This document shows positions 1 to 64,000 of a stretch of 64,000 nt of DNA, piece after piece. Each line of letters starts with the position of its first letter. The first letter of the stretch is position 1. The translations under genes were made by a program, and so were the position numbers. The notes beneath the pieces were generated by a model, which saw only the letters and a program-made list of their open reading frames with translations, did not search any database and was not told where the DNA came from. The DNA is from Achromobacter sp. AONIH1 (GTDB lineage Bacteria; Pseudomonadota; Gammaproteobacteria; Burkholderiales; Burkholderiaceae_B), in the NCBI RefSeq assembly GCF_002902905.1, contig NZ_CP026124.1:4774001-4838000 (forward strand), in the 5' to 3' direction.

Positions 1-1008
1 GGCGCGGGGGACCGGCCGGCCGTGGAACGGATAGTTGGGATCGTTGTAGCCGTGGGTGGAAGCGTGACCCGGCGTGACCCAATCGTCCACCAGCGTCTCG
101 TCCTCGGGCGTGATGCGCAGGTCCAGCGCGGCGTAGTAGTCCTGCATCTGCGCCAGCGTGCGCGGGCCGGCGATCACCGAACTGACCAGCGGATTGGCCA
201 GCACCCAGGCGGTGGCGAAGGGGCCGGGCTGCACGCCGCGCGCGGCGGCATGCTCGACCAGCCGCTGCGCGATCCGCAGCGATTCCTCGCGGAACTCGGT
301 GGCCAGGATGCGGCGGTCGCCACGACCGGCGCGCGTGTCCGCCCCGGGAGCCTGGCCCGGCAGGTACTTGCCCGTGAGCACGCCGCGCGCGATCGGGCTG
401 TACGGCACCACGCCCAGGCCATAGTGGCCGCAGGCGGGCAGGATCTCGACCTCGGGGCCACGGTTGAGCATGTTGTAGTACGGCTGGCAGACCACCGGCT
501 GCGGCACGCCCAGCTGTGCGCACAACCGGATGACCTCGGCGATGCGCCAGCTTCGGAAGTTCGACAGACCGAAACCGCGCAGCTTGCCGGCGCGGATCAG
601 GTCGCCCAGCGCCCACACGGCCTCTTCCAGGTTTTCCTCGTGGTAGTCGCGGTGCAGGTACAGGATGTCCAGGAAATCGGTGTCCAGCCGCGCCAGGCTG
701 GCCTCGACGCCGCGCACCAGCCACTGGCGCGAATAATGCGCCTGGTTGGGGCCCTGGCCCATGGCGTTGCCGATCTTGCTGGCCAGCACCCAGTCATGGC
801 GCTGGCCCTTGAGCAGCCTGCCCAGCACCTGTTCGGAACGACCGTCGTTATAGACATCGGCCGTGTCGATGAAATTCACACCCTGTTCGCGCGCCGACGC
901 GACGATGCGCGCCGCCTCGTCGTCCGGCGTCTGTTCGCCGAACATCATGGTGCCCAGGCACAGCGGCGATACGCGGAGATTGCTGTTTCCCAGTCTGCGG
1001 TAATTCAT
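1..1008 (-). CDS. Aldo/keto reductase, 3' end cut by window edge
   Basis: Probable NADPH-dependent aldo/keto reductase, reducing an aldehyde or ketone that cannot be named from sequence. The 336 visible codons carry the family tetrad: Asp48 and Tyr53 in FIDTADVYN, Lys78 in VLASKIGN and His119 in LYLHRDYHEE. The last visible residues (GYNDPNYPFHGRPVPRA) look like the usual C-terminus of this AKR subgroup, so probably only a few residues lie beyond base 1. It lies 142 bp downstream of a TetR gene on the same strand, which may control it. Family assignment is firm; the substrate is unknown. Confidence 0.93.
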   Translation of the reverse strand, partial: MNYRRLGNSNLRVSPLCLGTMMFGEQTPDDEAARIVASAREQGVNFIDTADVYNDGRSEQVLGRLLKGQRHDWVLASKIGNAMGQGPNQAHYSRQWLVRGVEASLARLDTDFLDILYLHRDYHEENLEEAVWALGDLIRAGKLRGFGLSNFRSWRIAEVIRLCAQLGVPQPVVCQPYYNMLNRGPEVEILPACGHYGLGVVPYSPIARGVLTGKYLPGQAPGADTRAGRGDRRILATEFREESLRIAQRLVEHAAARGVQPGPFATAWVLANPLVSSVIAGPRTLAQMQDYYAALDLRITPEDETLVDDWVTPGHASTHGYNDPNYPFHGRPVPRA

Positions 1009-1150
1009 GGCGGTTCCCTTGTGGCGTTGCGGGCGGCGTCTGCGCCGGACGGCACATATTGCCAGAAGCCCGCGCCATGGGACGCGCCGGCGCCGAAGCC
1101 GTGCCACGCGCCATGCCTGCGTTCAGGGATCCGTCAGTGCGGGCGGAGCG

Positions 1151-1774
1151 TCAGGCGGGCATGTCCGCCGGCGCCGCGCGGCGGCGCGCGCCGTCCAGCA
1201 GCAGGTCCGAGATGAATCCCGACAGCGTCGAGGATTCCTGCCCCGGCGCCTGGCGCACGAAACGTTCGATGATGCCCATCAGCGCATGCGCGAACAGCTC
1301 GGCCGAAACCTCGGCGCGGAACAGGCCGGCCTGCTGCTCCAGGCGCACCCTGGCCGCGATCATGCGCGCCAGTTCGTCCTTGAGATCCTCGGCCGAATCG
1401 GCCTGGAAGAAGCCGATGCGGGTCAGGTCGGGATTCTCGCGCAAGATGGCCAGCAGGCCGCCGACGCTGGCGCGCACGCGCTCGTCCAGCCCCGAGCCCG
1501 GCGCGCCGGGCTCGCGCTCCTGGCCGATGATGCCGCGCAGGCGCTCGGCGAACATGCCGACGAGTTCGTCATAGGCCGCCTGCTTGCTGGTGAAGTATTG
1601 ATAGAAGACCGGCTGCGTCACGCCGGCGCGGGCGACAATGTCGCTGATCCGGGTATGCTGGAAGCCGCGTTCGGCGAATTCCGCCGCGGCCACTTCCAAA
1701 AGCTGCAATCTGGTGCGTTCGCCTTTCGTCAGGCGCGGGTCTTGCGATAAAGATGGGGGTCGTGCCGTACTCAT
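1151..1774 (-). CDS. TetR/AcrR family transcriptional regulator
   Basis: One-component repressor of 207 residues. The N-terminal TetR helix-turn-helix spans about residues 20-65 (ISDIVARAGVTQPVFYQYF), followed by an all-helical ligand and dimerisation domain with no recognisable ligand signature. It precedes the aldo/keto reductase on the same strand, so that enzyme is the natural candidate target. A short inverted repeat 30 bp upstream of its start (1804-1820) is a plausible autoregulatory operator. The inducer cannot be read from the sequence. Confidence 0.92.
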   Translation of the reverse strand: MSTARPPSLSQDPRLTKGERTRLQLLEVAAAEFAERGFQHTRISDIVARAGVTQPVFYQYFTSKQAAYDELVGMFAERLRGIIGQEREPGAPGSGLDERVRASVGGLLAILRENPDLTRIGFFQADSAEDLKDELARMIAARVRLEQQAGLFRAEVSAELFAHALMGIIERFVRQAPGQESSTLSGFISDLLLDGARRRAAPADMPA

Positions 1775-1803
1775 GAATGGTCTTGCCTTGCTAGTCGCGA
1801 GAA

Positions 1804-1820
1804 AATACTACCTTCGTATT
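1804..1820. promoter_or_regulatory. Candidate TetR operator
   Basis: Inverted repeat AATAC-N7-GTATT in an AT-rich pocket between the divergent TetR and lipoprotein genes. Its position 30 bp ahead of the TetR start fits an autoregulatory operator. The arms are only 5 bp, so chance is possible. Confidence 0.35.
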
Positions 1821-1859
1821 CTTTTGACCACTGTTTCCCTGTATTGCCACACCGCCAAT

Positions 1860-2342
1860 ATGTATCGACTGTTGCGTCGACCGTTCCGTCTCCCATTTTT
1901 TTCGCTGCGCGCGGCCCTGCTGGCCGCGCCCTTGTTGCTGGGCGGCTGCATTCCGTACCCGGCGTACAGGACGCTGCAGCCGCAGGCCCGCGCCACCGTG
2001 ATCGACGAGCAGTCCAGGCCCTTGGCGGACGCCCGCGTGATCCTGATCACCTCCTCCTATCCCTATGGCCGGGAACGCTGGCGCGATGAACAGCGCAGCG
2101 GCGAGGACGGCGTCGCCTCATTCGAGAATCACAGCGAATGGCGTGCCGAATCGCTGATGATCCATGGCCGGACGATCTTTTTCTGGAACTGGTGCGTGGA
2201 GAAACCGGGCTATGCGACCTATCGCACGCTGCTGACGTCGTCGGACGACTTCGATGCGCGGCCGACGATCACGCTGACGCCCGGATCGTCGCAAACTTGC
2301 GACGATCCGGGCGCGAGCAAGGACCGTCCGCCCAAGTCCTGA
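1860..2342 (+). CDS. Small lipoprotein, function unknown
   Basis: Predicted outer-membrane or periplasm-facing lipoprotein of 160 residues. The start at 1860 gives a basic n-region (MYRLLRRPFR), a hydrophobic stretch and a lipobox LLGGC with the acylated Cys near residue 29. The rest reads TVIDEQSRPLADARVIL, which resembles a carboxypeptidase-regulatory-like beta-sandwich entry, but no catalytic residues are evident. Transcribed divergently from the TetR gene. The last 20 codons contain a perfect 16+16 bp inverted repeat (2279-2312). I do not recognise a named family. Confidence 0.75.
   Translation: MYRLLRRPFRLPFFSLRAALLAAPLLLGGCIPYPAYRTLQPQARATVIDEQSRPLADARVILITSSYPYGRERWRDEQRSGEDGVASFENHSEWRAESLMIHGRTIFFWNWCVEKPGYATYRTLLTSSDDFDARPTITLTPGSSQTCDDPGASKDRPPKS
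2279..2312. repeat. Perfect 16+16 bp inverted repeat inside a CDS end
   Basis: Arms GCCCGGATCGTCGCAA and TTGCGACGATCCGGGC separated by two bases, within the last codons of the lipoprotein gene. It would form a very stable hairpin, but no T-run follows, so it is not a textbook intrinsic terminator. It may act as an mRNA 3' stabiliser or a binding site. Confidence 0.8.
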
Positions 2343-2461
2343 AATCCGCTGAAATGCGGGTAACCATTGACACATCTATTTCCGCGCCGCGGCGGTAAAG
2401 TAGCGTCATCGCCACAGTTCTCCGCGCATCGCCGGGCCTGGGCGACTCGGGAGCACGAATC

Positions 2462-2977
2462 ATGAAGCGGTTTTCAGGCCGACTGGTCAGCGCGGCGCTG
2501 GCACTGGCCCTGGCAAGTTCGCCAGCCTTCGCCGGCAGGTATCACCATCACGATCACTATCGCGGCGGCAGCGCCAGCGGCTGGTGGATAGGCGGCGCGG
2601 TGGCGCTGGCCGCCGCCGGGCTGTACCTGGCGGCCAACTCGGAGCCGAGCTACGCGCAGGCCGGCGTCTACGCGCCCGGCGTGGCCTACACCAGCCCGCC
2701 GGTTTATGCCGCGCCGGTCTATCCGGCGCCTGTCTATGCCGCGCCCGCGCCCGTCTACGCAGCCGCGCCGCAACAGTACGCGCCGGTGCAGTATCAACAG
2801 CAGAGTCCCGCCGACAATGCGCTGGCCAACGCGTCCACCGATTGCCAGCGCTGGGCCGTCAACCAGAGCGGCTACGACCCCGCCACCATCTCGCAATGGA
2901 CCACGCAGGTCATGGTGGACTCCTACAACCGCGCGCTGGATTCCTGCATGAACAGCCGCGGCTACCGCGCCAACTGA
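2462..2977 (+). CDS. Secreted Tyr/Ala/Pro-repeat protein, function unknown
   Basis: Exported protein of 171 residues. A Sec signal peptide ends at SSPAFA (about residue 24), followed by a His-rich patch (GRYHHHDHYRGG) that could bind metal. A short hydrophobic glycine/alanine segment (WWIGGAVALAAAGLYLAA, about 41-58) could be a membrane anchor. A low-complexity run of YAAPVYPAPVYAAP-type repeats lies at about 75-115. The C-terminal part has a Cys pair (CQRW and CMNSRGY), possibly a disulfide. GGGAG 8 bp upstream supports the start. I recognise no enzyme fold; an envelope role is inferred only. Confidence 0.75.
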   Translation: MKRFSGRLVSAALALALASSPAFAGRYHHHDHYRGGSASGWWIGGAVALAAAGLYLAANSEPSYAQAGVYAPGVAYTSPPVYAAPVYPAPVYAAPAPVYAAAPQQYAPVQYQQQSPADNALANASTDCQRWAVNQSGYDPATISQWTTQVMVDSYNRALDSCMNSRGYRAN

Positions 2978-2999
2978 CTTCCAGGCCGGGCGGCCGCCC

Positions 3000-3308
3000 T
3001 CAGCGCCGCCTGGCCCGCCAGGCCAGCCACGCGCCGGCGGCCAGCAACAGCAGCGCCGGCACGATCCACACGAAGCCACTGTCCGTATAGACGACCTGAT
3101 CCACCGGATCGTAGTCCCGGCCCAGCTCGTTGAAGTCGCGTATCAGGTACAGGTCGTACCAAAGCCAGAAGCAGAAGGCCGACAGCAGCAGGCACGCCCC
3201 GGCCCCTGCCGCCGCCACGCCACGCCGGCGGCCCGCCGTGGTCGCCAGGAAGCGCCACGCCAGCCAGGCGCAGGCCCCGATCCCCACGGCCGCCAGCAGC
3301 TCGCCCAT
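3000..3308 (-). CDS. Small inner-membrane protein
   Basis: Predicted integral membrane protein of 102 residues with about three hydrophobic segments (residues 4-22, 31-52 and 81-97) and a basic C-terminus (WRARRR). A longer in-frame reading exists, but the Met at 3308 is preferred because it starts at the first membrane helix and lies 2 bp after the stop of the DUF523 gene, suggesting translational coupling. No family recognised. Confidence 0.65.
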   Translation of the reverse strand: MGELLAAVGIGACAWLAWRFLATTAGRRRGVAAAGAGACLLLSAFCFWLWYDLYLIRDFNELGRDYDPVDQVVYTDSGFVWIVPALLLLAAGAWLAWRARRR

Positions 3309-3310
3309 GG

Positions 3311-3817
3311 TCAGGGTTCCCCGGCGTCTTCCAGCGCCAGCAGGCAGGCCTGCGCCTCGTCCCATTGCTGCTCGCTGAACACCTGCAAGCCCGCTTCGCG
3401 CAGCAGCGCGGCCGTCACGCCCTGGCCGGGCTGGCGCTGTCCCTGGAAACGGCCGTCATACACGTAGGCGCTGCCGCAGGACGGACTGCCCTGCTTGAGC
3501 ACGGCGATGCGGATGCCCTGGCGTCGCGCGGCATCCAGCGCCATGCCCGCGCCCTGCACGAACGGGGCGGTGACGTCCTCGCCATTGACCGCGACCACGC
3601 GGGCGCGGCCGGCCAGCACGGCGGCGGCATCGGCCCCCGGCTCGATCTCGGCGGGCGGCCTGGGAATGGGCATGCCGCCGGCGACCTCGGGACAGACGGA
3701 TACGATGCGGCCCTCGGCGCGCCAGCGCGCCAGCACGGGATGATCGACGGGCACCCCGCGGCCGTCGTAGCGCACGGGGTTGCCCAGCAGACAGGAACTG
3801 ACCAGGACGTATTGCAT
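3311..3817 (-). CDS. DUF523 family protein
   Basis: Cytosolic protein of 168 residues matching DUF523 along its whole length. It has the N-terminal LVSSCLLGNPVRYDG, the central VCPEVAGGMPIPRPP and the C-terminal SPSCG motif. The conserved cysteines suggest metal or sulfur chemistry, but the family has no settled function. The start at 3817 is chosen because family members begin a few residues before LVSSCLLG; an upstream Met at 3844 adds nine unconserved residues. Likely co-transcribed with the small membrane protein at 3000-3308. Confidence 0.88.
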   Translation of the reverse strand: MQYVLVSSCLLGNPVRYDGRGVPVDHPVLARWRAEGRIVSVCPEVAGGMPIPRPPAEIEPGADAAAVLAGRARVVAVNGEDVTAPFVQGAGMALDAARRQGIRIAVLKQGSPSCGSAYVYDGRFQGQRQPGQGVTAALLREAGLQVFSEQQWDEAQACLLALEDAGEP

Positions 3818-3956
3818 GAAAGGCACCGGAACCGCGGCAGGCATCGGGGCCCACGCCCCGCGCCCGCCGCAAACCCTGGATGATAGATCAGGGGCGGTTA
3901 ATGCATCGCGCCACGGGTGCGCGCCCGCGACCGCCGCCAGCCGGCATCTCGCCGCC

Positions 3957-4262
3957 TTATGCGATCACTTCCCGCGCCCGCGCCGCTACCGCTTTGGTCG
4001 CCTCATCCGCCTCATGCGCCTCGATCCAGGCCCGCAGCGCCGGATCACGCAGCTGCAGCACCTCGAACAGGCCCAGCGCGCGCAAGGCGGGCAAGGCCTC
4101 CGCAATGTCGCGCCCGGCGGCCTCGCGGCGCTCCCGCGTGGCGGCGGCGTCGCACCAGGCGCGCGCATTCGCCAGGAACGCGCCCACCGTGCCCTTGCGC
4201 ACCATCACGCCCTGGAATTCGCCCTGGTTCACGTCATCGGGCAGTACGTCTTGCGCTTTCAT
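3957..4262 (-). CDS. Conserved hypothetical protein
   Basis: Small cytosolic protein of 101 residues beginning MKAQDVLPDDVNQGEFQG. It has a mainly helical, charged C-terminal half and no signal peptide or membrane segment. The start at 4262 follows a GGAG-type ribosome site; an upstream frame extension to 4376 looks like non-coding Arg/Ala sequence and would nearly abut the divergent AraC gene. I do not recognise the family. Confidence 0.6.
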   Translation of the reverse strand: MKAQDVLPDDVNQGEFQGVMVRKGTVGAFLANARAWCDAAATRERREAAGRDIAEALPALRALGLFEVLQLRDPALRAWIEAHEADEATKAVAARAREVIA

Positions 4263-4378
4263 ATCGGCTCCTTGCCGCGCCCGGGCCGCCGTGATGGCGC
4301 GCGCTGCGGGCACTGGCGCTACGATAGGCGCGTCGCGCCGGCAAGACTGGCGTATTCTGGTCATTCGATACCGCATTC

Positions 4379-5173
4379 ATGCCAACGCCGACTCCGCCCG
4401 CTCCCCTGCTCGATCCCGCCCTGGCGCGTTCCCCGCGCGGTCCGCGCGCCATCGCCGTGCGACGCGATGATGCCGAGCTGCGCGACACCGCCATGCACCG
4501 CCACGCGCGCGGCCAGTTGCTGGGCGCGCGCCGGGGCCTGATCACGGTCTATGCCGGCGACCGGCAATGGGTCGCGCCGCCCTCTCAGGCGGTGTGGATT
4601 CCTCCAGGCTGGCCGCATGGGCTGCGCTCGCACGGGCCATATTCGGGCTACAGCGTCTACCTGAGCCCGGCGGCCTGCGCCGGCCTGCCGTCGGCGCCGC
4701 GCGCACTGGCGGCGTCCGCCCTGCTGCTGGCCGCCGTGGAGCGCGCGGCCGCCTGGGACGGCGATGCGCGGGACGCACCGCGCCGGCGCGTGGTCGAAGT
4801 GATCCGCGACGAGATCCGCGACCAACCGCAAGCGGCCGACGCCCTGCTGCTGCCCGCCGAAGCCCGGCTGCAACGGCTGGCGCTGGCCCTGTCGGACGAT
4901 CCCGCCGACACCCGCACGCTAGCCCAATGGGCTGACTGGATCGGCATGGCGCCGCGCACGCTGGCGCGGCATTTCCTGGCGGAGACCGGCCTGACGCTGA
5001 GCGCGTGGCGGCAGCGCGCCCGCCTGATGCGGGCGCTGGAAATGCTGGCGGCGGGCGCCGCCGTGACCACGGTGGCGCTGGACCTGGGCTATGACAACGT
5101 CAGCGCCTTCATCGCCATGTTCAAGCGCGAGCATGGCGTGACGCCGGGACGCTACGCGCCGGGCGGCGCGTAG
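4379..5173 (+). CDS. AraC family regulator with cupin sensor
   Basis: Transcription factor of 264 residues. The N-terminal half is an AraC-type cupin (HRHARGQLLGARRGLITVYA, then WVAPPSQAVWIPPGWPH at about 65-80). The C-terminal half holds two helix-turn-helix units with the family signature DLGYDNVSAFIAMFKREHGV followed by TPGRY. Cupin-AraC proteins of this type often regulate a neighbouring exporter, but none lies directly beside it. It is divergent from the hypothetical gene at 3957-4262. Confidence 0.92.
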   Translation: MPTPTPPAPLLDPALARSPRGPRAIAVRRDDAELRDTAMHRHARGQLLGARRGLITVYAGDRQWVAPPSQAVWIPPGWPHGLRSHGPYSGYSVYLSPAACAGLPSAPRALAASALLLAAVERAAAWDGDARDAPRRRVVEVIRDEIRDQPQAADALLLPAEARLQRLALALSDDPADTRTLAQWADWIGMAPRTLARHFLAETGLTLSAWRQRARLMRALEMLAAGAAVTTVALDLGYDNVSAFIAMFKREHGVTPGRYAPGGA

Positions 5174-5204
5174 CCGACCCTTGCGCCGGGCACAGCGACC
5201 GGAC

Positions 5205-6764
5205 TCAGGCGTCCGAGGACGCGGCGGTCTTGCGCGGACGACGCGGACGCGCGGCGGTCTTGCGCGCGGGCTTGGCCTCGTCCGGTGCCGGCGCGTCGGC
5301 GGTAGCGGCGGGCGCCGGCGCGGCAACGCCGGCCTTGTCGCCAGTCGCACCGTCGTCGGCGGCCATGGTGTCGCCCGCCGTCTTGGCGGCCTTGCCCCGG
5401 CCGGCGGCGCGGCGCGGGGTCTTGGCGGCGCGCTTGGCGGCCGGTTTCGCGGTCGCCTGGACGGCGGCGGGCGTGTCGGCATCGGCCGAACCATCCTGCG
5501 TTGCCTGGCTGTCGTCCTGCGCATGCGCGGCGGCGTCCGAACGCAGGTCCGGCGCGGCTTGCGACGGCCGCGTGGACGCGAAGCCGGCGCTGGCGCGCGA
5601 TTCGTCTTCCGCTTGCGCCTGCTGGCCTTCCCAGGATTCAGCATCCTCCCACGGCAACACGGGCGTGGCCGCGCGCGCGGCGTCCTGCGCCGGTTCGCGG
5701 TCGCCATCCGCCGCCCCATCATCCTGCGCACGCTCGGCGTCACGGCGGCCGCCGCGCTTGCGATCGCGGCCCGACCGGCCCCTCGTGCCCTCCTGCGGGC
5801 CGCCGCGCGAACCCCGCGCGGCGCCTTGCGCCGGTTCGGCGGACGCTTCCTGCGCGGCGGCGGCAACGGCCTCATCCGCCGGCTGCAAGGCCGCGGCGCG
5901 CACGCCCTGGCGCGGCGCCGGACGGCCATGGGCGCTGTCGCGGTACACATAGGTGCCCGACTTTTCCTCGCGGCCCACGTCCAGGAAGCCGCGCGACTGC
6001 GCCTCTTCCAGCAGGTTGCCGAAGGCGCGGAAGCCGTAGTAGGACTCGTTGAAATCGGGCTTGCGCCGCTTGAGCGCGTCCTTCAGCACCGAGGCCCAGA
6101 TCCTGTCGCCGTCGCCGCGCTCGGCCATGAGCGCGTCGAAGGTCTCGACCACCAGCTCGACCGCCTGGGTCTTGCGGGCTTCCTGTTCTTCCTTGCGGCG
6201 GCGCTCCTCTTCCGGCGTGCGACGCTGGCCGCCGCCGGCGCCACGGCTGTCGCGGCTGTCGCGGCGCGACTCGGCGGCGCGCTGGCCTTCGCGGGCCAGG
6301 TCGTCATAGAAGATGAATTCGTCGCAATTGGCGATCAGCAGGTCGGAGGTGGACTGCTTGACGCCCACGCCGATCACCTTCTTGTCGTTCTCGCGCAGCT
6401 TGGACACCAGCGGCGAGAAATCGGAATCACCGCTGATGATCACGAAGGTATTGACGTGGGACTTGGTGTAGCAAAGGTCCAGCGCATCCACCACCAGGCG
6501 GATGTCGGCGGAGTTCTTGCCGGACTGGCGCACGTGGGGGATTTCGATCAGCTCGAAATTGGCCTCGTGCATGGGGGCCTTGAATTCCTTGTAGCGCTCC
6601 CAGTCGCAATAGGCCTTCTTGACCACGATGCTGCCCTTGAGCAGCAGGCGTTCCAGCACCGGCCGGATGTCGAACTTCTGGTAGCGGGTATCGCGCACGC
6701 CCAGCGCCACGTTCTCGAAGTCGCAGAAAAGCGCCATGCTGACGTTTTCGTTGGGGGTATTCAC
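5205..6764 (-). CDS. NYN domain / OST-HTH (LOTUS) protein with Ala/Lys-rich tail
   Basis: Predicted RNA-directed protein of 519 residues. Residues 9-155 form a NYN (PIN-like) nuclease domain with the acidic set Asp15 (FCDFENVALG), Asp87 (SADIRL) and Asp113/Asp115 (SGDSDFSPL). A charged linker (EEERRRKEEQEARK) leads to an OST-HTH/LOTUS domain at about 198-277, a known RNA-binding module. Residues 280-519 are low-complexity Ala/Pro/Lys/Arg-rich, ending PRRPRKTAASSDA like histone H1-type tails. The start is GTG, supported by GGAGA 8 bp upstream. NYN-LOTUS proteins are known as LabA-like or limkain-like; RNase activity is inferred from the intact acidic residues. Confidence 0.9.
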   Translation of the reverse strand: MNTPNENVSMALFCDFENVALGVRDTRYQKFDIRPVLERLLLKGSIVVKKAYCDWERYKEFKAPMHEANFELIEIPHVRQSGKNSADIRLVVDALDLCYTKSHVNTFVIISGDSDFSPLVSKLRENDKKVIGVGVKQSTSDLLIANCDEFIFYDDLAREGQRAAESRRDSRDSRGAGGGQRRTPEEERRRKEEQEARKTQAVELVVETFDALMAERGDGDRIWASVLKDALKRRKPDFNESYYGFRAFGNLLEEAQSRGFLDVGREEKSGTYVYRDSAHGRPAPRQGVRAAALQPADEAVAAAAQEASAEPAQGAARGSRGGPQEGTRGRSGRDRKRGGRRDAERAQDDGAADGDREPAQDAARAATPVLPWEDAESWEGQQAQAEDESRASAGFASTRPSQAAPDLRSDAAAHAQDDSQATQDGSADADTPAAVQATAKPAAKRAAKTPRRAAGRGKAAKTAGDTMAADDGATGDKAGVAAPAPAATADAPAPDEAKPARKTAARPRRPRKTAASSDA

Positions 6765-6921
6765 AGTCTTTCTCCAATGCCGCGACGGCCGCGCGGACGC
6801 GTCGCTCAGGCCGTCATGATATACATTTCCCCTGGCCGCACCCCCTTTTCCCGCCTGCTATCCCTCGCCGTCGCATTCCCGCCATTACACGCCGCGCCCG
6901 GCGCCACGCCCGCCCCGTCCC

Positions 6922-7482
6922 ATGTCCGCCCCAGACCTGCCCGTCCTGCACACCCCCCGCCTGATCCTGCGCCCGCTGGCGCGCGAAGACGCCGACGCCA
7001 TCCAGCGCCTGTTTCCGCAATGGGAAGTGGTGCGCTACCTGGCCGACCAGATTCCCTGGCCCTATCCGCCCGACGGCGCGCGCCACTTCGTCGAGAACCT
7101 GGCCCTGCCCGCCATGGCGCGCGGCCAGCAGTGGCATTGGTCGATCCGCGAGCAGGCCGCGCCCGAGGCGCTGATCGGCGTGATCAGCCTGATGGACGAC
7201 GAGCCGGACAATCATCGCGGCTTCTGGCTGGCGCCGGCCTGGCAGGGCCGGGGCTACATGAGCGAGGCCTGTGAGGCCGTGACCGGTTACTGGTTCGAGA
7301 CGCTGGGCAAACCGCTGCTGCGCGCGCCCAAAGCCGCGCCTAACGCCGCCTCGCGCCGCATCTCCGAGAAATCCGGCATGCGGCTGCTGCGCACCGAGGA
7401 ACGCGGCTATGTCAGCGGCCGCCATCCGAGCGAGCTGTGGGAAATCAGCCGCGAGGAGTGGCTGGCGCGCCGCAACCGCTGA
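6922..7482 (+). CDS. GNAT family N-acetyltransferase
   Basis: Probable acetyl-CoA-dependent N-acetyltransferase of 186 residues of the RimJ/RimL-like type. It begins LHTPRLILRPLAREDADA and has the central FWLAPAWQGRGYMSEA acetyl-CoA pyrophosphate loop (the Q/R-x-x-G-x-G/A position). The C-terminal ASRRISEKSGM matches the usual N.AS.rvleK.GF segment. The substrate is unknown. It is divergent from the NYN gene and about 230 bp ahead of the motA-like gene. Confidence 0.9.
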   Translation: MSAPDLPVLHTPRLILRPLAREDADAIQRLFPQWEVVRYLADQIPWPYPPDGARHFVENLALPAMARGQQWHWSIREQAAPEALIGVISLMDDEPDNHRGFWLAPAWQGRGYMSEACEAVTGYWFETLGKPLLRAPKAAPNAASRRISEKSGMRLLRTEERGYVSGRHPSELWEISREEWLARRNR

Positions 7483-7716
7483 CGCCAGGGGCTGGCCTTG
7501 CGAACGGACGGCCGGCGCGGGCGGCTCCGGCGACTGCGCCCCTCCATGCGTCCCCGATTTACGCACGGCGCTCCTGCTCCCCGCCGCCCGCGCCAAGCCG
7601 CCGCTTACCGCCCTTTTCGCCCCGTTTTCCCGCCGATTGAAGGCGGCCCGCCCTGGCTAGAATGCCCCAGCATCCAGCGCTGCGTCCGCGCAGCGCCTTC
7701 CCTTCGGGCCAGATCC

Positions 7717-8583
7717 ATGAATCCGTCTACCGTCATCGGGGCCGCCGTCGGCCTGCTCACCCTGATCATCGTGGTGGCGCTGTCCGCCACCAACCCCGGC
7801 ATGTATTTCAATCTGCCGGGCCTGGCCATCGTGCTGGGCGGCACCTGCGCCGCGCTCTTCATCGCCTACCCGCTGTCCGAGGTGGTGCGCGTGTTCAAGC
7901 TGGTGCGCACCGTGTTCCGCAACGACCAGCACGACCAGCAGCGCGACATCGACGAGCTGGTGAACATGGCCCAGCTGTGGATGAACACCGACGTGCACAA
8001 GGTCGAACAGGAGCTGAAGAAGGTCTCGAACCCCTTCCTGCGCACCGGCGTGCAGCTCATCATCGACAACACCCCGGAAGACCAGATCATCGAGCTGTTG
8101 CAATGGCGCGTGGCGCGGCTGCGCGCGCGCGAACAGGCCGAGGCGCAGATGTTCCGCGTCATGGCCACCTTCGCCCCGGCCTTCGGCATGCTGGGCACGC
8201 TGGTGGGCCTGATCAACCTGATGGCCATCCTGGGCGACGGCAGCATGCAGACCATCGGCCAGCAGCTGGCGATCGGCCTGATGACCACGTTCTACGGCAT
8301 CCTGCTGGCCAACCTGGTGTGCAAGCCCATCGCGGTCAAGCTGGAGCGCCGCACCGCCCGCCGCGTCGAATCCATGAACATGGTGCTGCAAGGCATCGCC
8401 ATGATGTGCGAGAAGCGCGGCCCGGCCGTCGTGCGCGAGACCCTCAATTCCTTCGTCATGCACGTCGAGGACGAGATCTATGACGGCGGCGCCCCCGCCG
8501 CGCAGCCGGCCAGGACCGAAGGCCAGGTCAAGGCCGGCGCCCGTCCCGTGTCCATCGCCCGCCCCGCCGCCGCGCGCCAATGA
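7717..8583 (+). CDS. MotA/PomA-like stator channel protein
   Basis: Inner-membrane ion-channel subunit of 288 residues. Four membrane helices lie at about 4-22, 32-52, 149-171 and 182-203. The MotA prolines are present in TM3 (FAPAFGMLGTLVGL, Pro154) and after TM4 (LVCKPIAVKLERR, Pro204). The cytoplasmic loop carries the charged RVARLRAREQAEAQ segment. The protein starts at MNPSTVIGAAVG. It overlaps the following MotB-like gene by four bases, so the two form one stator unit. No other flagellar gene is in the window, so whether it drives the flagellum or another rotor is open. Confidence 0.9.
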   Translation: MNPSTVIGAAVGLLTLIIVVALSATNPGMYFNLPGLAIVLGGTCAALFIAYPLSEVVRVFKLVRTVFRNDQHDQQRDIDELVNMAQLWMNTDVHKVEQELKKVSNPFLRTGVQLIIDNTPEDQIIELLQWRVARLRAREQAEAQMFRVMATFAPAFGMLGTLVGLINLMAILGDGSMQTIGQQLAIGLMTTFYGILLANLVCKPIAVKLERRTARRVESMNMVLQGIAMMCEKRGPAVVRETLNSFVMHVEDEIYDGGAPAAQPARTEGQVKAGARPVSIARPAAARQ

Positions 8584-9509
8584 GCCTGATTTCTCCCTCC
8601 CTGGCGCAGCGGATCGAACAGGCCCGCCAGGCCCAGCTGCGCGCGCAGAAGGCCGCCGAGAACAGCGGCTGGCGCATGAGCCAGAGCAAGAGCGCCGGCG
8701 GCAAGGACCGCTACGCGCGCTGGCACGTGGACGAGGCGGTCGAGCAGGATTCCGAGAACTGGCTGCTGAGCTACCTGGACCTGATCACGCTGCTGCTGGC
8801 CATGCTGGTGGTGATGCTGGCCATCTCGCGCCTGCACGGCTTCCCCGGCGAGAGCAAACCGGTCGAGCTGGTCGGCTCGCTGGCCGCCAGCGGCCTGCCC
8901 GCCTACGACGGCGAATATTCCGAGTTCGACAAGGTCGCCATTCCGCCCGAATGGGCCGCGCCCGAGGCCACGGCCCAGGCGGCCGCGCCGGCCACGGCAA
9001 GCGACGGCGAGATCGTCGCCGAGGCCGCCCCGCCGCTGAAGGCCCCGTCCAAGGAGTCGCTGGGACTGGCCGACCTGGGCAAATCGGTGGACGTGATCGT
9101 CAACGAGCAATCGGTGAGCTTTCGCATCAGCAACGAGCTGCTGTTCGCCTCGGGCCAGGCCACGCTCAGCCCCGCCGGGCTGGACGTGATCAAGCGGCTG
9201 GCGGCGATCCTGAACAAGAACGAGTACCAGGTCTCGGTCGAGGGCCACAGCGACACGGTGCCGATCCAGACCCGCCAGTTCGCCTCGAACTGGGAGCTGT
9301 CCAGCAGCCGCGCCACCAGCGTGCTGCGCGAGCTGGTGCGCGACGGCGTGTCCGCCGGCCGCCTGCGCGCGGTGGGCTATGCCGAAACGCGACCCATCGA
9401 GAGCAACGAAACGCCGGCCGGCCGCGCCGCCAACCGCCGCGTCGAGCTGATCATGGACATCACGCAGCCGCCCAAGGCCGCGCCGGCGCCCGCGCCGGCC
9501 AAGTCCTGA
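8580..9509 (+). CDS. MotB-like stator protein, OmpA/peptidoglycan-binding
   Basis: Partner of the preceding MotA-like protein, 309 residues. An unusually long cytoplasmic N-terminus of about 60 residues precedes a single membrane helix (NWLLSYLDLITLLLAMLVVM). Asp67 in it aligns with the proton- or sodium-binding Asp of MotB. A Pro/Ala/Glu linker (90-155) leads to an OmpA-like domain at about 165-300 with the VEGHSDTVPI and NRRVEL peptidoglycan-binding motifs. Together the pair should form a 5:2 ion-driven unit anchored to the cell wall. Confidence 0.9.
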   Translation: MSLISPSLAQRIEQARQAQLRAQKAAENSGWRMSQSKSAGGKDRYARWHVDEAVEQDSENWLLSYLDLITLLLAMLVVMLAISRLHGFPGESKPVELVGSLAASGLPAYDGEYSEFDKVAIPPEWAAPEATAQAAAPATASDGEIVAEAAPPLKAPSKESLGLADLGKSVDVIVNEQSVSFRISNELLFASGQATLSPAGLDVIKRLAAILNKNEYQVSVEGHSDTVPIQTRQFASNWELSSSRATSVLRELVRDGVSAGRLRAVGYAETRPIESNETPAGRAANRRVELIMDITQPPKAAPAPAPAKS

Positions 9510-9593
9510 GCGGCGGCGGGCGGCGGCGCCTCTCGCCGCCGGCCGCGAACGGCGCTAAGCTGGCGGCCTGCCCTGCGCCAGGAACCTCCCTCC

Positions 9594-9947
9594 ATGTCCT
9601 ATCTGCTCCTGATCGTCGAACCGGTCGGCCAACGCGCCGAGCGCACGCCCGAACAAGGCCGCGAGGCCTATGGCGCCATGCTGCGCTATGCCGAAAGCCT
9701 GAACGAGCGCGGCCTGCTGCAACGCGCCGAATCGCTGAAATCCGACGCCGAGGGGGTGCGGCTGCGCGTGCGCGACGGCGAGCGCAGCGTGGTCGACGGC
9801 CCCTTCGCCGAGGCCAAGGAAATGATCGGCGGCTTCTTCCTGCTGGATTGCGACACGCGCGAGGAAGCGCTGGCGCTGGCCGCCGAATGCCCGGCCGCCG
9901 CCTGGGCCACCGTGGAAGTGCGCGAGCTGGGCCCCTGCTTTCTTTGA
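9594..9947 (+). CDS. YCII/DGPF domain protein
   Basis: Small cytosolic protein of 117 residues with the diagnostic DGPFAEAKEMIGGFFLLD motif at about 63-80 in a ferredoxin-like YCII fold. The biochemical role of the family is not settled. DGPF proteins are characteristic neighbours of ECF42-type sigma factors; a second copy and such a sigma factor lie at 12214-14584. Unlike that copy, no TGTCGA-type promoter is visible upstream here. AGGAA 9 bp before the ATG supports the start. Confidence 0.87.
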   Translation: MSYLLLIVEPVGQRAERTPEQGREAYGAMLRYAESLNERGLLQRAESLKSDAEGVRLRVRDGERSVVDGPFAEAKEMIGGFFLLDCDTREEALALAAECPAAAWATVEVRELGPCFL

Positions 9948-10023
9948 GTCGGCTTCGACCGCTCCATGAATGTCTCGCCAGCCTGCTCAGTAGCCGCGCC
10001 CCCGTCTTTCTCCTTTGGCAACC

Positions 10024-10950
10024 TCAGCCGCCCTTGCCAACGCGCCGCGACCCGGCAGGCGCCTGCCGGCCATGCTTCAGGATCAGGTCGTGCAGCGCCT
10101 GCGCCGCCGGCGACAGCACAGCGCCCTTGCGGCTCAGCAACGAAAACGTGCGCCTGACCGTCGGCGTGTGCAACGTCACCACGCGCAGGCCCGGATACGA
10201 GCCCGCCTGCCAGGCCAGCCTGGGCGCCACCGCGATGCCGGCGCCCGCCGCCACCAGCCCGACGGCCGTCGAACTGCGCTGCACCTCGTAGAAGGCTGAC
10301 AGCTCCAGCTGGCTTTCCGCCAGCGCATGGTCCAGCAAGGGCCTGTTGTTGCTGCTGGCGCCGGGAAAGATCAGCCGGTGTCCTTCCAGTGCCTTCCAAG
10401 GCAGCGCCTCACGGCCCGCCAGCGGATGGTCGTCGCGGCAGATCAGCACGAAATCGTCCTGCAGCAGCGGCACGCTTTCCAGCGAGGGCGGATGCGACTC
10501 GGCGATGTTGATGCCGAACTCCGCCTCGCGCGTCAGCACCGCCTGGGCCACCACCGCCGAGGAGTGATCCAGCACCTTGACGCGGTTCTGCGGATGATCG
10601 GCGCTATAGCGCTGCAGGATCTGCGGCAGGTAGTGCACGCCAATGGTCGGCACGCAGGCAATGGTGACGTCGCCGCGCCTGGCCTTGCCGGTTTCGCGGA
10701 TCTCGGTCAGCGCGGCGGCCAGGTCGGTCAGCAGCCGGCGCGCCTGCGGCAGGAAGCTCTCGCCTGGCGGCGTCAACGCCACCGAGCGGGTGCTGCGCTC
10801 GACCAGCCGCACGCCCAGGAAGGACTCCAGGTTCTGCAGGCGGCGGCTGAGCGCCGTCTGGGTGATGCTGAGTTCGCCCGCCGCGCGGCGAAAGCTCTTG
10901 TGGTCCGCCACCGCGACGAAAGCCTGCACGCCGAGCACGTCTATTTTCAT
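10024..10950 (-). CDS. LysR family transcriptional regulator
   Basis: 308-residue LysR-type regulator. The N-terminal winged helix-turn-helix is at about 5-62 (FRRAAGELSITQTALSRRLQ) and the C-terminal periplasmic-binding-like effector domain at about 90-295. It is divergent from the D-2-hydroxyacid dehydrogenase at 11039, with an 88-bp AT-rich interval between the two starts (around 10955-10990). This is the classic arrangement for a LysR regulator of the divergent enzyme. The effector is unknown, perhaps a 2-oxo or 2-hydroxy acid. Confidence 0.93.
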   Translation of the reverse strand: MKIDVLGVQAFVAVADHKSFRRAAGELSITQTALSRRLQNLESFLGVRLVERSTRSVALTPPGESFLPQARRLLTDLAAALTEIRETGKARRGDVTIACVPTIGVHYLPQILQRYSADHPQNRVKVLDHSSAVVAQAVLTREAEFGINIAESHPPSLESVPLLQDDFVLICRDDHPLAGREALPWKALEGHRLIFPGASSNNRPLLDHALAESQLELSAFYEVQRSSTAVGLVAAGAGIAVAPRLAWQAGSYPGLRVVTLHTPTVRRTFSLLSRKGAVLSPAAQALHDLILKHGRQAPAGSRRVGKGG

Positions 10951-11038
10951 GAGAAAAATGCATCAATCGGGCAATTAATTTCATTTTACGTGCGCCGCGC
11001 GTCGCGTCCACAATGCCGGCACAGCCAGGGAGACCGAC

Positions 11039-12028
11039 ATGAACATCACCATCCTCGACGATTACTTCGACACGCTGCGGGGCCTGCCCTGTTTCCGCAA
11101 GCTGGACGGCCACGCGGTCACCGTGTGGAACGACCACCTGCAGGACACGGACGCGCTGGCCGAGCGGCTGCGCGACACCGACGCGCTGGTGCTGATCCGC
11201 GAGCGCACCCAGATCCTGGCGCCGCTGATCGCCCGGCTGCCGCGCCTGAAGCTGATCAGCCAGCGCAGCGTCTATCCGCATATCGACATCGCCGCCTGTA
11301 CCGCGCATGGCGTCATCGTGTCCTCGAACCAGCACGCCGGCACGCCGTCCTATGCCGCCGCCGAGCTGACCTGGGGGCTGGCGCTGGCCGCCATGCGCCA
11401 GATCCCGCAGCAGATGAAGGCGCTGCAGGCCGGCGACTGGCAGATCGGCGTGGGCCGCACGCTGCGCGGGCGCACCCTGGGCATCTACGGCTATGGCCGG
11501 ATCGGCGCGGAAGTGGCGCGCTACGGCGCGGCCTTCGGCATGAAGGTGCTGGTCTGGGCCCGCGAGGCCTCGCGCCAGCGCGCCCGCGACGAGGGCTGGG
11601 ACACGGCGCCGGACAAGGCCGCCTTCTTCGAGGCCTGCGACGTGCTGTCGCTGCACATGCGACTGGTGAAGGACACGCGCGGCATCGTCACGGCCGATGA
11701 CCTGGCGCGCATGAAGCCCGGCGCTCTGCTGGTCAACACCAGCCGCGCCGGCCTGATCGCGCCGGGCGCGCTGGAACAGGCGCTGCGCGCCGGCCGGCCC
11801 GGCATGGCGGCGGTGGACGTGTACGAGGAAGAGCCGCTGCGCGACACCCGGCATCCGCTCCTGAACCTGCCCAACGTGATCTGCACGCCGCACATTGGCT
11901 ATGTCACCGAGGACGAATACGAGACCCAGTTCTCCGACGTGTTCGACCAGATCGTGTCCTATGCCGCCGGCCAGCCGATCCATGTGGTCAATCCGGAAGT
12001 GCTGGCGACCAGGCCTGGCGGCGCCTAG
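11039..12028 (+). CDS. D-2-hydroxyacid dehydrogenase, NAD(P)-dependent
   Basis: Cytosolic oxidoreductase of 329 residues interconverting a 2-oxo acid and its D-2-hydroxy acid. The Rossmann dinucleotide motif GYGRIG is at 151-156. The catalytic triad of the family is intact: Arg236 (NTSRAGLI), Glu265 (VYEEEPL) and His285 (TPHIGY). The closest general relatives are phosphoglycerate or glyoxylate/hydroxypyruvate reductase-like enzymes; the substrate is not readable. GGGAGA 6 bp upstream supports the start. It is divergent from a LysR gene and ends before an intrinsic terminator at 12060. Confidence 0.93.
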
Positions 12029-12059
12029 CGCGCCGTTCTCCTGAACCCGTATCGCCCCG

Positions 12060-12088
12060 TCCCGCGACACCCGTCGCGGGATTTTTTT
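12060..12088 (+). terminator. Rho-independent terminator
   Basis: Stem TCCCGCGAC / GTCGCGGGA with a 4-base loop, followed by seven T. It lies 31 bp after the dehydrogenase stop. This is the clearest intrinsic terminator in the window. Confidence 0.92.
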
Positions 12089-12119
12089 CTAGGGGTTTAC
12101 CCCAGGAATACAAGCGGAC

Positions 12120-12146
12120 TGTCGATCTGCATCCTCTCCGTTCGTC
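12120..12146 (+). promoter_or_regulatory. Candidate ECF42 sigma promoter
   Basis: TGTCGA (12120-12125), a 17-base spacer, then CGTC (12143-12146), about 70 bp before the DGPF gene. From memory of the literature, ECF42 promoters carry TGTCGA at -35 and CGA/TC at -10, and the cognate sigma factor is encoded 1.1 kb downstream. The match is seen; the function is inferred. Confidence 0.6.
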
Positions 12147-12213
12147 GTGCCAGTACAAGCCCGGATCCAAGCCCGGATCCGGGCCTGGATCTTTCCCTCC
12201 CGGAGACTCAGAA

Positions 12214-12630
12214 ATGCGATTCATGATCATGGTCCGCGCCACCGCCGACAGCGAAGCCGGCCGCATGCCCGAAGAAAGCCTGCTTGCCGCGATGGTGAAT
12301 TACCACGAGGCCTTGTCCAAGGCCGGCGTGCTGCTGGACGCCAACGGCCTGCTGCCCTCGTCCAGGGGCTGGCGCGTCCAGTACGACGCCCAGGGCGAAC
12401 GCAAGGTGCTGGACGGCCCCTTCGCCGAAACCAAGGAGCTGATCGCCGGCTACACCATGATCCAGGCCCGCTCGCGCGAGGAAGCCATGCAATGGGCGCT
12501 ACGCTTTCCCTCACCCTTCCCCGGCCAGCCCTGCTCGGTCGAGGTGCGGCAGCTGTACGAGCTGGAGGATTTCGCGCCCAGCCCCGCCATCGAACGGTTC
12601 CGCGACATCCCGGGCAACGGACAACAATAG
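12214..12630 (+). CDS. YCII/DGPF domain protein of an ECF42 locus
   Basis: Cytosolic protein of 138 residues in the YCII fold with the DGPFAETKELIAGY motif at about 69-82. Starts MRFMIMVRAT after a GGAGA ribosome site. It is the first gene of a row DGPF - VOC - sigma factor, the standard neighbourhood of ECF42-type sigma factors. A TGTCGA-N17-CGTC promoter candidate lies upstream. An interspersed repeat (12649-12803) separates it from the VOC gene. The molecular role of DGPF proteins is not established. Confidence 0.9.
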   Translation: MRFMIMVRATADSEAGRMPEESLLAAMVNYHEALSKAGVLLDANGLLPSSRGWRVQYDAQGERKVLDGPFAETKELIAGYTMIQARSREEAMQWALRFPSPFPGQPCSVEVRQLYELEDFAPSPAIERFRDIPGNGQQ

Positions 12631-12648
12631 AAGTCCCCGAAGTAGAAG

Positions 12649-12803
12649 CCCCCCCCGAGCGCTGCGCGCTCCCCCCAGGGGGCGTCGCTACGGACCGGAG
12701 GGCGAAGCCCACCCGTGAAGCGCTAGGCGCTTCTGCCCTCAAGGGCGTCGCTGCGGACCGGCAAAGCCGGCTCCGCGCGACCTCGGTCCGGGGCGAGCCG
12801 GGC
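12649..12803. repeat. Interspersed intergenic repeat, two tandem units
   Basis: GC-rich repeat with GAGCGCTGCGCGCTC palindromes, CAGGGGGCGTCGCTACGGAC and CCGGCAAAGCCGG hairpins. It holds two related units (from about 12655 and 12717). A single related unit is at 50141-50220. The nested hairpins and intergenic position look like a REP/BIME-type family. Confidence 0.8.
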
Positions 12804-12848
12804 GTATGAATACCGTTTTTCTTTCGACATCAGACACCAGGAATTGCC

Positions 12849-13259
12849 ATGCACAAGCATATGTTCGTCAACCTGCCGATCCGCGACATGAAGAAATCGC
12901 AGGCCTTCTTCCGCAGCGTGGGCTATGAGTTCAATCCGCAGTTCACCAATGACCAGGGCGCCTGCCTGGTCGCGGGCGAGAATCTGTTCGTGATGCTGCT
13001 GGTCACGGACTTCTTCAAGACCTTCACCGGCAAGCCGGTGGCCGACGCCCATCAATCCACCGAGGTGCTGGTGGCGCTGTCCTGCGACAGCCGCGCCCAT
13101 GTCGACGAGCTGGTGGCCCGCGCGCGTGCCGCCGGCGGCGCGGTGCCGCGCAGCCCGCAGGATCTCGGCTTCATGTATTCGCACGGCTTCGAGGACCTGG
13201 ACGGCCATGTCTGGGAACTGGTGTACATGGAGCCGGGCGCGGTGCCGCCGCAGGCATGA
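12849..13259 (+). CDS. VOC superfamily (glyoxalase-like) protein
   Basis: Cytosolic protein of 136 residues with the paired beta-alpha-beta-beta-beta units of the vicinal oxygen chelate fold. It starts MHKHMFVNLPIRDMKKSQAF and ends with DLDGHVWELVYM. Candidate metal ligands are the early His/Asn region and the Glu in HVWELV. Proteins like this are often annotated lactoylglutathione lyase without proof. It shares four bases (ATGA) with the sigma factor gene, so it is translationally coupled to it. Confidence 0.88.
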   Translation: MHKHMFVNLPIRDMKKSQAFFRSVGYEFNPQFTNDQGACLVAGENLFVMLLVTDFFKTFTGKPVADAHQSTEVLVALSCDSRAHVDELVARARAAGGAVPRSPQDLGFMYSHGFEDLDGHVWELVYMEPGAVPPQA

Positions 13260-14584
13260 GGGGCAACAAGCCCTCGGCTGACGCCGGCGCGCCGGACAGT
13301 CCGGCCGCGCTGGCCACCCACCGCGCCATCGAGGCGGTCTGGCGGATCGAGGCCGCCAGCGTCATCGCCGGCGTGGCGCGGCTGGTGCGCGACGTCGGCC
13401 TGGCCGAGGAACTGGCCCAGGACGCGCTGGTCGCCGCGCTGGAACGCTGGCCCGCGTCCGGCGTGCCCGACAATCCCGGAGCCTGGCTCATGACCACCGC
13501 CAAGAACCGCGCCCGCGACCGCTTGCGGCTGGACGCGCTGCACAGCCGCAAGCACGAGCAGATCGGCCACGAGCTGCAGGCGCTGGAGGCCGACGTGGAA
13601 CCGGATTTCGTCGACGCGCTGGACGCCGCGCGCCAGGACGATATCGGCGACGATCTGCTGCGGCTGATCTTCACGGCCTGCCATCCGCTGCTGTCCACCG
13701 AGGCGCGCGTGGCGCTGACGCTGCGGCTGCTGGGCGGCCTGTCGACGACCGAGATCGCGCGCGCCTTCCTGGCCTCCGAGTCCACCATCGCGCAACGCAT
13801 CGTGCGCGCCAAGCGCAGCCTGTCCGCCGCGCGCGTGCCGTTCGAAGTGCCCGGCCCGGCCGAGCGCGCCGCGCGGCTGGCCTCGGTGCTGGAAGTTATC
13901 TACCTGATTTTCAACGAAGGCTATTCGGCCACATCGGGCGAGAATTGGACACGGCCCGCGCTATGCGACGAGGCGCTGCGCCTGGGCCGCATCCTGGCGC
14001 AATTGGCGCTCGGCGACAGCGAGGCGCACGGCCTGGTCGCGCTGATGGAGCTGCAGGCCTCGCGCCTGGCCGCCCGCGCCGACGGCCAGGGCCGGCCGGT
14101 ATTGTTGATGGACCAGGACCGCGGCCGCTGGGATCCGCTGCTGATCCGGCGCGGGCTGGCCGCGCTGGCGCGCGCCGAATCGCTGGGCGGCGCGCTCGGC
14201 CCTTACGCGCTACAAGCGGCGCTGGCGGCCTGCCACGCCCGCGCCCGTCGCGCCGAGGACACCGACTGGCCGCGCATCGTGGCGCTGTACGACGCGCTGG
14301 TCCAGGCCATGCCCTCGCCAGTGGCGGAGCTGAACCGGGCAGTGGCGGTCGGCATGGCCTTCGGCCCGCGGGCCGCGCTGGACCTGGTCGACGCGCTGGA
14401 GGCCGAGGGCGCGCTGGCCAATTACCACTGGCTGCCCAGCGTGCGCGGCGACCTCCTGGCCAAGCTGGGCCGGCATGCAGAGGCGCGCGAGGCCTTCGAA
14501 CGCGCCGCCGGCATGACCCGCAACGCCCGCGAACGCGAGCTGCTGCTGGCCCGCGCGGCGCAGATGCGGGACGGCCCGGCCTGA
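13256..14584 (+). CDS. ECF42-type RNA polymerase sigma factor
   Basis: Sigma-70 family factor of 442 residues, about twice the usual ECF length. Sigma region 2 (AEELAQDALVAALERW) and region 4 (LGGLSTTEIARAFLASESTI) occupy residues 20-195. The remainder is a helical TPR-like C-terminal extension (SPVAELNRAVAVGMAFGP, then YHWLPSVRGDLLAKLG) typical of ECF42. No anti-sigma factor gene is adjacent, as is normal for this group, where the C-terminal extension is thought to control activity. It is coupled by ATGA overlap to the VOC gene and shares a locus with a DGPF protein. The signal is unknown. Confidence 0.93.
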   Translation: MRGNKPSADAGAPDSPAALATHRAIEAVWRIEAASVIAGVARLVRDVGLAEELAQDALVAALERWPASGVPDNPGAWLMTTAKNRARDRLRLDALHSRKHEQIGHELQALEADVEPDFVDALDAARQDDIGDDLLRLIFTACHPLLSTEARVALTLRLLGGLSTTEIARAFLASESTIAQRIVRAKRSLSAARVPFEVPGPAERAARLASVLEVIYLIFNEGYSATSGENWTRPALCDEALRLGRILAQLALGDSEAHGLVALMELQASRLAARADGQGRPVLLMDQDRGRWDPLLIRRGLAALARAESLGGALGPYALQAALAACHARARRAEDTDWPRIVALYDALVQAMPSPVAELNRAVAVGMAFGPRAALDLVDALEAEGALANYHWLPSVRGDLLAKLGRHAEAREAFERAAGMTRNARERELLLARAAQMRDGPA

Positions 14585-14607
14585 CGCGCGCGTGCTTAAA
14601 TGCCGTC

Positions 14608-15474
14608 ATGCGCCCCGTTCCCGCTGCCCCCGACGAACCCGCGCCCGCCATGGAGGGCGTGCCGGACGCATTCGACCATCCGGACGACCGCGCCGAGTTC
14701 CGACGGCCCGGTCACCGGCCCGGCGTGGAGTTGTACCGCGCCCACATCATCCGCCACGCCTTCGAACCCCACACCCACGACGCCTTCGGGCTGGGCGCCA
14801 TCGAATCCGGCGTGGAGCGCTTCCGCTACCGTGGCGCCGATCACCTGGCGCCGTCCGGCTCGGTGGTGCTGATGAATCCCGATGAACTGCACACCGGCCG
14901 CGCCGAGACCGAGGGCGGCTGGCGCTACCGCATGGCGTACATCGACGCCGACGTGGTCGCGCGCGTGACGGGCGAGGACGGCTGGTGGTTCGACACTGCC
15001 GTGGGCCTGGACACGGCCAGCGCCACGCGCGTCACCGCCCTGCTCGACACCCTGTGGCGCGCGCGTGAGCCGCTGGCCTTCGACAGCGCCCTGCACGCGC
15101 TGCTGGCCGAGTTCCGCCGCCACGCCCGCGTGCCGCGCCCGGTCCGCGCCGAGGGCGCGCCGCGCTTCGCGCCCGTCATCGACTACATGCGCGCGCATCT
15201 GTCGCGCCGGCTGACGCTGGAAGAGCTGGCGCGCGAGGCCGGCCTGAGCCCCTTCCATTTCCTGCGCAGCTTCCAGGCGCATTGCCACGCCACGCCGCAG
15301 CAGATGCTGATGGCGCTGCGCCTGTTCGAGGCCAAGCGCCGCCTGGCCGCCGGCGAACCGCCCGCCCAGGTCGCGCTGGCGGCTGGCCTGACCGACCAGG
15401 CCCACCTGACGCGGGCCTTCGCCCGGCGCTACGGCGTCACGCCCGCGCGCTACCAGAAGCAGATGCGCGCCTGA
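14608..15474 (+). CDS. AraC family regulator
   Basis: Regulator of 288 residues. The N-terminal AraC_binding cupin (HAFEPHTHDAFGLGAIESGV, with HTHD as sensor-type His residues) is followed by a C-terminal double helix-turn-helix (LTLEELAREAGLSPFHFLRS, then GLTDQAHLTRAFARRYGV and TPARY). It lies 160 bp upstream of a DMT-family exporter on the same strand; such AraC/EamA pairs are common and suggest that it controls the exporter. The start is taken at 14608; a second in-frame Met (MEGVPDAF) is 15 codons on. Confidence 0.9.
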   Translation: MRPVPAAPDEPAPAMEGVPDAFDHPDDRAEFRRPGHRPGVELYRAHIIRHAFEPHTHDAFGLGAIESGVERFRYRGADHLAPSGSVVLMNPDELHTGRAETEGGWRYRMAYIDADVVARVTGEDGWWFDTAVGLDTASATRVTALLDTLWRAREPLAFDSALHALLAEFRRHARVPRPVRAEGAPRFAPVIDYMRAHLSRRLTLEELAREAGLSPFHFLRSFQAHCHATPQQMLMALRLFEAKRRLAAGEPPAQVALAAGLTDQAHLTRAFARRYGVTPARYQKQMRA

Positions 15475-15634
15475 GACCGCAGATCGCCGAACAGGCGCGG
15501 GTGCCGCGCCGGCGCTGCCGACGCGGTCGCGGGAATGCGCCGCCAACGCCCGCGCAGCAATCTGGTACAAGACCGCCCTCGCCTGCCGCCGATAGACTGG
15601 CCGCGTTTTCCTTGTCTGGAACCGGAGTGATTCT

Positions 15635-16594
15635 ATGTGGGCTGGAACCCTGTACGCCCTGGCCGCCGGCCTGATGTGGGGGCTGGTGTTCGTGGGCCCG
15701 CTGCTGCTGCCCGAGTATCCGGCGGCCTTGCAATCGGTGGCGCGCTACCTGGCCTTCGGCCTGATCGCCCTGCCGCTCGCCTGGCTGGACCGGCGCGCGC
15801 TGCGCCAGCTGGGCCGTGCCGATTGGATCGAGGCGCTGAAGCTGGCCGCCATCGGCAACCTGCTGTACTACCTGTGCCTGGCCAGCGCCATCCAGCGCGC
15901 CGGCGGGCCGGTGCCCACCATGATCATCGGCACGCTGCCGGTCGTGATCGCCGTCAGCGCCAACCTGCGCAACGCGCGCCGTGACGGGCGGCTGCCCTGG
16001 AAGCGGCTGGCGCCGTCGCTGGCGCTGATCGCGCTGGGCATCGCCTGCGTCAACCAGGTCGAGCTGCAGGCGCTGCGCCAGGATCCGGACGCCGACCTGG
16101 GCCGTTACGCGCTGGGCGCGCTGCTGGCGCTGGCCGCCGTGGCCTGCTGGACCTGGTATCCGCTGCGCAACGCCGACTGGCTGCGCGCCCATCCCGACCG
16201 CAGCCCGCGCACCTGGGCCACCGCCCAGGGCGTGGCCACGCTGCCGCTGGCCCTGGCCGGCTACGCGCTGCTGTGGACCGGCATGGCGGCGACCGGCGAC
16301 GCCTTTCCCATGCCGCTGGGTCCGCGCCCCGAAGTGTTCCTGGCGCTGATGGCCGCCATCGGCCTGTTCGCGTCGTGGCTGGGCACGCTGTGCTGGAACG
16401 AGGCCAGCCAGCGCCTGCCGACCGCGCTGGTCGGGCAGTTGATCGTGTTCGAGACGCTGGCGGCGCTGGCCTATGCCTACATGCTGCGCGGCCAGATGCC
16501 GCAGCCGCTGACCTTGATCGGCATCGGCTGCCTGATCGTGGGCGTGTTGCGCGCCGTGCGCGTCAAGCCCGAGCCGGTGGCGGCGCAGGCCTAG
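15635..16594 (+). CDS. DMT superfamily (EamA) transporter
   Basis: Integral inner-membrane protein of 319 residues with about ten hydrophobic helices in two EamA repeats. It begins MWAGTLYALAAGLMWGLVFV and ends LTLIGIGCLIVGVLRAV. Family members export amino acids, metabolites or drugs; the substrate is not visible. GGAG upstream of the ATG supports the start. The stop overlaps that of the convergent IclR gene (16591-16594), so no terminator separates them. Confidence 0.9.
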   Translation: MWAGTLYALAAGLMWGLVFVGPLLLPEYPAALQSVARYLAFGLIALPLAWLDRRALRQLGRADWIEALKLAAIGNLLYYLCLASAIQRAGGPVPTMIIGTLPVVIAVSANLRNARRDGRLPWKRLAPSLALIALGIACVNQVELQALRQDPDADLGRYALGALLALAAVACWTWYPLRNADWLRAHPDRSPRTWATAQGVATLPLALAGYALLWTGMAATGDAFPMPLGPRPEVFLALMAAIGLFASWLGTLCWNEASQRLPTALVGQLIVFETLAALAYAYMLRGQMPQPLTLIGIGCLIVGVLRAVRVKPEPVAAQA

Positions 16595-17412
16595 GCGTAG
16601 GCCAGGTTGGGATTCTCGGCCAGGCGCTGGCCGATCGCCGCGCAGGCGCGCAGCAGCGGCGCCACGTAGCTGGCCTGGATGTCTGGCTTCTGCCGGAACG
16701 CCAGCGTGCTGACGCTGACGGCGGCCACCGGACGGCCGCCGGCATCGCGCACCGCCGCGCCGAAGCAGTGGATATCCTGCTCGTTCTCCTGCGCGTCCGT
16801 GGACCAGCCGCAGGCGCGCACGTCCAGCAGCTGCTTGCGCAAGGCAGCGGCGTCGGCGATGGTCTGCGGCGTCTGCCGCTCGTAGCCGATCTGGCCCAGC
16901 AGCGGCTCGGCCGCGTCGGGCGCCAGCGCCGCCAGGTAGGCCTTGCCCACGGCGGTGGAATGCAGGCACACGCTGGTGCCGATGCGCGAGGCCATCTGCA
17001 CCGCGCTGGGGCTTTCCAGTTTCTCGATATAGACCATGCACAGGCCCGAGGGCACGGCCAGATGCACGGTTTCGCCGGTTTCGTCGCGCAGCGCGCGCAG
17101 GGCGTCGCGCGCGGCCGTACGCAGGCCCGAGCGGCTCCAGCTGCGGCTGGCCAGCTGCACCAGGCGATGGCCCAGCGTCCAGCTGCGGGTCGCGCCGATC
17201 TCCACCAACAGCCGCTCGGCAGTCAGCGCCGCCACGATCCGGTGCACGGTGGGACGCGGAAAGCCGGTGGCCTTGGCGATCTCGGCGATGCCCACGGGCT
17301 CGGGATTGTCCGCCACCCATTGCAGCACGCGCATGAACTTGGAAAACGCGGCGGTGCCAGCGACGCCATTGTCGGCGGAGTTGGAAGTGGAAGCGGGCGT
17401 GGCGGAAGACAT
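16591..17412 (-). CDS. IclR family transcriptional regulator
   Basis: 273-residue regulator. The winged helix-turn-helix is at about 22-80 (PVGIAEIAKATGFPRPTVHR), followed by the IclR effector-binding domain (residues 95-265) with the CGWSTDAQENEQDIHCFGAAV region. It is the last gene of a minus-strand operon running cupin, Bug receptor, SDR, IclR. The perfect inverted repeat in front of that operon (19942-19979) is the natural candidate operator. The effector is presumably an aromatic or organic acid related to the cupin substrate. Confidence 0.92.
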   Translation of the reverse strand: MSSATPASTSNSADNGVAGTAAFSKFMRVLQWVADNPEPVGIAEIAKATGFPRPTVHRIVAALTAERLLVEIGATRSWTLGHRLVQLASRSWSRSGLRTAARDALRALRDETGETVHLAVPSGLCMVYIEKLESPSAVQMASRIGTSVCLHSTAVGKAYLAALAPDAAEPLLGQIGYERQTPQTIADAAALRKQLLDVRACGWSTDAQENEQDIHCFGAAVRDAGGRPVAAVSVSTLAFRQKPDIQASYVAPLLRACAAIGQRLAENPNLAYA

Positions 17413-17540
17413 GCGAGGAACCTGTGTATCCGGGCGCGGCTGCGGCCGCGCGGATAAAGAAAGCGGGCGGAAAGGCGGGACAGCATAACCCGCCGCTCAC
17501 GCCCGCGCGGCCTTGCTGCCTGTCGAGGCTGAAAACGACG

Positions 17541-18275
17541 CTAGGCCACCATGTATCCCCCGTCCACCGGCAGCACCACGCCCGTCATGAAAGCGGCAGC
17601 TGGCGTGCACAGGAACACCGCCGCCCGCGCCACATCCTAGGGAGTGCCCCAGCGCGCCAGCGGCGTGCGCGCCAGAATGGGCCCGGCGCGGGCCGGGTCG
17701 TCCTGCAGCGCCTGGGTCAGCGGCGTGGCGATCCAGCCGGGCGCCACCGCGTTGACGCGGATGCCGTCCGGCGCGTAGGCGATCGCCAACGACTTGGTCA
17801 GCTGCCCCACCCCGCCCTTGCTGGCGGCGTAGCCGGGCACCAGTCCGCCGCCGAAGAACGTCAGCATGGACGCCGTGTTGACGATGCAGCCGCGCGCCGC
17901 CTTCAGCGCGGGCCGCGCGGCGGCGCAGACCCGCATGGTGCCGGTCAGGTTCACGTCCAGCACCTGCTGGAACACGTCCGGATCGTGCTCCTGGCCGCGC
18001 TTGATGATGCCAGCGCAGTTGAACAGGATATCGAGGCGGTCGAAGTCGGCCAGCGCCGCGTCCACGTCGTGCTGGCGCGTGACGTCGGCCTGGCGCGTGC
18101 GCACCGAGGCGTCCAGCGTGCCATCGCCCGGCCCCAGGCCCAGCGCCACCACCCGGGCGCCCATCGCCGCCAGCTGGTTGGCGATGGCCGCGCCGATGCC
18201 CTGGGTGGCGCCGGCCACCAGGGCCGTCCTGCCCGCGAGAATGTCCTGCCGATACGTCATGTCCATCGCTTGCAT
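17541..18275 (-). pseudogene. Short-chain dehydrogenase/reductase with in-frame amber codon
   Basis: SDR oxidoreductase of 244 codons interrupted at codon 213 by TAG (17637-17639) where relatives have Gln, in RWGTP-stop-DVARAAVFL. Reading through, the frame continues without error to the normal SDR ending (FMTGVVLPVDGGYMVA) and a proper stop at 17541. The body has the cofactor motif GATQGIGAAIA, the NTAS serine and YAASK catalytic pair. CAG to TAG is one base change, so this is a recent nonsense mutation, a sequencing error or, less likely, suppressed. It lies between the Bug and IclR genes of the same operon. A truncated 212-residue protein would lack the last strand and helix. Confidence 0.85.
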
Positions 18276-18293
18276 GCCTTCCTCGCGCCGGAC

Positions 18294-19271
18294 TCAGTTC
18301 TTCATGGGCAGCGTCTTCACCAGTTCGGTGAAGACGGCCGCGTCACGCGTCATGTTGTCGCGAAAGCCCTTGTCGTCGGCATAGGAGAAGCCCAGGTACT
18401 GCTTCTCCAGAACCTCGCGGAAGGCGGGCTCGTCGATCGCTTTGCGCGACTCGGCCTTGAGATACGCCAGGACTTCCGGCGGCAGGTTCTTCGGCCCGGC
18501 GATGCCGCGCCAGGTGCCCAGGCTCAGATCTATGCCCATTTCCTTGAACGTGGGCACCTTGGCGAAGTTCTTCACGCGCTGGTCCGCCATCACGCCCAGC
18601 ATCTTCAGCTTGCCGGCGAGCACGTACTGCGCCACCTCGGCCGGGCTGACGGCCACCGCGTCCACGTGCTTGCCCAGCAAGGCCTGCACGGCCGGGCTGG
18701 CGCCCTGGAACGGGATGTGGTTGAACTCGATGCCGGTCTTTTCCCCAAGCGCCGCCGCCGCGAAGTGCCAGATCGAGCCGTTGCCGGCATTGCCCACCGA
18801 CACCTTGCCCGCCGTCTTCCTGGCGTCGGCCAGGAACTCCTGCAGCGTGTTCCAGGGCGCGTCCGCGTGCACGGTGATGGCGGCCGGATCGGCGTTGAAC
18901 TGGATGATGGGCTGGATGTCGTCCTGGTTGAACTTCACCAGCCCCATGGGCTTGAGCGTGACCAGCTCCACCGTCACCACCGCGAGCTTGTAGCCGTCGG
19001 GCTTGGCGTTGATCATCTCGGTCCAGCCGATGGCGCCGCTGGCGCCGGGCTTGTTCAGCACCACGATGCTGCGCGGAATGTGCGTGCGGGCCGCCTCGGC
19101 GAAGGCGCGCGCCACGCCGTCGGTGCCGCCGCCGGGCTGGAACGGCACGATCAGCTCGATCTGCCGGCTGGGAAAATCCGCCGCCATGGCCTGCCCGCCG
19201 AACAACGCCAGCGCGGCCATCGCCGCCGCGCCGCGCGCCAGGACGCGGCGCCGCATATTGTGCTCACTCAT
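18294..19271 (-). CDS. Bug/TctC-type tripartite tricarboxylate receptor
   Basis: Periplasmic substrate-binding protein of 325 residues. A signal peptide with a twin-Arg-containing n-region (MRRRVLARGAAAMAA) ends near GGQAMA, then PSRQIELIVPFQPGGGTDGV, the signature start of Bordetella uptake gene (Bug) receptors, usually for carboxylates. No TctA/TctB membrane partners are in the window; such orphan receptors are common in Bordetella and Achromobacter. AAGGGAG upstream fixes the start at 19271. It lies between the cupin and the broken SDR, so its ligand is probably the cupin pathway substrate. Confidence 0.94.
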   Translation of the reverse strand: MSEHNMRRRVLARGAAAMAALALFGGQAMAADFPSRQIELIVPFQPGGGTDGVARAFAEAARTHIPRSIVVLNKPGASGAIGWTEMINAKPDGYKLAVVTVELVTLKPMGLVKFNQDDIQPIIQFNADPAAITVHADAPWNTLQEFLADARKTAGKVSVGNAGNGSIWHFAAAALGEKTGIEFNHIPFQGASPAVQALLGKHVDAVAVSPAEVAQYVLAGKLKMLGVMADQRVKNFAKVPTFKEMGIDLSLGTWRGIAGPKNLPPEVLAYLKAESRKAIDEPAFREVLEKQYLGFSYADDKGFRDNMTRDAAVFTELVKTLPMKN

Positions 19272-19409
19272 CTTGTCTCCCTTGCTCTTTGGTCTTGTGC
19301 TGTGGTGATGCGCGGCACGGATCCGGACGAAGCATGGCCGGACGGCCGCGCGGGCGGCGCCTGCAATGCGGCGGCTGGCGTGCGGCGCCACGGCGCCAGC
19401 CGGACTGGA

Positions 19410-19937
19410 TCAGCGGATGAACTGGTCGGCGTAGCCGGCGCCCAGGCCGACTGCCTCGAAGTGCTTGCGGCACATGTCGATCTTGGTGAACACGTCCTCG
19501 AAGCCCATGCCCTTGCCCCAGGGATCCGTGTAGTACATGACGCCGTTGACCTGGAAGTACGTGATCATTTCCTCGACGTCCTCGGGCACATAGAGCGTGT
19601 GGGTCTCGCCGGGCGGCTCGAACACATAGCTGCCTTCCACGGCCTCCCAGTCATGTTCCAGGTAGCGCCAGCGTCCCTTGAGCACGAAGCCATGCACCGC
19701 CTGCGGATGGCGGTGGCGGCTCAGCACGCCGGACTTGCGGACCCTGAGCAGGTTCATCCAATAGCCTTGGCTGGCGTTCAGACAGAGCGGCCGGAACCAC
19801 ACGTTCTCGGCCTGCGGCACCCACAGGCGCTCGTCCTGCGGGATGGCGTGAGGCACCACGATCTCCGGCAGCGCGTCCGGCGGATTCGGGTACTGGTAAG
19901 GCATCAAGGGAGTCTGGTCGGGTGTCTCTACGGGCAT
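19410..19937 (-). CDS. Cupin, 2,4'-dihydroxyacetophenone dioxygenase-like
   Basis: Cupin enzyme of about 175 residues resembling 2,4'-dihydroxyacetophenone dioxygenase, a mononuclear iron enzyme cleaving an aryl-ketone side chain. Candidate metal ligands are the His pair in LSRHRHPQAVHG, a Glu in WRYLEHDWE and the His in PPGETHTLY. The Met at 19937 (MPVETPDQ) is used because the alternative Met at 19949 lies inside the left arm of the operator-like repeat at 19942-19979; neither has a clear ribosome site. It leads the operon with Bug, SDR and IclR genes. The substrate is a family-based guess. Confidence 0.8.
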   Translation of the reverse strand: MPVETPDQTPLMPYQYPNPPDALPEIVVPHAIPQDERLWVPQAENVWFRPLCLNASQGYWMNLLRVRKSGVLSRHRHPQAVHGFVLKGRWRYLEHDWEAVEGSYVFEPPGETHTLYVPEDVEEMITYFQVNGVMYYTDPWGKGMGFEDVFTKIDMCRKHFEAVGLGAGYADQFIR

Positions 19938-19941
19938 ATTT

Positions 19942-19979
19942 TTATCCATATTGTGGACAATAATTCACAATATGGATAA
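19942..19979. promoter_or_regulatory. Perfect 14+14 bp inverted repeat, candidate operator
   Basis: Arms TTATCCATATTGTG and CACAATATGGATAA around a 10-base centre, upstream of the cupin operon and overlapping its possible first start codon (19947-19949). It is AT-rich in a GC-rich genome. Most likely the operator of the IclR regulator encoded at the operon end; a GntR-like core TTGTGGACAA lies inside. Confidence 0.7.
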
Positions 19980-20032
19980 TTGTAAGCAGCCCAAGCCGCG
20001 CGGGAATTGATGAAAACCCGTAGCGGCCAGGA

Positions 20033-20071
20033 CTGGACTTCGTGTGAGCGCCCCTGCGGGACAGCACACTA
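20033..20071. repeat. Solo terminal arm of the TAGTGTGCTGTCCCGC element
   Basis: About 39 bases matching, in reverse complement, the arms of the 162-bp element at 45206-45367 (TAGTGTGCTGTCCCGC, then a weaker match to the ACGAAAT-TCA end). Only one arm is present. Its TAG (20069-20071 on the minus strand) is the stop codon of the MFS gene. Confidence 0.75.
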
Positions 20072-21340
20072 GAGCCGCGCCGCGTGCGACGCGCGCCGGC
20101 CCAGGCGGCGCAGCCCCCAGGCGATCAGCAGGCCGCCCGCGCCGGCCGCGACCACCACCCAGGCGGCGCTGGGCCAGCCGTGGCGATCGATCACGGCGCC
20201 CACCGTGACCGGCCCGATCACCTGGCCCAGGTTGCTGCCTTGCATGACCAGGCCGACCGAGGCCGCCGCCAGCGCCGGCCTGGGCGCCAGCAGCGGCGCC
20301 GAGCCCAGCAGCGTGGCCGGGATCAGGCCGCCAACGGCCGAAAACGCCACGCACAGCAGGAAGATCGTCATGGCCGGCGCGCCCGAGCGGAAGATCAGCA
20401 AGGCGATCAGGGCCATCGATGCGCAGGCGATCGCGATCAGCGTCGAACGCCGCCAGCCGCGCGCCAGCAGCATGCCCGCCCCCAGGTTGCCGATAACGTT
20501 GGCGACGGTGGCGATGGCGCTGTACAGGCCGGCCTGCGCCAGCGACAGTCCGAGCCGCTCCATCAGCAGGACCGGCAGGAAGCTGAACAGCGCGAAGAAC
20601 ATCAGGCTGTACAGCATGAAGGTCAGCGACAGCAGCACCGGACCGGCCGTGCCCAGCGTGTCGATCGTGTCCTGCCGCAGGCCGCGCCAGGACAGGCTTG
20701 CGCCGGCGGCGGACGGTGGCGCCAGCAGCGCCACGCAGGCCAACGCCAGCAGCGCCGCCGCGCCCGCGCACCACCAGTACGCATGCCAGTCCGCGAAGGC
20801 CTGCGAGGCCAGCATGGCGACGGCCATGCCCCCCGGCATGTAGCAGCTCCACAGCGCGAAGGCCAGGTCGCGCCGCGCCGGCGTCACCAGCCGCTGCAAG
20901 GCCGCCGGCCCCGCCACGGTGATCATCAGGAAACCCAGCCCTTCGAGCACGCGCGATGCCAGCAGCGCGCTGTAGCCCGGCGCCGCCGCGCCCGCGGCCG
21001 TGCCCAGCGCGGTGGCCGCCAGCCCCAGCAGCAGCATGCGGCGCGCGCCGAAGCGCGCGATCACGCCGCCGGCCGCGATGCCGCCGACCATGCCCAGCAC
21101 CGAGAACACCGCCGTCAGCGAACCGACGGCGGCCAAGTCCAGCCCCATGTCCCGCCGCAACAGCGGCGCGGCGATGATGACCTTGCCCACCTGCAACGCC
21201 GCCACCACGCCCGCGCCCACGATGGCCAGCACCGCCGCCCAGCGCGTGCCCGCCGGCGTCCCGCCCTGCCCGTCGCCTGTGCGCCGCATGCCCTGCTCCG
21301 TCTCCCGCGCCCGGGCCGTCCGGGTCTCGTGCTGGTCCAT
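20069..21340 (-). CDS. MFS transporter
   Basis: Inner-membrane major facilitator transporter of 423 residues with 12 predicted helices. It has the motif-A-like loop AAGGVIARFGARRMLLLG and a second half beginning TAGPVLLSLTFMLYSL. The ligand is unknown. The start at 21340 (MDQHETRTARARE) has GAAGG six bases upstream; a longer frame to 21436 would run into the divergent LysR promoter. The final codon is supplied by the repeat arm at 20033-20071. Divergent from the LysR gene at 21452, which probably controls it. Confidence 0.9.
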   Translation of the reverse strand: MDQHETRTARARETEQGMRRTGDGQGGTPAGTRWAAVLAIVGAGVVAALQVGKVIIAAPLLRRDMGLDLAAVGSLTAVFSVLGMVGGIAAGGVIARFGARRMLLLGLAATALGTAAGAAAPGYSALLASRVLEGLGFLMITVAGPAALQRLVTPARRDLAFALWSCYMPGGMAVAMLASQAFADWHAYWWCAGAAALLALACVALLAPPSAAGASLSWRGLRQDTIDTLGTAGPVLLSLTFMLYSLMFFALFSFLPVLLMERLGLSLAQAGLYSAIATVANVIGNLGAGMLLARGWRRSTLIAIACASMALIALLIFRSGAPAMTIFLLCVAFSAVGGLIPATLLGSAPLLAPRPALAAASVGLVMQGSNLGQVIGPVTVGAVIDRHGWPSAAWVVVAAGAGGLLIAWGLRRLGRRASHAARL

Positions 21341-21451
21341 CGCCGCCTTCTGTGTCCGCGTATCGAAGCCGCCAGCATGCCCGTCCGTGGCGATCCTGTT
21401 AAGTGATAATCTTTTGACGCAACCGATCGATTCCATAGATCACTGACGCCC

Positions 21452-22357
21452 ATGCTGGACGCCCTCACCCTGGACCAATTGCGCGTGTTCGCCGCCGTGG
21501 CCGACGCCGGCAGCTTCCGCGCCGCCGCCCGCCAGCTGTCGCGGGTGCAGTCGGCCGTCAGCCATGCCATCGCCAACATGGAATCCGAACTGGGCGTGTC
21601 GCTGTTCGACCGCCAGGGCAGGCGTCCCGTCATGACGCCGCAGGGCCAGGCACTGCTGGCCAATGCCCGCGACATCCTGCTGCGGGTCGACGCCATGCGG
21701 GCGCGCGCGCAGGGGCTGGGCGAAGGCGTTGAACTCGAACTGCCGCTGGTCGTCGATACGCTGTTTCCCATCGCCCACGTGGGCGCCGCGCTGTGCCGCA
21801 TGCGCGCAGCCTACCCGTCGGTGGCGCCGCGCGTCACGGTGCTGCCGCTGGGCGGCCCGATCGCCGCCCTGCTGGACCGCAGCCACGCCCTGGGCATCAT
21901 CGCCGGCGAGCATTTCCGCGACCCGCGCATCGCGGTGCAGGCGCTGTCCTCGGTGCAGATGGTGGCGGTGGTCGGCGCCGGCCATGCGCTGGCCGGCCGC
22001 GTCGTCGCCGGGCAGATGCTGGAGCCGGCCGAGCTGGCCGACCATGTGCAGATCGTGCAGACCGATGCCTCGCCGTTGAGCCAGGGCCGCGATTTCGCCG
22101 TGCTGTCGCCGCAGACCTGCCGCGTCAGCGGCCAGGACACCAAGCACGCCATGATCCTGGCCGGCCTGGGCTGGGGCCGGCTGCCGCTGTGGCAGGCCGA
22201 GCGCGACCTGGCCGAGGGCCGGCTGCTGCGACTGCCCACCAGCAGCCTGGGCCGGGGCAGCCAGGTCGCCGTCGAGACCTATCTGGCGCATCGCATCGAC
22301 CAGCCGCTGGGACCGGCGGCACGGGCGTTCAGGGAAGCGTTGCAGGCGCTGGCCTGA
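21452..22357 (+). CDS. LysR family transcriptional regulator
   Basis: 301-residue LysR-type regulator. The helix-turn-helix is at about 6-62 (SFRAAARQLSRVQSAVSHAI) and the effector domain at about 90-290. Its start is about 110 bp from that of the divergent MFS gene. The intergenic stretch 21395-21450 is AT-rich with GATCGATTCCATAGATC, a loose dyad that could be the LysR site. It likely controls the MFS gene. Confidence 0.92.
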   Translation: MLDALTLDQLRVFAAVADAGSFRAAARQLSRVQSAVSHAIANMESELGVSLFDRQGRRPVMTPQGQALLANARDILLRVDAMRARAQGLGEGVELELPLVVDTLFPIAHVGAALCRMRAAYPSVAPRVTVLPLGGPIAALLDRSHALGIIAGEHFRDPRIAVQALSSVQMVAVVGAGHALAGRVVAGQMLEPAELADHVQIVQTDASPLSQGRDFAVLSPQTCRVSGQDTKHAMILAGLGWGRLPLWQAERDLAEGRLLRLPTSSLGRGSQVAVETYLAHRIDQPLGPAARAFREALQALA

Positions 22358-22381
22358 GCCCTGTTGCCTCGAAGAGCGGCG

Positions 22382-22807
22382 TCATGCGCGCTTCATCAGG
22401 TACTTCGGCGATTCCTCATACCCCTGGCGGTAATAGAAACGGTGCGCGTCGACGCGGCGCTCGTGGCAATGCACCTCGATGCGGTCGCAGCCGCGCTCGC
22501 GCGCCAGCCGCGCGGCCGTCTCTTCAAGCTCGCGACCCACGCCCAGGCCGCGCGCCGCCTCGCTGACGCAGAAATACGTGATGCGGCAGAAGTCGCCCGG
22601 CAAGGCCAGCTGCACGATGAAATGCAGGCCGATGAAGCCCTGCACGCCGCCGTCCCCGGCTTGCGCGACCAGCAGGCGCGCGTCCGGATGCGCGGCGATG
22701 CGCGCGATCTTGTCGGCGCAAAAATCCTCCGTGCCGGGATAGCCCAGTTCGCCCAGCAATGCGGCGATCGCCGCGGCGTCCTTGATTTCCCCGTCCCGGA
22801 TGCGCAT
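22382..22807 (-). CDS. GNAT family N-acetyltransferase
   Basis: Acetyltransferase of 141 residues with the complete GNAT core. It starts MRIRDGEIKDAAAIAALLGE, has the beta4 strand (ITYFCVSEAARGLGVGRELE) with the acetyl-CoA loop (R-G-L-G-V-G), and ends ERRVDAHRFYYRQGYEES. That C-terminal HRFYYRQGY is typical of amino-sugar or small-molecule acetyltransferases. The substrate is unknown. It is convergent with the LysR gene; the 180 bp upstream to the HEAT-repeat gene holds no recognisable feature. Confidence 0.88.
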   Translation of the reverse strand: MRIRDGEIKDAAAIAALLGELGYPGTEDFCADKIARIAAHPDARLLVAQAGDGGVQGFIGLHFIVQLALPGDFCRITYFCVSEAARGLGVGRELEETAARLARERGCDRIEVHCHERRVDAHRFYYRQGYEESPKYLMKRA

Positions 22808-22989
22808 GGCCCGATCTCCAAAAAACGCAGACGATATGACGCCCGCATGTCCGCCGCATGACCGGCGCCGGGCAGCGCGAACGCCGCTCAGGCGACGCCG
22901 TCATGCGCGTGTAATGTGGCGAACAATGCCCGACTCGCGGCTTTGCAAGCCGAAGCCTGAGCGCCGCCCTGGCCACGGCGGCGCCAGCC

Positions 22990-23772
22990 TCAGGCGCCGA
23001 CCGTGCGCAGCGCGCGCCTGCAGATCCGCAGTGTGGCCTCGGCCGGCGCGTCGGCCTGCCAGCGCGCGCATACGCCGCGCACCCAATCCGGCTGGTCCTT
23101 GCTGGCGTCGTTCAGCCAGTTAGCCACCGAGTCCTGCACATATACCGAGGGATCGGCGCGCAGCGGCGCCAGCAAGGGCAAACCGATCCCGGGATCGGCC
23201 TTGAGTTCAGCGATGTGTGCGCACCACACGCCGCGCGGACGCAGCGACTCGCTGGCGAAGCGGCGCAGGCGCTCCGACGGTTCCTTGGTCCACGGCGTCA
23301 GCAAGGCCACCGAGCGCCGCAGTTCCGCCGCCAGTCCGGGGCGCAGCGCCATCCAGACCCATTCCCTGACGCCGAAGTGCGCGTCGTCCGCCAGCGGCCG
23401 GATCAGGCGCAGCCGCGCTTCCAGGTCCAGGCCCGGCATCGCGCCCGCCATGAAGCAGGCCCAACCGCGCACCGTGTCGGACGCGTGCCCGCGCAGCGCG
23501 TCGAAGCCGGCCGGCCCCAGGCGCTCCAGCATCAGGGCGCCGGCCAGCGCCATGCGCCGGGAAATGCCCTGCGCCGACGCCGCGCGCATAGCGGCGGCCG
23601 CATCGGCGCCGGCCTGCGGCACGGCGACCGCCATCAGCGCGGCGAAATCCACCGCCAGACACTCGGTCAGGTTGGACGCCGGCGCGCCGGCGTCCAACTG
23701 CGCGCGCCGCGCCAGGCTGATGTCCTGCACGCCGCGTCCGGCGGCGGGCGTCTTGGCTGCCTTCCTGCTCAT
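22990..23772 (-). CDS. DNA alkylation repair (AlkD-like) HEAT protein
   Basis: Cytosolic helical protein of 260 residues resembling the AlkC/AlkD-like HEAT-repeat DNA glycosylase superfamily. The middle shows repeated helix pairs (FGVREWVWMALRPGLAAELR, and the YVQDSVANWLNDASK repeat common in AlkD-type proteins). The aromatic residues in WVWMALRP and SVANWLND are candidates for DNA contacts. It overlaps the upstream MarR gene by four bases, so the pair is co-transcribed. True glycosylase activity is inferred from the family only. Confidence 0.78.
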   Translation of the reverse strand: MSRKAAKTPAAGRGVQDISLARRAQLDAGAPASNLTECLAVDFAALMAVAVPQAGADAAAAMRAASAQGISRRMALAGALMLERLGPAGFDALRGHASDTVRGWACFMAGAMPGLDLEARLRLIRPLADDAHFGVREWVWMALRPGLAAELRRSVALLTPWTKEPSERLRRFASESLRPRGVWCAHIAELKADPGIGLPLLAPLRADPSVYVQDSVANWLNDASKDQPDWVRGVCARWQADAPAEATLRICRRALRTVGA

Positions 23773-24299
23773 CGCGCCACCTCCTGCAACGCCGCGCGGC
23801 CGCTGTCCGTGGCTCGCCAGACCTTGCCCAGCAATTCACCCAGCCGCTTGCGTTCCGCCGGGGACAGGGCTTCGAACAGCCCGCCTATCCATTGCGTGTG
23901 CTCGGCGAACAGCTTCGTCGCAATGGCCTTGCCCTTTGCGCTCAACAGCACCTGCACCCGCCGCCGGTCGACCTCATCGGCCTCGCGCCGCAGGAAACCG
24001 TCGCGCTCCAGCCCATCGAGCAGGCCGGTAACGGTGGCGCGCGTGACACCGGCGCGCTCGGCCAATTCATGCGGCGACAGGCCGCCGGACTGGCCGTGCA
24101 ACAGGAACAGCAACACGAACTTGCCTTCGGACAGGCCGCGCGGCGCCAACCGCGCCGCGCAATCGCGGTCGATCGCGCTGGCCGTGGCCAGCAGCTGGAA
24201 GCACAGGCGCACGCCGTCCGCCGACGGCAGCCTCCGGCGCGCCGACTCGTTCAGCAAAGCGTGGTGCTTGGGTTCCAGCATGCCGTCCGGACTGTCCAT
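23769..24299 (-). CDS. MarR family transcriptional regulator
   Basis: 176-residue MarR-type winged-helix regulator. The recognition region is LSPHELAERAGVTRATVTGL and the wing is LRREADEVDRRRVQVLLS (DRR signature, about residues 110-122). It is coupled by ATGA overlap to the AlkD-like gene and preceded by a promoter whose -10 lies in the dyad CATATCATATG (24329-24339), suggesting autoregulation. A link to DNA damage or alkylating compounds is inferred from the neighbour. Confidence 0.92.
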   Translation of the reverse strand: MDSPDGMLEPKHHALLNESARRRLPSADGVRLCFQLLATASAIDRDCAARLAPRGLSEGKFVLLFLLHGQSGGLSPHELAERAGVTRATVTGLLDGLERDGFLRREADEVDRRRVQVLLSAKGKAIATKLFAEHTQWIGGLFEALSPAERKRLGELLGKVWRATDSGRAALQEVAR

Positions 24300-24328
24300 G
24301 TACCGCTCCTCAAAAAATAAGAAGGCAG

Positions 24329-24359
24329 CATATCATATGGCAGCTAATTATATTTCCAA
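24329..24359 (-). promoter_or_regulatory. Candidate promoter and MarR operator
   Basis: On the minus strand TTGGAA (24359-24354), a 16-base spacer and TATGAT (24337-24332) form a good sigma-70 promoter for the marR-type gene. The dyad CATATCATATG (24329-24339) covers the -10. A direct repeat GGCAGC flanks the dyad. Confidence 0.5.
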
Positions 24360-24445
24360 GGACCGATGCAGGTGACAGCCGGCAACGGCAAGGTCTGCTA
24401 TCCTCGCCGCAACAGATACCCAGATCGCCCGCGCCAGCCCGGTTC

Positions 24446-24958
24446 ATGCCCATCATCACTGTCCCAGCCGAACGTCCGCCGGTTGCCCTGCGCCGCATGT
24501 GCGTGGACGACGTGCCCATGCTGCTGGCCCTGGAGTCCGACCCCGAGGTCATGCGCTACAGCACCGGCGTCAAGCCGGCCACCGAGGCGCGCCGCCGCGA
24601 ACTGCTGGACTGGCTGCGCGAGGCGCCCGGCAAGCTCGGCCACTGGGCCGTGGTGGCCGACGGCGACGCGGTCGGCTGGGCCAGCCTGACGCCATTGCCC
24701 GGCACCGACCGCATCCAGCTCGCCTACCGGCTGCAACGGCGCGCCTGGGGCCGGGGCTGCGCCACCGCAGCCGGCCGCCAGCTGTGCGACTATGCCTGGC
24801 GCATGCTGGATGTCGCGGCCCTGTCCGCCGTCGCCTGGCCGGACAACCTGGCCTCGCGGCGCGTGCTCGAAAAACTCGGCTTCGTCCAGGCCGGCACAGA
24901 AACGCACTACGGGCGCGACACCGTGGCCTATCTGTTGCCGCGTCCGGCCTCGGCCTGA
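24446..24958 (+). CDS. GNAT family N-acetyltransferase
   Basis: Acetyltransferase of 170 residues of the RimJ/RimL type. It begins PPVALRRMCVDDVPMLLALE and has the acetyl-CoA loop in YRLQRRAWGRGCATAAGRQL. The C-terminal NLASRRVLEKLGFVQAGTE closely matches the family's N.aS.rvleKlGF signature. The substrate is unknown. It is divergent from the MarR gene and followed by a DUF6882 gene 42 bp downstream. Confidence 0.9.
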   Translation: MPIITVPAERPPVALRRMCVDDVPMLLALESDPEVMRYSTGVKPATEARRRELLDWLREAPGKLGHWAVVADGDAVGWASLTPLPGTDRIQLAYRLQRRAWGRGCATAAGRQLCDYAWRMLDVAALSAVAWPDNLASRRVLEKLGFVQAGTETHYGRDTVAYLLPRPASA

Positions 24959-25000
24959 CCCACGTCATCACTCTTACCCCTTTCCTGGAACCATCCACTC

Positions 25001-25486
25001 ATGACCGACGCCCACAACACCGCCCCCGCCGACCCCCGCGTCTATATCGCGCAGAGCCTGGAAGGCATGAAGGCCGCCACCGCCGCCCATTGCGGTTCCT
25101 GGCACCTGGACCAAGCCGAGCGCTGGTCGGTGGACATGGACGAAGGGCTGATCCGCTTCGTGCTGCCCGACGGCATGCATGCCTCGGCCCCTGTCCAGAT
25201 CGTCGGCACCACCAACAGCGACGACGGATCCTTCCTGTGGGGCTGGGATCACCCGTCCGTGCCGCCGGAACTGGCCGAACACGCCGAGCTGGCGCGCGCC
25301 TTCGGCGAAGCCCATGGATTGCCCGAGTACAGCAATCGAAAAGTCGAATGCGACGACATGCGGGCCTGGGAATTCGCCGCCGTGGCCATGCGCCTGGGCG
25401 GCGCCAGCGGCACCTATCGCGGACAGGCGTCGGAAACCGCCTGCGTGTGGATGACCTTTGGCGCCGTGACCCTGTCCCAGGGCTGA
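25001..25486 (+). CDS. DUF6882 family protein
   Basis: Cytosolic protein of 161 residues, probably of the DUF6882 family. It has WSVDMDEGLIRFVLPDG and the Trp-rich DDGSFLWGWDHPSVPPEL that I associate with it. No catalytic motif or membrane segment is seen. Family function is unknown. It stands between the GNAT gene and the TPR-HTH gene, with short gaps on both sides, and may be co-transcribed with either. Confidence 0.72.
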   Translation: MTDAHNTAPADPRVYIAQSLEGMKAATAAHCGSWHLDQAERWSVDMDEGLIRFVLPDGMHASAPVQIVGTTNSDDGSFLWGWDHPSVPPELAEHAELARAFGEAHGLPEYSNRKVECDDMRAWEFAAVAMRLGGASGTYRGQASETACVWMTFGAVTLSQG

Positions 25487-25508
25487 GGCCGCCGCGCCGG
25501 GACATCCC

Positions 25509-26729
25509 ATGGACGCGCCCCTGGCCGCCGCCGCCCGCGCGCTCGCCGCGGGCGATCCGCTGGACGCGCTGCACCATGTCGCGCTGCGCGGCGACCCGCC
25601 GGCGCTGGCGCTGCGTGGCATCGCCCTGGCCCAGCTGGGCGACCTGGAACGCGCCCGCGCCCTGCTGCGGCGCGCGGCCCGCGCGTTCCGCCCGGAGCAG
25701 GAGCTGGCGCGGGCGCGCTGCGAGCTGGCCGAAGCCGACGTGGCGCTGGCGATGCGCGACCTGGACTGGCCCGACGAAACGCTGGAATCCACCCGCCAGG
25801 CCCTGCTGCGGCACGGCGACCTCGCCAACGCCGCGCATGCCCGGCTGCTGCATGCGCGGCGCCTGCTGCTGCTGGGCCGTGCCGACGACGCCGCCGTCGC
25901 CATCGCGGGCTGGGATCAGGCGCCGCTGCCCGCCGCCGCGCGGGCGGTGCATGCCTTGGCCGCCGCCGGCATCGCGCTGCGCCGCCTGCAGGCAGAACCC
26001 GCCCGGCTGGCGCTGGCCCAGGCCCGGGCCGCCGCGCGCGAATCCGGTATCGGCGCGCTGCAAGCCGAGGCCGATGCGCTGTCGCGCCTGCTGGAGGCCC
26101 CGGCGGCCAGGCTGACCCACCACGGCGCGCAGCGCCTGCTGCGCCTGGACGAAGTCGAGGCGCTGATGGCCTCGGACGCGCTGGTGGCGGACACCGCCCG
26201 CCAGGCGCTGCGCAGTCCCATGGCCACGGTGGACCTGTCGCGGCGGCCGGTGCTGTTCGCGCTGGCGCGCCAGCTGGCCGAGGCCTGGCCCGGCGACGCG
26301 CCGCGCGAGGCGCTGATCGCCGCCGTCTTCCGCCTGCGGCGGCCCGACGAGACCCATCGCGCCCGGCTGCGGGTGGAGGCCGGCCGGCTGCGCGTCGCGC
26401 TCAAGGGCCTGGCCGAGGTCCGGGCCAGCCGCCGGGGCTATGCGCTGGCCCTGCCACCCGGCTGCGAAGCCGTGACGCTGGCCCCGCCCGACGAAAGCGC
26501 CCACCCGGAACTGCAAGCCCTGCTGGCGGACGGCCAGCCCTGGTCCAGCGCCGCGCTGGCCCTGGCGCTGGGCGCCAGCCAACGTTCGGTGCAGCGTGCC
26601 CTGGAAACCCTGGCCGCCGCCGGCCAGGCCCAGCCGCTGGGACAGGGGCGCGCGCGCCGCTGGGCCGCGCCGCCGCCGCCCGGATGCGCGACGGTTTTGT
26701 TACTCCCGCCGCTGCCGCCGGCGGACTAG
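25509..26729 (+). CDS. TPR-like and winged-helix domain protein
   Basis: Cytosolic Ala/Leu/Arg-rich protein of 406 residues. Residues 1-200 are TPR-like helix pairs (ALRGIALAQLGDLERARALL). Residues 235-315 hold a segment around RKPVLF-like DLSRRPVLFALARQLAEAWP and TRHRARLRVEAGRLR resembling OmpR-type winged-helix DNA-binding domains of transcriptional activators. The C-terminus has a second helix-turn-helix (SSAALALALGASQRSVQRAL). It is probably a regulator. The beta-propeller gene 33 bp downstream is the likely partner. Confidence 0.65.
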   Translation: MDAPLAAAARALAAGDPLDALHHVALRGDPPALALRGIALAQLGDLERARALLRRAARAFRPEQELARARCELAEADVALAMRDLDWPDETLESTRQALLRHGDLANAAHARLLHARRLLLLGRADDAAVAIAGWDQAPLPAAARAVHALAAAGIALRRLQAEPARLALAQARAAARESGIGALQAEADALSRLLEAPAARLTHHGAQRLLRLDEVEALMASDALVADTARQALRSPMATVDLSRRPVLFALARQLAEAWPGDAPREALIAAVFRLRRPDETHRARLRVEAGRLRVALKGLAEVRASRRGYALALPPGCEAVTLAPPDESAHPELQALLADGQPWSSAALALALGASQRSVQRALETLAAAGQAQPLGQGRARRWAAPPPPGCATVLLLPPLPPAD

Positions 26730-26762
26730 CATGGCTCCATTCCCATCCGGAGACTCCCCGCC

Positions 26763-27407
26763 ATGAAATCCGCTCCCGCCCAGATCGTCCGTGAATACGG
26801 CCCCTTCCCCGGCGTCACCGATGTCCACGGCGTCAGCCACGACGGCCGCCGGGTCTGGTTCGCCACCGGCGATTCGCTGCAATCGATGGATCCGGCCAGC
26901 GGCAAGATCGTCAGCATCATCAAGATGACGGCGCGCGCCGGCACCGCCTATGACGGCCGGCACCTGTACCAGCTCGCCGGTCCGAGCATCCAGAAGGTCG
27001 ACCCGCGCAGCGGCGAGATCCTGGCCACGCTGCCAGCGCCCGCCGAGGGCTGCTCGGGCATGGCCTGGGCCGAGGGCGCGCTGTGGGTGGCGCATTACCG
27101 CGAGCGCAAGATCCACAAGATCGACCCGGCCACGGGCAAGATCCTGCGCACCATCGCCTCGGACCGCTACGTGACCGGCGTCACGTGGACCAACGGCGGC
27201 CTGTGGCACGGCACCTGGGAAAACGACGAAAGCGAACTGCGCCGCGTCTCGCCCGAGACCGGAGAAGTGCAGGAGAGCCTGCTCATGCCGCCGGGCGTCT
27301 ACGTCTCCGGGCTGGAAGCGGGCGACGGCGTGTTCTATTGCGGCGGCAGCACCAGCGGCAGGATCCGCGCCGTGCGCCAGCCCGAGCCCGCGTCCGAAAG
27401 CCGCTGA
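26763..27407 (+). CDS. Beta-propeller (Vgb/glutamine-cyclotransferase-like) protein
   Basis: Cytosolic protein of 214 residues built of about five four-stranded blade repeats: SMDPASGKIV, KVDPRSGEILATL, KIDPATGKILRTIA and VSPETGEVQESL recur every 40 or so residues. This pattern is seen in NHL, virginiamycin-lyase and glutaminyl-cyclotransferase-type propellers. No signal peptide is present. Catalytic residues of the latter enzymes cannot be assigned, so it may be a binding protein. GGAGA upstream of the ATG supports the start; it follows the TPR-HTH gene by 33 bp. Confidence 0.72.
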   Translation: MKSAPAQIVREYGPFPGVTDVHGVSHDGRRVWFATGDSLQSMDPASGKIVSIIKMTARAGTAYDGRHLYQLAGPSIQKVDPRSGEILATLPAPAEGCSGMAWAEGALWVAHYRERKIHKIDPATGKILRTIASDRYVTGVTWTNGGLWHGTWENDESELRRVSPETGEVQESLLMPPGVYVSGLEAGDGVFYCGGSTSGRIRAVRQPEPASESR

Positions 27408-27607
27408 ACGGACGCCGCCGCCCGAATCCGGCGGCGGCGCTTCCCGGTTGGCGCCACGGCCGTCCGCCTCGTGGAGCCGGCCCCGGCCGGCGCTCCGTCC
27501 CCCAGGGGAATCCAAGCGTCTTCCCCGCTCCATCCGCCCGCCGCCGCCCTGGGGTCCGCTTTCCGCCGCGCCAGCGTGTAAACTCCCCCCTTTTTGGCTC
27601 TGGTGGT

Positions 27608-28357
27608 ATGGTGCAAGCCCCTCGGCGCACAGGTTTCAGCGGCCCGACGCTCGTTCGCTTGCTTGCTCGCCTGACGGACGTCGACGTTCCCGAATCCGGA
27701 CAATCCCTTTCCGACCGGCTCAGCCTCTGGCTGGGCTGGACGGACGCCATCGCGCTCGCCGCCGTGCTGGATGGCAAGCCACCGGCCATGGCGCCGGGCG
27801 GCCCGACGTTCGACAGCGAGCAGGACCGGGAAAGCCTGAAGCTGCGGACCACGCTGGCCGATGCCATCGCCAGCGACACCGAGTTCACCGCCGCCCGGCC
27901 CCGCGGCCGGCAGCCGCCCTCGCGGACGCAGGCCGTGCCCAAGGCGCCGACCGACGCCGACTACTCCAGCTTCCGCCAGCGCTACCTGTCGCTGCAGCAC
28001 ACGATGGAGAACGGCATCGGCGGCCTGCGCAGCCGCCTGCGCGGCATGCTGGCCGGACGCAATCCGGAAATGACCCGGCTGGCGATGGTGGACGCCATCA
28101 TGGAAAGATCGCTCAGCGTGCGCGAACGCGCCCTCATGACGACTATTCCGACGCTGCTCGGCGCGCATTTCGAGCGGCTGCGCAAGGCCGAGCAATCGGC
28201 GCAGGAAGAAGCCGAGGCGGCGGAAATGCCGCCGCCGGCCAAGCCCGGCGCCTGGCTGGACACGTTTCGCAAGGACATGCGCAGCGTGTTGCTGGCCGAA
28301 CTGGATATTCGTTTTCAACCGGTGGAAGGGCTGCTCGCGGCGCTTCGCACCCGCTAA
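27608..28357 (+). CDS. DUF3348 family protein
   Basis: Cytosolic protein of 249 residues, the first gene of the DUF3348-DUF802-OmpA-DUF2894 set. It starts MVQAPRRTGFSGPTLVRLLA, then SLSDRLSLWLGWTDAIAL. A disordered Pro/Arg stretch (about 95-120) leads to a helical C-terminal half (FRQRYLSLQHTMENGIGGLR, and RALMTTIPTLLGAHFERLR). No enzyme motif or membrane helix is seen. It lies 10 bp before the large channel protein gene and is surely co-transcribed with it. It may be a cytosolic partner of the channel tail; the function is unknown. Confidence 0.85.
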   Translation: MVQAPRRTGFSGPTLVRLLARLTDVDVPESGQSLSDRLSLWLGWTDAIALAAVLDGKPPAMAPGGPTFDSEQDRESLKLRTTLADAIASDTEFTAARPRGRQPPSRTQAVPKAPTDADYSSFRQRYLSLQHTMENGIGGLRSRLRGMLAGRNPEMTRLAMVDAIMERSLSVRERALMTTIPTLLGAHFERLRKAEQSAQEEAEAAEMPPPAKPGAWLDTFRKDMRSVLLAELDIRFQPVEGLLAALRTR

Positions 28358-28367
28358 TTAGGACACT

Positions 28368-31300
28368 ATGTCCCGATACCTCATCAATCTGGTCGTTTTT
28401 CTTGTGGGCCTGGCCGCGGCAGGCTGGATCGGCGCGGGCTATGTCGGCTCGAACCCATTGGCGCTCGGCGTCACGCTGCTGATCGCCCTGTTCTACATGG
28501 CGGGCGCCTTCGAGCTGTACCGCTACGGCCGCGCCACCAGCGGGCTGCGCCAGGCGGTGGCCGGGCTGGAGGCCCCGCCCGCCTCGCTGGCCGGCTGGCT
28601 CGACTCCCTGCCGCCCAGCCTGCGCCACGCCGCCCGGCTGCGCATCGAAGGCGAGCGCGCCGCCCTGCCCGGCCCCTCGCTCACGCCCTACCTGGTCGGC
28701 CTGCTGGTCTTGCTGGGCATGCTCGGCACCTTCCTGGGCATGGTGGTCACGCTGCGGGGCACCGGCCTGGCGCTGGAAAGCGCCACCGACCTGCACGCCA
28801 TCCGCGCCTCGCTGGCCGCGCCGGTCAAGGGCCTGGGCTTCGCCTTCGGCACCTCGATCGCCGGCGTCGCCACCTCGGCCATGCTGGGCCTGCTGTCCGC
28901 GCTCTGCCGGCGCGACCGCATCCTGGCCTCGCAGCAGTTCGACGCCCGCGTCGCCACCACGCTGCGCCCCTATTCGCAAAGCTACCAGCGCGAGGAAACG
29001 CTCAAGCTGCTGCAGCGCCAGGCCGACGCCATGCCGGCCCTGGCCGAACGCCTGCAGGCCATGATCGACGCCGTCGAGCGCCAGGGCCAGGCCATGAATG
29101 ACCGCCAGCTCGCCAGCCAGGACGCCTTCCAGGGCAAGGCCGAGGCCGCCTACAGCCGCCTGGCCGCCTCGGTCGAACAGACGCTCAAGGCCAGCGTGGC
29201 CGACAGCGCCCGCGCCGCCGGCGCGGCGTTGCAGCCTGTCGTGGAAGCCACCATGACCGGCCTGGCGCGCGAGACCGCCGCGCTGCGCGACACCGTGTCC
29301 GACGCAGTGCAGCGCCAGCTCGACGGCCTGTCCGCCGGATTCCGCGAATCCACCGCCGACGTGGCCGGCATCTGGGCGCGCGCGCTGGACGGCCAGCAGC
29401 GCGCCAACGAAACGCTGGCGAACGACCTGCGCGTCTCGCTGGATCAGTTCGCCGCCACCTTCGAGCAGCGTTCCGCCGCGCTGATGGATGGCATGTCCAC
29501 GCGCATGGAGGCCTCGGCCGGCAAGCTGTCCGACGTCTGGGACGGCGCGCTGTCGCGCCAGGAACGCGCCGGCGAAAAGCTGGCTGGCGACAACCAACAG
29601 GCCCTGGCCGCCGCCGCCGCCGCGCTGGAACGCCAATCGGCCGCGCTGGTGCAGGCCGTGAGCCAGTCCCACGCCGACCTGCAAGCCGCGCTGATGGCGC
29701 GCGACGAGCAGCGCCTGGCCGCCTGGAACGCATCGCTGGGTTCGGTCTCGGCCTCGCTGCGCCAGGAATGGGAACAGGCGGCGGCGCAGACCGCCGGCCG
29801 CCAGCAGGAGATCTGCGACGCGCTGGCGCTGACCGCCCAGCGCATCTCCGACCACACCCAGCTGCAGGCCGGCGAGACCATCGCCGAGATCAGCCGACTG
29901 GTGCAGGCCGCGGCCGACGCGCCCAAGGCCGCCGCCGCGCTGCAGGCCGAGCTGGCCGCGCGCGACCAGGATCGCCTGCAGGCCTGGACGGCCTCGCTGG
30001 AGAACATGACCGCCGCGCTGCGCCAGGAATGGCAGCAGGCTGGCGCCGAGGCGGCCAGCCGCCAGCGCGAAATCTGCGACGCGCTGTCGCTCGCCGCGCA
30101 GAACATCTGCGAGCAGGCGCGCACCCAGGCCAGCGGCACGCTGGCCGAGATCAACCGGCTGGTCGACGCCGCCGCCGACGCGCCCAAGGCCGCCCTCGCG
30201 TTGCAGGACGAACTGGCCGCGCGCGACCGCGAGCGCCTGGACGCCTGGAGCGGCTCGCTGGCCGAGATGACCGCCGCGCTGCGCCAGGAATGGCAGCAGG
30301 CTGGCGCCGACGCCGCCAGCCGCCAGCGCGAAATCTGTGACGCGCTGGCCCTGGCCGCGCAGCGCATCTCCGAACAGACGCAGGCCCAGGCCAGCGGCAC
30401 GCTGGCGGAAATCAACCGACTGGTCGACGCCGCCGCCGACGCGCCCAAGGCCGCCCTCGCCCTGCAGGGCGAGCTGGCCGCGCGCGACCGCGAGCGCCTG
30501 GACGCCTGGAGCGGCTCGCTGGCCGAGATGGCCGCCGCGCTGCGCCAGGAATGGCAGCAGGCCGGCGCCGACGCCGCCAGCCGCCAGCGCGAAATCTGCG
30601 ATGCCCTGCTGCTGGCCGCGCAGGACATCTCCGAGCAAGGCCGCGCCCAGGCCAGCGGCACGCTGGCGGAAATCAACCGCCTGGTCGATGCCGCCGCCGA
30701 GGCGCCCAAGGCCGCCGTCGCCCTGCAGGCCGAGCTGGTGGCCCGCGACCAGGCCCGCCTGGACGCGTGGACCGGCACGCTGGCCGAGATGGCCGCCACG
30801 CTGCGCCAGGAATGGCAGCAGGCCGGCGCCGATGCCGCCAGCCGCCAGCAGCAGATCTGCGAGGCGCTGGCCGACACCGCCCGCCAGATCTCGGATCAAT
30901 CGCGCGCCCACGCCAGCGACACGCTGGCCGAGATCAACCGCCTGGTCGATGCCGCCGCCGAGGCGCCCAAGGCCGCCGTCGCCCTGCAAAGCGACCTGGT
31001 GGCCCGCGACGAGGCCCGCCTGGACGCCTGGACCGGATCGCTGGCCGGCATGGCCGCCGCGCTGCGCGAGGAATGGCAGCAGACCGGCGCCGCCACCGCC
31101 AGCCGCCAGCAGGAAATCTGCGACGCGCTGGCCCAGGCCGCGCGCGACATCTCCGAGCACACCCACACCCACGCCAGCGCCACCATCGCCGAGATCGAGC
31201 GCCTGGCGCAGGCCGCGTCCGAGGCGCCGCGCGCCGCCGCCGAGGTCATCGGCGAACTGCGTCAGAAGCTGTCCGACAGCCTGGCCCACGACAACGCCAT

Positions 31301-31769
31301 GCTGGAAGAGCGCGGCCGCCTGCTCGACACGCTCGCGACCCTGCTGGACGCCGTCAACCTCGCCTCCACCGAGCAACGCGCCGCCGTGGACGCGCTGGTC
31401 GGCACCACCTCGGAGCTGATGGACCGGGTGGGCGCGCAGTTCTCGGAACGCGTCGAATCCGAAACCGGCAAGCTGGCCGAGATCTCGGCCCAGGTCACCG
31501 GCAGCGCCGTCGAAGTGGCCAGCCTGGGCGAGGCCTTCGGCGCCGCGGTGCAGCTGTTCAGCGCGTCCAACGACAAGCTGGCCACGCAGCTCGAACGCAT
31601 CGAGGCGGCGCTGGACAAGTCCATCGCCCGTGGCGACGAACAGCTCTCCTACTACGTGTCGCAGGCGCGTGAAGTGGTGGACCTGAGCCTGATGTCGCAG
31701 AAGCAGATCATTGAAGACCTGCAGCACCTGGCCAGCCAGCGCGCCGACGCGGGAACCGAGGCCGCATGA
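28368..31769 (+). CDS. DUF802 MotA/ZorA-like channel protein with giant coiled tail
   Basis: Inner-membrane protein of 1133 residues. Four membrane helices lie at about 5-23, 31-51, 108-128 and 158-179. TM3 (YLVGLLVLLGMLGTFLGMVV) and TM4 (FGTSIAGVATSAMLGLLSAL) match the MotA/TolQ/ExbB channel fold. Some 950 residues of helical, coiled-coil-like tail follow in the cytoplasm. Residues 464-985 of the tail are six tandem 87-residue repeats with a core such as SRQREICDALALAAQ. Architecture and partner resemble ZorA of the Zorya anti-phage system, but the C-terminal part is annotated DUF802 by family and no ZorC/D/E gene is here. It overlaps the OmpA-protein gene by four bases. Confidence 0.87.
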   Translation: MSRYLINLVVFLVGLAAAGWIGAGYVGSNPLALGVTLLIALFYMAGAFELYRYGRATSGLRQAVAGLEAPPASLAGWLDSLPPSLRHAARLRIEGERAALPGPSLTPYLVGLLVLLGMLGTFLGMVVTLRGTGLALESATDLHAIRASLAAPVKGLGFAFGTSIAGVATSAMLGLLSALCRRDRILASQQFDARVATTLRPYSQSYQREETLKLLQRQADAMPALAERLQAMIDAVERQGQAMNDRQLASQDAFQGKAEAAYSRLAASVEQTLKASVADSARAAGAALQPVVEATMTGLARETAALRDTVSDAVQRQLDGLSAGFRESTADVAGIWARALDGQQRANETLANDLRVSLDQFAATFEQRSAALMDGMSTRMEASAGKLSDVWDGALSRQERAGEKLAGDNQQALAAAAAALERQSAALVQAVSQSHADLQAALMARDEQRLAAWNASLGSVSASLRQEWEQAAAQTAGRQQEICDALALTAQRISDHTQLQAGETIAEISRLVQAAADAPKAAAALQAELAARDQDRLQAWTASLENMTAALRQEWQQAGAEAASRQREICDALSLAAQNICEQARTQASGTLAEINRLVDAAADAPKAALALQDELAARDRERLDAWSGSLAEMTAALRQEWQQAGADAASRQREICDALALAAQRISEQTQAQASGTLAEINRLVDAAADAPKAALALQGELAARDRERLDAWSGSLAEMAAALRQEWQQAGADAASRQREICDALLLAAQDISEQGRAQASGTLAEINRLVDAAAEAPKAAVALQAELVARDQARLDAWTGTLAEMAATLRQEWQQAGADAASRQQQICEALADTARQISDQSRAHASDTLAEINRLVDAAAEAPKAAVALQSDLVARDEARLDAWTGSLAGMAAALREEWQQTGAATASRQQEICDALAQAARDISEHTHTHASATIAEIERLAQAASEAPRAAAEVIGELRQKLSDSLAHDNAMLEERGRLLDTLATLLDAVNLASTEQRAAVDALVGTTSELMDRVGAQFSERVESETGKLAEISAQVTGSAVEVASLGEAFGAAVQLFSASNDKLATQLERIEAALDKSIARGDEQLSYYVSQAREVVDLSLMSQKQIIEDLQHLASQRADAGTEAA
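29757..31322 (+). repeat. Six tandem 261-bp coding repeats
   Basis: Units start at 29757, 30018, 30279, 30540, 30801 and 31062, each exactly 261 bp (87 codons) and beginning CTGCGCCAGGAATGG or a close variant. Units 2-5 are nearly identical at DNA level, unit 1 and unit 6 more divergent. They lie in frame inside the DUF802 protein gene. Confidence 0.95.
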
Positions 31770-32416
31770 GCGAGGACTTCGACGCCGGCGTGGACAGCAC
31801 CGCGCCCACCTGGGCGGTCTTCGGCGACCTGATGTCGGTGCTGCTGGGTTCGTTCGTGCTGATCCTGGTCAGCGTGATCGGCATGCAGCTCGAACTGTCG
31901 ACCCAGCTGGAAGACGAGGTCAAGCAGCGCCAGGAGGAAACCCATCGCCGCGAAAGCCTGGAACAGGTGCTGGCCGGCCCGCTGGCCGCCGGCCGCGTCA
32001 CGCTGGTCAACGGCCGCATCGGCATCAGCGGCAGCGTGCTGTTCGCGCTGAACTCCGACCAGCTCCAGCCCGAGGGCCGCGAGCTGCTCAGGAGCCTGGC
32101 CGAACCGCTCACCGCCTACCTGGGCACGCGCCAGGAAATCCTGATGGTCAGCGGCTTCACCGACGACCAGCAGGTGCGCGAGGGCAACCGCCGCTTCGCG
32201 GACAACTGGGATCTCTCGGCCCAGCGCGCGCTGACCGTCACCCGCACCCTGATCGACACCGGCGTGCCGTCCTCGTCCCTGTTCGCCGCGGCCTTCGGCT
32301 CGGAGCAGCCGGTGGCCTCGAACGCCGACGCCGAGGGCCAGGCCAAGAACCGCCGCGTGGAAATCGCGCCGGTGCCGCGCCTGGCCGGCGACCCGGCCAA
32401 GAAACCGAATGAGTGA
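31766..32416 (+). CDS. OmpA family MotB/ZorB-like protein
   Basis: Partner of the DUF802 channel protein, 216 residues. One membrane helix (about 17-40, WAVFGDLMSVLLGSFVLILV) carries Asp21, placed like the ion-binding Asp of MotB and ZorB. A short charged helix (EDEVKQRQEETHRRESLE) leads to a compact OmpA-like domain (about 85-205) with VSGFTDDQQV and AKNRRVEIAP peptidoglycan-type motifs. With the upstream protein it should form a wall-anchored ion-driven unit. It overlaps its neighbours by four and eight bases. Confidence 0.9.
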   Translation: MSEDFDAGVDSTAPTWAVFGDLMSVLLGSFVLILVSVIGMQLELSTQLEDEVKQRQEETHRRESLEQVLAGPLAAGRVTLVNGRIGISGSVLFALNSDQLQPEGRELLRSLAEPLTAYLGTRQEILMVSGFTDDQQVREGNRRFADNWDLSAQRALTVTRTLIDTGVPSSSLFAAAFGSEQPVASNADAEGQAKNRRVEIAPVPRLAGDPAKKPNE

Positions 32417-33260
32417 CCACACGCAGGCCGACGCCGGGCGCGAACGGGATCCGATCCCGACCGCCCGGGAAAGCGATCAGGACCGCCAGGCCTTGAGCGC
32501 CCCCGTGGACGAGTCCGCCAGCGCCCACGCGGACGCGCCCACCGGCGCCCCCGCCCTGCCCCGCAGCGCCGCCGGCCTGCGCCTGGACGCCTGGCGCGAG
32601 CGCGGCGCCGACCGCATGGATCCCGTGCGCTTCCGCTTCATGGAAGCGCTGGAGCGACGCGCCGCCCCGCATGCCGGCGCCGCCCGCGCGCTGCTGGACC
32701 AGCGCCTGGCCGCCCTGCTCGACGCCTACGCGGCGGACCTGGAGCGGGACGAGGCCGCGCCCGGCGGCCCCGCGCCCGAGCCGTCGCAAGCGCCTGGCCG
32801 CGAGGCGCGGGATTGCGCCGCCGCCGATACGCCCATCGACGCGCCCCTGCCCGCCGACACCCTGGCCAGCCTGGCCCGCGCGCTCGACACCGGCCACGCG
32901 GTGCCCTGGCGCGGCGCCTACCCGGAGCTGCCGCTCCTGGACGTGTACCGCGATATCTGGGCCAAGGTCAGCGCCAACCGCCAGCTGCGCCAATCGGAAC
33001 AGCAGGTGCCCGACAATGCCGGCCCGCTCAATTCCAACAACCTGGTCCACCGCTCGCTGGCGCTGATGCGCCAGCTCTCGCCCGGCTATCTGCACCAGTT
33101 CCTGTCCTACCTGGACGCGCTGGCCTGGATGGAGCAGTTCGATGGCGCGGTGGCCGCTGCCAAGGAAGCCGCGCGCGGTTCGGCCAAGGCTGGCGCCAAG
33201 GGTGCGGGCAAGGCGGCTAAGCCCGCCGCCGCCAAGCGCAGCCGGGCCAAGACGGCCTGA
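32409..33260 (+). CDS. DUF2894 family protein with basic C-terminal tail
   Basis: Cytosolic protein of 283 residues, the last gene of the channel operon. It has a disordered N-terminus, a helical segment (PVRFRFMEALERRAAPHAGA) and a conserved C-terminal block (NSNNLVHRSLALMRQLSPGY, then LHQFLSYLDALAWMEQFDGA) that marks DUF2894. It ends in a Lys/Ala-rich histone-H1-like tail (KAAKPAAAKRSRAKTA), which could bind nucleic acid or another acidic partner. No catalytic motif is seen. Eight-base overlap with the OmpA gene indicates translational coupling. Confidence 0.85.
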   Translation: MSDHTQADAGRERDPIPTARESDQDRQALSAPVDESASAHADAPTGAPALPRSAAGLRLDAWRERGADRMDPVRFRFMEALERRAAPHAGAARALLDQRLAALLDAYAADLERDEAAPGGPAPEPSQAPGREARDCAAADTPIDAPLPADTLASLARALDTGHAVPWRGAYPELPLLDVYRDIWAKVSANRQLRQSEQQVPDNAGPLNSNNLVHRSLALMRQLSPGYLHQFLSYLDALAWMEQFDGAVAAAKEAARGSAKAGAKGAGKAAKPAAAKRSRAKTA

Positions 33261-33305
33261 CGCCCCGTCCGATTTGCGCCGGGCCCGGTGCCCGCAGTAA
33301 GATAC

Positions 33306-33332
33306 GATCCATATACAAACCATATACGGATC
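33306..33332. promoter_or_regulatory. Candidate operator/promoter of the parD-like/map operon
   Basis: GATCC and GGATC arms (33306-33310, 33328-33332) enclose two direct copies of CCATATAC (33309-33316 and 33320-33327) spaced one helical turn apart, ending 6 bp before the ATG. It is AT-rich and sharply different from its surroundings. Tandem half-sites like this suit a ribbon-helix-helix autorepressor. Confidence 0.55.
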
Positions 33333-33338
33333 ACTTAC

Positions 33339-33584
33339 ATGGGCATCGTCAAGATCTCCGAGCAGATGCATGAGAACCTGCGCGTGGCCAGCGCCGCGCT
33401 CAGCCGCTCCATCAATTCCCAGGCCGAGCACTGGATGCGCATCGGCATGCTGTCCGAGCTGTATCCCCAGCTGCGCCACGCGGACATCTGCCAGCTGCTG
33501 ATCCGCATCGAGCAGGCCGAGGGCTTCTCCATCGCCGCCCTGTCCCAGGGCCAGCCGCAAGACGCCCATCGGGAGGCCGCGTGA
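33339..33584 (+). CDS. ParD-like family protein
   Basis: Small protein of 81 residues. Its start, MGIVKISEQMHENLRVASAA, is the ribbon-helix-helix region of the ParD-like family (known as putative type II antitoxin). No RelE/ParE toxin follows; instead a methionine aminopeptidase gene begins one base into its stop codon. An operator-like double half-site lies directly upstream, consistent with autoregulation. The start at 33339 is the Met that begins the conserved domain. Whether it has any antitoxin role is unknown. Confidence 0.82.
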   Translation: MGIVKISEQMHENLRVASAALSRSINSQAEHWMRIGMLSELYPQLRHADICQLLIRIEQAEGFSIAALSQGQPQDAHREAA

Positions 33585-34375
33585 TGGCCAGGAAGGTCTC
33601 GATCAAATCCGCCGCCGACATCGAAATGGCCCGCAAGGCCGGCGCGCTGGCGGCCGAAGTGCTGCAGGTGGTGGCCGAGCACGTGCGGCCCGGCGTCACC
33701 ACCGACGAGCTGGACCGCATCTGCCACGACCACATCGTCAAGGTGCAGCAGGCCATCCCCGCCAACATCGGCTACCACGGCTTTCCCAAGACCATCTGCG
33801 CCTCGCCCAACCACGTCATCTGCCACGGCATCCCGTCGTCCAAGGTGCTCAAGAACGGCGACATCCTGAACATCGACGTGGCCGTCATCAAGGACGGCTG
33901 GTACGGCGACACCAGCCGCATGTACTACGTCGGCGAGCCCAGCCCGCTGGCCCGCAGGCTGGTCCGCACCACCTACGAAGCCATGCGCGCCGGCATCATG
34001 GCCGTCAAGCCAGGCGCCACGCTGGGCGATATCGGTCACGCCATCCAGACGGTGGCGCACCGCGAGCACTTCAGCATCGTGCGCGAGTACTGCGGCCACG
34101 GCATCGGCCAGATCTATCACGACGAGCCGCAGGTGCTGCACTACGGCCGTCCCGGCGAGGGCCTGGTGCTGCAACCCGGCATGATGTTCACCATCGAGCC
34201 CATGATCAACGCCGGCAAGCCGGCCACGCGCCAGATGCCCGACGGCTGGACCGTAGTCACCAAGGACCGCTCGCTGTCCGCGCAGTGGGAGCACATGGTG
34301 GTGGTGACCGACACCGGCTATGAAGTGCTGACGCCCTGGCCCGACGGCTTCGGCGACTATCCGCCCATCCCCTGA
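33584..34375 (+). CDS. map: Methionine aminopeptidase, type I
   Basis: Cytosolic metalloprotease removing N-terminal Met from nascent proteins, 263 residues. The five metal ligands of the family are visible: two Asp in NIDVAVIKDGWYGDTSRMY, His in GHGIGQIYHDEP, Glu in MMFTIEPMIN and Glu in QWEHMVVV. Its ATG overlaps the stop of the ParD-like gene (TGATG), so translation is coupled; a GTG at 33581 is a weaker alternative. The genome very probably has a housekeeping map elsewhere, near rpsB, so this would be a second copy with its own regulator. Confidence 0.94.
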   Translation: MARKVSIKSAADIEMARKAGALAAEVLQVVAEHVRPGVTTDELDRICHDHIVKVQQAIPANIGYHGFPKTICASPNHVICHGIPSSKVLKNGDILNIDVAVIKDGWYGDTSRMYYVGEPSPLARRLVRTTYEAMRAGIMAVKPGATLGDIGHAIQTVAHREHFSIVREYCGHGIGQIYHDEPQVLHYGRPGEGLVLQPGMMFTIEPMINAGKPATRQMPDGWTVVTKDRSLSAQWEHMVVVTDTGYEVLTPWPDGFGDYPPIP

Positions 34376-34509
34376 GGCGGCTGCCGGGCAGCGCAAGTAG
34401 CGGAGTGCCGTGGCGGACGGCGGCGGCCATGATGGCGTCTCCGCCGTCCTGGCCGCACGCTGCCACGCCAGGACGGTTCCCGTCCAACGCACCGGCTGCC
34501 ATCGCCTCC

Positions 34510-35733
34510 ATGCCCTCCCTGTCTCCGGCGTTCCGCCGACTGGCCTCGTCCAACCTGGCCGCCCAATTCTCCGAACAGATCGCCCTGGCCGCCGCGCCGC
34601 TGGCCGCCGTGCTGGCGCTGGGCGCCGACGCCGCCCAGACCGGCTATCTGCAGACCGCCCAGACCCTGCCCTTCCTGCTGCTGTCGCTGCCCGCCGGCGT
34701 GCTGGCCGACCGCATGCAGCGCCGGCTGCTGATGAGCGCCGCCGAGTGTGCGCGCGCCGTGAGCCTGCTGTGCCTGCTGGCGCTGCTCTGGTCCGGCCAG
34801 TTGACCCTGCCGCTGCTGGCCGCGCTGGGTTTCCTGGGCGCCGTCGGCACCGTCGCCTACAACGTGGCCGCGCCCGCGCTGGTGCCCCGGCTGCTGCGGC
34901 CGGCCGAGCTGGCCGGCGCCAACCGCTGGCTGGAGCTGGCGCGCAGCGCCGCCTTCTCGGCCGGGCCGGCCGCCGGCGGCGCGCTGGTCAGCGCGCTGGG
35001 CGCGTCCGCCGCCTACGCGCTGGCGACCGCGCTGTCGCTGCTGGCCGCCCTGCTGCTGGCGGGACTGCCGGCCGACGCGCCCGCCGCGACGGCGACGCGC
35101 CGCCACATCGGACGCGAACTGTCCGACGGCGCCGCCTTCGTGCTGCGCCATCCGCTGCTGCGGCCCGTGCTGGTCACCGCCGTGTTCTTCAATGTGGCCT
35201 GGTTCGTGCTGCAGGCCGTGTACGTGGTCTATGCCATCCGCGACCTGGGGCTGGACGCCGCCGGCGTGGGCCTGACGCTGGGCATCTATGGCCTGGGCAT
35301 GCTGGCCGGCGCGCTGCTGGCGCCGCGCCTGGCGCGCCGGCTGAGCTTCGGCGCGCTGATCGCCGCCGGCCCGCTGTGCGCGCTGCTGGCCAGCGGCCTG
35401 ATGCTGCTGACCCTGGCGCGCCCCTCGCCCGCGCTGGCGGCGCTCGCCTTCTTCCTGTTCGGCGCCGGTCCCATCCTCTGGACCATCGCCACCACCACGC
35501 TGCGCCAGGCGGTCACGCCCAACGCCATGCTGGGCCGCGTATCGGCCGTGATCCTGACCGCCACCTTCGGCGCCCGGCCCGTCGGTGCGCTGATCGGCGC
35601 GGCCCTGGCCGAGCAGGTCGACATCGCCGCCTGCCTGTGGGTCTCTGCGCTGGGCTTCGCGCTGCAATTCGCCGTGATCTGCGCCTCGCCGGTGCCCAGG
35701 CTGCGCAGCCAGCCCGAAGCCGTGGCCGGCTGA
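34510..35733 (+). CDS. MFS transporter, EntS-like (MFS_3) type
   Basis: Inner-membrane transporter of 407 residues with 12 helices. After FRRLASSNLAAQFSEQIALA come the motif-A region (LPAGVLADRMQRRLLMSAAE), the family's TM5 part (PAELAGANRWLELARSAAFS) and a second half starting HPLLRPVLVTAVFFNVAWFV. This pattern fits MFS_3 exporters such as siderophore or drug efflux proteins. The start at 34510 is the Met just before the first helix; no strong ribosome site is visible. The substrate is unknown. Confidence 0.88.
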   Translation: MPSLSPAFRRLASSNLAAQFSEQIALAAAPLAAVLALGADAAQTGYLQTAQTLPFLLLSLPAGVLADRMQRRLLMSAAECARAVSLLCLLALLWSGQLTLPLLAALGFLGAVGTVAYNVAAPALVPRLLRPAELAGANRWLELARSAAFSAGPAAGGALVSALGASAAYALATALSLLAALLLAGLPADAPAATATRRHIGRELSDGAAFVLRHPLLRPVLVTAVFFNVAWFVLQAVYVVYAIRDLGLDAAGVGLTLGIYGLGMLAGALLAPRLARRLSFGALIAAGPLCALLASGLMLLTLARPSPALAALAFFLFGAGPILWTIATTTLRQAVTPNAMLGRVSAVILTATFGARPVGALIGAALAEQVDIAACLWVSALGFALQFAVICASPVPRLRSQPEAVAG

Positions 35734-35904
35734 TCCGGAGCGCGGGCGCGGGCTGGCCATGCCTAGCCCAGCGGGCCTCGCCGGCGGCGGTTGGCCGGCG
35801 GCGCCGGCACTGTTGCGGCCCGGGAAAACGCAAACTGTATCTGCCGCCTGGACGCGCCATGCCATAGACTGGCCCGGTCGATCGTCCATCCCTCCGTCCG
35901 CCTC

Positions 35905-36528
35905 ATGCTGAAAATCCTGGGAAAAGCCTCATCCATCAACGTGCGCAAGGTCCTGTGGACCTGCGTCGAACTCGACCTGCCCTTCGAGCGCGAAGACTGG
36001 GGTTCGGGTTTCCAGCCCACCAACGCGCCGGCCTTCCTGGCGCTCAACCCGAACGCCATGGTGCCCGTCATCCAGGACGGCGACTTCACGCTGTGGGAAT
36101 CGAACAGCATCATCCGCTACCTGGCCAACCAGTACGGCGACGGCGCGCTCTACCCGGCCGAGGCGCGCCTGCGCGCCCGGGTGGATCAATGGATGGACTG
36201 GCAGGCCACGGACCTGAACCGCTCATGGAGCTACGCCTTCATGGCCCTGGCGCGCCAGTCGCCCGCCCATCAGGATCCCGCCGCGATCCAGGCCTCGCAA
36301 CAGGCGTGGACGCAGTTCATGGGCATCCTGGAACAGCGCCTGCAAGCCACCGGCGGCCATGTGGCGGGCGCCGGCTACTCGCTGGCGGACATTCCCGTCG
36401 GCCTGTCGGTCAACCGGTGGTTCGAAACGCCTTTCGCGAAGCCGGCGCTGCCGGCGGTGGCGGCCTACTACGACCGGCTGGCATTGCGCGAGGGCTACCG
36501 GCGGCATGGCCGCAATGGCTTGGCCTAG
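35905..36528 (+). CDS. Glutathione S-transferase family protein
   Basis: Cytosolic GST-like enzyme of 207 residues. The N-terminal thioredoxin-like domain ([20 protein letters not shown]) has a Ser-Ile-Asn catalytic region and the cis-Pro loop [20 protein letters not shown], which binds glutathione. The C-terminal helical domain has the [10 protein letters not shown]-capping box. Arrangement resembles the theta/beta-like bacterial GSTs. The substrate is unknown. The gene stands alone between convergent and parallel neighbours. Confidence 0.92.
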
Positions 36529-36565
36529 GACCGGCATGCCCGCCTGGCGGCAACGCGGCCAGCGC

Positions 36566-37894
36566 TCAGCCGCCCGCCAGCAGCACCAGCGCGTGCAGGC
36601 CCACCCCGATCAGCCCGCCCACCAGCGTGCCGTTGAAGCGGATGTACTGCAGATCGCGGCCCACGCTCAGCTCCAGCTCGTCGACCAGATGGCGCTCGTC
36701 CCAGTTCTTGACGGTGCGCGCGATATGCCCGGTGACGCCGGCGCGCAGCCTGCCGGTGAGCCGGCGCGCCGCGCCCAGCACGTGGCGGTTCAGCGCCTCG
36801 CGCAGCGCCGCATCCTCCGCGAGCCTGCGGCCCATCGCCAACAAGGCGCTTTCCAGATGCGCGGCCAGCGCCGAGTCCGGCGTGGACAGATCGCGCCGCA
36901 GCGCCGCGTGGATGTCGTCCCATAGTCCGCGCACGTACTCCTGCACCTTCGGGTGATCGATGGCGCGCTGCTTGAGCGCCTCGGCCTGCGCCGCCAGCGC
37001 CGGATCGCTGCGCAGCCGTCCGATATAGTCCTGCAGCCAGCCCTCGTAGTCCTGGCGCACCGGATGATCCGGCTGCGACAGCACTTCGCGCAGCTCCTGC
37101 ACCAGCGCGCGCGCCAGCCGGTCGGCCAGGTTGTCGGCGATGCCGTCCACCGAGGCGATCACGTCCACGGCCGCGATGATGCGCGGCCATTCCTTGCGCG
37201 CGAACTTCACCAGCAGATTCGAGGCGCGCTCGCGCACCTCTTCCGTGCCCAGGTAGCCGCCCAGCCGCTCCAGCGCGGCGTCCAGCAGCTCCTGATGGCG
37301 TCCGTCGCGGGTCAGCAGGCTCAGCACCTCGCCGGCCGTGGCGGACGCGTCCCAGCGCCGCAGGTTGGACACCACGAACTCCTGGATCACGCCGCGCACC
37401 GCGCGGTCGTCCAGCAGATCCAGCGTCTGCAGCGCCACGCGGCGCGCGCCCTCGCTCAGGACGCGCGCCTGCCGTGGCCGCTCCAGCCAGCGGGCCAAAC
37501 GCGCGGCCGGATCGAACACGCGCAGTTTTTCCAGCAGCGTGTCCGGGTCCAGGAAATGGTCGCGCACGAACACGGCCAGGTTGTCGCCGATGCGGTCCTT
37601 GTTGCTGGGGATGATGGCCGTGTGCGGAATCGGCAGCCCCAGCGGCCGGCGAAACAGCGCCACCACCGCGAACCAGTCCGCCAGCGCGCCCACCGTGGCC
37701 GCCTCGCAGAACGCCCGCACCCAGGCCCAGACACCCTGCCCGCCCATCGCGTGGCTGGCCACGAAACCGCCCAACATGGCGGCCAGCAGGAGCAGCGCGG
37801 CGATCTTCATGCGCCGCAGCTGCGCGCGCCGCGCGTCCGAGGCCAGGGAGGAATGAGGAACGGCGGGCGTGTCGTGGCGAGGCGTGTCGGTCAT
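36566..37894 (-). CDS. DUF445 family membrane protein
   Basis: Inner-membrane protein of 442 residues. Hydrophobic helices lie near the N-terminus (MKIAALLLLAAMLGGFVASH, about 29-48) and at the C-terminus (LVGGLIGVGLHALVLLAGG). A long helical, soluble middle lies between them. The conserved VGALADWFAVVALFRRPLGL and IPHTAIIPSNKDRIGDNLAV motifs are diagnostic of DUF445. The function of the family is not known. The Met at 37894 is chosen (MTDTPRHDTPAVPH), since upstream frame extension is unconserved sequence. It stands alone and is convergent with the GST gene. Confidence 0.88.
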   Translation of the reverse strand: MTDTPRHDTPAVPHSSLASDARRAQLRRMKIAALLLLAAMLGGFVASHAMGGQGVWAWVRAFCEAATVGALADWFAVVALFRRPLGLPIPHTAIIPSNKDRIGDNLAVFVRDHFLDPDTLLEKLRVFDPAARLARWLERPRQARVLSEGARRVALQTLDLLDDRAVRGVIQEFVVSNLRRWDASATAGEVLSLLTRDGRHQELLDAALERLGGYLGTEEVRERASNLLVKFARKEWPRIIAAVDVIASVDGIADNLADRLARALVQELREVLSQPDHPVRQDYEGWLQDYIGRLRSDPALAAQAEALKQRAIDHPKVQEYVRGLWDDIHAALRRDLSTPDSALAAHLESALLAMGRRLAEDAALREALNRHVLGAARRLTGRLRAGVTGHIARTVKNWDERHLVDELELSVGRDLQYIRFNGTLVGGLIGVGLHALVLLAGG

Positions 37895-38022
37895 GCGGTC
37901 ATGGCGCTCGAGGGACGAATCAGCTTTGCAGCATACCAAGCGCGCGCCGCCCGCCGGCGGCCCGTCGTTCCCGCCTCGCCTGAGAGCCTTGCGCGCTGGC
38001 GCCAGGCCGTGGAAACCCTTGA

Positions 38023-38095
38023 TTGACAAGGCATGACCCGTGACGCCTAATCAATCAATCCAATAAAAAAGACATATGTCCAATATATCGGACAT
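38023..38095 (+). promoter_or_regulatory. Promoter/operator region of the amino-acid ABC operon
   Basis: A TTGACA (38023-38028) with a weak -10 (around 38047-38052, CTAATC) is followed by an AT-rich stretch holding ATGTCC-N8-GGACAT (38076-38095) and GACATATGTC (38071-38080). The first gene starts at 38135. The dyad is the likely operator of the IclR regulator that closes the operon. Confidence 0.5.
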
Positions 38096-38134
38096 AACAA
38101 TCGCCAACAACGCTTCCATCTGAAGGGGAATGCC

Positions 38135-38971
38135 ATGACCACTTCCGTACGCGCAGGCCTGCTGTCGCTGGCCGCCGCCGCCCTCCTGTCCGCCGCACCC
38201 GCCCAGGCCGGCAAGCTCGAAGACGTGCTGGCCCGCGGCCATCTCGTCCTGGGCACCGGCAGCACCAACGCGCCCTGGCATTTCAAGAGCGCCGACGACA
38301 AGCTGCAGGGCTTCGACGTGGACATGGGCCGCATCATCGCCAAGGCGCTGTTCGGCAATCCCGACAAGATCACCTACGTCAACCAATCATCCGACGCCCG
38401 CATTCCCAACATCACCACCAACAAGGTCGACATCACCTGCCAGTTCATGACCGTGACGGGCGAACGCGCCCAGCAGGTCGCCTTCACCATCCCCTACTAC
38501 CGCGAAGGCGTGGGCCTGATGCTCAAGGCCGACGGCAAGTACGCCGACTACGCCGCGCTGAAGGAAGCCGGCTCGTCCGTGACGGTCTCGGTGCTGCAGA
38601 ACGTCTATGCCGAGCCGATGGTGCGCGCCGCGCTGCCCAAGGCCAATGTCGACCAGTACGAGTCCGTGGACCTGATCTATCAGGCGCTGGCCTCGGGCCG
38701 CGCCGACGCGGTGGCCACCGACCAGTCCTCGCTGGCCTGGTACATGACGCAGAATCCCGGCCGCTTCAAGGACGCCGGCTACGGCTGGAACCCGCAGACC
38801 TACGCCTGCGCCGTCAAGCGCGGCGATCAGGACTGGCTCAACTTCGTCAACACGGCCCTGCACGAAGCCATGACCGGCGTCGAATTCGACGCCTACGCCA
38901 AGTCGTTCAAGACCTGGTTCGGCAAGGACCTGCCGCCGCCGCAGATCGGCTTCCCGGTCGAATACCGCTGA
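38135..38971 (+). CDS. Polar amino-acid ABC transporter, periplasmic binding protein
   Basis: Secreted solute-binding protein of 278 residues. The signal peptide ends at APAQA (about residue 25). The mature part is a SBP_bac_3 fold: VLARGHLVLGTGSTNAPWHF, GFDVDMGRIIAKALFG and ITTNKVDITCQFMTVTGERA. These features are typical of amino-acid or opine receptors; the ligand is not readable. AAGGGGA upstream sets the start. It opens an operon with two permeases, an ATPase and an IclR regulator. Confidence 0.93.
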   Translation: MTTSVRAGLLSLAAAALLSAAPAQAGKLEDVLARGHLVLGTGSTNAPWHFKSADDKLQGFDVDMGRIIAKALFGNPDKITYVNQSSDARIPNITTNKVDITCQFMTVTGERAQQVAFTIPYYREGVGLMLKADGKYADYAALKEAGSSVTVSVLQNVYAEPMVRAALPKANVDQYESVDLIYQALASGRADAVATDQSSLAWYMTQNPGRFKDAGYGWNPQTYACAVKRGDQDWLNFVNTALHEAMTGVEFDAYAKSFKTWFGKDLPPPQIGFPVEYR

Positions 38972-39025
38972 TCCTCGCCCGCGGCGGGGCCGTCCCCGCC
39001 GCCACCCAGCTTGCGGGAACGACGC

Positions 39026-39688
39026 ATGGACTACACGCTGAATTTCGGCGCCGTCTGGCGCAACTTCGAGTACCTGATGAGCGGCCTGGCGCTGAGCCTG
39101 GGCCTGGCCGCGGTTTCCATCCTGATCGGCGCGGCGATCGGCCTGGCCCTGGCCTTCGCGCTGACGTCCAGGCGCCTGGCGCTGTCCGCGCCGGCGCGGC
39201 TGTACGTCACGCTGCTGCGCAACCTGCCCATCCTGGTGCTGGTGCTGTTCGCCTATTTCGCGCTGCCCCAGCTGGGGGTCCGGATCGACAAGATCAAGAG
39301 CTTCATGCTGGTGCTGTCGCTCTATTCCGGCGCCTACCTGGCCGAGGTGTTCCGCGCCGGGCTGCTGTCGATCCCGCGCGGCCTGACCGAGGCAGGACTG
39401 GCGATCGGCCTGACGCCCACGCAGATCCGCGCGACCATCATCGCGCCACTGATGCTGCGCAACGTGCTGCCCTCGCTGTCGTCCACGATCATCTCGCTGT
39501 TCAAGGACACCTCGCTGGCGGCCGTCATCGCCGTGCCCGAACTGACCTTCGCCGCGCGCAAGATCAACGTCGAGAGCTTCCGCGTCATCGAGACCTGGAT
39601 CGTCACGTCCGCGCTCTATGTCGCCTGCTGCTTCCTCATCGCCGCCGCGCTGCGCCTGATCGAGCGCCGCCTGGCGCTGCCCAGGTGA
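39026..39688 (+). CDS. Amino-acid ABC transporter permease (HisQ/M-like)
   Basis: Inner-membrane permease of 220 residues of the polar amino-acid ABC family. About five helices are seen. The EAA-type loop for ATPase contact is GLTEAGLAIGLTPTQIRATI. It opens MDYTLNFGAVWRNFEYLMSG. GGGAA precedes the ATG at 39026; an upstream TTG is rejected. It pairs with the second permease just downstream as a heterodimer, fed by the binding protein at 38135. Confidence 0.93.
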   Translation: MDYTLNFGAVWRNFEYLMSGLALSLGLAAVSILIGAAIGLALAFALTSRRLALSAPARLYVTLLRNLPILVLVLFAYFALPQLGVRIDKIKSFMLVLSLYSGAYLAEVFRAGLLSIPRGLTEAGLAIGLTPTQIRATIIAPLMLRNVLPSLSSTIISLFKDTSLAAVIAVPELTFAARKINVESFRVIETWIVTSALYVACCFLIAAALRLIERRLALPR

Positions 39689-39693
39689 ATCCC

Positions 39694-40353
39694 ATGTCGC
39701 AGACCTTTCTTGAACAACTGTGGGCCGCCCGCCAGGTCATCCTGAACGGCCTGGCGGTCTCGGTGTCGATCTCGCTGCTGGCCATCGCCGCGGGCTCCGT
39801 CCTGGGCGTGCTGGCCGGCCTGGCGCTGACCTATGGCGGCCGGGCCGCGCGCCTGGCGCTGCGGACCTACATCGACATCGTGCGCGGCACGCCGGTGCTG
39901 GTCCTGGTGCTGGCCAGCTACTACGTGTCGGCGGCCATCGGCCTGGACCTGGGGCCCTTCGCGGCCGGCGTGCTGGCGCTGGCGGTGTTCTGCTCGTCGC
40001 ACGTCGGCGAGATCGTGCGCGGCGCGCTGCAGGCCATTCCCCGGGGTCAGACCGAAGCCGCCAAGGCCATCGGCCTGAGCTTCGCCCAGACCTTCTCGTC
40101 GGTGCTGTGGCCGCAGGCGCTGCGCCAATGCCTGCCGGCCTGGGTCAACACGGCGGCCGAGATGGTCAAGGCGTCCACCTTGCTGTCCGTCATCGGCGTC
40201 GCCGAGCTGCTGCTGCGCACGCAGGAAATCATCTCGCGCAACTTCATGAGCCTCCAGTTCTATTTCCTGGCCGGAGGCCTGTACTTCATCGTGAACTTCG
40301 GCATCGAGCGCCTGGGCAAATACGTCGAGCGCAAGACCGCGCTGCCGTCCTGA
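39694..40353 (+). CDS. Amino-acid ABC transporter permease (HisM/Q-like)
   Basis: Second membrane subunit of the same importer, 219 residues, with about five helices and the EAA loop [20 protein letters not shown]. The ATG at 39694 ([10 protein letters not shown]) has AGGTGA five bases upstream, overlapping the previous gene's stop; a GTG at 39685 is a weaker option. It is followed 13 bp later by the ATPase gene. Confidence 0.93.
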
Positions 40354-40366
40354 GGAGATCACCACC

Positions 40367-41137
<771 letters not shown>

Positions 41138-41157
41138 GGTCCGATCGCCTATGATGG

Positions 41158-41197
41158 CCGTCCGCGACTTGCGGACGGATCCGCCACCGGCGGATCC
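41158..41197 (+). repeat. Two abutting hairpins between ABC ATPase and IclR genes
   Basis: CCGTCCGC-N5-GCGGACGG (41158-41178) directly joins GGATCCGCC-N3-GGCGGATCC (41177-41197), sharing two bases. Both stems are perfect. No T-run follows. They may weaken read-through into the regulator gene or bind a protein. Confidence 0.7.
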
Positions 41198-41218
41198 CAC
41201 CGGAACGAGGTACTGGAG

Positions 41219-42028
41219 ATGAACATGGCCGACGCCCCCGGCGACACCGTGGCGAAACGCACCCGGGGGCTGGACCGCGCGTTCGAGATCCTGGAATTCC
41301 TGCGCGTGCGGCGCCAGCCCCTGCGCCCCAACGAGATCGCCGCGGCCATCGGCGCGCCGCGTTCGTCCGTCTATGAGCTGGTCAACCTGCTGCTCGAGCA
41401 CGGCATGCTCGAATACCAGGGCGGCGACGGGCGCGTATTCCTGGGCCGCCGCCTGTATTTCCTGGGCACGGCCTACGCCGAACAGTTCGACCTCATGCGC
41501 GAATGCGACCGCATGCTGGTCCGGCTGGCCGAGGAAACCCGCGAAACTGCGCAAATGTGCCTGCTCGAAGGCAACAAGTACACGGTCGCCATGATGCGCG
41601 AGGGCCTGCGGCCGTTCCGCATCTCGTCCAGCGTGGGCGAGCTGGTTCCCATCCCCTGGACCGCGTCGGGCCGGCTGCTGCTGGGGCACCTGTCGGACCC
41701 GCAGATCAGCGCGCTGATCCCGCCTGAGGACTTCGTCATGCCCGATGGCGGCCGGCTCGCGGCCGCCGATTTCATCGCCCAGGTCCGGCGCGCCGCCAGC
41801 GATGGCTACTTCGCCTTCAACAGCGTGGTCGAAAACTTCACCCACTGCTTCGCCGCGCCCGTCCGCCAGGCCGACGGCGCCTGCATCGCCACGCTCTGCC
41901 TGGTGACGCCGCGCGAGGACGGCCTGAACAACCGCGACGCCTATCTCGACAGCCTGCTGCGGGCCGCCCGCGAGATCTCCGAGAAACTGGGCTTCAATCC
42001 CTCGCCGGCGCGCGGCTCGCGCGCCTGA
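41219..42028 (+). CDS. IclR family transcriptional regulator
   Basis: 269-residue IclR-type regulator. The winged helix-turn-helix is at about 17-75 (RPNEIAAAIGAPRSSVYELV) and the effector domain at about 90-260, with the usual GRLLLGHLSDPQI stretch. It is the last gene of the amino-acid ABC operon, 81 bp after the ATPase, separated by two abutting hairpins. It is likely to bind the dyad at 38076-38095 in front of the operon. Confidence 0.92.
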   Translation: MNMADAPGDTVAKRTRGLDRAFEILEFLRVRRQPLRPNEIAAAIGAPRSSVYELVNLLLEHGMLEYQGGDGRVFLGRRLYFLGTAYAEQFDLMRECDRMLVRLAEETRETAQMCLLEGNKYTVAMMREGLRPFRISSSVGELVPIPWTASGRLLLGHLSDPQISALIPPEDFVMPDGGRLAAADFIAQVRRAASDGYFAFNSVVENFTHCFAAPVRQADGACIATLCLVTPREDGLNNRDAYLDSLLRAAREISEKLGFNPSPARGSRA

Positions 42029-42447
42029 ACCTCGGCGGCCACTGGCCGCCGCAATCGCTTCCGCGCCCGCATCGCTCGCCACTCGCCACTCGTCGCGCAT
42101 GGCGCATTGCTGGCGCGGTGCGGCAGCGCTCGCGGCTGGCACTTTGAAACGATGCAATGCATCGATTGCTCGCGACCCGGGTTTCCCCTTGTAAATGCGG
42201 GGCAGTCGCCGGGTACCAGTTTCAAATTCAGATTTGTCTTATGCCGCCATTCCGATGGCCATAGTCTAATTCCGTGGCAGAAAAAGCAATGCGCGCACGC
42301 CTCCCTCCGGGAGGTCGTTTATTTTCACGCGCCTGTTTTTCGACCCCATGCATCAACCCTGCTCGTGGCCAGACCCAAGACCAAGATCCGCTGCTCGCCT
42401 CCCCGCAGAAACTCAGCAAAGCAATCAGAAATTCCCGAGGACGTTTA
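42029..42447. other. Gene-free interval, more AT-rich than its surroundings
   Basis: I see no supportable gene in these 419 bases. Directly after the IclR stop is a hairpin GGCGGCCA-C-TGGCCGCC (42034-42050) without a T-run, possibly a weak terminator. A perfect dyad CGATGCA-A-TGCATCG lies at 42150-42164. The stretch 42180-42330 is visibly AT-rich and should hold the promoter of the next gene, but no convincing -35/-10 pair was found. Confidence 0.5.
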
Positions 42448-42813
42448 ATGAGATTCCACCTATCCGGCGCAGCCGCCCTGCTCGCGGCGTTCATCCTGAC
42501 GGGCTGCAACACCATCAGCCCCGCGCGCGTCTCAGAGGAACCCGAGGCACGCAACCAGGAAGAAAAATGCTATCAAGAGTTTTCCGCGCTGAAGAACCTG
42601 GATCCGGCGACCTACGAAAAATACCGTGAGCAGATGAATGCCATCGACGAGAACTTCCGGATCTACAAATCCAACGAAACGCTCATCGACGAAAACGCCT
42701 CCGAAATCATGCTGACGGAAGTGAAGAAAATGCTCTCCCTGGTTTGCGTTCGAATCAACAGCGCGGTCTATTCCAATATGAGGACCCGCGCCCAAAGCCT
42801 GAACAAGCTATGA
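42448..42813 (+). CDS. Small lipoprotein, function unknown
   Basis: Lipoprotein of 121 residues. The signal peptide MRFHLSGAAALLAAFILTGC ends in the lipobox LTGC. The mature part is helical and charged (KNLDPATYEKYREQMNAIDE), with two further cysteines (EEKCYQEF, SLVCVR). GAGGA 7 bases upstream supports the start at 42448. The codons are more AT-rich than in neighbouring genes. Its stop overlaps the start of the FKBP-like gene (ATGA), so the two form a unit. Family not recognised. Confidence 0.75.
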   Translation: MRFHLSGAAALLAAFILTGCNTISPARVSEEPEARNQEEKCYQEFSALKNLDPATYEKYREQMNAIDENFRIYKSNETLIDENASEIMLTEVKKMLSLVCVRINSAVYSNMRTRAQSLNKL

Positions 42814-44078
42814 GAAAGTACGCCTACGCGACGCTTTGCGGCACGCTGCTGTTCTCCGGCAAGGCGGCGTTTGCCATCGAAACCAGCCTGCTGGACCGGC
42901 TGGCCCAGGAGCGCATCATCGGCGACGGACAGGCCCGCCCCCAGGCCTATCCCGTTCCCTCACAGCCCGGCGCGCCGCGCGCAGCCAGCCCGGCCCAGGC
43001 GCCCAGCGCCAACGCGGAACTCGTCGGCCAATTGCGACAGGCGAACGAACAGCTCCAGGAACTGGAACAGAAGCTGGCCGCGACGGAACAGGGCAACGCG
43101 CTGCTCACCGAGCAGCTGGCGCAGCGGCAGGCCCAAGGGAGCCGCTCGCCGGAATCCAGCGCCCTGGCCGCCGAGCAGGAACAGAATCAGGCCCGCATCC
43201 GCGAACTGGGCCAGCGGCTTGAAGACGCGCAAGCGCAAAGAGACGCCCTAGCGGCCGAACTCGCCAGCGCCAGGACGGCAACGGCAGGCAACGCCTCCCA
43301 AGACAGCGCGCTCAGCGCCGCCCTGGGCACGGCGCGAACCGAGATCGCCAGCCTGAAACAACAGACGGCGGACCTGCAGGCCGCCAACCAGCAGCTCAGG
43401 GATCAGCAACTGAGGGACCAGCAGGCCGCGCAATCCGCGCAACAGGCCAAGGCGGACAAGACAGGCGGCGCCGGGCGCGTCGTCATCAACGACGCGGCGC
43501 CCAAGGACGTGCGCGTCAGCTATGCCGTCGGCGCCTGGTACGCGGAAAGCGCGCCGCAGGAAACCCAGAAGTTCGCGTCCATCGGCAAGAAGCTGGACCT
43601 GCAGGCGTTCTCGCAGGGCTTCACCGACAAGATCAACAATCGCCTGCAGCTGCCCCAGGCCAAACTCTCGGCCGAACTCGACGGCGCGCAACAGCAGCTG
43701 GAAACCGCCATGCTGTCCAAGAATGAAAAAGAGAGCAAGGTCCTGCTGGCGGCGGCCGCGAAGGAAAAAGGCGCGGTCAAGATGCCGGACGGCGTGATCT
43801 ACAGGATTCTCGACAAAGGCAAGTCGCCGAGCGTGTCGGACAAGAACGAAATCCTGTTCGACATCGAAGAACAGCTCTCCACGGGCGAAGAACTGGTCCG
43901 GGAAACTCGCAGCAGCCACGTCAAGGACCTGCCGCCGCTGTTCCAGAGCATCGTCAAGCAGCTGGGGCTTGGCGGCTCGGCGAAGATCCTGACCCCCGTG
44001 ACGCAGGCCCATGCCGCATCGGGCATCCCGCCGGGCACCGTTTCGATCATCACGATCAAGCTGGCCGGCATCAAGTAG
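42810..44078 (+). CDS. Periplasmic FKBP/Mip-like protein with coiled coil
   Basis: Exported protein of 422 residues. The signal peptide ends at GKAAFA (about residue 22). Residues 65-215 form a Gln/Glu/Ala-rich coiled coil. Residues 233-325 match the Mip/FkpA dimerisation domain (VSYAVGAWYAES, LQAFSQGFTDKINN). Residues 326-422 resemble the start of an FKBP domain (KMPDGVIYRILDKGKSPSVS) but lack the usual Tyr-Thr-Gly and Phe-Asp segment, so prolyl isomerase activity is doubtful. It is translationally coupled to the small lipoprotein gene. A chaperone or structural role in the periplasm is inferred. Confidence 0.75.
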   Translation: MRKYAYATLCGTLLFSGKAAFAIETSLLDRLAQERIIGDGQARPQAYPVPSQPGAPRAASPAQAPSANAELVGQLRQANEQLQELEQKLAATEQGNALLTEQLAQRQAQGSRSPESSALAAEQEQNQARIRELGQRLEDAQAQRDALAAELASARTATAGNASQDSALSAALGTARTEIASLKQQTADLQAANQQLRDQQLRDQQAAQSAQQAKADKTGGAGRVVINDAAPKDVRVSYAVGAWYAESAPQETQKFASIGKKLDLQAFSQGFTDKINNRLQLPQAKLSAELDGAQQQLETAMLSKNEKESKVLLAAAAKEKGAVKMPDGVIYRILDKGKSPSVSDKNEILFDIEEQLSTGEELVRETRSSHVKDLPPLFQSIVKQLGLGGSAKILTPVTQAHAASGIPPGTVSIITIKLAGIK

Positions 44079-44245
44079 ACTCAACAGCCTCCCCGCCCAG
44101 TGGCTCGCCACGTGCCCACAGCAGCGGATACCGCCAGTTTGTGGATGACTATCCTGGATGCCCCCACCCCGCCTGGGCTGGGGCGCTTCCGGGGTATCGG
44201 AAGCAAGTCGACTGCTGACATAAACTGGCAGTGGCAACTCCTAGC

Positions 44246-44656
44246 ATGAGGGCTCATGCAACCACCACGGAGCCCATCTTGCCCTCTCCCATCCCCGCGC
44301 GCCTCAACCTGTTCCTGCTGTACGTGGCCGACCCCCTGGCCAGCGTGGCCTTCTACCAACGCCTGCTCGACCGCGAGCCCCTGGACGCCTTTCCCAGCTA
44401 TGCCGCCTTCGCGCTGGAAGGCGGTCACACGCTCGGCCTGTGGGCCTCGCACCGCGTCAGCCCGCCGCCGCCCGTCTCCGGCCATCGCAGCGAAGTCGCC
44501 TTCACCGTCGCCGATGACGACGCGGTGCGGGGCCTGCACGCGCACTGGCAGACGCTGGGCGTGCCCATCGAGCAACCACCTGTCGCCGAAGTCTTCGGAT
44601 TGACCTTCGTCGCCCTGGATCCCGACGGTCATCGCATCCGCGTCTGCCCGCGCTGA
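44246..44656 (+). CDS. VOC superfamily (glyoxalase-like) protein
   Basis: Cytosolic protein of 136 residues in the vicinal oxygen chelate fold. It has ARLNLFLLYVADPLASVAFY as the first beta-alpha unit, HTLGLWASHRV in the middle and the closing FVALDPDGHRIRVCPR. Proteins with this ending are often called bleomycin- or fosfomycin-resistance-like, but no substrate can be assigned. The start is uncertain: the Met at 44246 is used, another Met lies at 44255 and a GTG at 44231. The next gene begins 77 bp later. Confidence 0.8.
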   Translation: MRAHATTTEPILPSPIPARLNLFLLYVADPLASVAFYQRLLDREPLDAFPSYAAFALEGGHTLGLWASHRVSPPPPVSGHRSEVAFTVADDDAVRGLHAHWQTLGVPIEQPPVAEVFGLTFVALDPDGHRIRVCPR

Positions 44657-44733
44657 ACGTCGCCGTCTTCACGCCCGTTCAAGACCCGGCGCGACGCCCG
44701 CGCGAGCATGGCGGCTTTGCCAGGAACCGCGCC

Positions 44734-45207
44734 ATGCACGACCCGACCGCCGCCGGCGGCCCCATCGAATCGCCCGCCACGTCCGCGCCCGTCCCGCCGG
44801 AAAAAGTCGTCATCGTGGTGTCGGCCGGCCTGGCCCTGGGCCAGGCGGCCAACGCCGCCGCCTGCATCGCCGCCGGCCTGGGCGCGGGCCTGCCCGGCTG
44901 GGCCGCTCGGCCGCTGCGGGATGTGGACGGACTGCAATCATTCGCTATCTCGCACCTGCCCATCATCATCCTCAGCGCCAATGACGCGCAGATGGCCGCG
45001 CTGTGCGACCGCCTGCCCATGGAGCCGCCCGTCGGCGGCGGGCTGGCGCTGTTTCCCGCCTATGCGCAAGGCATCCACGACTGCCACGCCTATTGGGAGC
45101 GCCACCGGGAATCCGCGCATCGCCGCCTGCCCATGGTGGGCATCGGACTGGCCGGCGCGCGGCGCTGGATCAATGGACTGACGGGCAGCCTGCCGATGCT
45201 GCGGTAG
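44734..45207 (+). CDS. DUF2000 family protein
   Basis: Cytosolic protein of 157 residues resembling DUF2000, a family with a peptidyl-tRNA-hydrolase II-like fold. The first strand and helix are EKVVIVVSAGLALGQAANAA, then ISHLPIIILSANDAQMAALC. The C-terminus is LPMVGIGLAGARRWINGLTG. No catalytic role is established. AGGAA upstream of the ATG supports the start. Its stop codon TAG (45205-45207) is contributed by the first bases of the MITE-like element. Confidence 0.78.
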   Translation: MHDPTAAGGPIESPATSAPVPPEKVVIVVSAGLALGQAANAAACIAAGLGAGLPGWAARPLRDVDGLQSFAISHLPIIILSANDAQMAALCDRLPMEPPVGGGLALFPAYAQGIHDCHAYWERHRESAHRRLPMVGIGLAGARRWINGLTGSLPMLR

Positions 45208-45367
45208 TGTGCTGTCCCGTAGATACGTCCGCATGACGAAATTCATCCATAGACGTCAGGGCTAGGCGCAAACCGCAGTGATAAGCGTAGGTATCACGAG
45301 GATTTGCAACGACGCCATGGCGGCTAGGGGTGGATTTCGTGCGGGCGTATCTGCGGGACAGCACACT
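45206..45367. repeat. 162-bp MITE-like element with long terminal inverted repeats
   Basis: Bounded by AGTGTGCTGTCCCG and CGGGACAGCACACT, with imperfect inverted arms of about 40 bases (GTAGATACGTCCGCA on the left against TGCGGGCGTATCTGC on the right). The middle 80 bases hold no gene. No clear target duplication is seen. A single arm recurs at 20033-20071. It may be a non-autonomous transposable element or a large hairpin repeat. Confidence 0.75.
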
Positions 45368-45421
45368 GGGCCGGCACGATGCCACGCGCCCGCGCCGGGC
45401 CGTCAAGAACGTCGAAACGCC

Positions 45422-46213
45422 CTAGCCCTTCTTCGGCGGCTGGGCTTCCAGGAATTCGGCGCAATCCGGCACGGGCGTGGCGGGCCGATACACCGAACCG
45501 TCCTCTTTCCATTTGTAGGTGACGGTGTAGCTGCACTGTTTGTCGGCCTGCGGCTGCGACTGCGCCGCCGTCGGCGCCGGCAGCTTGCTCGAATCCGCAT
45601 AGCGGCTGGCCCCCGCCGGTGCACGCGTGGCCTGAGTGGTGACCTGCAGGTCCGGATACGACTGCCCGCCCGCCACCGCCTTGAGCACGGCGTCGTAGCG
45701 ATACTGATCCATGCAATTAGCCTCGCGTCGCTGCTGATCCGATTCGTTGAAGCAGGATCGTATCGACGCCTTGGCGCTAAGGGGCATCACGTGCACCAGG
45801 CCCGAGACCTTCTGGTCCAGATCGACCATGAACAGGTACAGGTCCTTGCGCGAGAAACTGCCGCCCGAAAACTGGATTTCCTGCTTGTAGTCCGGCGCGG
45901 CGGGGCCGATCACGCCAACCAGGGCGCGCTCCTCGCTCAGGCGTATCAGGTGCGGCCAGACGGTGAAGTTGGAAAAGTTCGGAATATCCGGCAAGTCCCA
46001 GATGCGGTAATCGGCGCGCAGGCTACGGCTGGACGCAAAGGGACCGTTGTCCTCGAATCCGCCGTCCAGCTTGATCCCGACGCACCAATCGGCCTGCTCA
46101 TTGCAGTACAGCTTGTTCTGCGGGTTCAGCTTCAACGCTTCGACATCGGGCTGGGCCGCGGCGGCAAGGGCGGGCAAGGCGGCGCACATCAGCAGCGCAA
46201 GGGTCTTCTTCAT
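45422..46213 (-). CDS. Secreted protein of unknown function
   Basis: Exported protein of 263 residues. The signal peptide (MKKTLALLMCAALPALAAAA) precedes a Cys-containing mature protein with CNEQADWCVGIKLDGGFE and a later Cys pair (SIRSCFNES, REANCMDQY) that suggest disulfides. The C-terminal third is Gln/Pro/Ala-rich, then CSYTVTYKWKEDGSVYRP. No family is recognised. It stands alone, flanked by the MITE-like element and a convergent-free gap to the LysR gene. A periplasmic or surface role is all that can be inferred. Confidence 0.72.
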   Translation of the reverse strand: MKKTLALLMCAALPALAAAAQPDVEALKLNPQNKLYCNEQADWCVGIKLDGGFEDNGPFASSRSLRADYRIWDLPDIPNFSNFTVWPHLIRLSEERALVGVIGPAAPDYKQEIQFSGGSFSRKDLYLFMVDLDQKVSGLVHVMPLSAKASIRSCFNESDQQRREANCMDQYRYDAVLKAVAGGQSYPDLQVTTQATRAPAGASRYADSSKLPAPTAAQSQPQADKQCSYTVTYKWKEDGSVYRPATPVPDCAEFLEAQPPKKG

Positions 46214-46308
46214 CGTGGTACCTGGCGGGCGGGAATACGGTGGCGCATTGTGGCGCAGTTTTTCCAGTGGGGCGTCACCAATTGTTTAAATGGCAACGAA
46301 TTCTCGGT

Positions 46309-47238
46309 TCAGCCCGCAACGCCCAGCAGGCCGGGTTGCCCCTCATGCGCGGCCTGGGCGCGCCGCAGGATGTACTCGATCATCATCGCGATGGCGCGCG
46401 GATGGTGGCGGTTAGGCATGTACAGCATATACATGGCGCGACCGAAGATGCTCAGCCGCCAGTCCGGCAGCGCCTGCAGCAGCTCGCCACGCGCCACGTC
46501 CTCGTGCACCACGTAGTCGGGCACGATGCCCACGCCCAGACCGGCGCGCATGGCGTCGCGCAGGAAGGCGTAATTGCGCGAGAGCACGGTGGGCTCCAGC
46601 ACCACATGCTGCCGTGGCTGGCCGCCGTAATAGGCCGACAGCCGCAGCGGCCGGCCGATGACGGCGGCGCTGATGACGGGGCGGCGCGCCAGGTCCTCGG
46701 GCATCGCGGGCAGCCCCTTGGCCTCGGCATAGGCGCGCGAGGCGCAGGCCACGTAGCGGACCTGTCCCAGTTCACGCGCCACCAGGTTCTGCGGCGGTTC
46801 CGACATGATGCGCACCGCGATGTCGACCTCGTCGCGCAGCAGATCGTCCACGCTGTTCTCGAACAGCACGTCCAGCACGATGTCGGGATAGTCGCGCTTG
46901 AACTCCAGCAGCCAGGGCGTCATGACGAACTGGCCGTAGCCGCTGGGCACGCTGAGCCGGACCTTGCCCTGCGGCGTCTTGCCCAGGCTCTGCACCGACT
47001 CGCGCGCGGCGACCAGCTCGTCCTGGATGCTGCGGCCGTGCTGGTAGAGCTTCAGCCCGATCTCGGTGGCTTCCACGCGGCGCGTGCTGCGCCGCACCAG
47101 CTGCATGCCGACCGACCGCTCCAGCTGGCTCAGGTGGTAGCTGACATTGGCGCGGGTCATCTTGAGCCGGCGCGCGGCCTCGCTCAGATTGCCCGCGTCC
47201 AGGATCTCCACCAGCAGGGTCAGGGATTTGGTGTCCAT
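46309..47238 (-). CDS. LysR family transcriptional regulator
   Basis: 309-residue LysR-type regulator. The helix-turn-helix is at about 10-60 (NLSEAARRLKMTRANVSYHL) and the effector domain at about 90-295. It is divergent from the acyl-CoA operon starting at 47479, with an AT-rich interval (47265-47345) that repeats TTGTCAA/TGTCAAT motifs. It is the likely regulator of that operon; the effector is probably the acid or its CoA ester. Confidence 0.92.
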   Translation of the reverse strand: MDTKSLTLLVEILDAGNLSEAARRLKMTRANVSYHLSQLERSVGMQLVRRSTRRVEATEIGLKLYQHGRSIQDELVAARESVQSLGKTPQGKVRLSVPSGYGQFVMTPWLLEFKRDYPDIVLDVLFENSVDDLLRDEVDIAVRIMSEPPQNLVARELGQVRYVACASRAYAEAKGLPAMPEDLARRPVISAAVIGRPLRLSAYYGGQPRQHVVLEPTVLSRNYAFLRDAMRAGLGVGIVPDYVVHEDVARGELLQALPDWRLSIFGRAMYMLYMPNRHHPRAIAMMIEYILRRAQAAHEGQPGLLGVAG

Positions 47239-47314
47239 GTCGGCCTATCGTCGTTCGATTGCGTTCCGCTGCATTGTCAAATTTTATTGATCGCTGTGTC
47301 AATTATTGATGGCA

Positions 47315-47343
47315 TTGTCAAGACTTCTTTGCTGATTAAGAAT
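47315..47343 (+). promoter_or_regulatory. Candidate promoter of the acyl-CoA operon
   Basis: TTGTCA (47315-47320), a 17-base spacer and AAGAAT (47338-47343) in the AT-rich LysR/operon interval. Further TGTCAA-type half-sites just upstream (around 47276 and 47297) could be LysR contacts. The match is moderate. Confidence 0.45.
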
Positions 47344-47478
47344 TAGGCGCAGGGCCTGGATCGTTTCAAACGGTCCATGAATCCAGCCCTTACGCCGCGC
47401 CCCCAGGGGCCTGTCGCCTGCGATGGCGGCCCGGCGATGAAGAAACCGGCCACGGAGATGGCCAAGGAGACGCAAGCC

Positions 47479-48915
<1,437 letters not shown>

Positions 48916-48958
48916 ACGCGGCGCCGCCCGCCCCTTCCCCTTCCTGCGAGTACGCGAC

Positions 48959-50137
48959 ATGAGAGAAGCCGTCATCGTCTCCACCGCACGCACGCCCATC
49001 ACCAAGGCGCAGCGCGGCGAATTCAACCTGATCGCCGGTCCCACCCTGGCGGCGCACGCCGTGCGCGCCGCGGTGGAACGCGCCGGCCTGGACCCGGCCC
49101 TGATCGAGGACGCGCTGATCGGCTGCGGCTATCCCGAGGGCGCCACCGGCCGCAACATCGGCCGCCAGGCCGTGATCCGCGCCGGGCTGCCCGAGTCCGT
49201 GGGCGGCGCCACCATCAACCGCTACTGCGCCTCGGGCCTGCAGGCCATCGCTTCGGCGGCCGCGCGCATCGTGATGGACGGCGCGCCGGCCATGATCGCC
49301 GGCGGCGTCGAATGCGTTTCGCAGATCCGCACCCGCGACGACGGCGTCAGCGGTCTGGATCCGTGGCTGCTGGCGCACAAGCCCGAGCTGTACCTGCCCA
49401 TGATCGAGACCGCCGACATCGTCGCCGCCCGCTACGGCATCAGCCGCGAGGCGCAGGACCGCTACGCGGCGCAAAGCCAGCAGCGCACCGAGGCGGCCCA
49501 GGCCGCCGGCCGCTATCGGGAAGAGATCATTCCGGTCACCACGGTCATGGCCGTGACCGACCGCGCCACCGGAGCCGCCAGCGAGCGCGAAGTCACCGTG
49601 GACCGCGACACCTGCAACCGCCCCGGCACGACCTACGAGGCGCTAGCCGCGCTCAAGCCGGTTCGCGGGGACGGCCAGTTCGTCACGGCCGGCAATGCCT
49701 CGCAGCTGTCCGACGGCGCGGCCGCCTGCGTGCTGATGGAAGCGGCCGAGGCCCGCCGCGCCGGCATCGCGCCGCTGGGCGTCTTCCGGGGCCTGGCCAT
49801 CGCCGGCTGCGAGCCCGACGAGATGGGCATCGGCCCCGTCCATGCCGTGCCAAAACTGCTGGCGCGGCATGGCTTGAAGGTGGACGACATCGACCTGTGG
49901 GAGCTGAACGAAGCCTTCGCCTCGCAAGTGCTGTACTGCCAGCAGCGCCTGGGCATTCCAATGGAACGACTGAACGTGAACGGCGGCGCCATCGCGCTGG
50001 GACATCCCTTCGGCGTCACCGGCGCGCGGCTGGCCGGCCATGTGCTGCTGGAAGGTCGCCGCCGGGGCGCGCGGTACGCGGTGGTCACGATGTGCGTGGG
50101 CGGCGGCATGGGCGCCGCCGGATTGTTCGAAATGTAG
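48959..50137 (+). CDS. Acetyl-CoA acyltransferase (thiolase)
   Basis: Thiolase of 392 residues cleaving a 3-ketoacyl-CoA with CoA, the last step of a beta-oxidation cycle. Catalytic residues are intact: acyl-accepting Cys90 ([10 protein letters not shown]), His349 ([11 protein letters not shown]) and Cys379 ([10 protein letters not shown]). Length and motifs match degradative thiolases of the FadA/PaaJ class. It lies 43 bp after the dehydrogenase. A REP-like repeat separates it from the acyl-CoA dehydrogenases. Confidence 0.95.
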
Positions 50138-50140
50138 AGC

Positions 50141-50220
50141 CCACCCCGAGCGCTACGCGCTCCCCTCAAGGGGCGCCGCTACGGACCGGCAAAGCCGGCT
50201 CCGTGCGGCCCCGGTCGAGG
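50141..50220. repeat. Interspersed intergenic repeat, single unit
   Basis: Related to 12649-12803: GAGCGCTACGCGCTCCC, GGGGCGCCGCTACGGACCGG and the CCGGCAAAGCCGG hairpin. It lies between the thiolase and the first acyl-CoA dehydrogenase within one operon. Confidence 0.8.
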
Positions 50221-50271
50221 GCACCGATTTTCTTGCGACGATATTGGCGCACAGCGCCACGGATGACTGAT

Positions 50272-51462
50272 ATGGATCTGGAATTCACTGCCGAAGAAAC
50301 CGCGTTCCGCGACGAGGTGCGGGCCTTCCTGGCCGCGCAACTGCCGGCCGCGCTGTCCGACAAGGTGTTGCGCGGCAGGCCGCTGACGCGCGAGGACATG
50401 GCTGGCTGGCACGCCGTGCTGAACCGGCGCGGCTGGCTGGCCAGCCATTGGCCGGTGGAGTACGGCGGCACCGGCTGGAGCAGCACGCAGAAGTTCATCT
50501 TCGATAACGAGTGCGCGCTGGCCGGTGCGCCGCGCATCGTGCCCTTTGGCCTGAGCATGCTGGGACCGGTGCTGATCAAGTACGGCAGCGAGGCACAGAA
50601 GCGCCATTGGCTGCCGCGCATCCTGGACGGCACGGACTGGTGGTGCCAGGGCTATTCCGAGCCGGGCGCGGGGTCCGACCTGGCCGCCGTCCAGACCACG
50701 GCGGTGCGCGATGGCGACGATTACATCGTCAACGGCCAGAAGACCTGGACCACGCTGGGCCACTACGCCAACATGATCTTCTGCCTGGTGCGCACCTCGC
50801 ACGAGGGCCGGCGCCAGGAAGGCATCAGCTTCCTGCTGATCGACATGCGCAGCCCGGGCGTGGAAGTACGCCCCATCATCACGCTGGACGGCGAGCACGA
50901 GGTCAACGAGGTGTTCTTCTCGAACGTGCGGGTGCCGGCCGCGAACCTGGTGGGCGAGGAAAACCGGGGCTGGACCTGCGCCAAGTACCTGCTGACCTAT
51001 GAACGCACCAACATCGCCGGCGTCGGGCAGTCGACGGCGGCGCTGGCCCGCTTGAAGGCCGTGGCCGCGCGCCAGCGCCGCAACGGCCGCCCGCTGGCCG
51101 ACGACCCCGACTTCGCCGCGCGCCTGGCGCGGGTGGAGATCGAACTGGCCAACATGCGCACCACCAACCTGCGCGTGGTGGCCGCCGTCGCGGGCGGCGG
51201 CGCGCCGGGCGCGGAAAGCTCGATGCTGAAGATACGCGGCACCCTGATCCGCCAGGAAATCACCGCGCTGAACCGCCGCGCCATGGGTCCTTATGCCCGG
51301 GTCGGCGACGGCGGGACGCTGCATGGCGCCGACACGCCCATCGGGCCGGACGGCGCCGACACCGCCTCGGCGCAATACTTCAACAACCGCAAGCTGTCGA
51401 TCTTCGGCGGCTCCAATGAAATCCAGAAAAACATCATCGCCAAGATGATCCTGGGACTGTGA
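50272..51462 (+). CDS. Acyl-CoA dehydrogenase, first of a pair
   Basis: FAD-dependent acyl-CoA dehydrogenase of 396 residues. It has the FAD/substrate motif WWCQGYSEPGAGSDLAAVQT, the QKTWTTLGHYANMIF core and the C-terminal FGGSNEIQKNIIAKMILGL. Glu244 in LTYERTN sits where catalytic Glu is found in the FadE26-like half of heteromeric steroid-type enzymes; this is an alignment by eye. An alternative Met at 50263 adds three residues. The second dehydrogenase follows 9 bp later, suggesting an alpha2-beta2 enzyme. Confidence 0.92.
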   Translation: MDLEFTAEETAFRDEVRAFLAAQLPAALSDKVLRGRPLTREDMAGWHAVLNRRGWLASHWPVEYGGTGWSSTQKFIFDNECALAGAPRIVPFGLSMLGPVLIKYGSEAQKRHWLPRILDGTDWWCQGYSEPGAGSDLAAVQTTAVRDGDDYIVNGQKTWTTLGHYANMIFCLVRTSHEGRRQEGISFLLIDMRSPGVEVRPIITLDGEHEVNEVFFSNVRVPAANLVGEENRGWTCAKYLLTYERTNIAGVGQSTAALARLKAVAARQRRNGRPLADDPDFAARLARVEIELANMRTTNLRVVAAVAGGGAPGAESSMLKIRGTLIRQEITALNRRAMGPYARVGDGGTLHGADTPIGPDGADTASAQYFNNRKLSIFGGSNEIQKNIIAKMILGL

Positions 51463-51471
51463 GGGCCGGCC

Positions 51472-52623
51472 ATGAATTTTGAGCACACCGAAGACCGCCG
51501 CATGCTGTCCGACATGCTGCGGCGCTTTGTCGCCGAGCAGTACGACATCGCCACGCGCCACCGCAACGCCGGCGCCGAGCGCGGCCATAGCCCGGAATTC
51601 TGGCGCCGCTATGCCGAGCTGGGCGCCATCGGCGCGCTGTTCGCCGAGCGCGACGGCGGCTTGGGCGGCGCCGGTTTCGACATCGCCGTGGTGTTCGAGG
51701 CGCTGGGGCGCGGCCTGGTGGTCGAGCCCTTCCTGGACGCGCTCATGGTGGGCAGCGCCATCGCCCAGGCCGGCACGCCGGCGCAGCGCGAATCGCTGGA
51801 CGGCCTGATCGCCGGCGAGCAGGTCGCGGCGCTGGCCTGCGCCGAGCCGGATGCCGGCTACGAACTGTCGCGCGTCTCGACCCACGCCGAGCGCGACGGC
51901 GCGGGCTGGCGGCTGCGCGGGACCAAGGCCGTGGTCAACGCCGGCGGGCACGCCGACCTGTACCTGGTGTCGGCGCGCACGTCCGGCGCCGGAGACGAGG
52001 AAGACGGCATCAGCCTGTTCCTGGTCGAGGCCAGCGCGCCGGGCCTGAGCGCCCGTGGCTACGCGCTGGTCGACGGCGGCCGCGCGGCCGAGCTGACGCT
52101 GGACCAGGTGCGCGTGCCGCAAGCGGCGCTGCTGGGCCAGGCCGGCGCCGGCCACGCGCTGCTGGAACACGCTACCGGACGCGGCCTGCTGGCGCTGTGC
52201 GCCGAGGCCCTGGGCGCGATGGACTGCGCCCGCGACGCCACGCTGGAATATCTGCGCACGCGCCGCCAGTTCGGCGCGCCCATCGGCAGCTTCCAGGCGC
52301 TGCAGCACCGCATGGCCGATCTGTTGCTGGAGATCGAGCAGGCGCGTTCGGCGGTGATCAACGCCGCCACCGCGCTCGACCTGCCCGACCGGCTGGCGCG
52401 CGAACAGGCGCTGTCGGCGGCCAAGTACACCATCGGCCGGATCGGCACGCTGGTGGCCGAGGAAAGCATCCAGCTGCACGGCGGCATCGGCATGACCTGG
52501 GAACTGCCGCTGGCCCACTACGCCAAGCGGCTGGTCATGATCGACCACCAGCTGGGCGACGAGGACCACCATCTGCGGCGCTACATCGCGCTGGGCCGCC
52601 AACGCGACCGGAGCGCATCATGA
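51472..52623 (+). CDS. Acyl-CoA dehydrogenase, second of a pair
   Basis: Acyl-CoA dehydrogenase-like protein of 383 residues. It has the N-terminal helical domain, a reduced FAD-binding strand segment (ALACAEPDAGYELSRVSTHA) and the C-terminal region RRQFGAPIGSFQALQHRMAD, LHGGIGMTWELPLAHYAKR. That ending is typical of the partner subunit in two-gene ACADs. It overlaps the acyl-CoA synthetase gene by four bases. It may be catalytically dependent on the first protein. Confidence 0.92.
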   Translation: MNFEHTEDRRMLSDMLRRFVAEQYDIATRHRNAGAERGHSPEFWRRYAELGAIGALFAERDGGLGGAGFDIAVVFEALGRGLVVEPFLDALMVGSAIAQAGTPAQRESLDGLIAGEQVAALACAEPDAGYELSRVSTHAERDGAGWRLRGTKAVVNAGGHADLYLVSARTSGAGDEEDGISLFLVEASAPGLSARGYALVDGGRAAELTLDQVRVPQAALLGQAGAGHALLEHATGRGLLALCAEALGAMDCARDATLEYLRTRRQFGAPIGSFQALQHRMADLLLEIEQARSAVINAATALDLPDRLAREQALSAAKYTIGRIGTLVAEESIQLHGGIGMTWELPLAHYAKRLVMIDHQLGDEDHHLRRYIALGRQRDRSAS

Positions 52624-54572
52624 CCGCCGGCACCGCCCCGCCCGTCACGCAAACGCAGGAGCCGCCGCTGGCGCCGCCCTTCGCCGCGCCCTTCCCGGTG
52701 CGCGGCATCGACGACGTGCGACGGCTGGCGGCCCGGCCCCTGGCCGAGACGCTGACGGTGCAAAGCACCTACGAGATCTTCCGCAACTCGGCCGCCGCCT
52801 TTGGCGACCGGACGGCCCTGACCTTCCTGAAGACCGCCGACCCGGACGGCGATACGGTGAGTTGGAGCTATCGCGAACTGCTGGCCGGCATCCACCAGAC
52901 GGCCAACCTGCTGCACAGCCTGGGGCTGGGCCCGCGCGACGCCGTCGGCATCCTGCTGCCCGGCTGCCTGGAATACCACCTGGCGCTATGGGGCGGCGAG
53001 GCGGCCTGCGCGGTGCAGCCGCTGAATCCGCTGCTATCCGAGGACAAGCTGGCGGCGCTGCTGAACGCCACCGGCGCGCGCGCGCTGATCGCCTACGGCG
53101 CCGAGGCCGACTGCGAATCCTGGACCAAGGCGCTGCGCCTGCGCGAGCGCGTGCCCAGCCTGCGCAGCCTGCTGCGCGTCGCGCCTATGGACGAGCCCGC
53201 GTCGGCGCGGCCGGCGCTGCCGGAAGGCGCGCTGGACTTCAACGCCGCGCGCGCCGCCATGCCGGCCGACCGGCTGGCCAGCGGCCGTCGCATCCAGGGC
53301 AGCGACGTGGCCGCCTATTTCCATACGGGCGGCACCACAGGCGCGCCCAAGCTGGCCATCCACACGCACGCCAACCAGGTCTTCACCGCCTGGGCCGCGG
53401 TGCAGCTGCAAAACGCCGGCCCCGGCGATGTGGTCATCAACGGCTATCCGCTGTTCCACGTGGCCGGCGCCCTGCCCGCCTCGCTGGCCGCGCTGTCGGC
53501 CGGCGTCGCCACCATCATCCCCACGACGCAGCTGCTGCGCAACCGCGAGGTGCTGCGCAATTACTGGCGCCTGGTCGAGCGCCATCGCGCCACCTCGCTG
53601 CAGGGCGTGCCGACCATCCTGGCGGCGCTGGCCGAGGTGCCGCTGGACGGCGCGGACATTTCCTCGCTGCGCTACTGCCGCACTGGCGCCGCGCCGCTGC
53701 CGGCCGAACTGGCCGCGCGCTTCGAGCGGCAATTCGGCCTGCACGTCAACGAAAGCCTGGGCATGACCGAAATGGCCGGCATCTCGTCCATCAGCCCACC
53801 TGGCTCGGCTTTTCCGGTCAACTGCGTGGGCTTTCCGCTGCCCTATGTACAGGTGCGCATCGCCACGCTGGACGCCGCCCCCGGCAGGCCGGCGCGCGAC
53901 CTGCCGCCCGGCGAGGCCGGCATGGTGCTGTTCAAGGCGCCCAACGTGATCCCCGGCTTCGTCGATCCGGCGGACACCGCACAAGCCTTCACCGAGGATG
54001 GCTGGCTCATCAGCGGCGACATCGGCCGGCTGGACGAACAAGGCCGGTTGCATCTGCAAGGCCGGGCCAAGGACCTGATCATCCGGGGCGGCCACAACAT
54101 CGATCCCAAGACCATCGAGGACGCGCTGGCCTCGCATCCGGCCGTGCGCCTGTGCGCTGCCGTCGGTGCGCCGGACGCCTATGCCGGCGAGCTGCCGGTC
54201 GCCTTCGTCACGCTGGCCGAGGAGGCCCGGATCACCGAGGCCGAACTGCTGGCCCATGCCGCCGCCACGGTCGACGAAGGCCCGGCGCGGCCGCGCCGCG
54301 TCATCGTGCTGGAACAGATGCCCATGACCAATGTGGGCAAGATCTACAAACCCGACCTGCGCCGCCTGGCCGTCGCCGTATCGGTCCAGGCGCTGGTGGC
54401 GCAGTCGCTGCGCGAAAGCGGCCTGCCCGAGGACAGCCCCTGCCTGCGCGTGCTGACCGACGCGCAGCCGCAGGTCGCGGTACAGGCCCTGCCGGACGCG
54501 CCCGCGGCCCTGCGGGCACGGCTGCGCGAGACGCTGGCGCGGCTGCCCGTGTCCGTGCCGCTGCTTGAATGA
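52620..54572 (+). CDS. AMP-dependent acyl-CoA synthetase/ligase
   Basis: Adenylating ligase of 650 residues activating a carboxylic acid to its CoA ester and so feeding the operon. The P-loop is AAYFHTGGTTGAPKLAIHTH, the A5 motif is NESLGMTEMAG, the hinge region is DGWLISGDIGRLDEQGRLHL and the catalytic Lys is in MTNVGKIYKPDLRR. An extra C-terminal ~100 residues of Ala/Arg-rich sequence makes it longer than typical ligases of about 550. The substrate class (fatty, aromatic or terpenoid acid) cannot be told. Confidence 0.94.
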   Translation: MTAGTAPPVTQTQEPPLAPPFAAPFPVRGIDDVRRLAARPLAETLTVQSTYEIFRNSAAAFGDRTALTFLKTADPDGDTVSWSYRELLAGIHQTANLLHSLGLGPRDAVGILLPGCLEYHLALWGGEAACAVQPLNPLLSEDKLAALLNATGARALIAYGAEADCESWTKALRLRERVPSLRSLLRVAPMDEPASARPALPEGALDFNAARAAMPADRLASGRRIQGSDVAAYFHTGGTTGAPKLAIHTHANQVFTAWAAVQLQNAGPGDVVINGYPLFHVAGALPASLAALSAGVATIIPTTQLLRNREVLRNYWRLVERHRATSLQGVPTILAALAEVPLDGADISSLRYCRTGAAPLPAELAARFERQFGLHVNESLGMTEMAGISSISPPGSAFPVNCVGFPLPYVQVRIATLDAAPGRPARDLPPGEAGMVLFKAPNVIPGFVDPADTAQAFTEDGWLISGDIGRLDEQGRLHLQGRAKDLIIRGGHNIDPKTIEDALASHPAVRLCAAVGAPDAYAGELPVAFVTLAEEARITEAELLAHAAATVDEGPARPRRVIVLEQMPMTNVGKIYKPDLRRLAVAVSVQALVAQSLRESGLPEDSPCLRVLTDAQPQVAVQALPDAPAALRARLRETLARLPVSVPLLE

Positions 54573-54664
54573 ACACGGAAAAAGACGAGCACGCACAGAC
54601 GCGCAACCCGCCAGGACGCGGCCCCGGGGGCCGCGCCCGCGCATCCCCCAAGGAGACTCCCGCC

Positions 54665-55642
54665 ATGTCCATGCAGCCCCTGCGCCGCGCCCTGCTCGGC
54701 GCCGCCCTGTACGCGCTCGCCACCGCCCTGCCGGCCGCCGCGCAAAGCGCCTTTCCCGCCAAGCCGGTCACGCTGATCGTGCCCTTTCCTGCCGGCGGCT
54801 CCACCGACCGCCACCTGCGCATCGTGGCGCAGGACGCATCCAAGTACCTGGGCCAGCCCGTCATCGTGGAAAACCGGCCGGGCGCCGGCGGCACGCTGGG
54901 GCCGGCCAACATGGCCAAGACCGCCAAGCCGGACGGCTACACCATTTCGCTGTACACCCTGGCCATGCTGCGCATGCCCTACATGCACAAGACCAACTGG
55001 GACCCGATCAACGATTTCACCTTCATCATCGGCCTGTCGGGCTATACCTTCGGCTTCACCGTGCGCGCCGATTCTCCGTACAGAACCTTCAACGACTACA
55101 TCGAGGCCGCGCGCAAGGCCCCCGGCAGCATCGACTACGGCTCGACCGGCGCGGGCTCGTCGCCGCACCTGCTGATGGAGGAAGTGGCGCGCAACGCCGG
55201 CGTCCAGCTGAACCACGTGCCGTTCAAGGGCAATGCCGACATGCAGCAGGCGCTGTTGGGCGGACACGTGATGGCGCAAAGCGACGCCTCCGGCTGGGAC
55301 CAGTTCGTCGACGCCGGCAAGATGCGCCTCCTGGTCACTTTCGGCGAGCAGCGCACCACGCGCTGGCCCGACGTGCCCACGGCCCAGGAGCTGGGCTACA
55401 AGGTCGTGTCGACCTCGCCCTACGGCCTTGCCGGCCCCAAGGGCATGGACCCGGCCGTGGTGCGGACCCTGCACGACGCTTTCAAGCGCGCGCTGTACGA
55501 CCCGGCCAGCCTGGAGGTGATGCAGCAGTTGAACCAGCAGCCCGCCTATCGCGACAGCCAGGACTACCGCGAATGGGCGCGCGCGACCTACGCCAAGGAA
55601 AAGGACCTGATCGAGGCGCTGGGCCTGATGGCCAAAGACTGA
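54665..55642 (+). CDS. Bug/TctC-type tripartite tricarboxylate receptor
   Basis: Periplasmic binding protein of 325 residues. The signal peptide ends near LPAAAQS, then FPAKPVTLIVPFPAGGSTDR and ENRPGAGGTLGPANMAKTAK, hallmarks of the Bug family. AAGGAGA upstream fixes the start at 54665. It follows the acyl-CoA synthetase by 92 bp and probably captures the acid degraded by the operon. No TctAB membrane genes are in the window. Confidence 0.94.
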   Translation: MSMQPLRRALLGAALYALATALPAAAQSAFPAKPVTLIVPFPAGGSTDRHLRIVAQDASKYLGQPVIVENRPGAGGTLGPANMAKTAKPDGYTISLYTLAMLRMPYMHKTNWDPINDFTFIIGLSGYTFGFTVRADSPYRTFNDYIEAARKAPGSIDYGSTGAGSSPHLLMEEVARNAGVQLNHVPFKGNADMQQALLGGHVMAQSDASGWDQFVDAGKMRLLVTFGEQRTTRWPDVPTAQELGYKVVSTSPYGLAGPKGMDPAVVRTLHDAFKRALYDPASLEVMQQLNQQPAYRDSQDYREWARATYAKEKDLIEALGLMAKD

Positions 55643-55799
55643 CGCGCCCTCGCCCTGCCCTGATTGGTTCCGGATTCCCGGCTTAAGCAAATGAGAATTC
55701 CTTGTTTGTTCGGCCTGTCCGCGCCGTACCACAATGCACGCCTTTTCCGCCGCCGCGCCGCCTGGCGCGGCGCGGCAACCGCAGTGATGGAGCAGCAAC

Positions 55800-56618
55800 G
55801 TGGCAGGCATGAAAGGAATCATCCGGGCGGGCATGGCGGCATTGGCCGCCGTCGCCCTGTTGGGCGGCGGCGCGGCGCGCGCCGACAAACCGCTGACGCT
55901 GGGCGTGTCGGTGGGCCTGGGCAATGTGGCGATGGAAATCGCGGTGCGCGAGGCGCGGGCCCAGGGGCTGGACGTCAAGCTGGTGGAGTTTTCCGACTAC
56001 ATCAGCCAGAACGAGGGCGTGAACGACGGCTCGCTGGACGCGAACTACTACCAGCACCTGCCCTATCTGGAAAGCATGATCGCCGCCAAGGGCTACAAGC
56101 TGGTGCCGGTGGCGCTGGGCTACACGTCGCGGATGGCGATCTATTCCAAGAAGCACCGCGCGCTGGCCGAGCTGCCCGACGGCGCCGCCATCGCCTACCC
56201 CAATGATCCGGTCAACACCGGCCACGCCCTGCTGATCCTGCAGGAAGCCGGCCTCATCACGCTCAAGCCGGACGTGGGCACCAAGGCCACGCTGCGCGAC
56301 GTCACGGCCAATCCGCGCAAGCTGCGCTTTCGCGAGCTGGAAGGCAGCATCGTGGCGCGCGCGCTGGACGACGTGGACGCGGCCGTCATCTATCCGGGCT
56401 TCGTCGCGGTGGCCGGCGTCAATCCGGAATCGGCGCTCTACGCCGAGAAGGACAGCTCGCGCTATGCCATCCGCTGGGTCACGCGGCCGGAAAACGCCCA
56501 GGACCCGCGCCTGCTGAAGTTCATCGCCATCTATCAGGGCTCGGAGGAAGTGCGCGCCACGCTGCGCCGCCTGTACCACGACCTGATCGCCTTCCCCTGG
56601 CTGGAACAGGCGGGCTGA
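55800..56618 (+). CDS. MetQ/NlpA-like periplasmic binding protein
   Basis: Exported solute-binding protein of 272 residues of the MetQ/NlpA family, which carries methionine or sulfur compounds. After the signal sequence (MKGIIRAGMAALAAVALLGG, cleavage near GGAARA) comes KLTLGVS-like KPLTLGVSVGLGNVA, then YISQNEGVNDGSLDANYYQH and YPNDPVNTGHALLILQEAGL. There is no lipobox Cys, so the protein is soluble. The GTG at 55800 has GGAG seven bases upstream; an ATG at 55809 is the alternative. It lies four bases before a flavin monooxygenase gene; no MetN/MetI genes are near. Confidence 0.88.
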   Translation: MAGMKGIIRAGMAALAAVALLGGGAARADKPLTLGVSVGLGNVAMEIAVREARAQGLDVKLVEFSDYISQNEGVNDGSLDANYYQHLPYLESMIAAKGYKLVPVALGYTSRMAIYSKKHRALAELPDGAAIAYPNDPVNTGHALLILQEAGLITLKPDVGTKATLRDVTANPRKLRFRELEGSIVARALDDVDAAVIYPGFVAVAGVNPESALYAEKDSSRYAIRWVTRPENAQDPRLLKFIAIYQGSEEVRATLRRLYHDLIAFPWLEQAG

Positions 56619-56621
56619 GAC

Positions 56622-57989
56622 ATGGGCAAGCAGATCCGGCTCAATGCCTTCGACATGAACACCGTCGGGCACATCGCCCACGGCTACTGGGCGCATCCGC
56701 GCGACCAGTCGCGCAACTACCGCGACCTGGACTACTGGGTCGAGCTGGCCGGCATCCTGGAGCGCGGCAAGTTCGACGGCCTGTTCCTGGCCGACACGCT
56801 GGGCATGGTGGACGGGCTGGAAAGCGATCCCGGCATCACGCTGCGCGAGGCGGTGCAGGCGCCGATGAACGATCCGCTGCTGCTGGTGTCGGCGATGGCC
56901 CACGCCACGCGCCACCTGGGCTTCGGCGTCACCGCCAATCTCAGCCACGCCTATCCTTATGTATTCGCGCGCAGCATGTCCACGCTGGACCACCTGACGC
57001 GCGGACGCATCGGCTGGAACATCGTCACCGGCCACCAGGCCAGCGCCGCGCGCGCCCTGGGCCAGGAGCTGGCCGCGCACGACGACCGCTACGCCATCGC
57101 CGACGATTTCATGGAAGCCGTCTACAAGCTGTGGGAAGGCAGCTGGGACGACGATGCGGTGCGCGTGGACCGTGAGCGGCGCATCTTCGCCGACCCCGCC
57201 GGGATCCGCGTGCAGCGGCACGCCGGGCCGTACTACCGCTATGAGGGCGCGCACCTGTCCGAACCCTCGCCGCAGCGCACGCCGGTGCTGTATCAGGCCG
57301 GCGCCTCCAGCCGGGGCCAGCGCTTCGCCGCCGCGCACGCCGAATGCGTGTTCCTGACCGGCGCGCAGCCGGCGGTGCGTGACATCGTCGCCGCGCTGCG
57401 CAAACAGGTCCAGGACGCCGGCCGCCGGCGCGAGGACATCCAGGTCTACGCCATGGCCACCGTCATCGTCGGCGAAACCGACGCCCAGGCCTGGGAAAAG
57501 CACGCCGAATACGCGCGCTACGCCAATCCCATGGCGGCGCTGGCGCATTACGGCAGCCAGGTCCACATCGATTTCTCGCGCTACGGCCTGGACGAGCCGA
57601 TCCAGGCACAGGCCACGCAGGGCATCCAGACCCTGCTGGACTCGATCACCACGCGCAGCGCGCAGACCTGGACCGTGCGCAAGCTGCTGGCGCAGATGCA
57701 GAACGGCTACCGGCTGCCGCCCATCGTAGGCAGCCCGCAGACCGTGGCCGACGCGCTGGCGGGCTGGATGCGCGAGACCGACATCGACGGCTTCAACCTC
57801 ACCCGCCTGGTCGCGCATGAAAGCCTGCGCGACTTCGTTGACCTGGTGGTGCCCGAGCTGCAATCGCGCGGCATCTACAAGGAAGACTACGCGCCCGGCA
57901 CGCTGCGCGAAAAGCTGTTCAGCGCGGGCGCCGCGCGGCTGCCGGCCTCGCATCCGGCCGCCAGCCACCGGCCCGGTCGCGCCGGTTGA
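56622..57989 (+). CDS. NtaA/SnaA/DszA-type FMN-dependent monooxygenase
   Basis: Luciferase-like FMNH2-dependent monooxygenase of 455 residues. It has the family start RLNAFDMNTVGHIAHGYWAH, FLADTLGMVDG, the long insert WEGSWDDDAVRVDRERRIF and PQRTPVLYQAGASSRGQRFA. Enzymes of this family oxidise chelators, dibenzothiophene sulfone or other sulfur compounds using FMNH2 from a separate reductase, which is not encoded here. The neighbouring MetQ-like receptor suggests an organosulfur substrate; this is inference. It ends 105 bp before a GntR gene. Confidence 0.92.
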   Translation: MGKQIRLNAFDMNTVGHIAHGYWAHPRDQSRNYRDLDYWVELAGILERGKFDGLFLADTLGMVDGLESDPGITLREAVQAPMNDPLLLVSAMAHATRHLGFGVTANLSHAYPYVFARSMSTLDHLTRGRIGWNIVTGHQASAARALGQELAAHDDRYAIADDFMEAVYKLWEGSWDDDAVRVDRERRIFADPAGIRVQRHAGPYYRYEGAHLSEPSPQRTPVLYQAGASSRGQRFAAAHAECVFLTGAQPAVRDIVAALRKQVQDAGRRREDIQVYAMATVIVGETDAQAWEKHAEYARYANPMAALAHYGSQVHIDFSRYGLDEPIQAQATQGIQTLLDSITTRSAQTWTVRKLLAQMQNGYRLPPIVGSPQTVADALAGWMRETDIDGFNLTRLVAHESLRDFVDLVVPELQSRGIYKEDYAPGTLREKLFSAGAARLPASHPAASHRPGRAG

Positions 57990-58094
57990 AGCCGGGCGCG
58001 CCGGTCGCGCGGACGCGGACATGAGAGCCGAAAAACGGAGTTTGATAGACTGGCGGCCCCACGCCCGCACCCGCCGGCCCGCAGGCCGCCGCCC

Positions 58095-58781
58095 ATGACC
58101 CAGCACGCCACCCCAGACCCCAGCGCCGACGACATCGCCAAGGATGTCGCGGCCGCCATCGTCGCGCACCGTCTGCCGCCAGGCACCCGCCTGCGCGAGG
58201 AGGCGCTGGGCCGGGCCTACCAGGTCAGCCGCACCAAGATCCGCGCCGCGCTGCTGATGCTGTCCAAGGACAAGCTGATCAATATCGTGCCGGACAAGGG
58301 CGCCTTCGTCAGCAAGCCCAGCGCCGACGAGGCGCGCGAGGTCTATGCCGTGCGCCGCATCCTGGAAACCGCGCTGGCGCGCGAGTTCACGGCCCGCGCC
58401 CGCCCGGCCGACTTCCGCCGCATCGAGGCCCACCTGGCCCGGGAACGCCAGGCGCTGGAGAGTGGCGACGCGCAGGCGCGCAACCGCCTGCTGGGCGACT
58501 TCCACCTGCTGCTCGCCGAGATCGTCGGCAACCAGGTGCTCACCGACATGCTGCGCGAGCTGCTGGCGCGCAGCGCCGTCATCACCGCGCTGTACCAGAG
58601 CACGCACGACGCCGGCTGTTCCTCGCGCGAGCACCGTGCCTTCATCCAGGCCGCGCGCAAGGGCGACGCCGACGCCGCCAGCGCCCTGATGGACGAACAC
58701 CTGCGCCATGTGCTGGACGCCCTGGATTTCCAGGCCGGCGCGCAAGGCGACGCCGACCTGGTCACCGCGCTGTTGCGCTGA
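58095..58781 (+). CDS. GntR family regulator, FCD subfamily
   Basis: 228-residue regulator. The N-terminal winged helix-turn-helix (LREEALGRAYQVSRTKIRAA) is followed by a helical FCD domain with the metal-binding His-rich set (GDFHLLLAEIVGN, SSREHRAFIQAA, ALMDEHLRHVLDAL). It is the natural controller of the MetQ-like/monooxygenase pair just upstream on the same strand. The effector is probably a small organic acid. Confidence 0.92.
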   Translation: MTQHATPDPSADDIAKDVAAAIVAHRLPPGTRLREEALGRAYQVSRTKIRAALLMLSKDKLINIVPDKGAFVSKPSADEAREVYAVRRILETALAREFTARARPADFRRIEAHLARERQALESGDAQARNRLLGDFHLLLAEIVGNQVLTDMLRELLARSAVITALYQSTHDAGCSSREHRAFIQAARKGDADAASALMDEHLRHVLDALDFQAGAQGDADLVTALLR

Positions 58782-58944
58782 CGCGCCGTCCCCTCGTCCG
58801 CTTGATCCAGCGCAAGGCGCGGCGCCGGCAAGCCGATACAGTGTTACATGCAGCCGGCGTCCGCCGGATGCCGCGTCAGGCGCCCCGCGCGGGCGGCCAG
58901 CGCCGCGCGCCCGCAACAACCACACGCATGCCGGGAGACGCTTC

Positions 58945-59391
58945 ATGTACAAACACATCCTGATCCCCACCGACGGTTCCGCCCTGTCCAATGAGGCGCT
59001 GGTCCGCAGCCTGCAACTGGCCAAGACCTTCGGCGCCGCCGTCACGATCCTGACGGTGGAAGAACCGTTCCATGTGTTCTCGATGGGCTCGGCCCAGCTG
59101 GCCGCCAGCCTGAACGACTACCAGGACCAGATCCGCGCCCAGGCCGAACGGCTGCTGAACGATGCCGCCGCCCAGGCGCGCGAGCTGGGCCTGTCCTGCG
59201 AGACCTTGCGGGTTTCGCACGAAGACCCGTATCAGGCCATCATCGACGCCGCCGCCAAGCGCGGCTGCGACCTGATCGCCATGGCCTCGCACGGCCGCCG
59301 TGGCATGGCCGCCGTGGTACTGGGCAGCCAGACCCAGAAGGTGCTGACGCACTCGACCACGCCGGTGCTGGTGTATCGCAAGCCGTCCTGA
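58945..59391 (+). CDS. Universal stress protein, UspA family
   Basis: Cytosolic UspA-type protein of 148 residues. It has MYKHILIPTDGSALSNEALV and the C-terminal ASHGRRGMAAVVLGSQTQKV and TTPVLVYR. The HGRRG...GS segment resembles the ATP-binding glycine motif of nucleotide-binding Usp proteins. GGGAGA six bases before the ATG sets the start. It is a single-gene unit between the GntR gene and a convergent LysR gene. Function is stress tolerance by family. Confidence 0.94.
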   Translation: MYKHILIPTDGSALSNEALVRSLQLAKTFGAAVTILTVEEPFHVFSMGSAQLAASLNDYQDQIRAQAERLLNDAAAQARELGLSCETLRVSHEDPYQAIIDAAAKRGCDLIAMASHGRRGMAAVVLGSQTQKVLTHSTTPVLVYRKPS

Positions 59392-59464
59392 TGTGCGCGT
59401 CGCGCGGCGGCCATGCGCCGTCCGCGTGGCCAGGCGCGCGTCCGGCGTCGGGCGCAGGCTGCCG

Positions 59465-60340
59465 CTAGCCGCCGGCGCGCAGCAGCTGTTCCATACGCCC
59501 CAGGATCCAGCTGGCGGCGGCGCCGGGCTCGGCGCCCTGCAGCCATAGCGCCCGCACCGACAGCGGCGGCAAGGCAAGGCCCGCGCAGGGCACGCTCGCG
59601 AGCTGGTCGCGGTAGACCTCGTATTCGGCGATGTTCAGCGGCAGGATGGCCCAGCCCAGGCCATCCACGGCCATGCTCGCGATGCTGTAGGAGCTGTCGG
59701 CGCGCCAGACCATCGGGCTCAGCACCCGCTCGTCCACGCCCTCCATCTTCATCACCAGCTGCCGATGCCGGGCCAGGTCGGCGCGCGTGGCTCGCGCCAG
59801 GCCGGCCAGCGGATGCGAGCGCGACACGAACACGCCCTGGGCCACGCGGCCCAGATACCGCTCGGCGAAAGCGGGACCCGGATCGCCCCGGTCGAGATGG
59901 CAGCCCAGGCTGGCGCGGCCGGCCGCCACGTAGTCGGCGACCTCGGTCGCCGTGCCGTTGAGCTGGGTCAGTTCCAGCGCCGGAAAGCGTTCGGCGATTT
60001 CCTTGGCCAGATCGGCCAGCACCAGCGAAGGCAGCGCCTCGTCCAGCGCCACCGACAGGCGCGCCTCCTGGCCCGAGGCGAAGGACAGCGCACGTTGCTG
60101 CAAACCATCGGCCTGCCGCAACAGTTCCAGCGCTTCCTGCAGCAGCACTTCGCCGGCCGGCGTCAGCGTGGCATTGCGGCGCGAACGATCGAACAGTTCC
60201 ACGCCCAGGTCGGCCTCCAGCAGGCCCACCGCCGTGCTGACGGCGGATTGCGCCTTGCCCAGCTGGCGCGCGGCCGCCGAGAACGAACCTTGGGCGGCCG
60301 CGGCGGCGAAATGCCTGAGCTGTTCCAACGTCCAGTTCAT
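59465..60340 (-). CDS. LysR family transcriptional regulator
   Basis: 291-residue LysR-type regulator. It starts MNWTLEQLRHFAAAAAQGSF with the helix-turn-helix AARQLGKAQSAVSTAVGLLE; the effector domain covers about 90-285. Met at 60340 is chosen because it begins the canonical LysR start; a longer frame runs to 60388. It is divergent from the MFS gene at 60500, which is its likely target; the AT-rich stretch 60345-60400 lies between them. Confidence 0.92.
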   Translation of the reverse strand: MNWTLEQLRHFAAAAAQGSFSAAARQLGKAQSAVSTAVGLLEADLGVELFDRSRRNATLTPAGEVLLQEALELLRQADGLQQRALSFASGQEARLSVALDEALPSLVLADLAKEIAERFPALELTQLNGTATEVADYVAAGRASLGCHLDRGDPGPAFAERYLGRVAQGVFVSRSHPLAGLARATRADLARHRQLVMKMEGVDERVLSPMVWRADSSYSIASMAVDGLGWAILPLNIAEYEVYRDQLASVPCAGLALPPLSVRALWLQGAEPGAAASWILGRMEQLLRAGG

Positions 60341-60499
60341 GATTCGCCCTATCCATCCATTAAGTAGATGGATTCTAACTTTTTTCAATCAAATGGAAGA
60401 TCGATAATCCGAGCCCGGAACCCGGCCCTCGCGGCCTGCCCGGCGGCGTCCGCCGCTGGCGATCCCAGGTTCCATCAGGTAGATACAAGGAGCAGGACC

Positions 60500-62005
60500 A
60501 TGCAGCGCACCCCGACCAACGCCGCCGTGGCCGCACCCGGCCGCTGGCTGGTGCTGGCCATCGTCTCCAGCGCATTGCTGCTGATCGTGATCGACATGAC
60601 GGTGCTGTACACGGCATTGCCGCGGCTCACTCACGACCTGGGCGTGTCGGCCTCGGCCAAGCTGTGGATCGTCAACATCTATGCCCTGGTCGTGTCCGGC
60701 CTGTTGCCGGGCATGGGCACGCTAGGCGACCGGCTCGGCCACAAGCGCCTGTTCATGGCCGGCCTGGCGGTCTTCGGCCTGGCCTCGCTGGCCGCCGCCT
60801 ACTCGCCCTCCGCCGGCTGGCTGATCGCGGCGCGCACGCTGTTGGCGGTGGGCGCGGCGATGATGATGCCCGCCACGCTGTCCATCCTGCGACTCACCTT
60901 CACCGACGAGCGCGAGCGCGCCATCGCCATCGGCGTCTGGGCCTCGGTGGCGTCCGGCGGCGCGGCGTTCGGCCCCGTCCTGGGCGGCGTGCTGCTGGAG
61001 CATTTCTGGTGGGGCTCGGTGTTCCTCATCAATCTGCCCATCGTGCTGCTGGCGCTGCCGCTGGCCTGGCGGCTGGTGCCGGCCAGCCGGCCCGACCGCA
61101 GCCGGCCCTGGGACCTGGTGGGATCGTTGCAGATCATGGCCGGCCTGATCCTGTGCGCCTATGCGCTCAAGCAGCTGGGCATGGCCTCGCCGTCCTGGCT
61201 GCATGCCGGCCTGGCCTGCGCGGCGGGCGTGGCGATGCTGGTGGTGTTCGCGCGGCGCCAGCGCGCGCGGCCCTATCCGTTGATCGACTTCACGCTGTTC
61301 CGCAACCCCGTCTTCAGCTCGGCCGTGGCCACGGCGCTGTTCGCCGCCGCCGCGCTGCTGGGCATGGAACTGGTCTTCAGCCAGCGCCTGCAGCTGGTGC
61401 AGGGCATGTCGCCGATGCAGGCCGCGCTGTACATCCTGCCGCTGTCGCTGGCCGCCTTCGTGGCCGGCCCGCTGGCCGGCTGGATGCTGCCGCGCGTGGG
61501 CAGCCGGCGGATGCTGATTTCGTCGCTGCTGGTCTCGGGCGCCGGCATGGGCGGCTACCTGCTCAGCTACGACGCCGCGCTGATCCCGCAGATAGCCAGC
61601 CTGTGCGTGCTCGGCGCCGGCATCGGCGCCGCCATGACCGCCGCGTCCGGCACCATCATGCAGAGCGCGCCCGTGGAGCGCGCCGGCATGGCCGCCTCGG
61701 TCGAGGAGGTGTCGTACGAGCTGGGCGGCGCGCTGGGCGTGACGCTGATGGGTTCCATCCTGTCCGGCGTGTACGCGCAGTCGCTGGACGTGCCGGTCGG
61801 CGTCGCCGCCTCGCCGGCGCGCGACAGCCTGGACGAAGCGCTGATCGTGGCCGATCAGCTGTCAGCCGAACTGGGAGGCGCCCTGGCGCAGCTGGCGCGC
61901 ACCGCGTTCGACGCGGGCTATACCGCCGTGCTGGCCAGCTGCACGGCGATGCTGCTGGGCGCGGCGGTCGTCGTGCTGCTGAAAGGCCGCCGCGGCGCGG
62001 CCTGA
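60500..62005 (+). CDS. MFS drug exporter, 14-helix EmrB/QacA type
   Basis: Inner-membrane proton antiporter of 501 residues with 14 predicted helices (DHA2 type). After MQRTPTNAAVAAP come the TM1 motif IVIDMTVLYTALPRLTHDLG, the motif A GTLGDRLGHKRLFM and the motif C region SGGAAFGPVLGGVLLEHFWW. These match QacA/SmvA-like multidrug exporters. AAGGAG eight bases before the ATG fixes the start. It is divergent from a LysR gene, which probably controls it. Confidence 0.93.
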   Translation: MQRTPTNAAVAAPGRWLVLAIVSSALLLIVIDMTVLYTALPRLTHDLGVSASAKLWIVNIYALVVSGLLPGMGTLGDRLGHKRLFMAGLAVFGLASLAAAYSPSAGWLIAARTLLAVGAAMMMPATLSILRLTFTDERERAIAIGVWASVASGGAAFGPVLGGVLLEHFWWGSVFLINLPIVLLALPLAWRLVPASRPDRSRPWDLVGSLQIMAGLILCAYALKQLGMASPSWLHAGLACAAGVAMLVVFARRQRARPYPLIDFTLFRNPVFSSAVATALFAAAALLGMELVFSQRLQLVQGMSPMQAALYILPLSLAAFVAGPLAGWMLPRVGSRRMLISSLLVSGAGMGGYLLSYDAALIPQIASLCVLGAGIGAAMTAASGTIMQSAPVERAGMAASVEEVSYELGGALGVTLMGSILSGVYAQSLDVPVGVAASPARDSLDEALIVADQLSAELGGALAQLARTAFDAGYTAVLASCTAMLLGAAVVVLLKGRRGAA

Positions 62006-62045
62006 CGGCAAGCCGGCCCCGGGGCACGGCCCCGGCTCGTGCCAG

Positions 62046-62510
62046 TCAAGCCATGCGCCGCGCCCTGCGGCCCCGGCCCAGCGCGACGCCGTCGCGGATA
62101 TTGGCGCCCATCAACGCCAGGTTCAAGGCGCCCGCCACCAGTTCCAGCGCCTGCGCGCCGTAGAAGATCCCGTCGAAAGCGTCCGCCCGCGCCCGGCCTG
62201 CCAGGAAAATGGCGCAAGGCACCAGAACCAGCAGTCCATTGGCGCCGATCAGCGCCATGCGCCGGCGCTTACGCGACAGCAACGGATGCCCGCCCTTGCC
62301 GCCCAACGCGTAGCCGCTGGCTCCGGTCAACGCGATCAGCGCAATGAAGGCCGGCAAGACCAACAGGATGGCCTGCTTGACCTGGGCCACTGCCGCATGT
62401 GACAGGAACAATTCGGCCACGGCGGTCGCGCTCCAGAAAGCCACGAGCGTCACCGTGGCCGAACAAGCGCAGGCGATATGCAGCCTGCTCAGAATCGCTC
62501 TATTCCGCAT
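62046..62510 (-). CDS. Small integral membrane protein
   Basis: Membrane protein of 154 residues with about four helices (residues 14-36, 45-68, 84-104 and 116-137) and a basic C-terminus (GRGRRARRMA). No motif of a named family is seen. It overlaps the MarR gene by 11 bases and has an AGGAGAG ribosome site inside that gene, so the pair is one operon. Possibly a target of the MarR repressor. Confidence 0.75.
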   Translation of the reverse strand: MRNRAILSRLHIACACSATVTLVAFWSATAVAELFLSHAAVAQVKQAILLVLPAFIALIALTGASGYALGGKGGHPLLSRKRRRMALIGANGLLVLVPCAIFLAGRARADAFDGIFYGAQALELVAGALNLALMGANIRDGVALGRGRRARRMA

Positions 62511-62964
62511 CGCGCTCTCCTGGCGCCGCCGCGTGCAGCGCCGTCAGCGCCGCCAGCAGTTCACGCGCCGTGGCCAAATCCTCGCGACCAAAGCGCGCGG
62601 CCACCTGTTCGGCATGGCCACGCCAGCGCGCATCGATCGACTGGTAGACGCGACGGCCCTCGACCGTCAGCGCATGCAGCGGCGAGCGCTTGTGGCCGGG
62701 ATTGGCGATCAACTCGATCAGGCCGGCTTCGGCCAGCAGGTTGAGCTGCTTCTGCGCGCCCTGCCGCGTCACCCCCATCCGCTCGGCGATCTGCGGCGCG
62801 GACAAGGGCCGCTCGGCCAGGGCGATGGCGCCCAGCATCTGCCAGCGGGCGCTGCTCAGGCCGGCGGACGCGCTGAAATCGTCGCCCCAGTTGATCATCG
62901 CGCCATTCAGCCGGAACACCGCCAGGACCAGATCGGTCAGGATATCGGACCTATTCTGCTTCAC
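62500..62964 (-). CDS. MarR family transcriptional regulator
   Basis: 154-residue MarR-type regulator. The winged helix is LSAPQIAERMGVTRQGAQKQ with the wing LIANPGHKRSPLHALTVEG. The GTG at 62964 is chosen as start because GGGAG lies seven bases upstream; a TTG at 62988 lies inside the palindrome and is rejected. A perfect 42-bp palindrome 16 bp upstream (62980-63021) is the very likely autoregulatory operator. It is coupled to the small membrane protein gene. Confidence 0.92.
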   Translation of the reverse strand: MKQNRSDILTDLVLAVFRLNGAMINWGDDFSASAGLSSARWQMLGAIALAERPLSAPQIAERMGVTRQGAQKQLNLLAEAGLIELIANPGHKRSPLHALTVEGRRVYQSIDARWRGHAEQVAARFGREDLATARELLAALTALHAAAPGERDAE

Positions 62965-62979
62965 CAGTATCTCCCATAG

Positions 62980-63021
62980 AATTGACAACTAGTTTCCAAT
63001 ATTGGAAACTAGTTGTCAATT
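62980..63021. promoter_or_regulatory. Perfect 42-bp palindrome, candidate MarR operator
   Basis: Each 21-base arm reads from the outside AATTGACAACTAGTTTCCAA then T, and the second arm is its exact complement. It is AT-rich in a GC-rich genome and contains TTGACA in both orientations. It lies between the M81 peptidase 3' end and the MarR gene, so it most likely serves the latter. Confidence 0.85.
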
Positions 63022-63052
63022 TTGGGAAATAGGCAGATCGGTGCTGTCCGCG

Positions 63053-64000
63053 CTAGCCGGCGCCCGCCGCGCCAGCCATCCGCCTGAGCGCGCGCAAATC
63101 CAGCATCGCCGGCCCCGGCGCGTCGATATCCACGATGCGCCGGCAGCGGCCGGCGAAGGCGGCGCGGAAATGGTTCTTGGCCTTCACGCACAGCAGGCGG
63201 GTGCGCGCCAGGTCGATGCCATGCAGATCGAAAAAGGCCGGGTCGTTGCACGGCGCGACGTGCGTGGTGACGATGAGCTGCGCCGCGCCCACGGCCAGCA
63301 CCACGGTCGGCCCGCAATGCACGGCCAGCCCCGTTTCCATCGGGCCGCTGTTGACGAAAACGCCGTCGGTGTAGCGCAGCACCCGCGCGCGCAAGGCCAC
63401 CGGCTCGCCATACAGCGGCGTGCGCCGCCCGCCCAGGCGCAGGTCCAGCATGGCGCCCTCGCCCGCCGCGCGGGCGCATTCGACCACACCGGGATCGGCC
63501 AGACTGGCATAGACGCTGGGTTCCTCCAGGCCGGCGGCCAGCAAGGCCGCCAGCAGCGCGGGCGTGTCGCCAATGCCGCCGGACAGCGGGTTGTCCGCTG
63601 GGTCAGTCACCGCCACCAAGCCCGGTGTCCGCAGGGCCTGGCGGATGCCGTCGGCCGGCGCGATGAGCTCGGGCTCGAAGTCGGCGAAGCGCGCCTCATA
63701 GGCCGCATAGATCTCATCCAGCGCCCGCGCCGCCGCCTCGCCGGTGTCCGCCCAGACCCATACCGACGCGCCGCTGTGCGGTGAATTGGCATAGGGAAAG
63801 CCGCCATGCAGCGCGATGTCACGCAGCGGGCCGACCGTGCGGGCGCGCGCCAGCGCCTGCAGATCCGCCATGGGCCCGGCGTCGGTGCGCATGTTGGCGC
63901 TTTGCAGCCACGCGCCGCCATTGCGGAACGCGGCGACGGGACGGATCCCACCCTCGGCGATGGCGATCAGCCGCTCCAGGCAGCGCGCGGCCGTCTCGCG
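63053..64000 (-). CDS. M81 family metallopeptidase (MlrC-like), 5' end outside window
   Basis: C-terminal 315 codons of a protein resembling the M81/MlrC (microcystinase C) family. It has RTDAGPMADLQALARARTVG, HGGFPYANSPHSGASVWVWA, TDPADNPLSGGIGDTPALLA and the closing CNDPAFFDLHGIDLARTRLL, VKAKNHFRAAF. The N-terminal metallopeptidase half, with the metal ligands, lies beyond base 64000. Family members hydrolyse linear peptides or act on related amides; the substrate here is unknown. Confidence 0.88.
   Translation of the reverse strand, partial: RETAARCLERLIAIAEGGIRPVAAFRNGGAWLQSANMRTDAGPMADLQALARARTVGPLRDIALHGGFPYANSPHSGASVWVWADTGEAAARALDEIYAAYEARFADFEPELIAPADGIRQALRTPGLVAVTDPADNPLSGGIGDTPALLAALLAAGLEEPSVYASLADPGVVECARAAGEGAMLDLRLGGRRTPLYGEPVALRARVLRYTDGVFVNSGPMETGLAVHCGPTVVLAVGAAQLIVTTHVAPCNDPAFFDLHGIDLARTRLLCVKAKNHFRAAFAGRCRRIVDIDAPGPAMLDLRALRRMAGAAGAG

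Follow-up and report, generated by a model that had tools for sequence, protein, structure and literature searches.

What kind of machine do four genes at positions 27608 to 33260 of the Achromobacter sp. AONIH1 window (the whole stretch of DNA analysed, 64,000 nucleotides) encode, and is that machine a new one? The original prediction described four tightly packed genes, likened their products to the ZorAB proteins, and proposed that they formed an uncharacterised, fifth kind of ion-driven motor. The close packing was borne out by the coordinates and by the overlaps between genes: all four lie on the + strand, in the order DUF3348 (27608..28357, beginning with an ATG at 27608; 249 aa, a predicted helical bundle), zorA (28368..31769; 1133 aa, a MotA/ExbB-like channel subunit with a long cytoplasmic tail), zorB (31766..32416, overlapping zorA by 4 bases; 216 aa, MotB-like, with one membrane helix and an OmpA domain) and DUF2894 (32409..33260, overlapping zorB by 8 bases; 283 aa). 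In PADLOC the best match of every one was a Zorya type III model: ZorA3 at 1759.5 bits (PDLC00650), ZorB3 at 382.9 bits, ZorG3 at 373.5 bits for the DUF3348 protein, and ZorF3 at 313.8 bits for the DUF2894 protein. Note that the accessory names are exchanged between sources, the DUF3348 protein being ZorF in papers and ZorG in PADLOC-DB, and the DUF2894 protein ZorG in papers and ZorF in PADLOC-DB. Pfam returned DUF3348 (PF11828, 320 bits), DUF802 (100 bits, in two stretches), OmpA (PF00691, 68 bits) and DUF2894 (PF11445, 191.7 bits). The features that define type III were all present: a type III ZorA with an extended tail, a DUF3348 gene on one side of zorAB and a DUF2894 gene on the other, and a MotB-like ZorB carrying a membrane aspartate and a peptidoglycan-binding domain. 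We concluded from these sequence comparisons that the four genes are almost certainly a Zorya type III anti-phage operon; described type III systems have the same four families around zorAB, and nothing that we compared set the window apart from them.

Zorya type III was named in 2021 by Payne and others, and the excerpted text of that paper reports that one Stenotrophomonas type III operon protected E. coli BL21-AI against phage (PMC8565338). As the system is already in print, the finding as first given is not new, and the term uncharacterised has to be withdrawn. Phage protection is published for a relative and, for the operon in the window, is predicted. A fifth, unrelated motor class could appeal to the gene order (DUF3348-channel-OmpA-DUF2894), which differs from that of types I and II, and to the fact that Pfam gives no known function; however, each of the four genes is matched by a type III model, with scores between 314 and 1759 bits, and these matches together with the published function leave it next to no chance of being right. 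The main reading, a Zorya type III anti-phage operon working as an ion-driven motor, we hold at a probability of about 0.8.

Does the head of ZorA look like an ion channel? Pore motifs of the MotA type had been predicted in its third and fourth membrane helices, which we placed, with limits set by eye, at residues 106-131 (28683..28760, + strand) and 155-180 (28830..28907, + strand). T121 in the third helix was identical in 126/126 sequences, which represent about 109 different genomes, and T162 and S163 in the fourth were identical in all 125 readable ones; the remaining sequence (L049) was unreadable there and its ZorA length of 1164 is too high, because its start was called too far upstream. 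Since the Pfam MotA_ExbB model scored only 12.0 bits, under its cut-off of 22.9, the protein was assigned as a channel from the PADLOC models and from the match of the ZorA head profile to a solved ZorA (8vvn_C, E 1.5e-5). NCBIfam ZorA models fell far below their cut-offs (15.2 against 500 bits and 9.6 against 190 bits). The predicted 950 or so cytoplasmic residues agreed with our count after the last membrane helix, the helix ends again being taken by eye.

For ZorB, both predicted features, an aspartate in the single membrane helix and an OmpA domain, were confirmed. Asp21 (codon 31826..31828, + strand), the predicted ion-binding residue, was identical in 126/126 type III ZorB sequences, and two type I ZorB proteins have their Asp at the aligned position; the OmpA-like peptidoglycan-binding domain spans residues 92-196 (32039..32353, + strand). 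The ZorB profile scored highest against the OmpA portion of MotB-like proteins (E 3.5e-18), and among the best 60 of 82 matches the membrane helix was covered only by 8vvn_B (E 4.3e-9) and 8qyd_F (E 3.5e-7), 8QYD being a structure that we take to be Zorya type I. ZorB passed only one NCBIfam model among the matches listed, one named 'hypothetical protein', and the MotB, MotD and MotS models among the 25 of 43 families listed scored 46 to 86 bits, where their cut-offs lie between 250 and 301. With type III models fitting all four genes, and 8VVN matched both by the head of the channel and by the OmpA protein, the ZorAB-like architecture stands.

How, then, does the operon compare with its relatives? 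Zorya type I (ZorABCD) is represented by 8VVN, the ZorAB of Shewanella sp. ANA-3, whose paper describes a 5:2 complex; like the window, it has a MotA-like pore, a long tail, a wall-binding ZorB and the conserved Asp, but it carries zorC and zorD beside zorAB and the window has neither. The 10 neighbouring proteins gave no PADLOC match to ZorC or ZorD, models for which are in the library, and the genome itself yielded only three weak matches to one ZorD1 model, of at most 28 bits. Zorya type II (8VVI; ZorABE) has the ZorAB core in common with the window, as judged by PADLOC cross-matches; its tail (residues 100-378) is shorter than that of the window's ZorA, and it carries zorE, which the window lacks. 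No HNH family (Pfam) and no ZorE (PADLOC, which presumably includes a ZorE model) was found among the 10 neighbouring proteins. Flagellar stators (MotAB and PomAB) share the two-protein, ion-driven design, and MotB and PomB can be aligned with ZorB over its OmpA domain; unlike them, the window's ZorA continues for about 950 cytoplasmic residues after its pore. In TolQR and ExbBD the short B subunits, TolR and ExbD, are not known to have an OmpA domain, whereas ZorB has one.

The long tail of ZorA includes two DUF802 repeats (29328..29651, + strand; PF05650, contig positions 4803328-4803483 and 4803496-4803651, G000:C1), which form the first part of the shaft. The main shaft is a 261-bp (87-residue) tandem repeat of 5.9 copies (29678..31228, + strand; TRF), which had not been mentioned in the original prediction. 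Residues 437-953 showed a hydrophobic period of 3.626 residues, and each 87-residue repeat contains a proline that could kink the shaft. Median pairwise identity among 24 chosen sequences was 0.70 for the head, 0.46 for the shaft and 0.63 for the tip; the head and tip of ZorA are conserved and the shaft between them is built of register-keeping repeats. ZorA lengths, with starts chosen by rule, ranged from 643 to 1229 residues, often changing by 87- or 131-residue repeats with the helical register kept, and the window's ZorA is longer than the four type III ZorA models (692, 698, 780 and 1063 positions). The excerpted text of PMC11890865 states that component size is well conserved inside each Zorya family; type III ZorA departs from this. 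A literature search on tail length gave only unrelated phage papers among the matches listed.

Are these lengths the rungs of a ladder? Among 71 ZorA proteins from outside Achromobacter, 45 had lengths within 2 of 697 + 87n, although these rows are related, and when the 33 distinct lengths alone were used the concentration at 87 was 0.278, under the random 95% level of 0.305 and reached by 8.6% of random draws. Strong repeats were missing from 43 of the 71 tails, 21 had a period of 87, and seven had other periods. If a turn is taken as 3.636 residues, a value picked after the tails had been inspected, periods of 29, 33, 69, 80, 102 and 149 come to within 0.1 of a whole number of turns, and a period of 94 does not (25.85 turns). 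The distinct-length test and the period counts therefore indicate that the repeats are mostly in register, but do not support a strict, universal 87-step ladder.

At the far end of the shaft lies a conserved acidic tip, the last 165 residues of ZorA (31272..31766, + strand), with a median net charge of -12. Twelve residues were invariant in 16 aligned ZorA sequences (R1088, D1090, E1091, Q1092, L1093, Y1095, Y1096, V1097, Q1099, A1100, R1101 and E1102); some alignments used 16 to 20 chosen sequences of about 51, and the invariance and length counts given above used all sequences. The Lys/Ala-rich tail of the DUF2894 protein had been read as a hint of nucleic acid or other acidic partners. A basic tail is real: its last 35 residues (33153..33257, + strand) have a net charge of +9, and across homologues the median was +4, with 88 of 122 sequences reaching +4 or more and a lowest value of -1. 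A nucleic-acid partner is not required to explain it, however, because the ZorA tip offers an acidic partner within the operon. Neither accessory protein matched a solved fold at E <= 0.001, and Pfam, NCBIfam and fold searches turned up nothing of the nuclease or helicase kind in them, whether as family or as fold, which leaves type III with no recognised enzyme. The AF2 model of the DUF3348 protein had a mean pLDDT of 77.3, with values of 86 to 96 for the blocks that make up residues 121-249, and the model of the DUF2894 protein was weak (pLDDT 67.7, pTM 0.37).

We propose, somewhat tentatively and at slightly less than even odds, that a rotating ZorAB motor uses its long shaft to carry tip-docked accessory proteins that act upon infection. 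Five ZorA and two ZorB subunits would most likely assemble into an inner-membrane motor driven by ions, which the OmpA domain of ZorB would fix to the cell wall. Ions passing Asp21 of ZorB and the threonine/serine ring of ZorA would then rotate the ring of five ZorA subunits together with their shaft, which comprises about 900 helical residues and, if continuous, would measure some 136 nm. The acidic tip might carry the DUF2894 protein through its basic tail, and the DUF3348 protein as well, and both could act once infection disturbs the envelope. The same parts could instead work as a gated ion leak, in which the two accessory proteins hold ZorAB shut until infection frees them, whereupon depolarisation of the membrane would halt the infected cell, with no rotating shaft and no nucleic-acid step. 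Type I has a helicase-like ZorD and type II a ZorE nickase, called a probable HNH endonuclease, whereas the type III accessory proteins show no such enzyme, as a leak would allow; the type III authors, in the excerpted text, also proposed that the two accessory proteins regulate ZorAB (PMC8565338). However, a leak leaves the conserved far tip and the in-register modular shaft unexplained, and excerpts of PMC11890865 indicate that the tail, along with peptidoglycan binding and ion flow, matters in types I and II. We consider the leak a doubtful explanation.

Is defence the whole story of the operon? On its right flank, outside the system, lie a ParD-like gene (33288-33584, + strand; PF11903) and map, a methionine aminopeptidase-like gene (33581-34375, + strand; PF00557). 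The survey of neighbourhoods suggested in the original prediction, for defence islands or a fixed location, turned up a fixed location in Achromobacter and, at the window's locus, no defence island. A flanking gene was common to the window and 37 of 38 fetched Achromobacter loci, and of 38 Achromobacter loci besides the window, 30 had map or the next gene (MFS) on the downstream side. Distances among the Achromobacter systems tracked those of flanking genes, with Spearman correlations of 0.53-0.73 (permutation p 0.001) where map and MFS compared with each other gave 0.54, and local GC at the operon resembled its surroundings; inheritance within Achromobacter is vertical. A defence island at the window's locus was rejected, as no defence gene was found among the 10 neighbours scanned, which gave one weak CARF match to a MarR protein. 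Near-complete genomes carried DUF3348 in 40/40 Achromobacter and 103/110 Paraburkholderia, and in R. solanacearum conservation within the species is high, at least 90% of genomes (PMC13064858). Few defence systems would be expected, as this one is in Achromobacter, in nearly every genome and at a single chromosomal place. Carriage by phages or viruses was rejected: DUF3348 occurred in 0 of 50,697 phage records, and two peptide patterns met 32 viral-contig stretches, none of which encodes a ZorB relative. DUF3348 occurred in 27 of 72,556 plasmid records, all of at least 366 kb, and ZorB in the same 27.

The wide occurrence in Achromobacter and Paraburkholderia, the fixed place, the GC, the want of defence neighbours, the absence from phage records and the scarcity on plasmids would all suit a core housekeeping motor of Achromobacter and Burkholderiaceae, which would mainly serve the envelope, division or the chromosome; the protection of E. 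coli from phage by a plasmid-borne copy would then be a side effect or second use. Yet of 270 near-complete genomes sampled across the order only 18 had the system, and it was absent from 128 of 211 genomes of the window's own family, so that it has no general essential role. Nor is its place fixed in Burkholderia s.l., where, with genes called heuristically, even the commonest flanking gene family was limited to at most 20 of 47 loci, and the protection of E. coli by a type III operon (PMC8565338, excerpted text) also speaks for defence. Median dN/dS ranged from 0.11 to 0.38 across the four genes, and DUF2894 evolved fastest, at 0.38, as an arms race would also give. A mainly housekeeping motor is unlikely. 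We think it possible, though far from probable, that type III is a domesticated core Zorya, inherited vertically, with a standing cellular job or a role in core innate immunity, and that its shaft is a modular length element by which selection tunes the reach of the tip. If so, the head and acidic tip would stay fixed while length varied mainly by whole helical turns (87 residues being 24 and 131 being 36). The spread of ZorA lengths supplies natural variants of one shaft with which reach can be tested against rigidity.

The operon travels as a unit: matches to all four genes were found in 50 of 51 and 76 of 80 DUF3348 loci in two sets, and each of the five loci without all four stops with its contig. 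Two weak PF11828 matches (G183 and G051) are probably not systems, because no zorA or zorB lay within the 20 kb fetched, and two Achromobacter matches near a contig end (G006 and G011) were left out of the fetched loci. Zorya type I genes, by contrast with the core, place-fixed type III, are rare and island-like in the same genomes, which makes Zorya III a good case for asking whether it serves beyond defence: they occurred in 2 of 43 Achromobacter genomes (one model each), with other defence genes, ShosT or one of type I restriction, close by, and the 20-kb stretches that hold them have 55.9% and 61% GC. Control searches with ZorA1 and ZorA2, one model per type, so that other variants may be missed, found the type III locus again; elsewhere only G013 and G023 exceeded 80 bits, and weak matches of at most about 24 bits came from G006, G008, G011, G019, G024, G034 and G042.

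Two observations raised the possibility of a recent operon swap from Cupriavidus: the single tree tip nearest to the window was Cupriavidus basilensis (at a distance of 0.386, the nearest Achromobacter lying at 0.463), and the window's ZorA has 87-residue repeats instead of the 131-residue repeats seen in 36 of 37 other Achromobacter. The tree, from which L057 (a short ZorA frame), L061 (no zorB) and duplicate genomes were left out, places the window beside Achromobacter rows, and on that ground the swap was rejected, though not beyond doubt. The clade of 37 that holds the window and these rows had a support of 0.91, and the 14 members listed by name were all Achromobacter apart from the window itself.

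The four-gene set at 27608 to 33260 is best explained as a Zorya type III motor that is inherited with the chromosome in Achromobacter. As the original prediction had claimed, the four genes lie together on the + strand of the window (G000:C1:4774001-4838000, in the window's own genome of 6.65 Mb in one contig), and their products match, in gene order, the Pfam families DUF3348 (27608 to 28357), DUF802 (zorA, 28368 to 31769), OmpA (zorB, 31766 to 32416), and DUF2894 (32409 to 33260); the second gene also has a sub-threshold Pfam match to MotA_ExbB. The overlaps of 4 bases between zorA and zorB and of 8 bases between zorB and the DUF2894 gene suggest that the four genes form one operon. No sigma-70-like promoter or terminator patterns were found from 27300 to 33700, a result which carries little weight at this GC content. 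PADLOC models for Zorya type III matched all four proteins, with 1759.5 bits for ZorA3, 382.9 for ZorB3, 373.5 for DUF3348, and 313.8 for DUF2894; matches to the type I and type II models were much weaker, at most 27.5 bits for ZorA and 64.0 bits for ZorB. In the available text of PMC8565338, type III is named with 6,401 zor gene pairs (printed zorBC) flanked by DUF3348 (ZorF) and DUF2894 (ZorG), and the type III operon of Stenotrophomonas nitritireducens, placed in E. coli BL21-AI, reduced plaquing of at least one phage. The original prediction had called the set uncharacterised and had named an already published function as the finding that would count against it; since that text describes such a function, this part of the prediction does not hold. 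The ZorF and ZorG names are used in opposite senses in the papers and in PADLOC-DB (PDLC00652-PDLC00658), where ZorG is DUF3348 and ZorF is DUF2894.

Residues expected of a motor were examined in 126 sequences from about 109 genomes. Asp21 of ZorB was identical in all 126, and two Achromobacter type I ZorB proteins have an Asp at the aligned position; in ZorA, T121 was identical in 126 of 126, and T162 and S163 in all 125 readable sequences. A ring of ZorA serines and threonines surrounds the ZorB aspartate, according to the available text of PMC11890865, and T121, T162, and S163 of type III ZorA would fit this ring, as judged by helix position rather than by superposition of structures. When compared with solved structures, the ZorA head profile matched 8vvn_C, a chain of the type I ZorAB structure 8VVN, at E 1.5e-5 over profile positions 109 to 180. 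The best matches of the ZorB profile were the OmpA parts of MotB-like proteins, and of the best 60 just two, 8vvn_B (E 4.3e-9) and 8qyd_F (E 3.5e-7), were matched over nearly the full length. Compared with two type I ZorA proteins from Achromobacter, the ZorA profile gave a probability of 59.6 across the pore.

DUF3348 was found in 41 of 43 Achromobacter genomes and in all 40 of the good ones (at least 90% complete, at most 5% contamination). The corresponding counts were 109/117 (good genomes, 103/110) in Paraburkholderia, 207/299 (205/292) in the family of the Paraburkholderia genome G295, 86/250 (83/211) in the window's own family, and 18/300 (18/270) in the order, where two of the 18 matches were weak and lacked zorAB. 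Only 27 of 72,556 plasmid records, all of at least 366 kb, held DUF3348, and the same 27 held ZorB; none of 50,697 phage records held DUF3348, and no ZorB relative was encoded in 32 candidate viral-contig stretches. The presence of type III Zorya in at least 90% of Ralstonia solanacearum genomes is already reported in the available text of PMC13064858.

Loci were fetched from 38 of the 40 further Achromobacter genomes in which DUF3348 was matched. The right neighbours of the window, map or MFS, lay downstream in the same orientation in 30 of these, and homologues of one or both left neighbours (25509 to 27407) were present in 32, in either orientation and often inverted. At least one left or right neighbour was found in 37; in the remaining locus a contig end cuts the right side, and the 8 kb left flank gave no match. 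Over 20 to 32 loci, ZorB and DUF3348 distances correlated with neighbour distances (Spearman 0.53 to 0.73) as closely as map and MFS did with each other (0.54). Because no flanking family was found in more than 20 of 47 loci from Burkholderia, Paraburkholderia, Caballeronia, and Trinickia, as judged with heuristic gene calls, the place of the operon is fixed in Achromobacter and not generally. The GC content of the type III locus is 71 to 74%, like that of the adjoining stretches, and its ten neighbours included no defence genes. The left flank encodes two proteins, one of 406 aa that matched no Pfam family (25509 to 26729) and one whose Pfam matches, of propeller type, were weak (26763 to 27407); one or both also lie near the operon in L082, a locus from another genus of the family. 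In the right flank (33288 to 34375), a ParD-like antitoxin-family gene (PF11903) directly precedes and overlaps a methionine aminopeptidase-like gene, an odd partner for a toxin-antitoxin family.

For dN/dS we used Achromobacter pairs with ZorB dS of 0.05 to 0.7 (639 pairs for ZorB, DUF3348, and DUF2894, 603 for ZorA, 444 for the 406 aa protein, 390 for map, and fewer for DUF445 and MFS). Median values were 0.11 for ZorB, 0.20 for DUF3348, 0.24 for ZorA, and 0.38 for DUF2894; for the neighbours they were 0.06 (map), 0.09 (DUF445), 0.20 (MFS), and 0.30 (406 aa protein). All four operon genes are maintained by selection, DUF2894 being the fastest-changing, in part from its poorly alignable ends. 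AlphaFold2 gave a confident C-terminal helical bundle for DUF3348 (61 sequences; overall pLDDT 77.3) and, for DUF2894 (73 sequences; pLDDT 67.7, pTM 0.37), a confident helical stretch at about residues 54 to 116 with a less certain C-terminal helical part. Neither matched a solved structure at E ≤ 0.001. None of the nuclease or helicase families searched for was found in either protein, in contrast to type II, for which the available text of PMC11890865 describes the nickase ZorE.

ZorA ranged from 643 to 1229 residues (126 sequences). Among 24 chosen diverse sequences, the shaft ranged from 305 to 830 residues, and median pairwise identity was 0.70 in the first 205 residues, 0.63 in the last 165, and 0.46 in the shaft. 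The window shaft contains 5.9 copies of a 261 bp unit, an 87-residue repeat; the hydrophobic period is 3.626 residues in these repeats, compared with 3.676 for the DUF802 part and 3.57 for the tip. A 131-residue period was found in 36 of 37 other Achromobacter ZorA proteins. Among 71 from outside the genus, 21 had period 87, 43 had no strong repeat, and seven had other periods (29, 33, 69, 80, 94, 102, and 149). At 3.636 residues per turn, 87 residues make 23.9 turns and 131 make 36.0, and of the seven other periods only 94 (25.85 turns) departs by more than 0.1 from whole turns. Shaft duplications thus mostly stay in helical register, which long bundled helices require. Lengths of 45 of the 71 fell within 2 of 697 + 87n, a signal which was not significant when distinct lengths alone were used. 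As one continuous helix, residues 205 to 1110 would span about 136 nm (0.15 nm per residue); each 87-residue repeat contains one proline, and kinks in the shaft are therefore possible. The tip is acidic, with a median net charge of −12 over its 165 residues. The C-terminal tail of DUF2894 (35 residues) is basic: its median net charge is +4, 88 of 122 sequences reach +4 or more, and the tail encoded in the window has +9. These charges suggest, from sequence, that the tail may dock on the tip. Our literature search, whose coverage did not extend to the main Nature paper on Zorya, found nothing on type III shaft length or the core Achromobacter place. In L057, a locus from genome G020, the ZorA frame (1039 aa) is shorter than those of its relatives and stops roughly 1 kb short of zorB, reflecting either a broken shaft or an assembly fault. 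The ZorA shaft of L090, from the order-level relative G310, has a bare 11-residue pattern, with autocorrelation peaks of 0.20 to 0.25 at 11, 22, 33, and onward.

As a control, one ZorD1 and one ZorA1 model were run on the same 43 Achromobacter genomes. Scores above 1400 bits for ZorD1 and above 80 bits for ZorA1 occurred only in G013 and G023. In both, ZorA1, ZorB1, and ZorD1 lie together, and the two 20-kb stretches that contain them, with GC contents of 55.9% and 61%, have ShosT or a type I restriction gene close to the Zorya genes. One of these type I loci (L186, 7944 to 16186) encodes ZorABCD; in the other (L187, 6944 to 15246) a full-length ZorC frame was not called. Weaker ZorA-like matches outside the type III locus occurred in a few other genomes, chiefly the Achromobacter genome G006. 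Its locus L188 (7880 to 18410) is possibly an unlisted Zorya-like operon; it encodes a MotA-like protein of 445 aa (41 bits to ZorA1), followed by proteins of 511 aa, 163 aa with a ZorB-like membrane stretch, 446 aa, 1243 aa, and 710 aa, the last with a mad3-like part.
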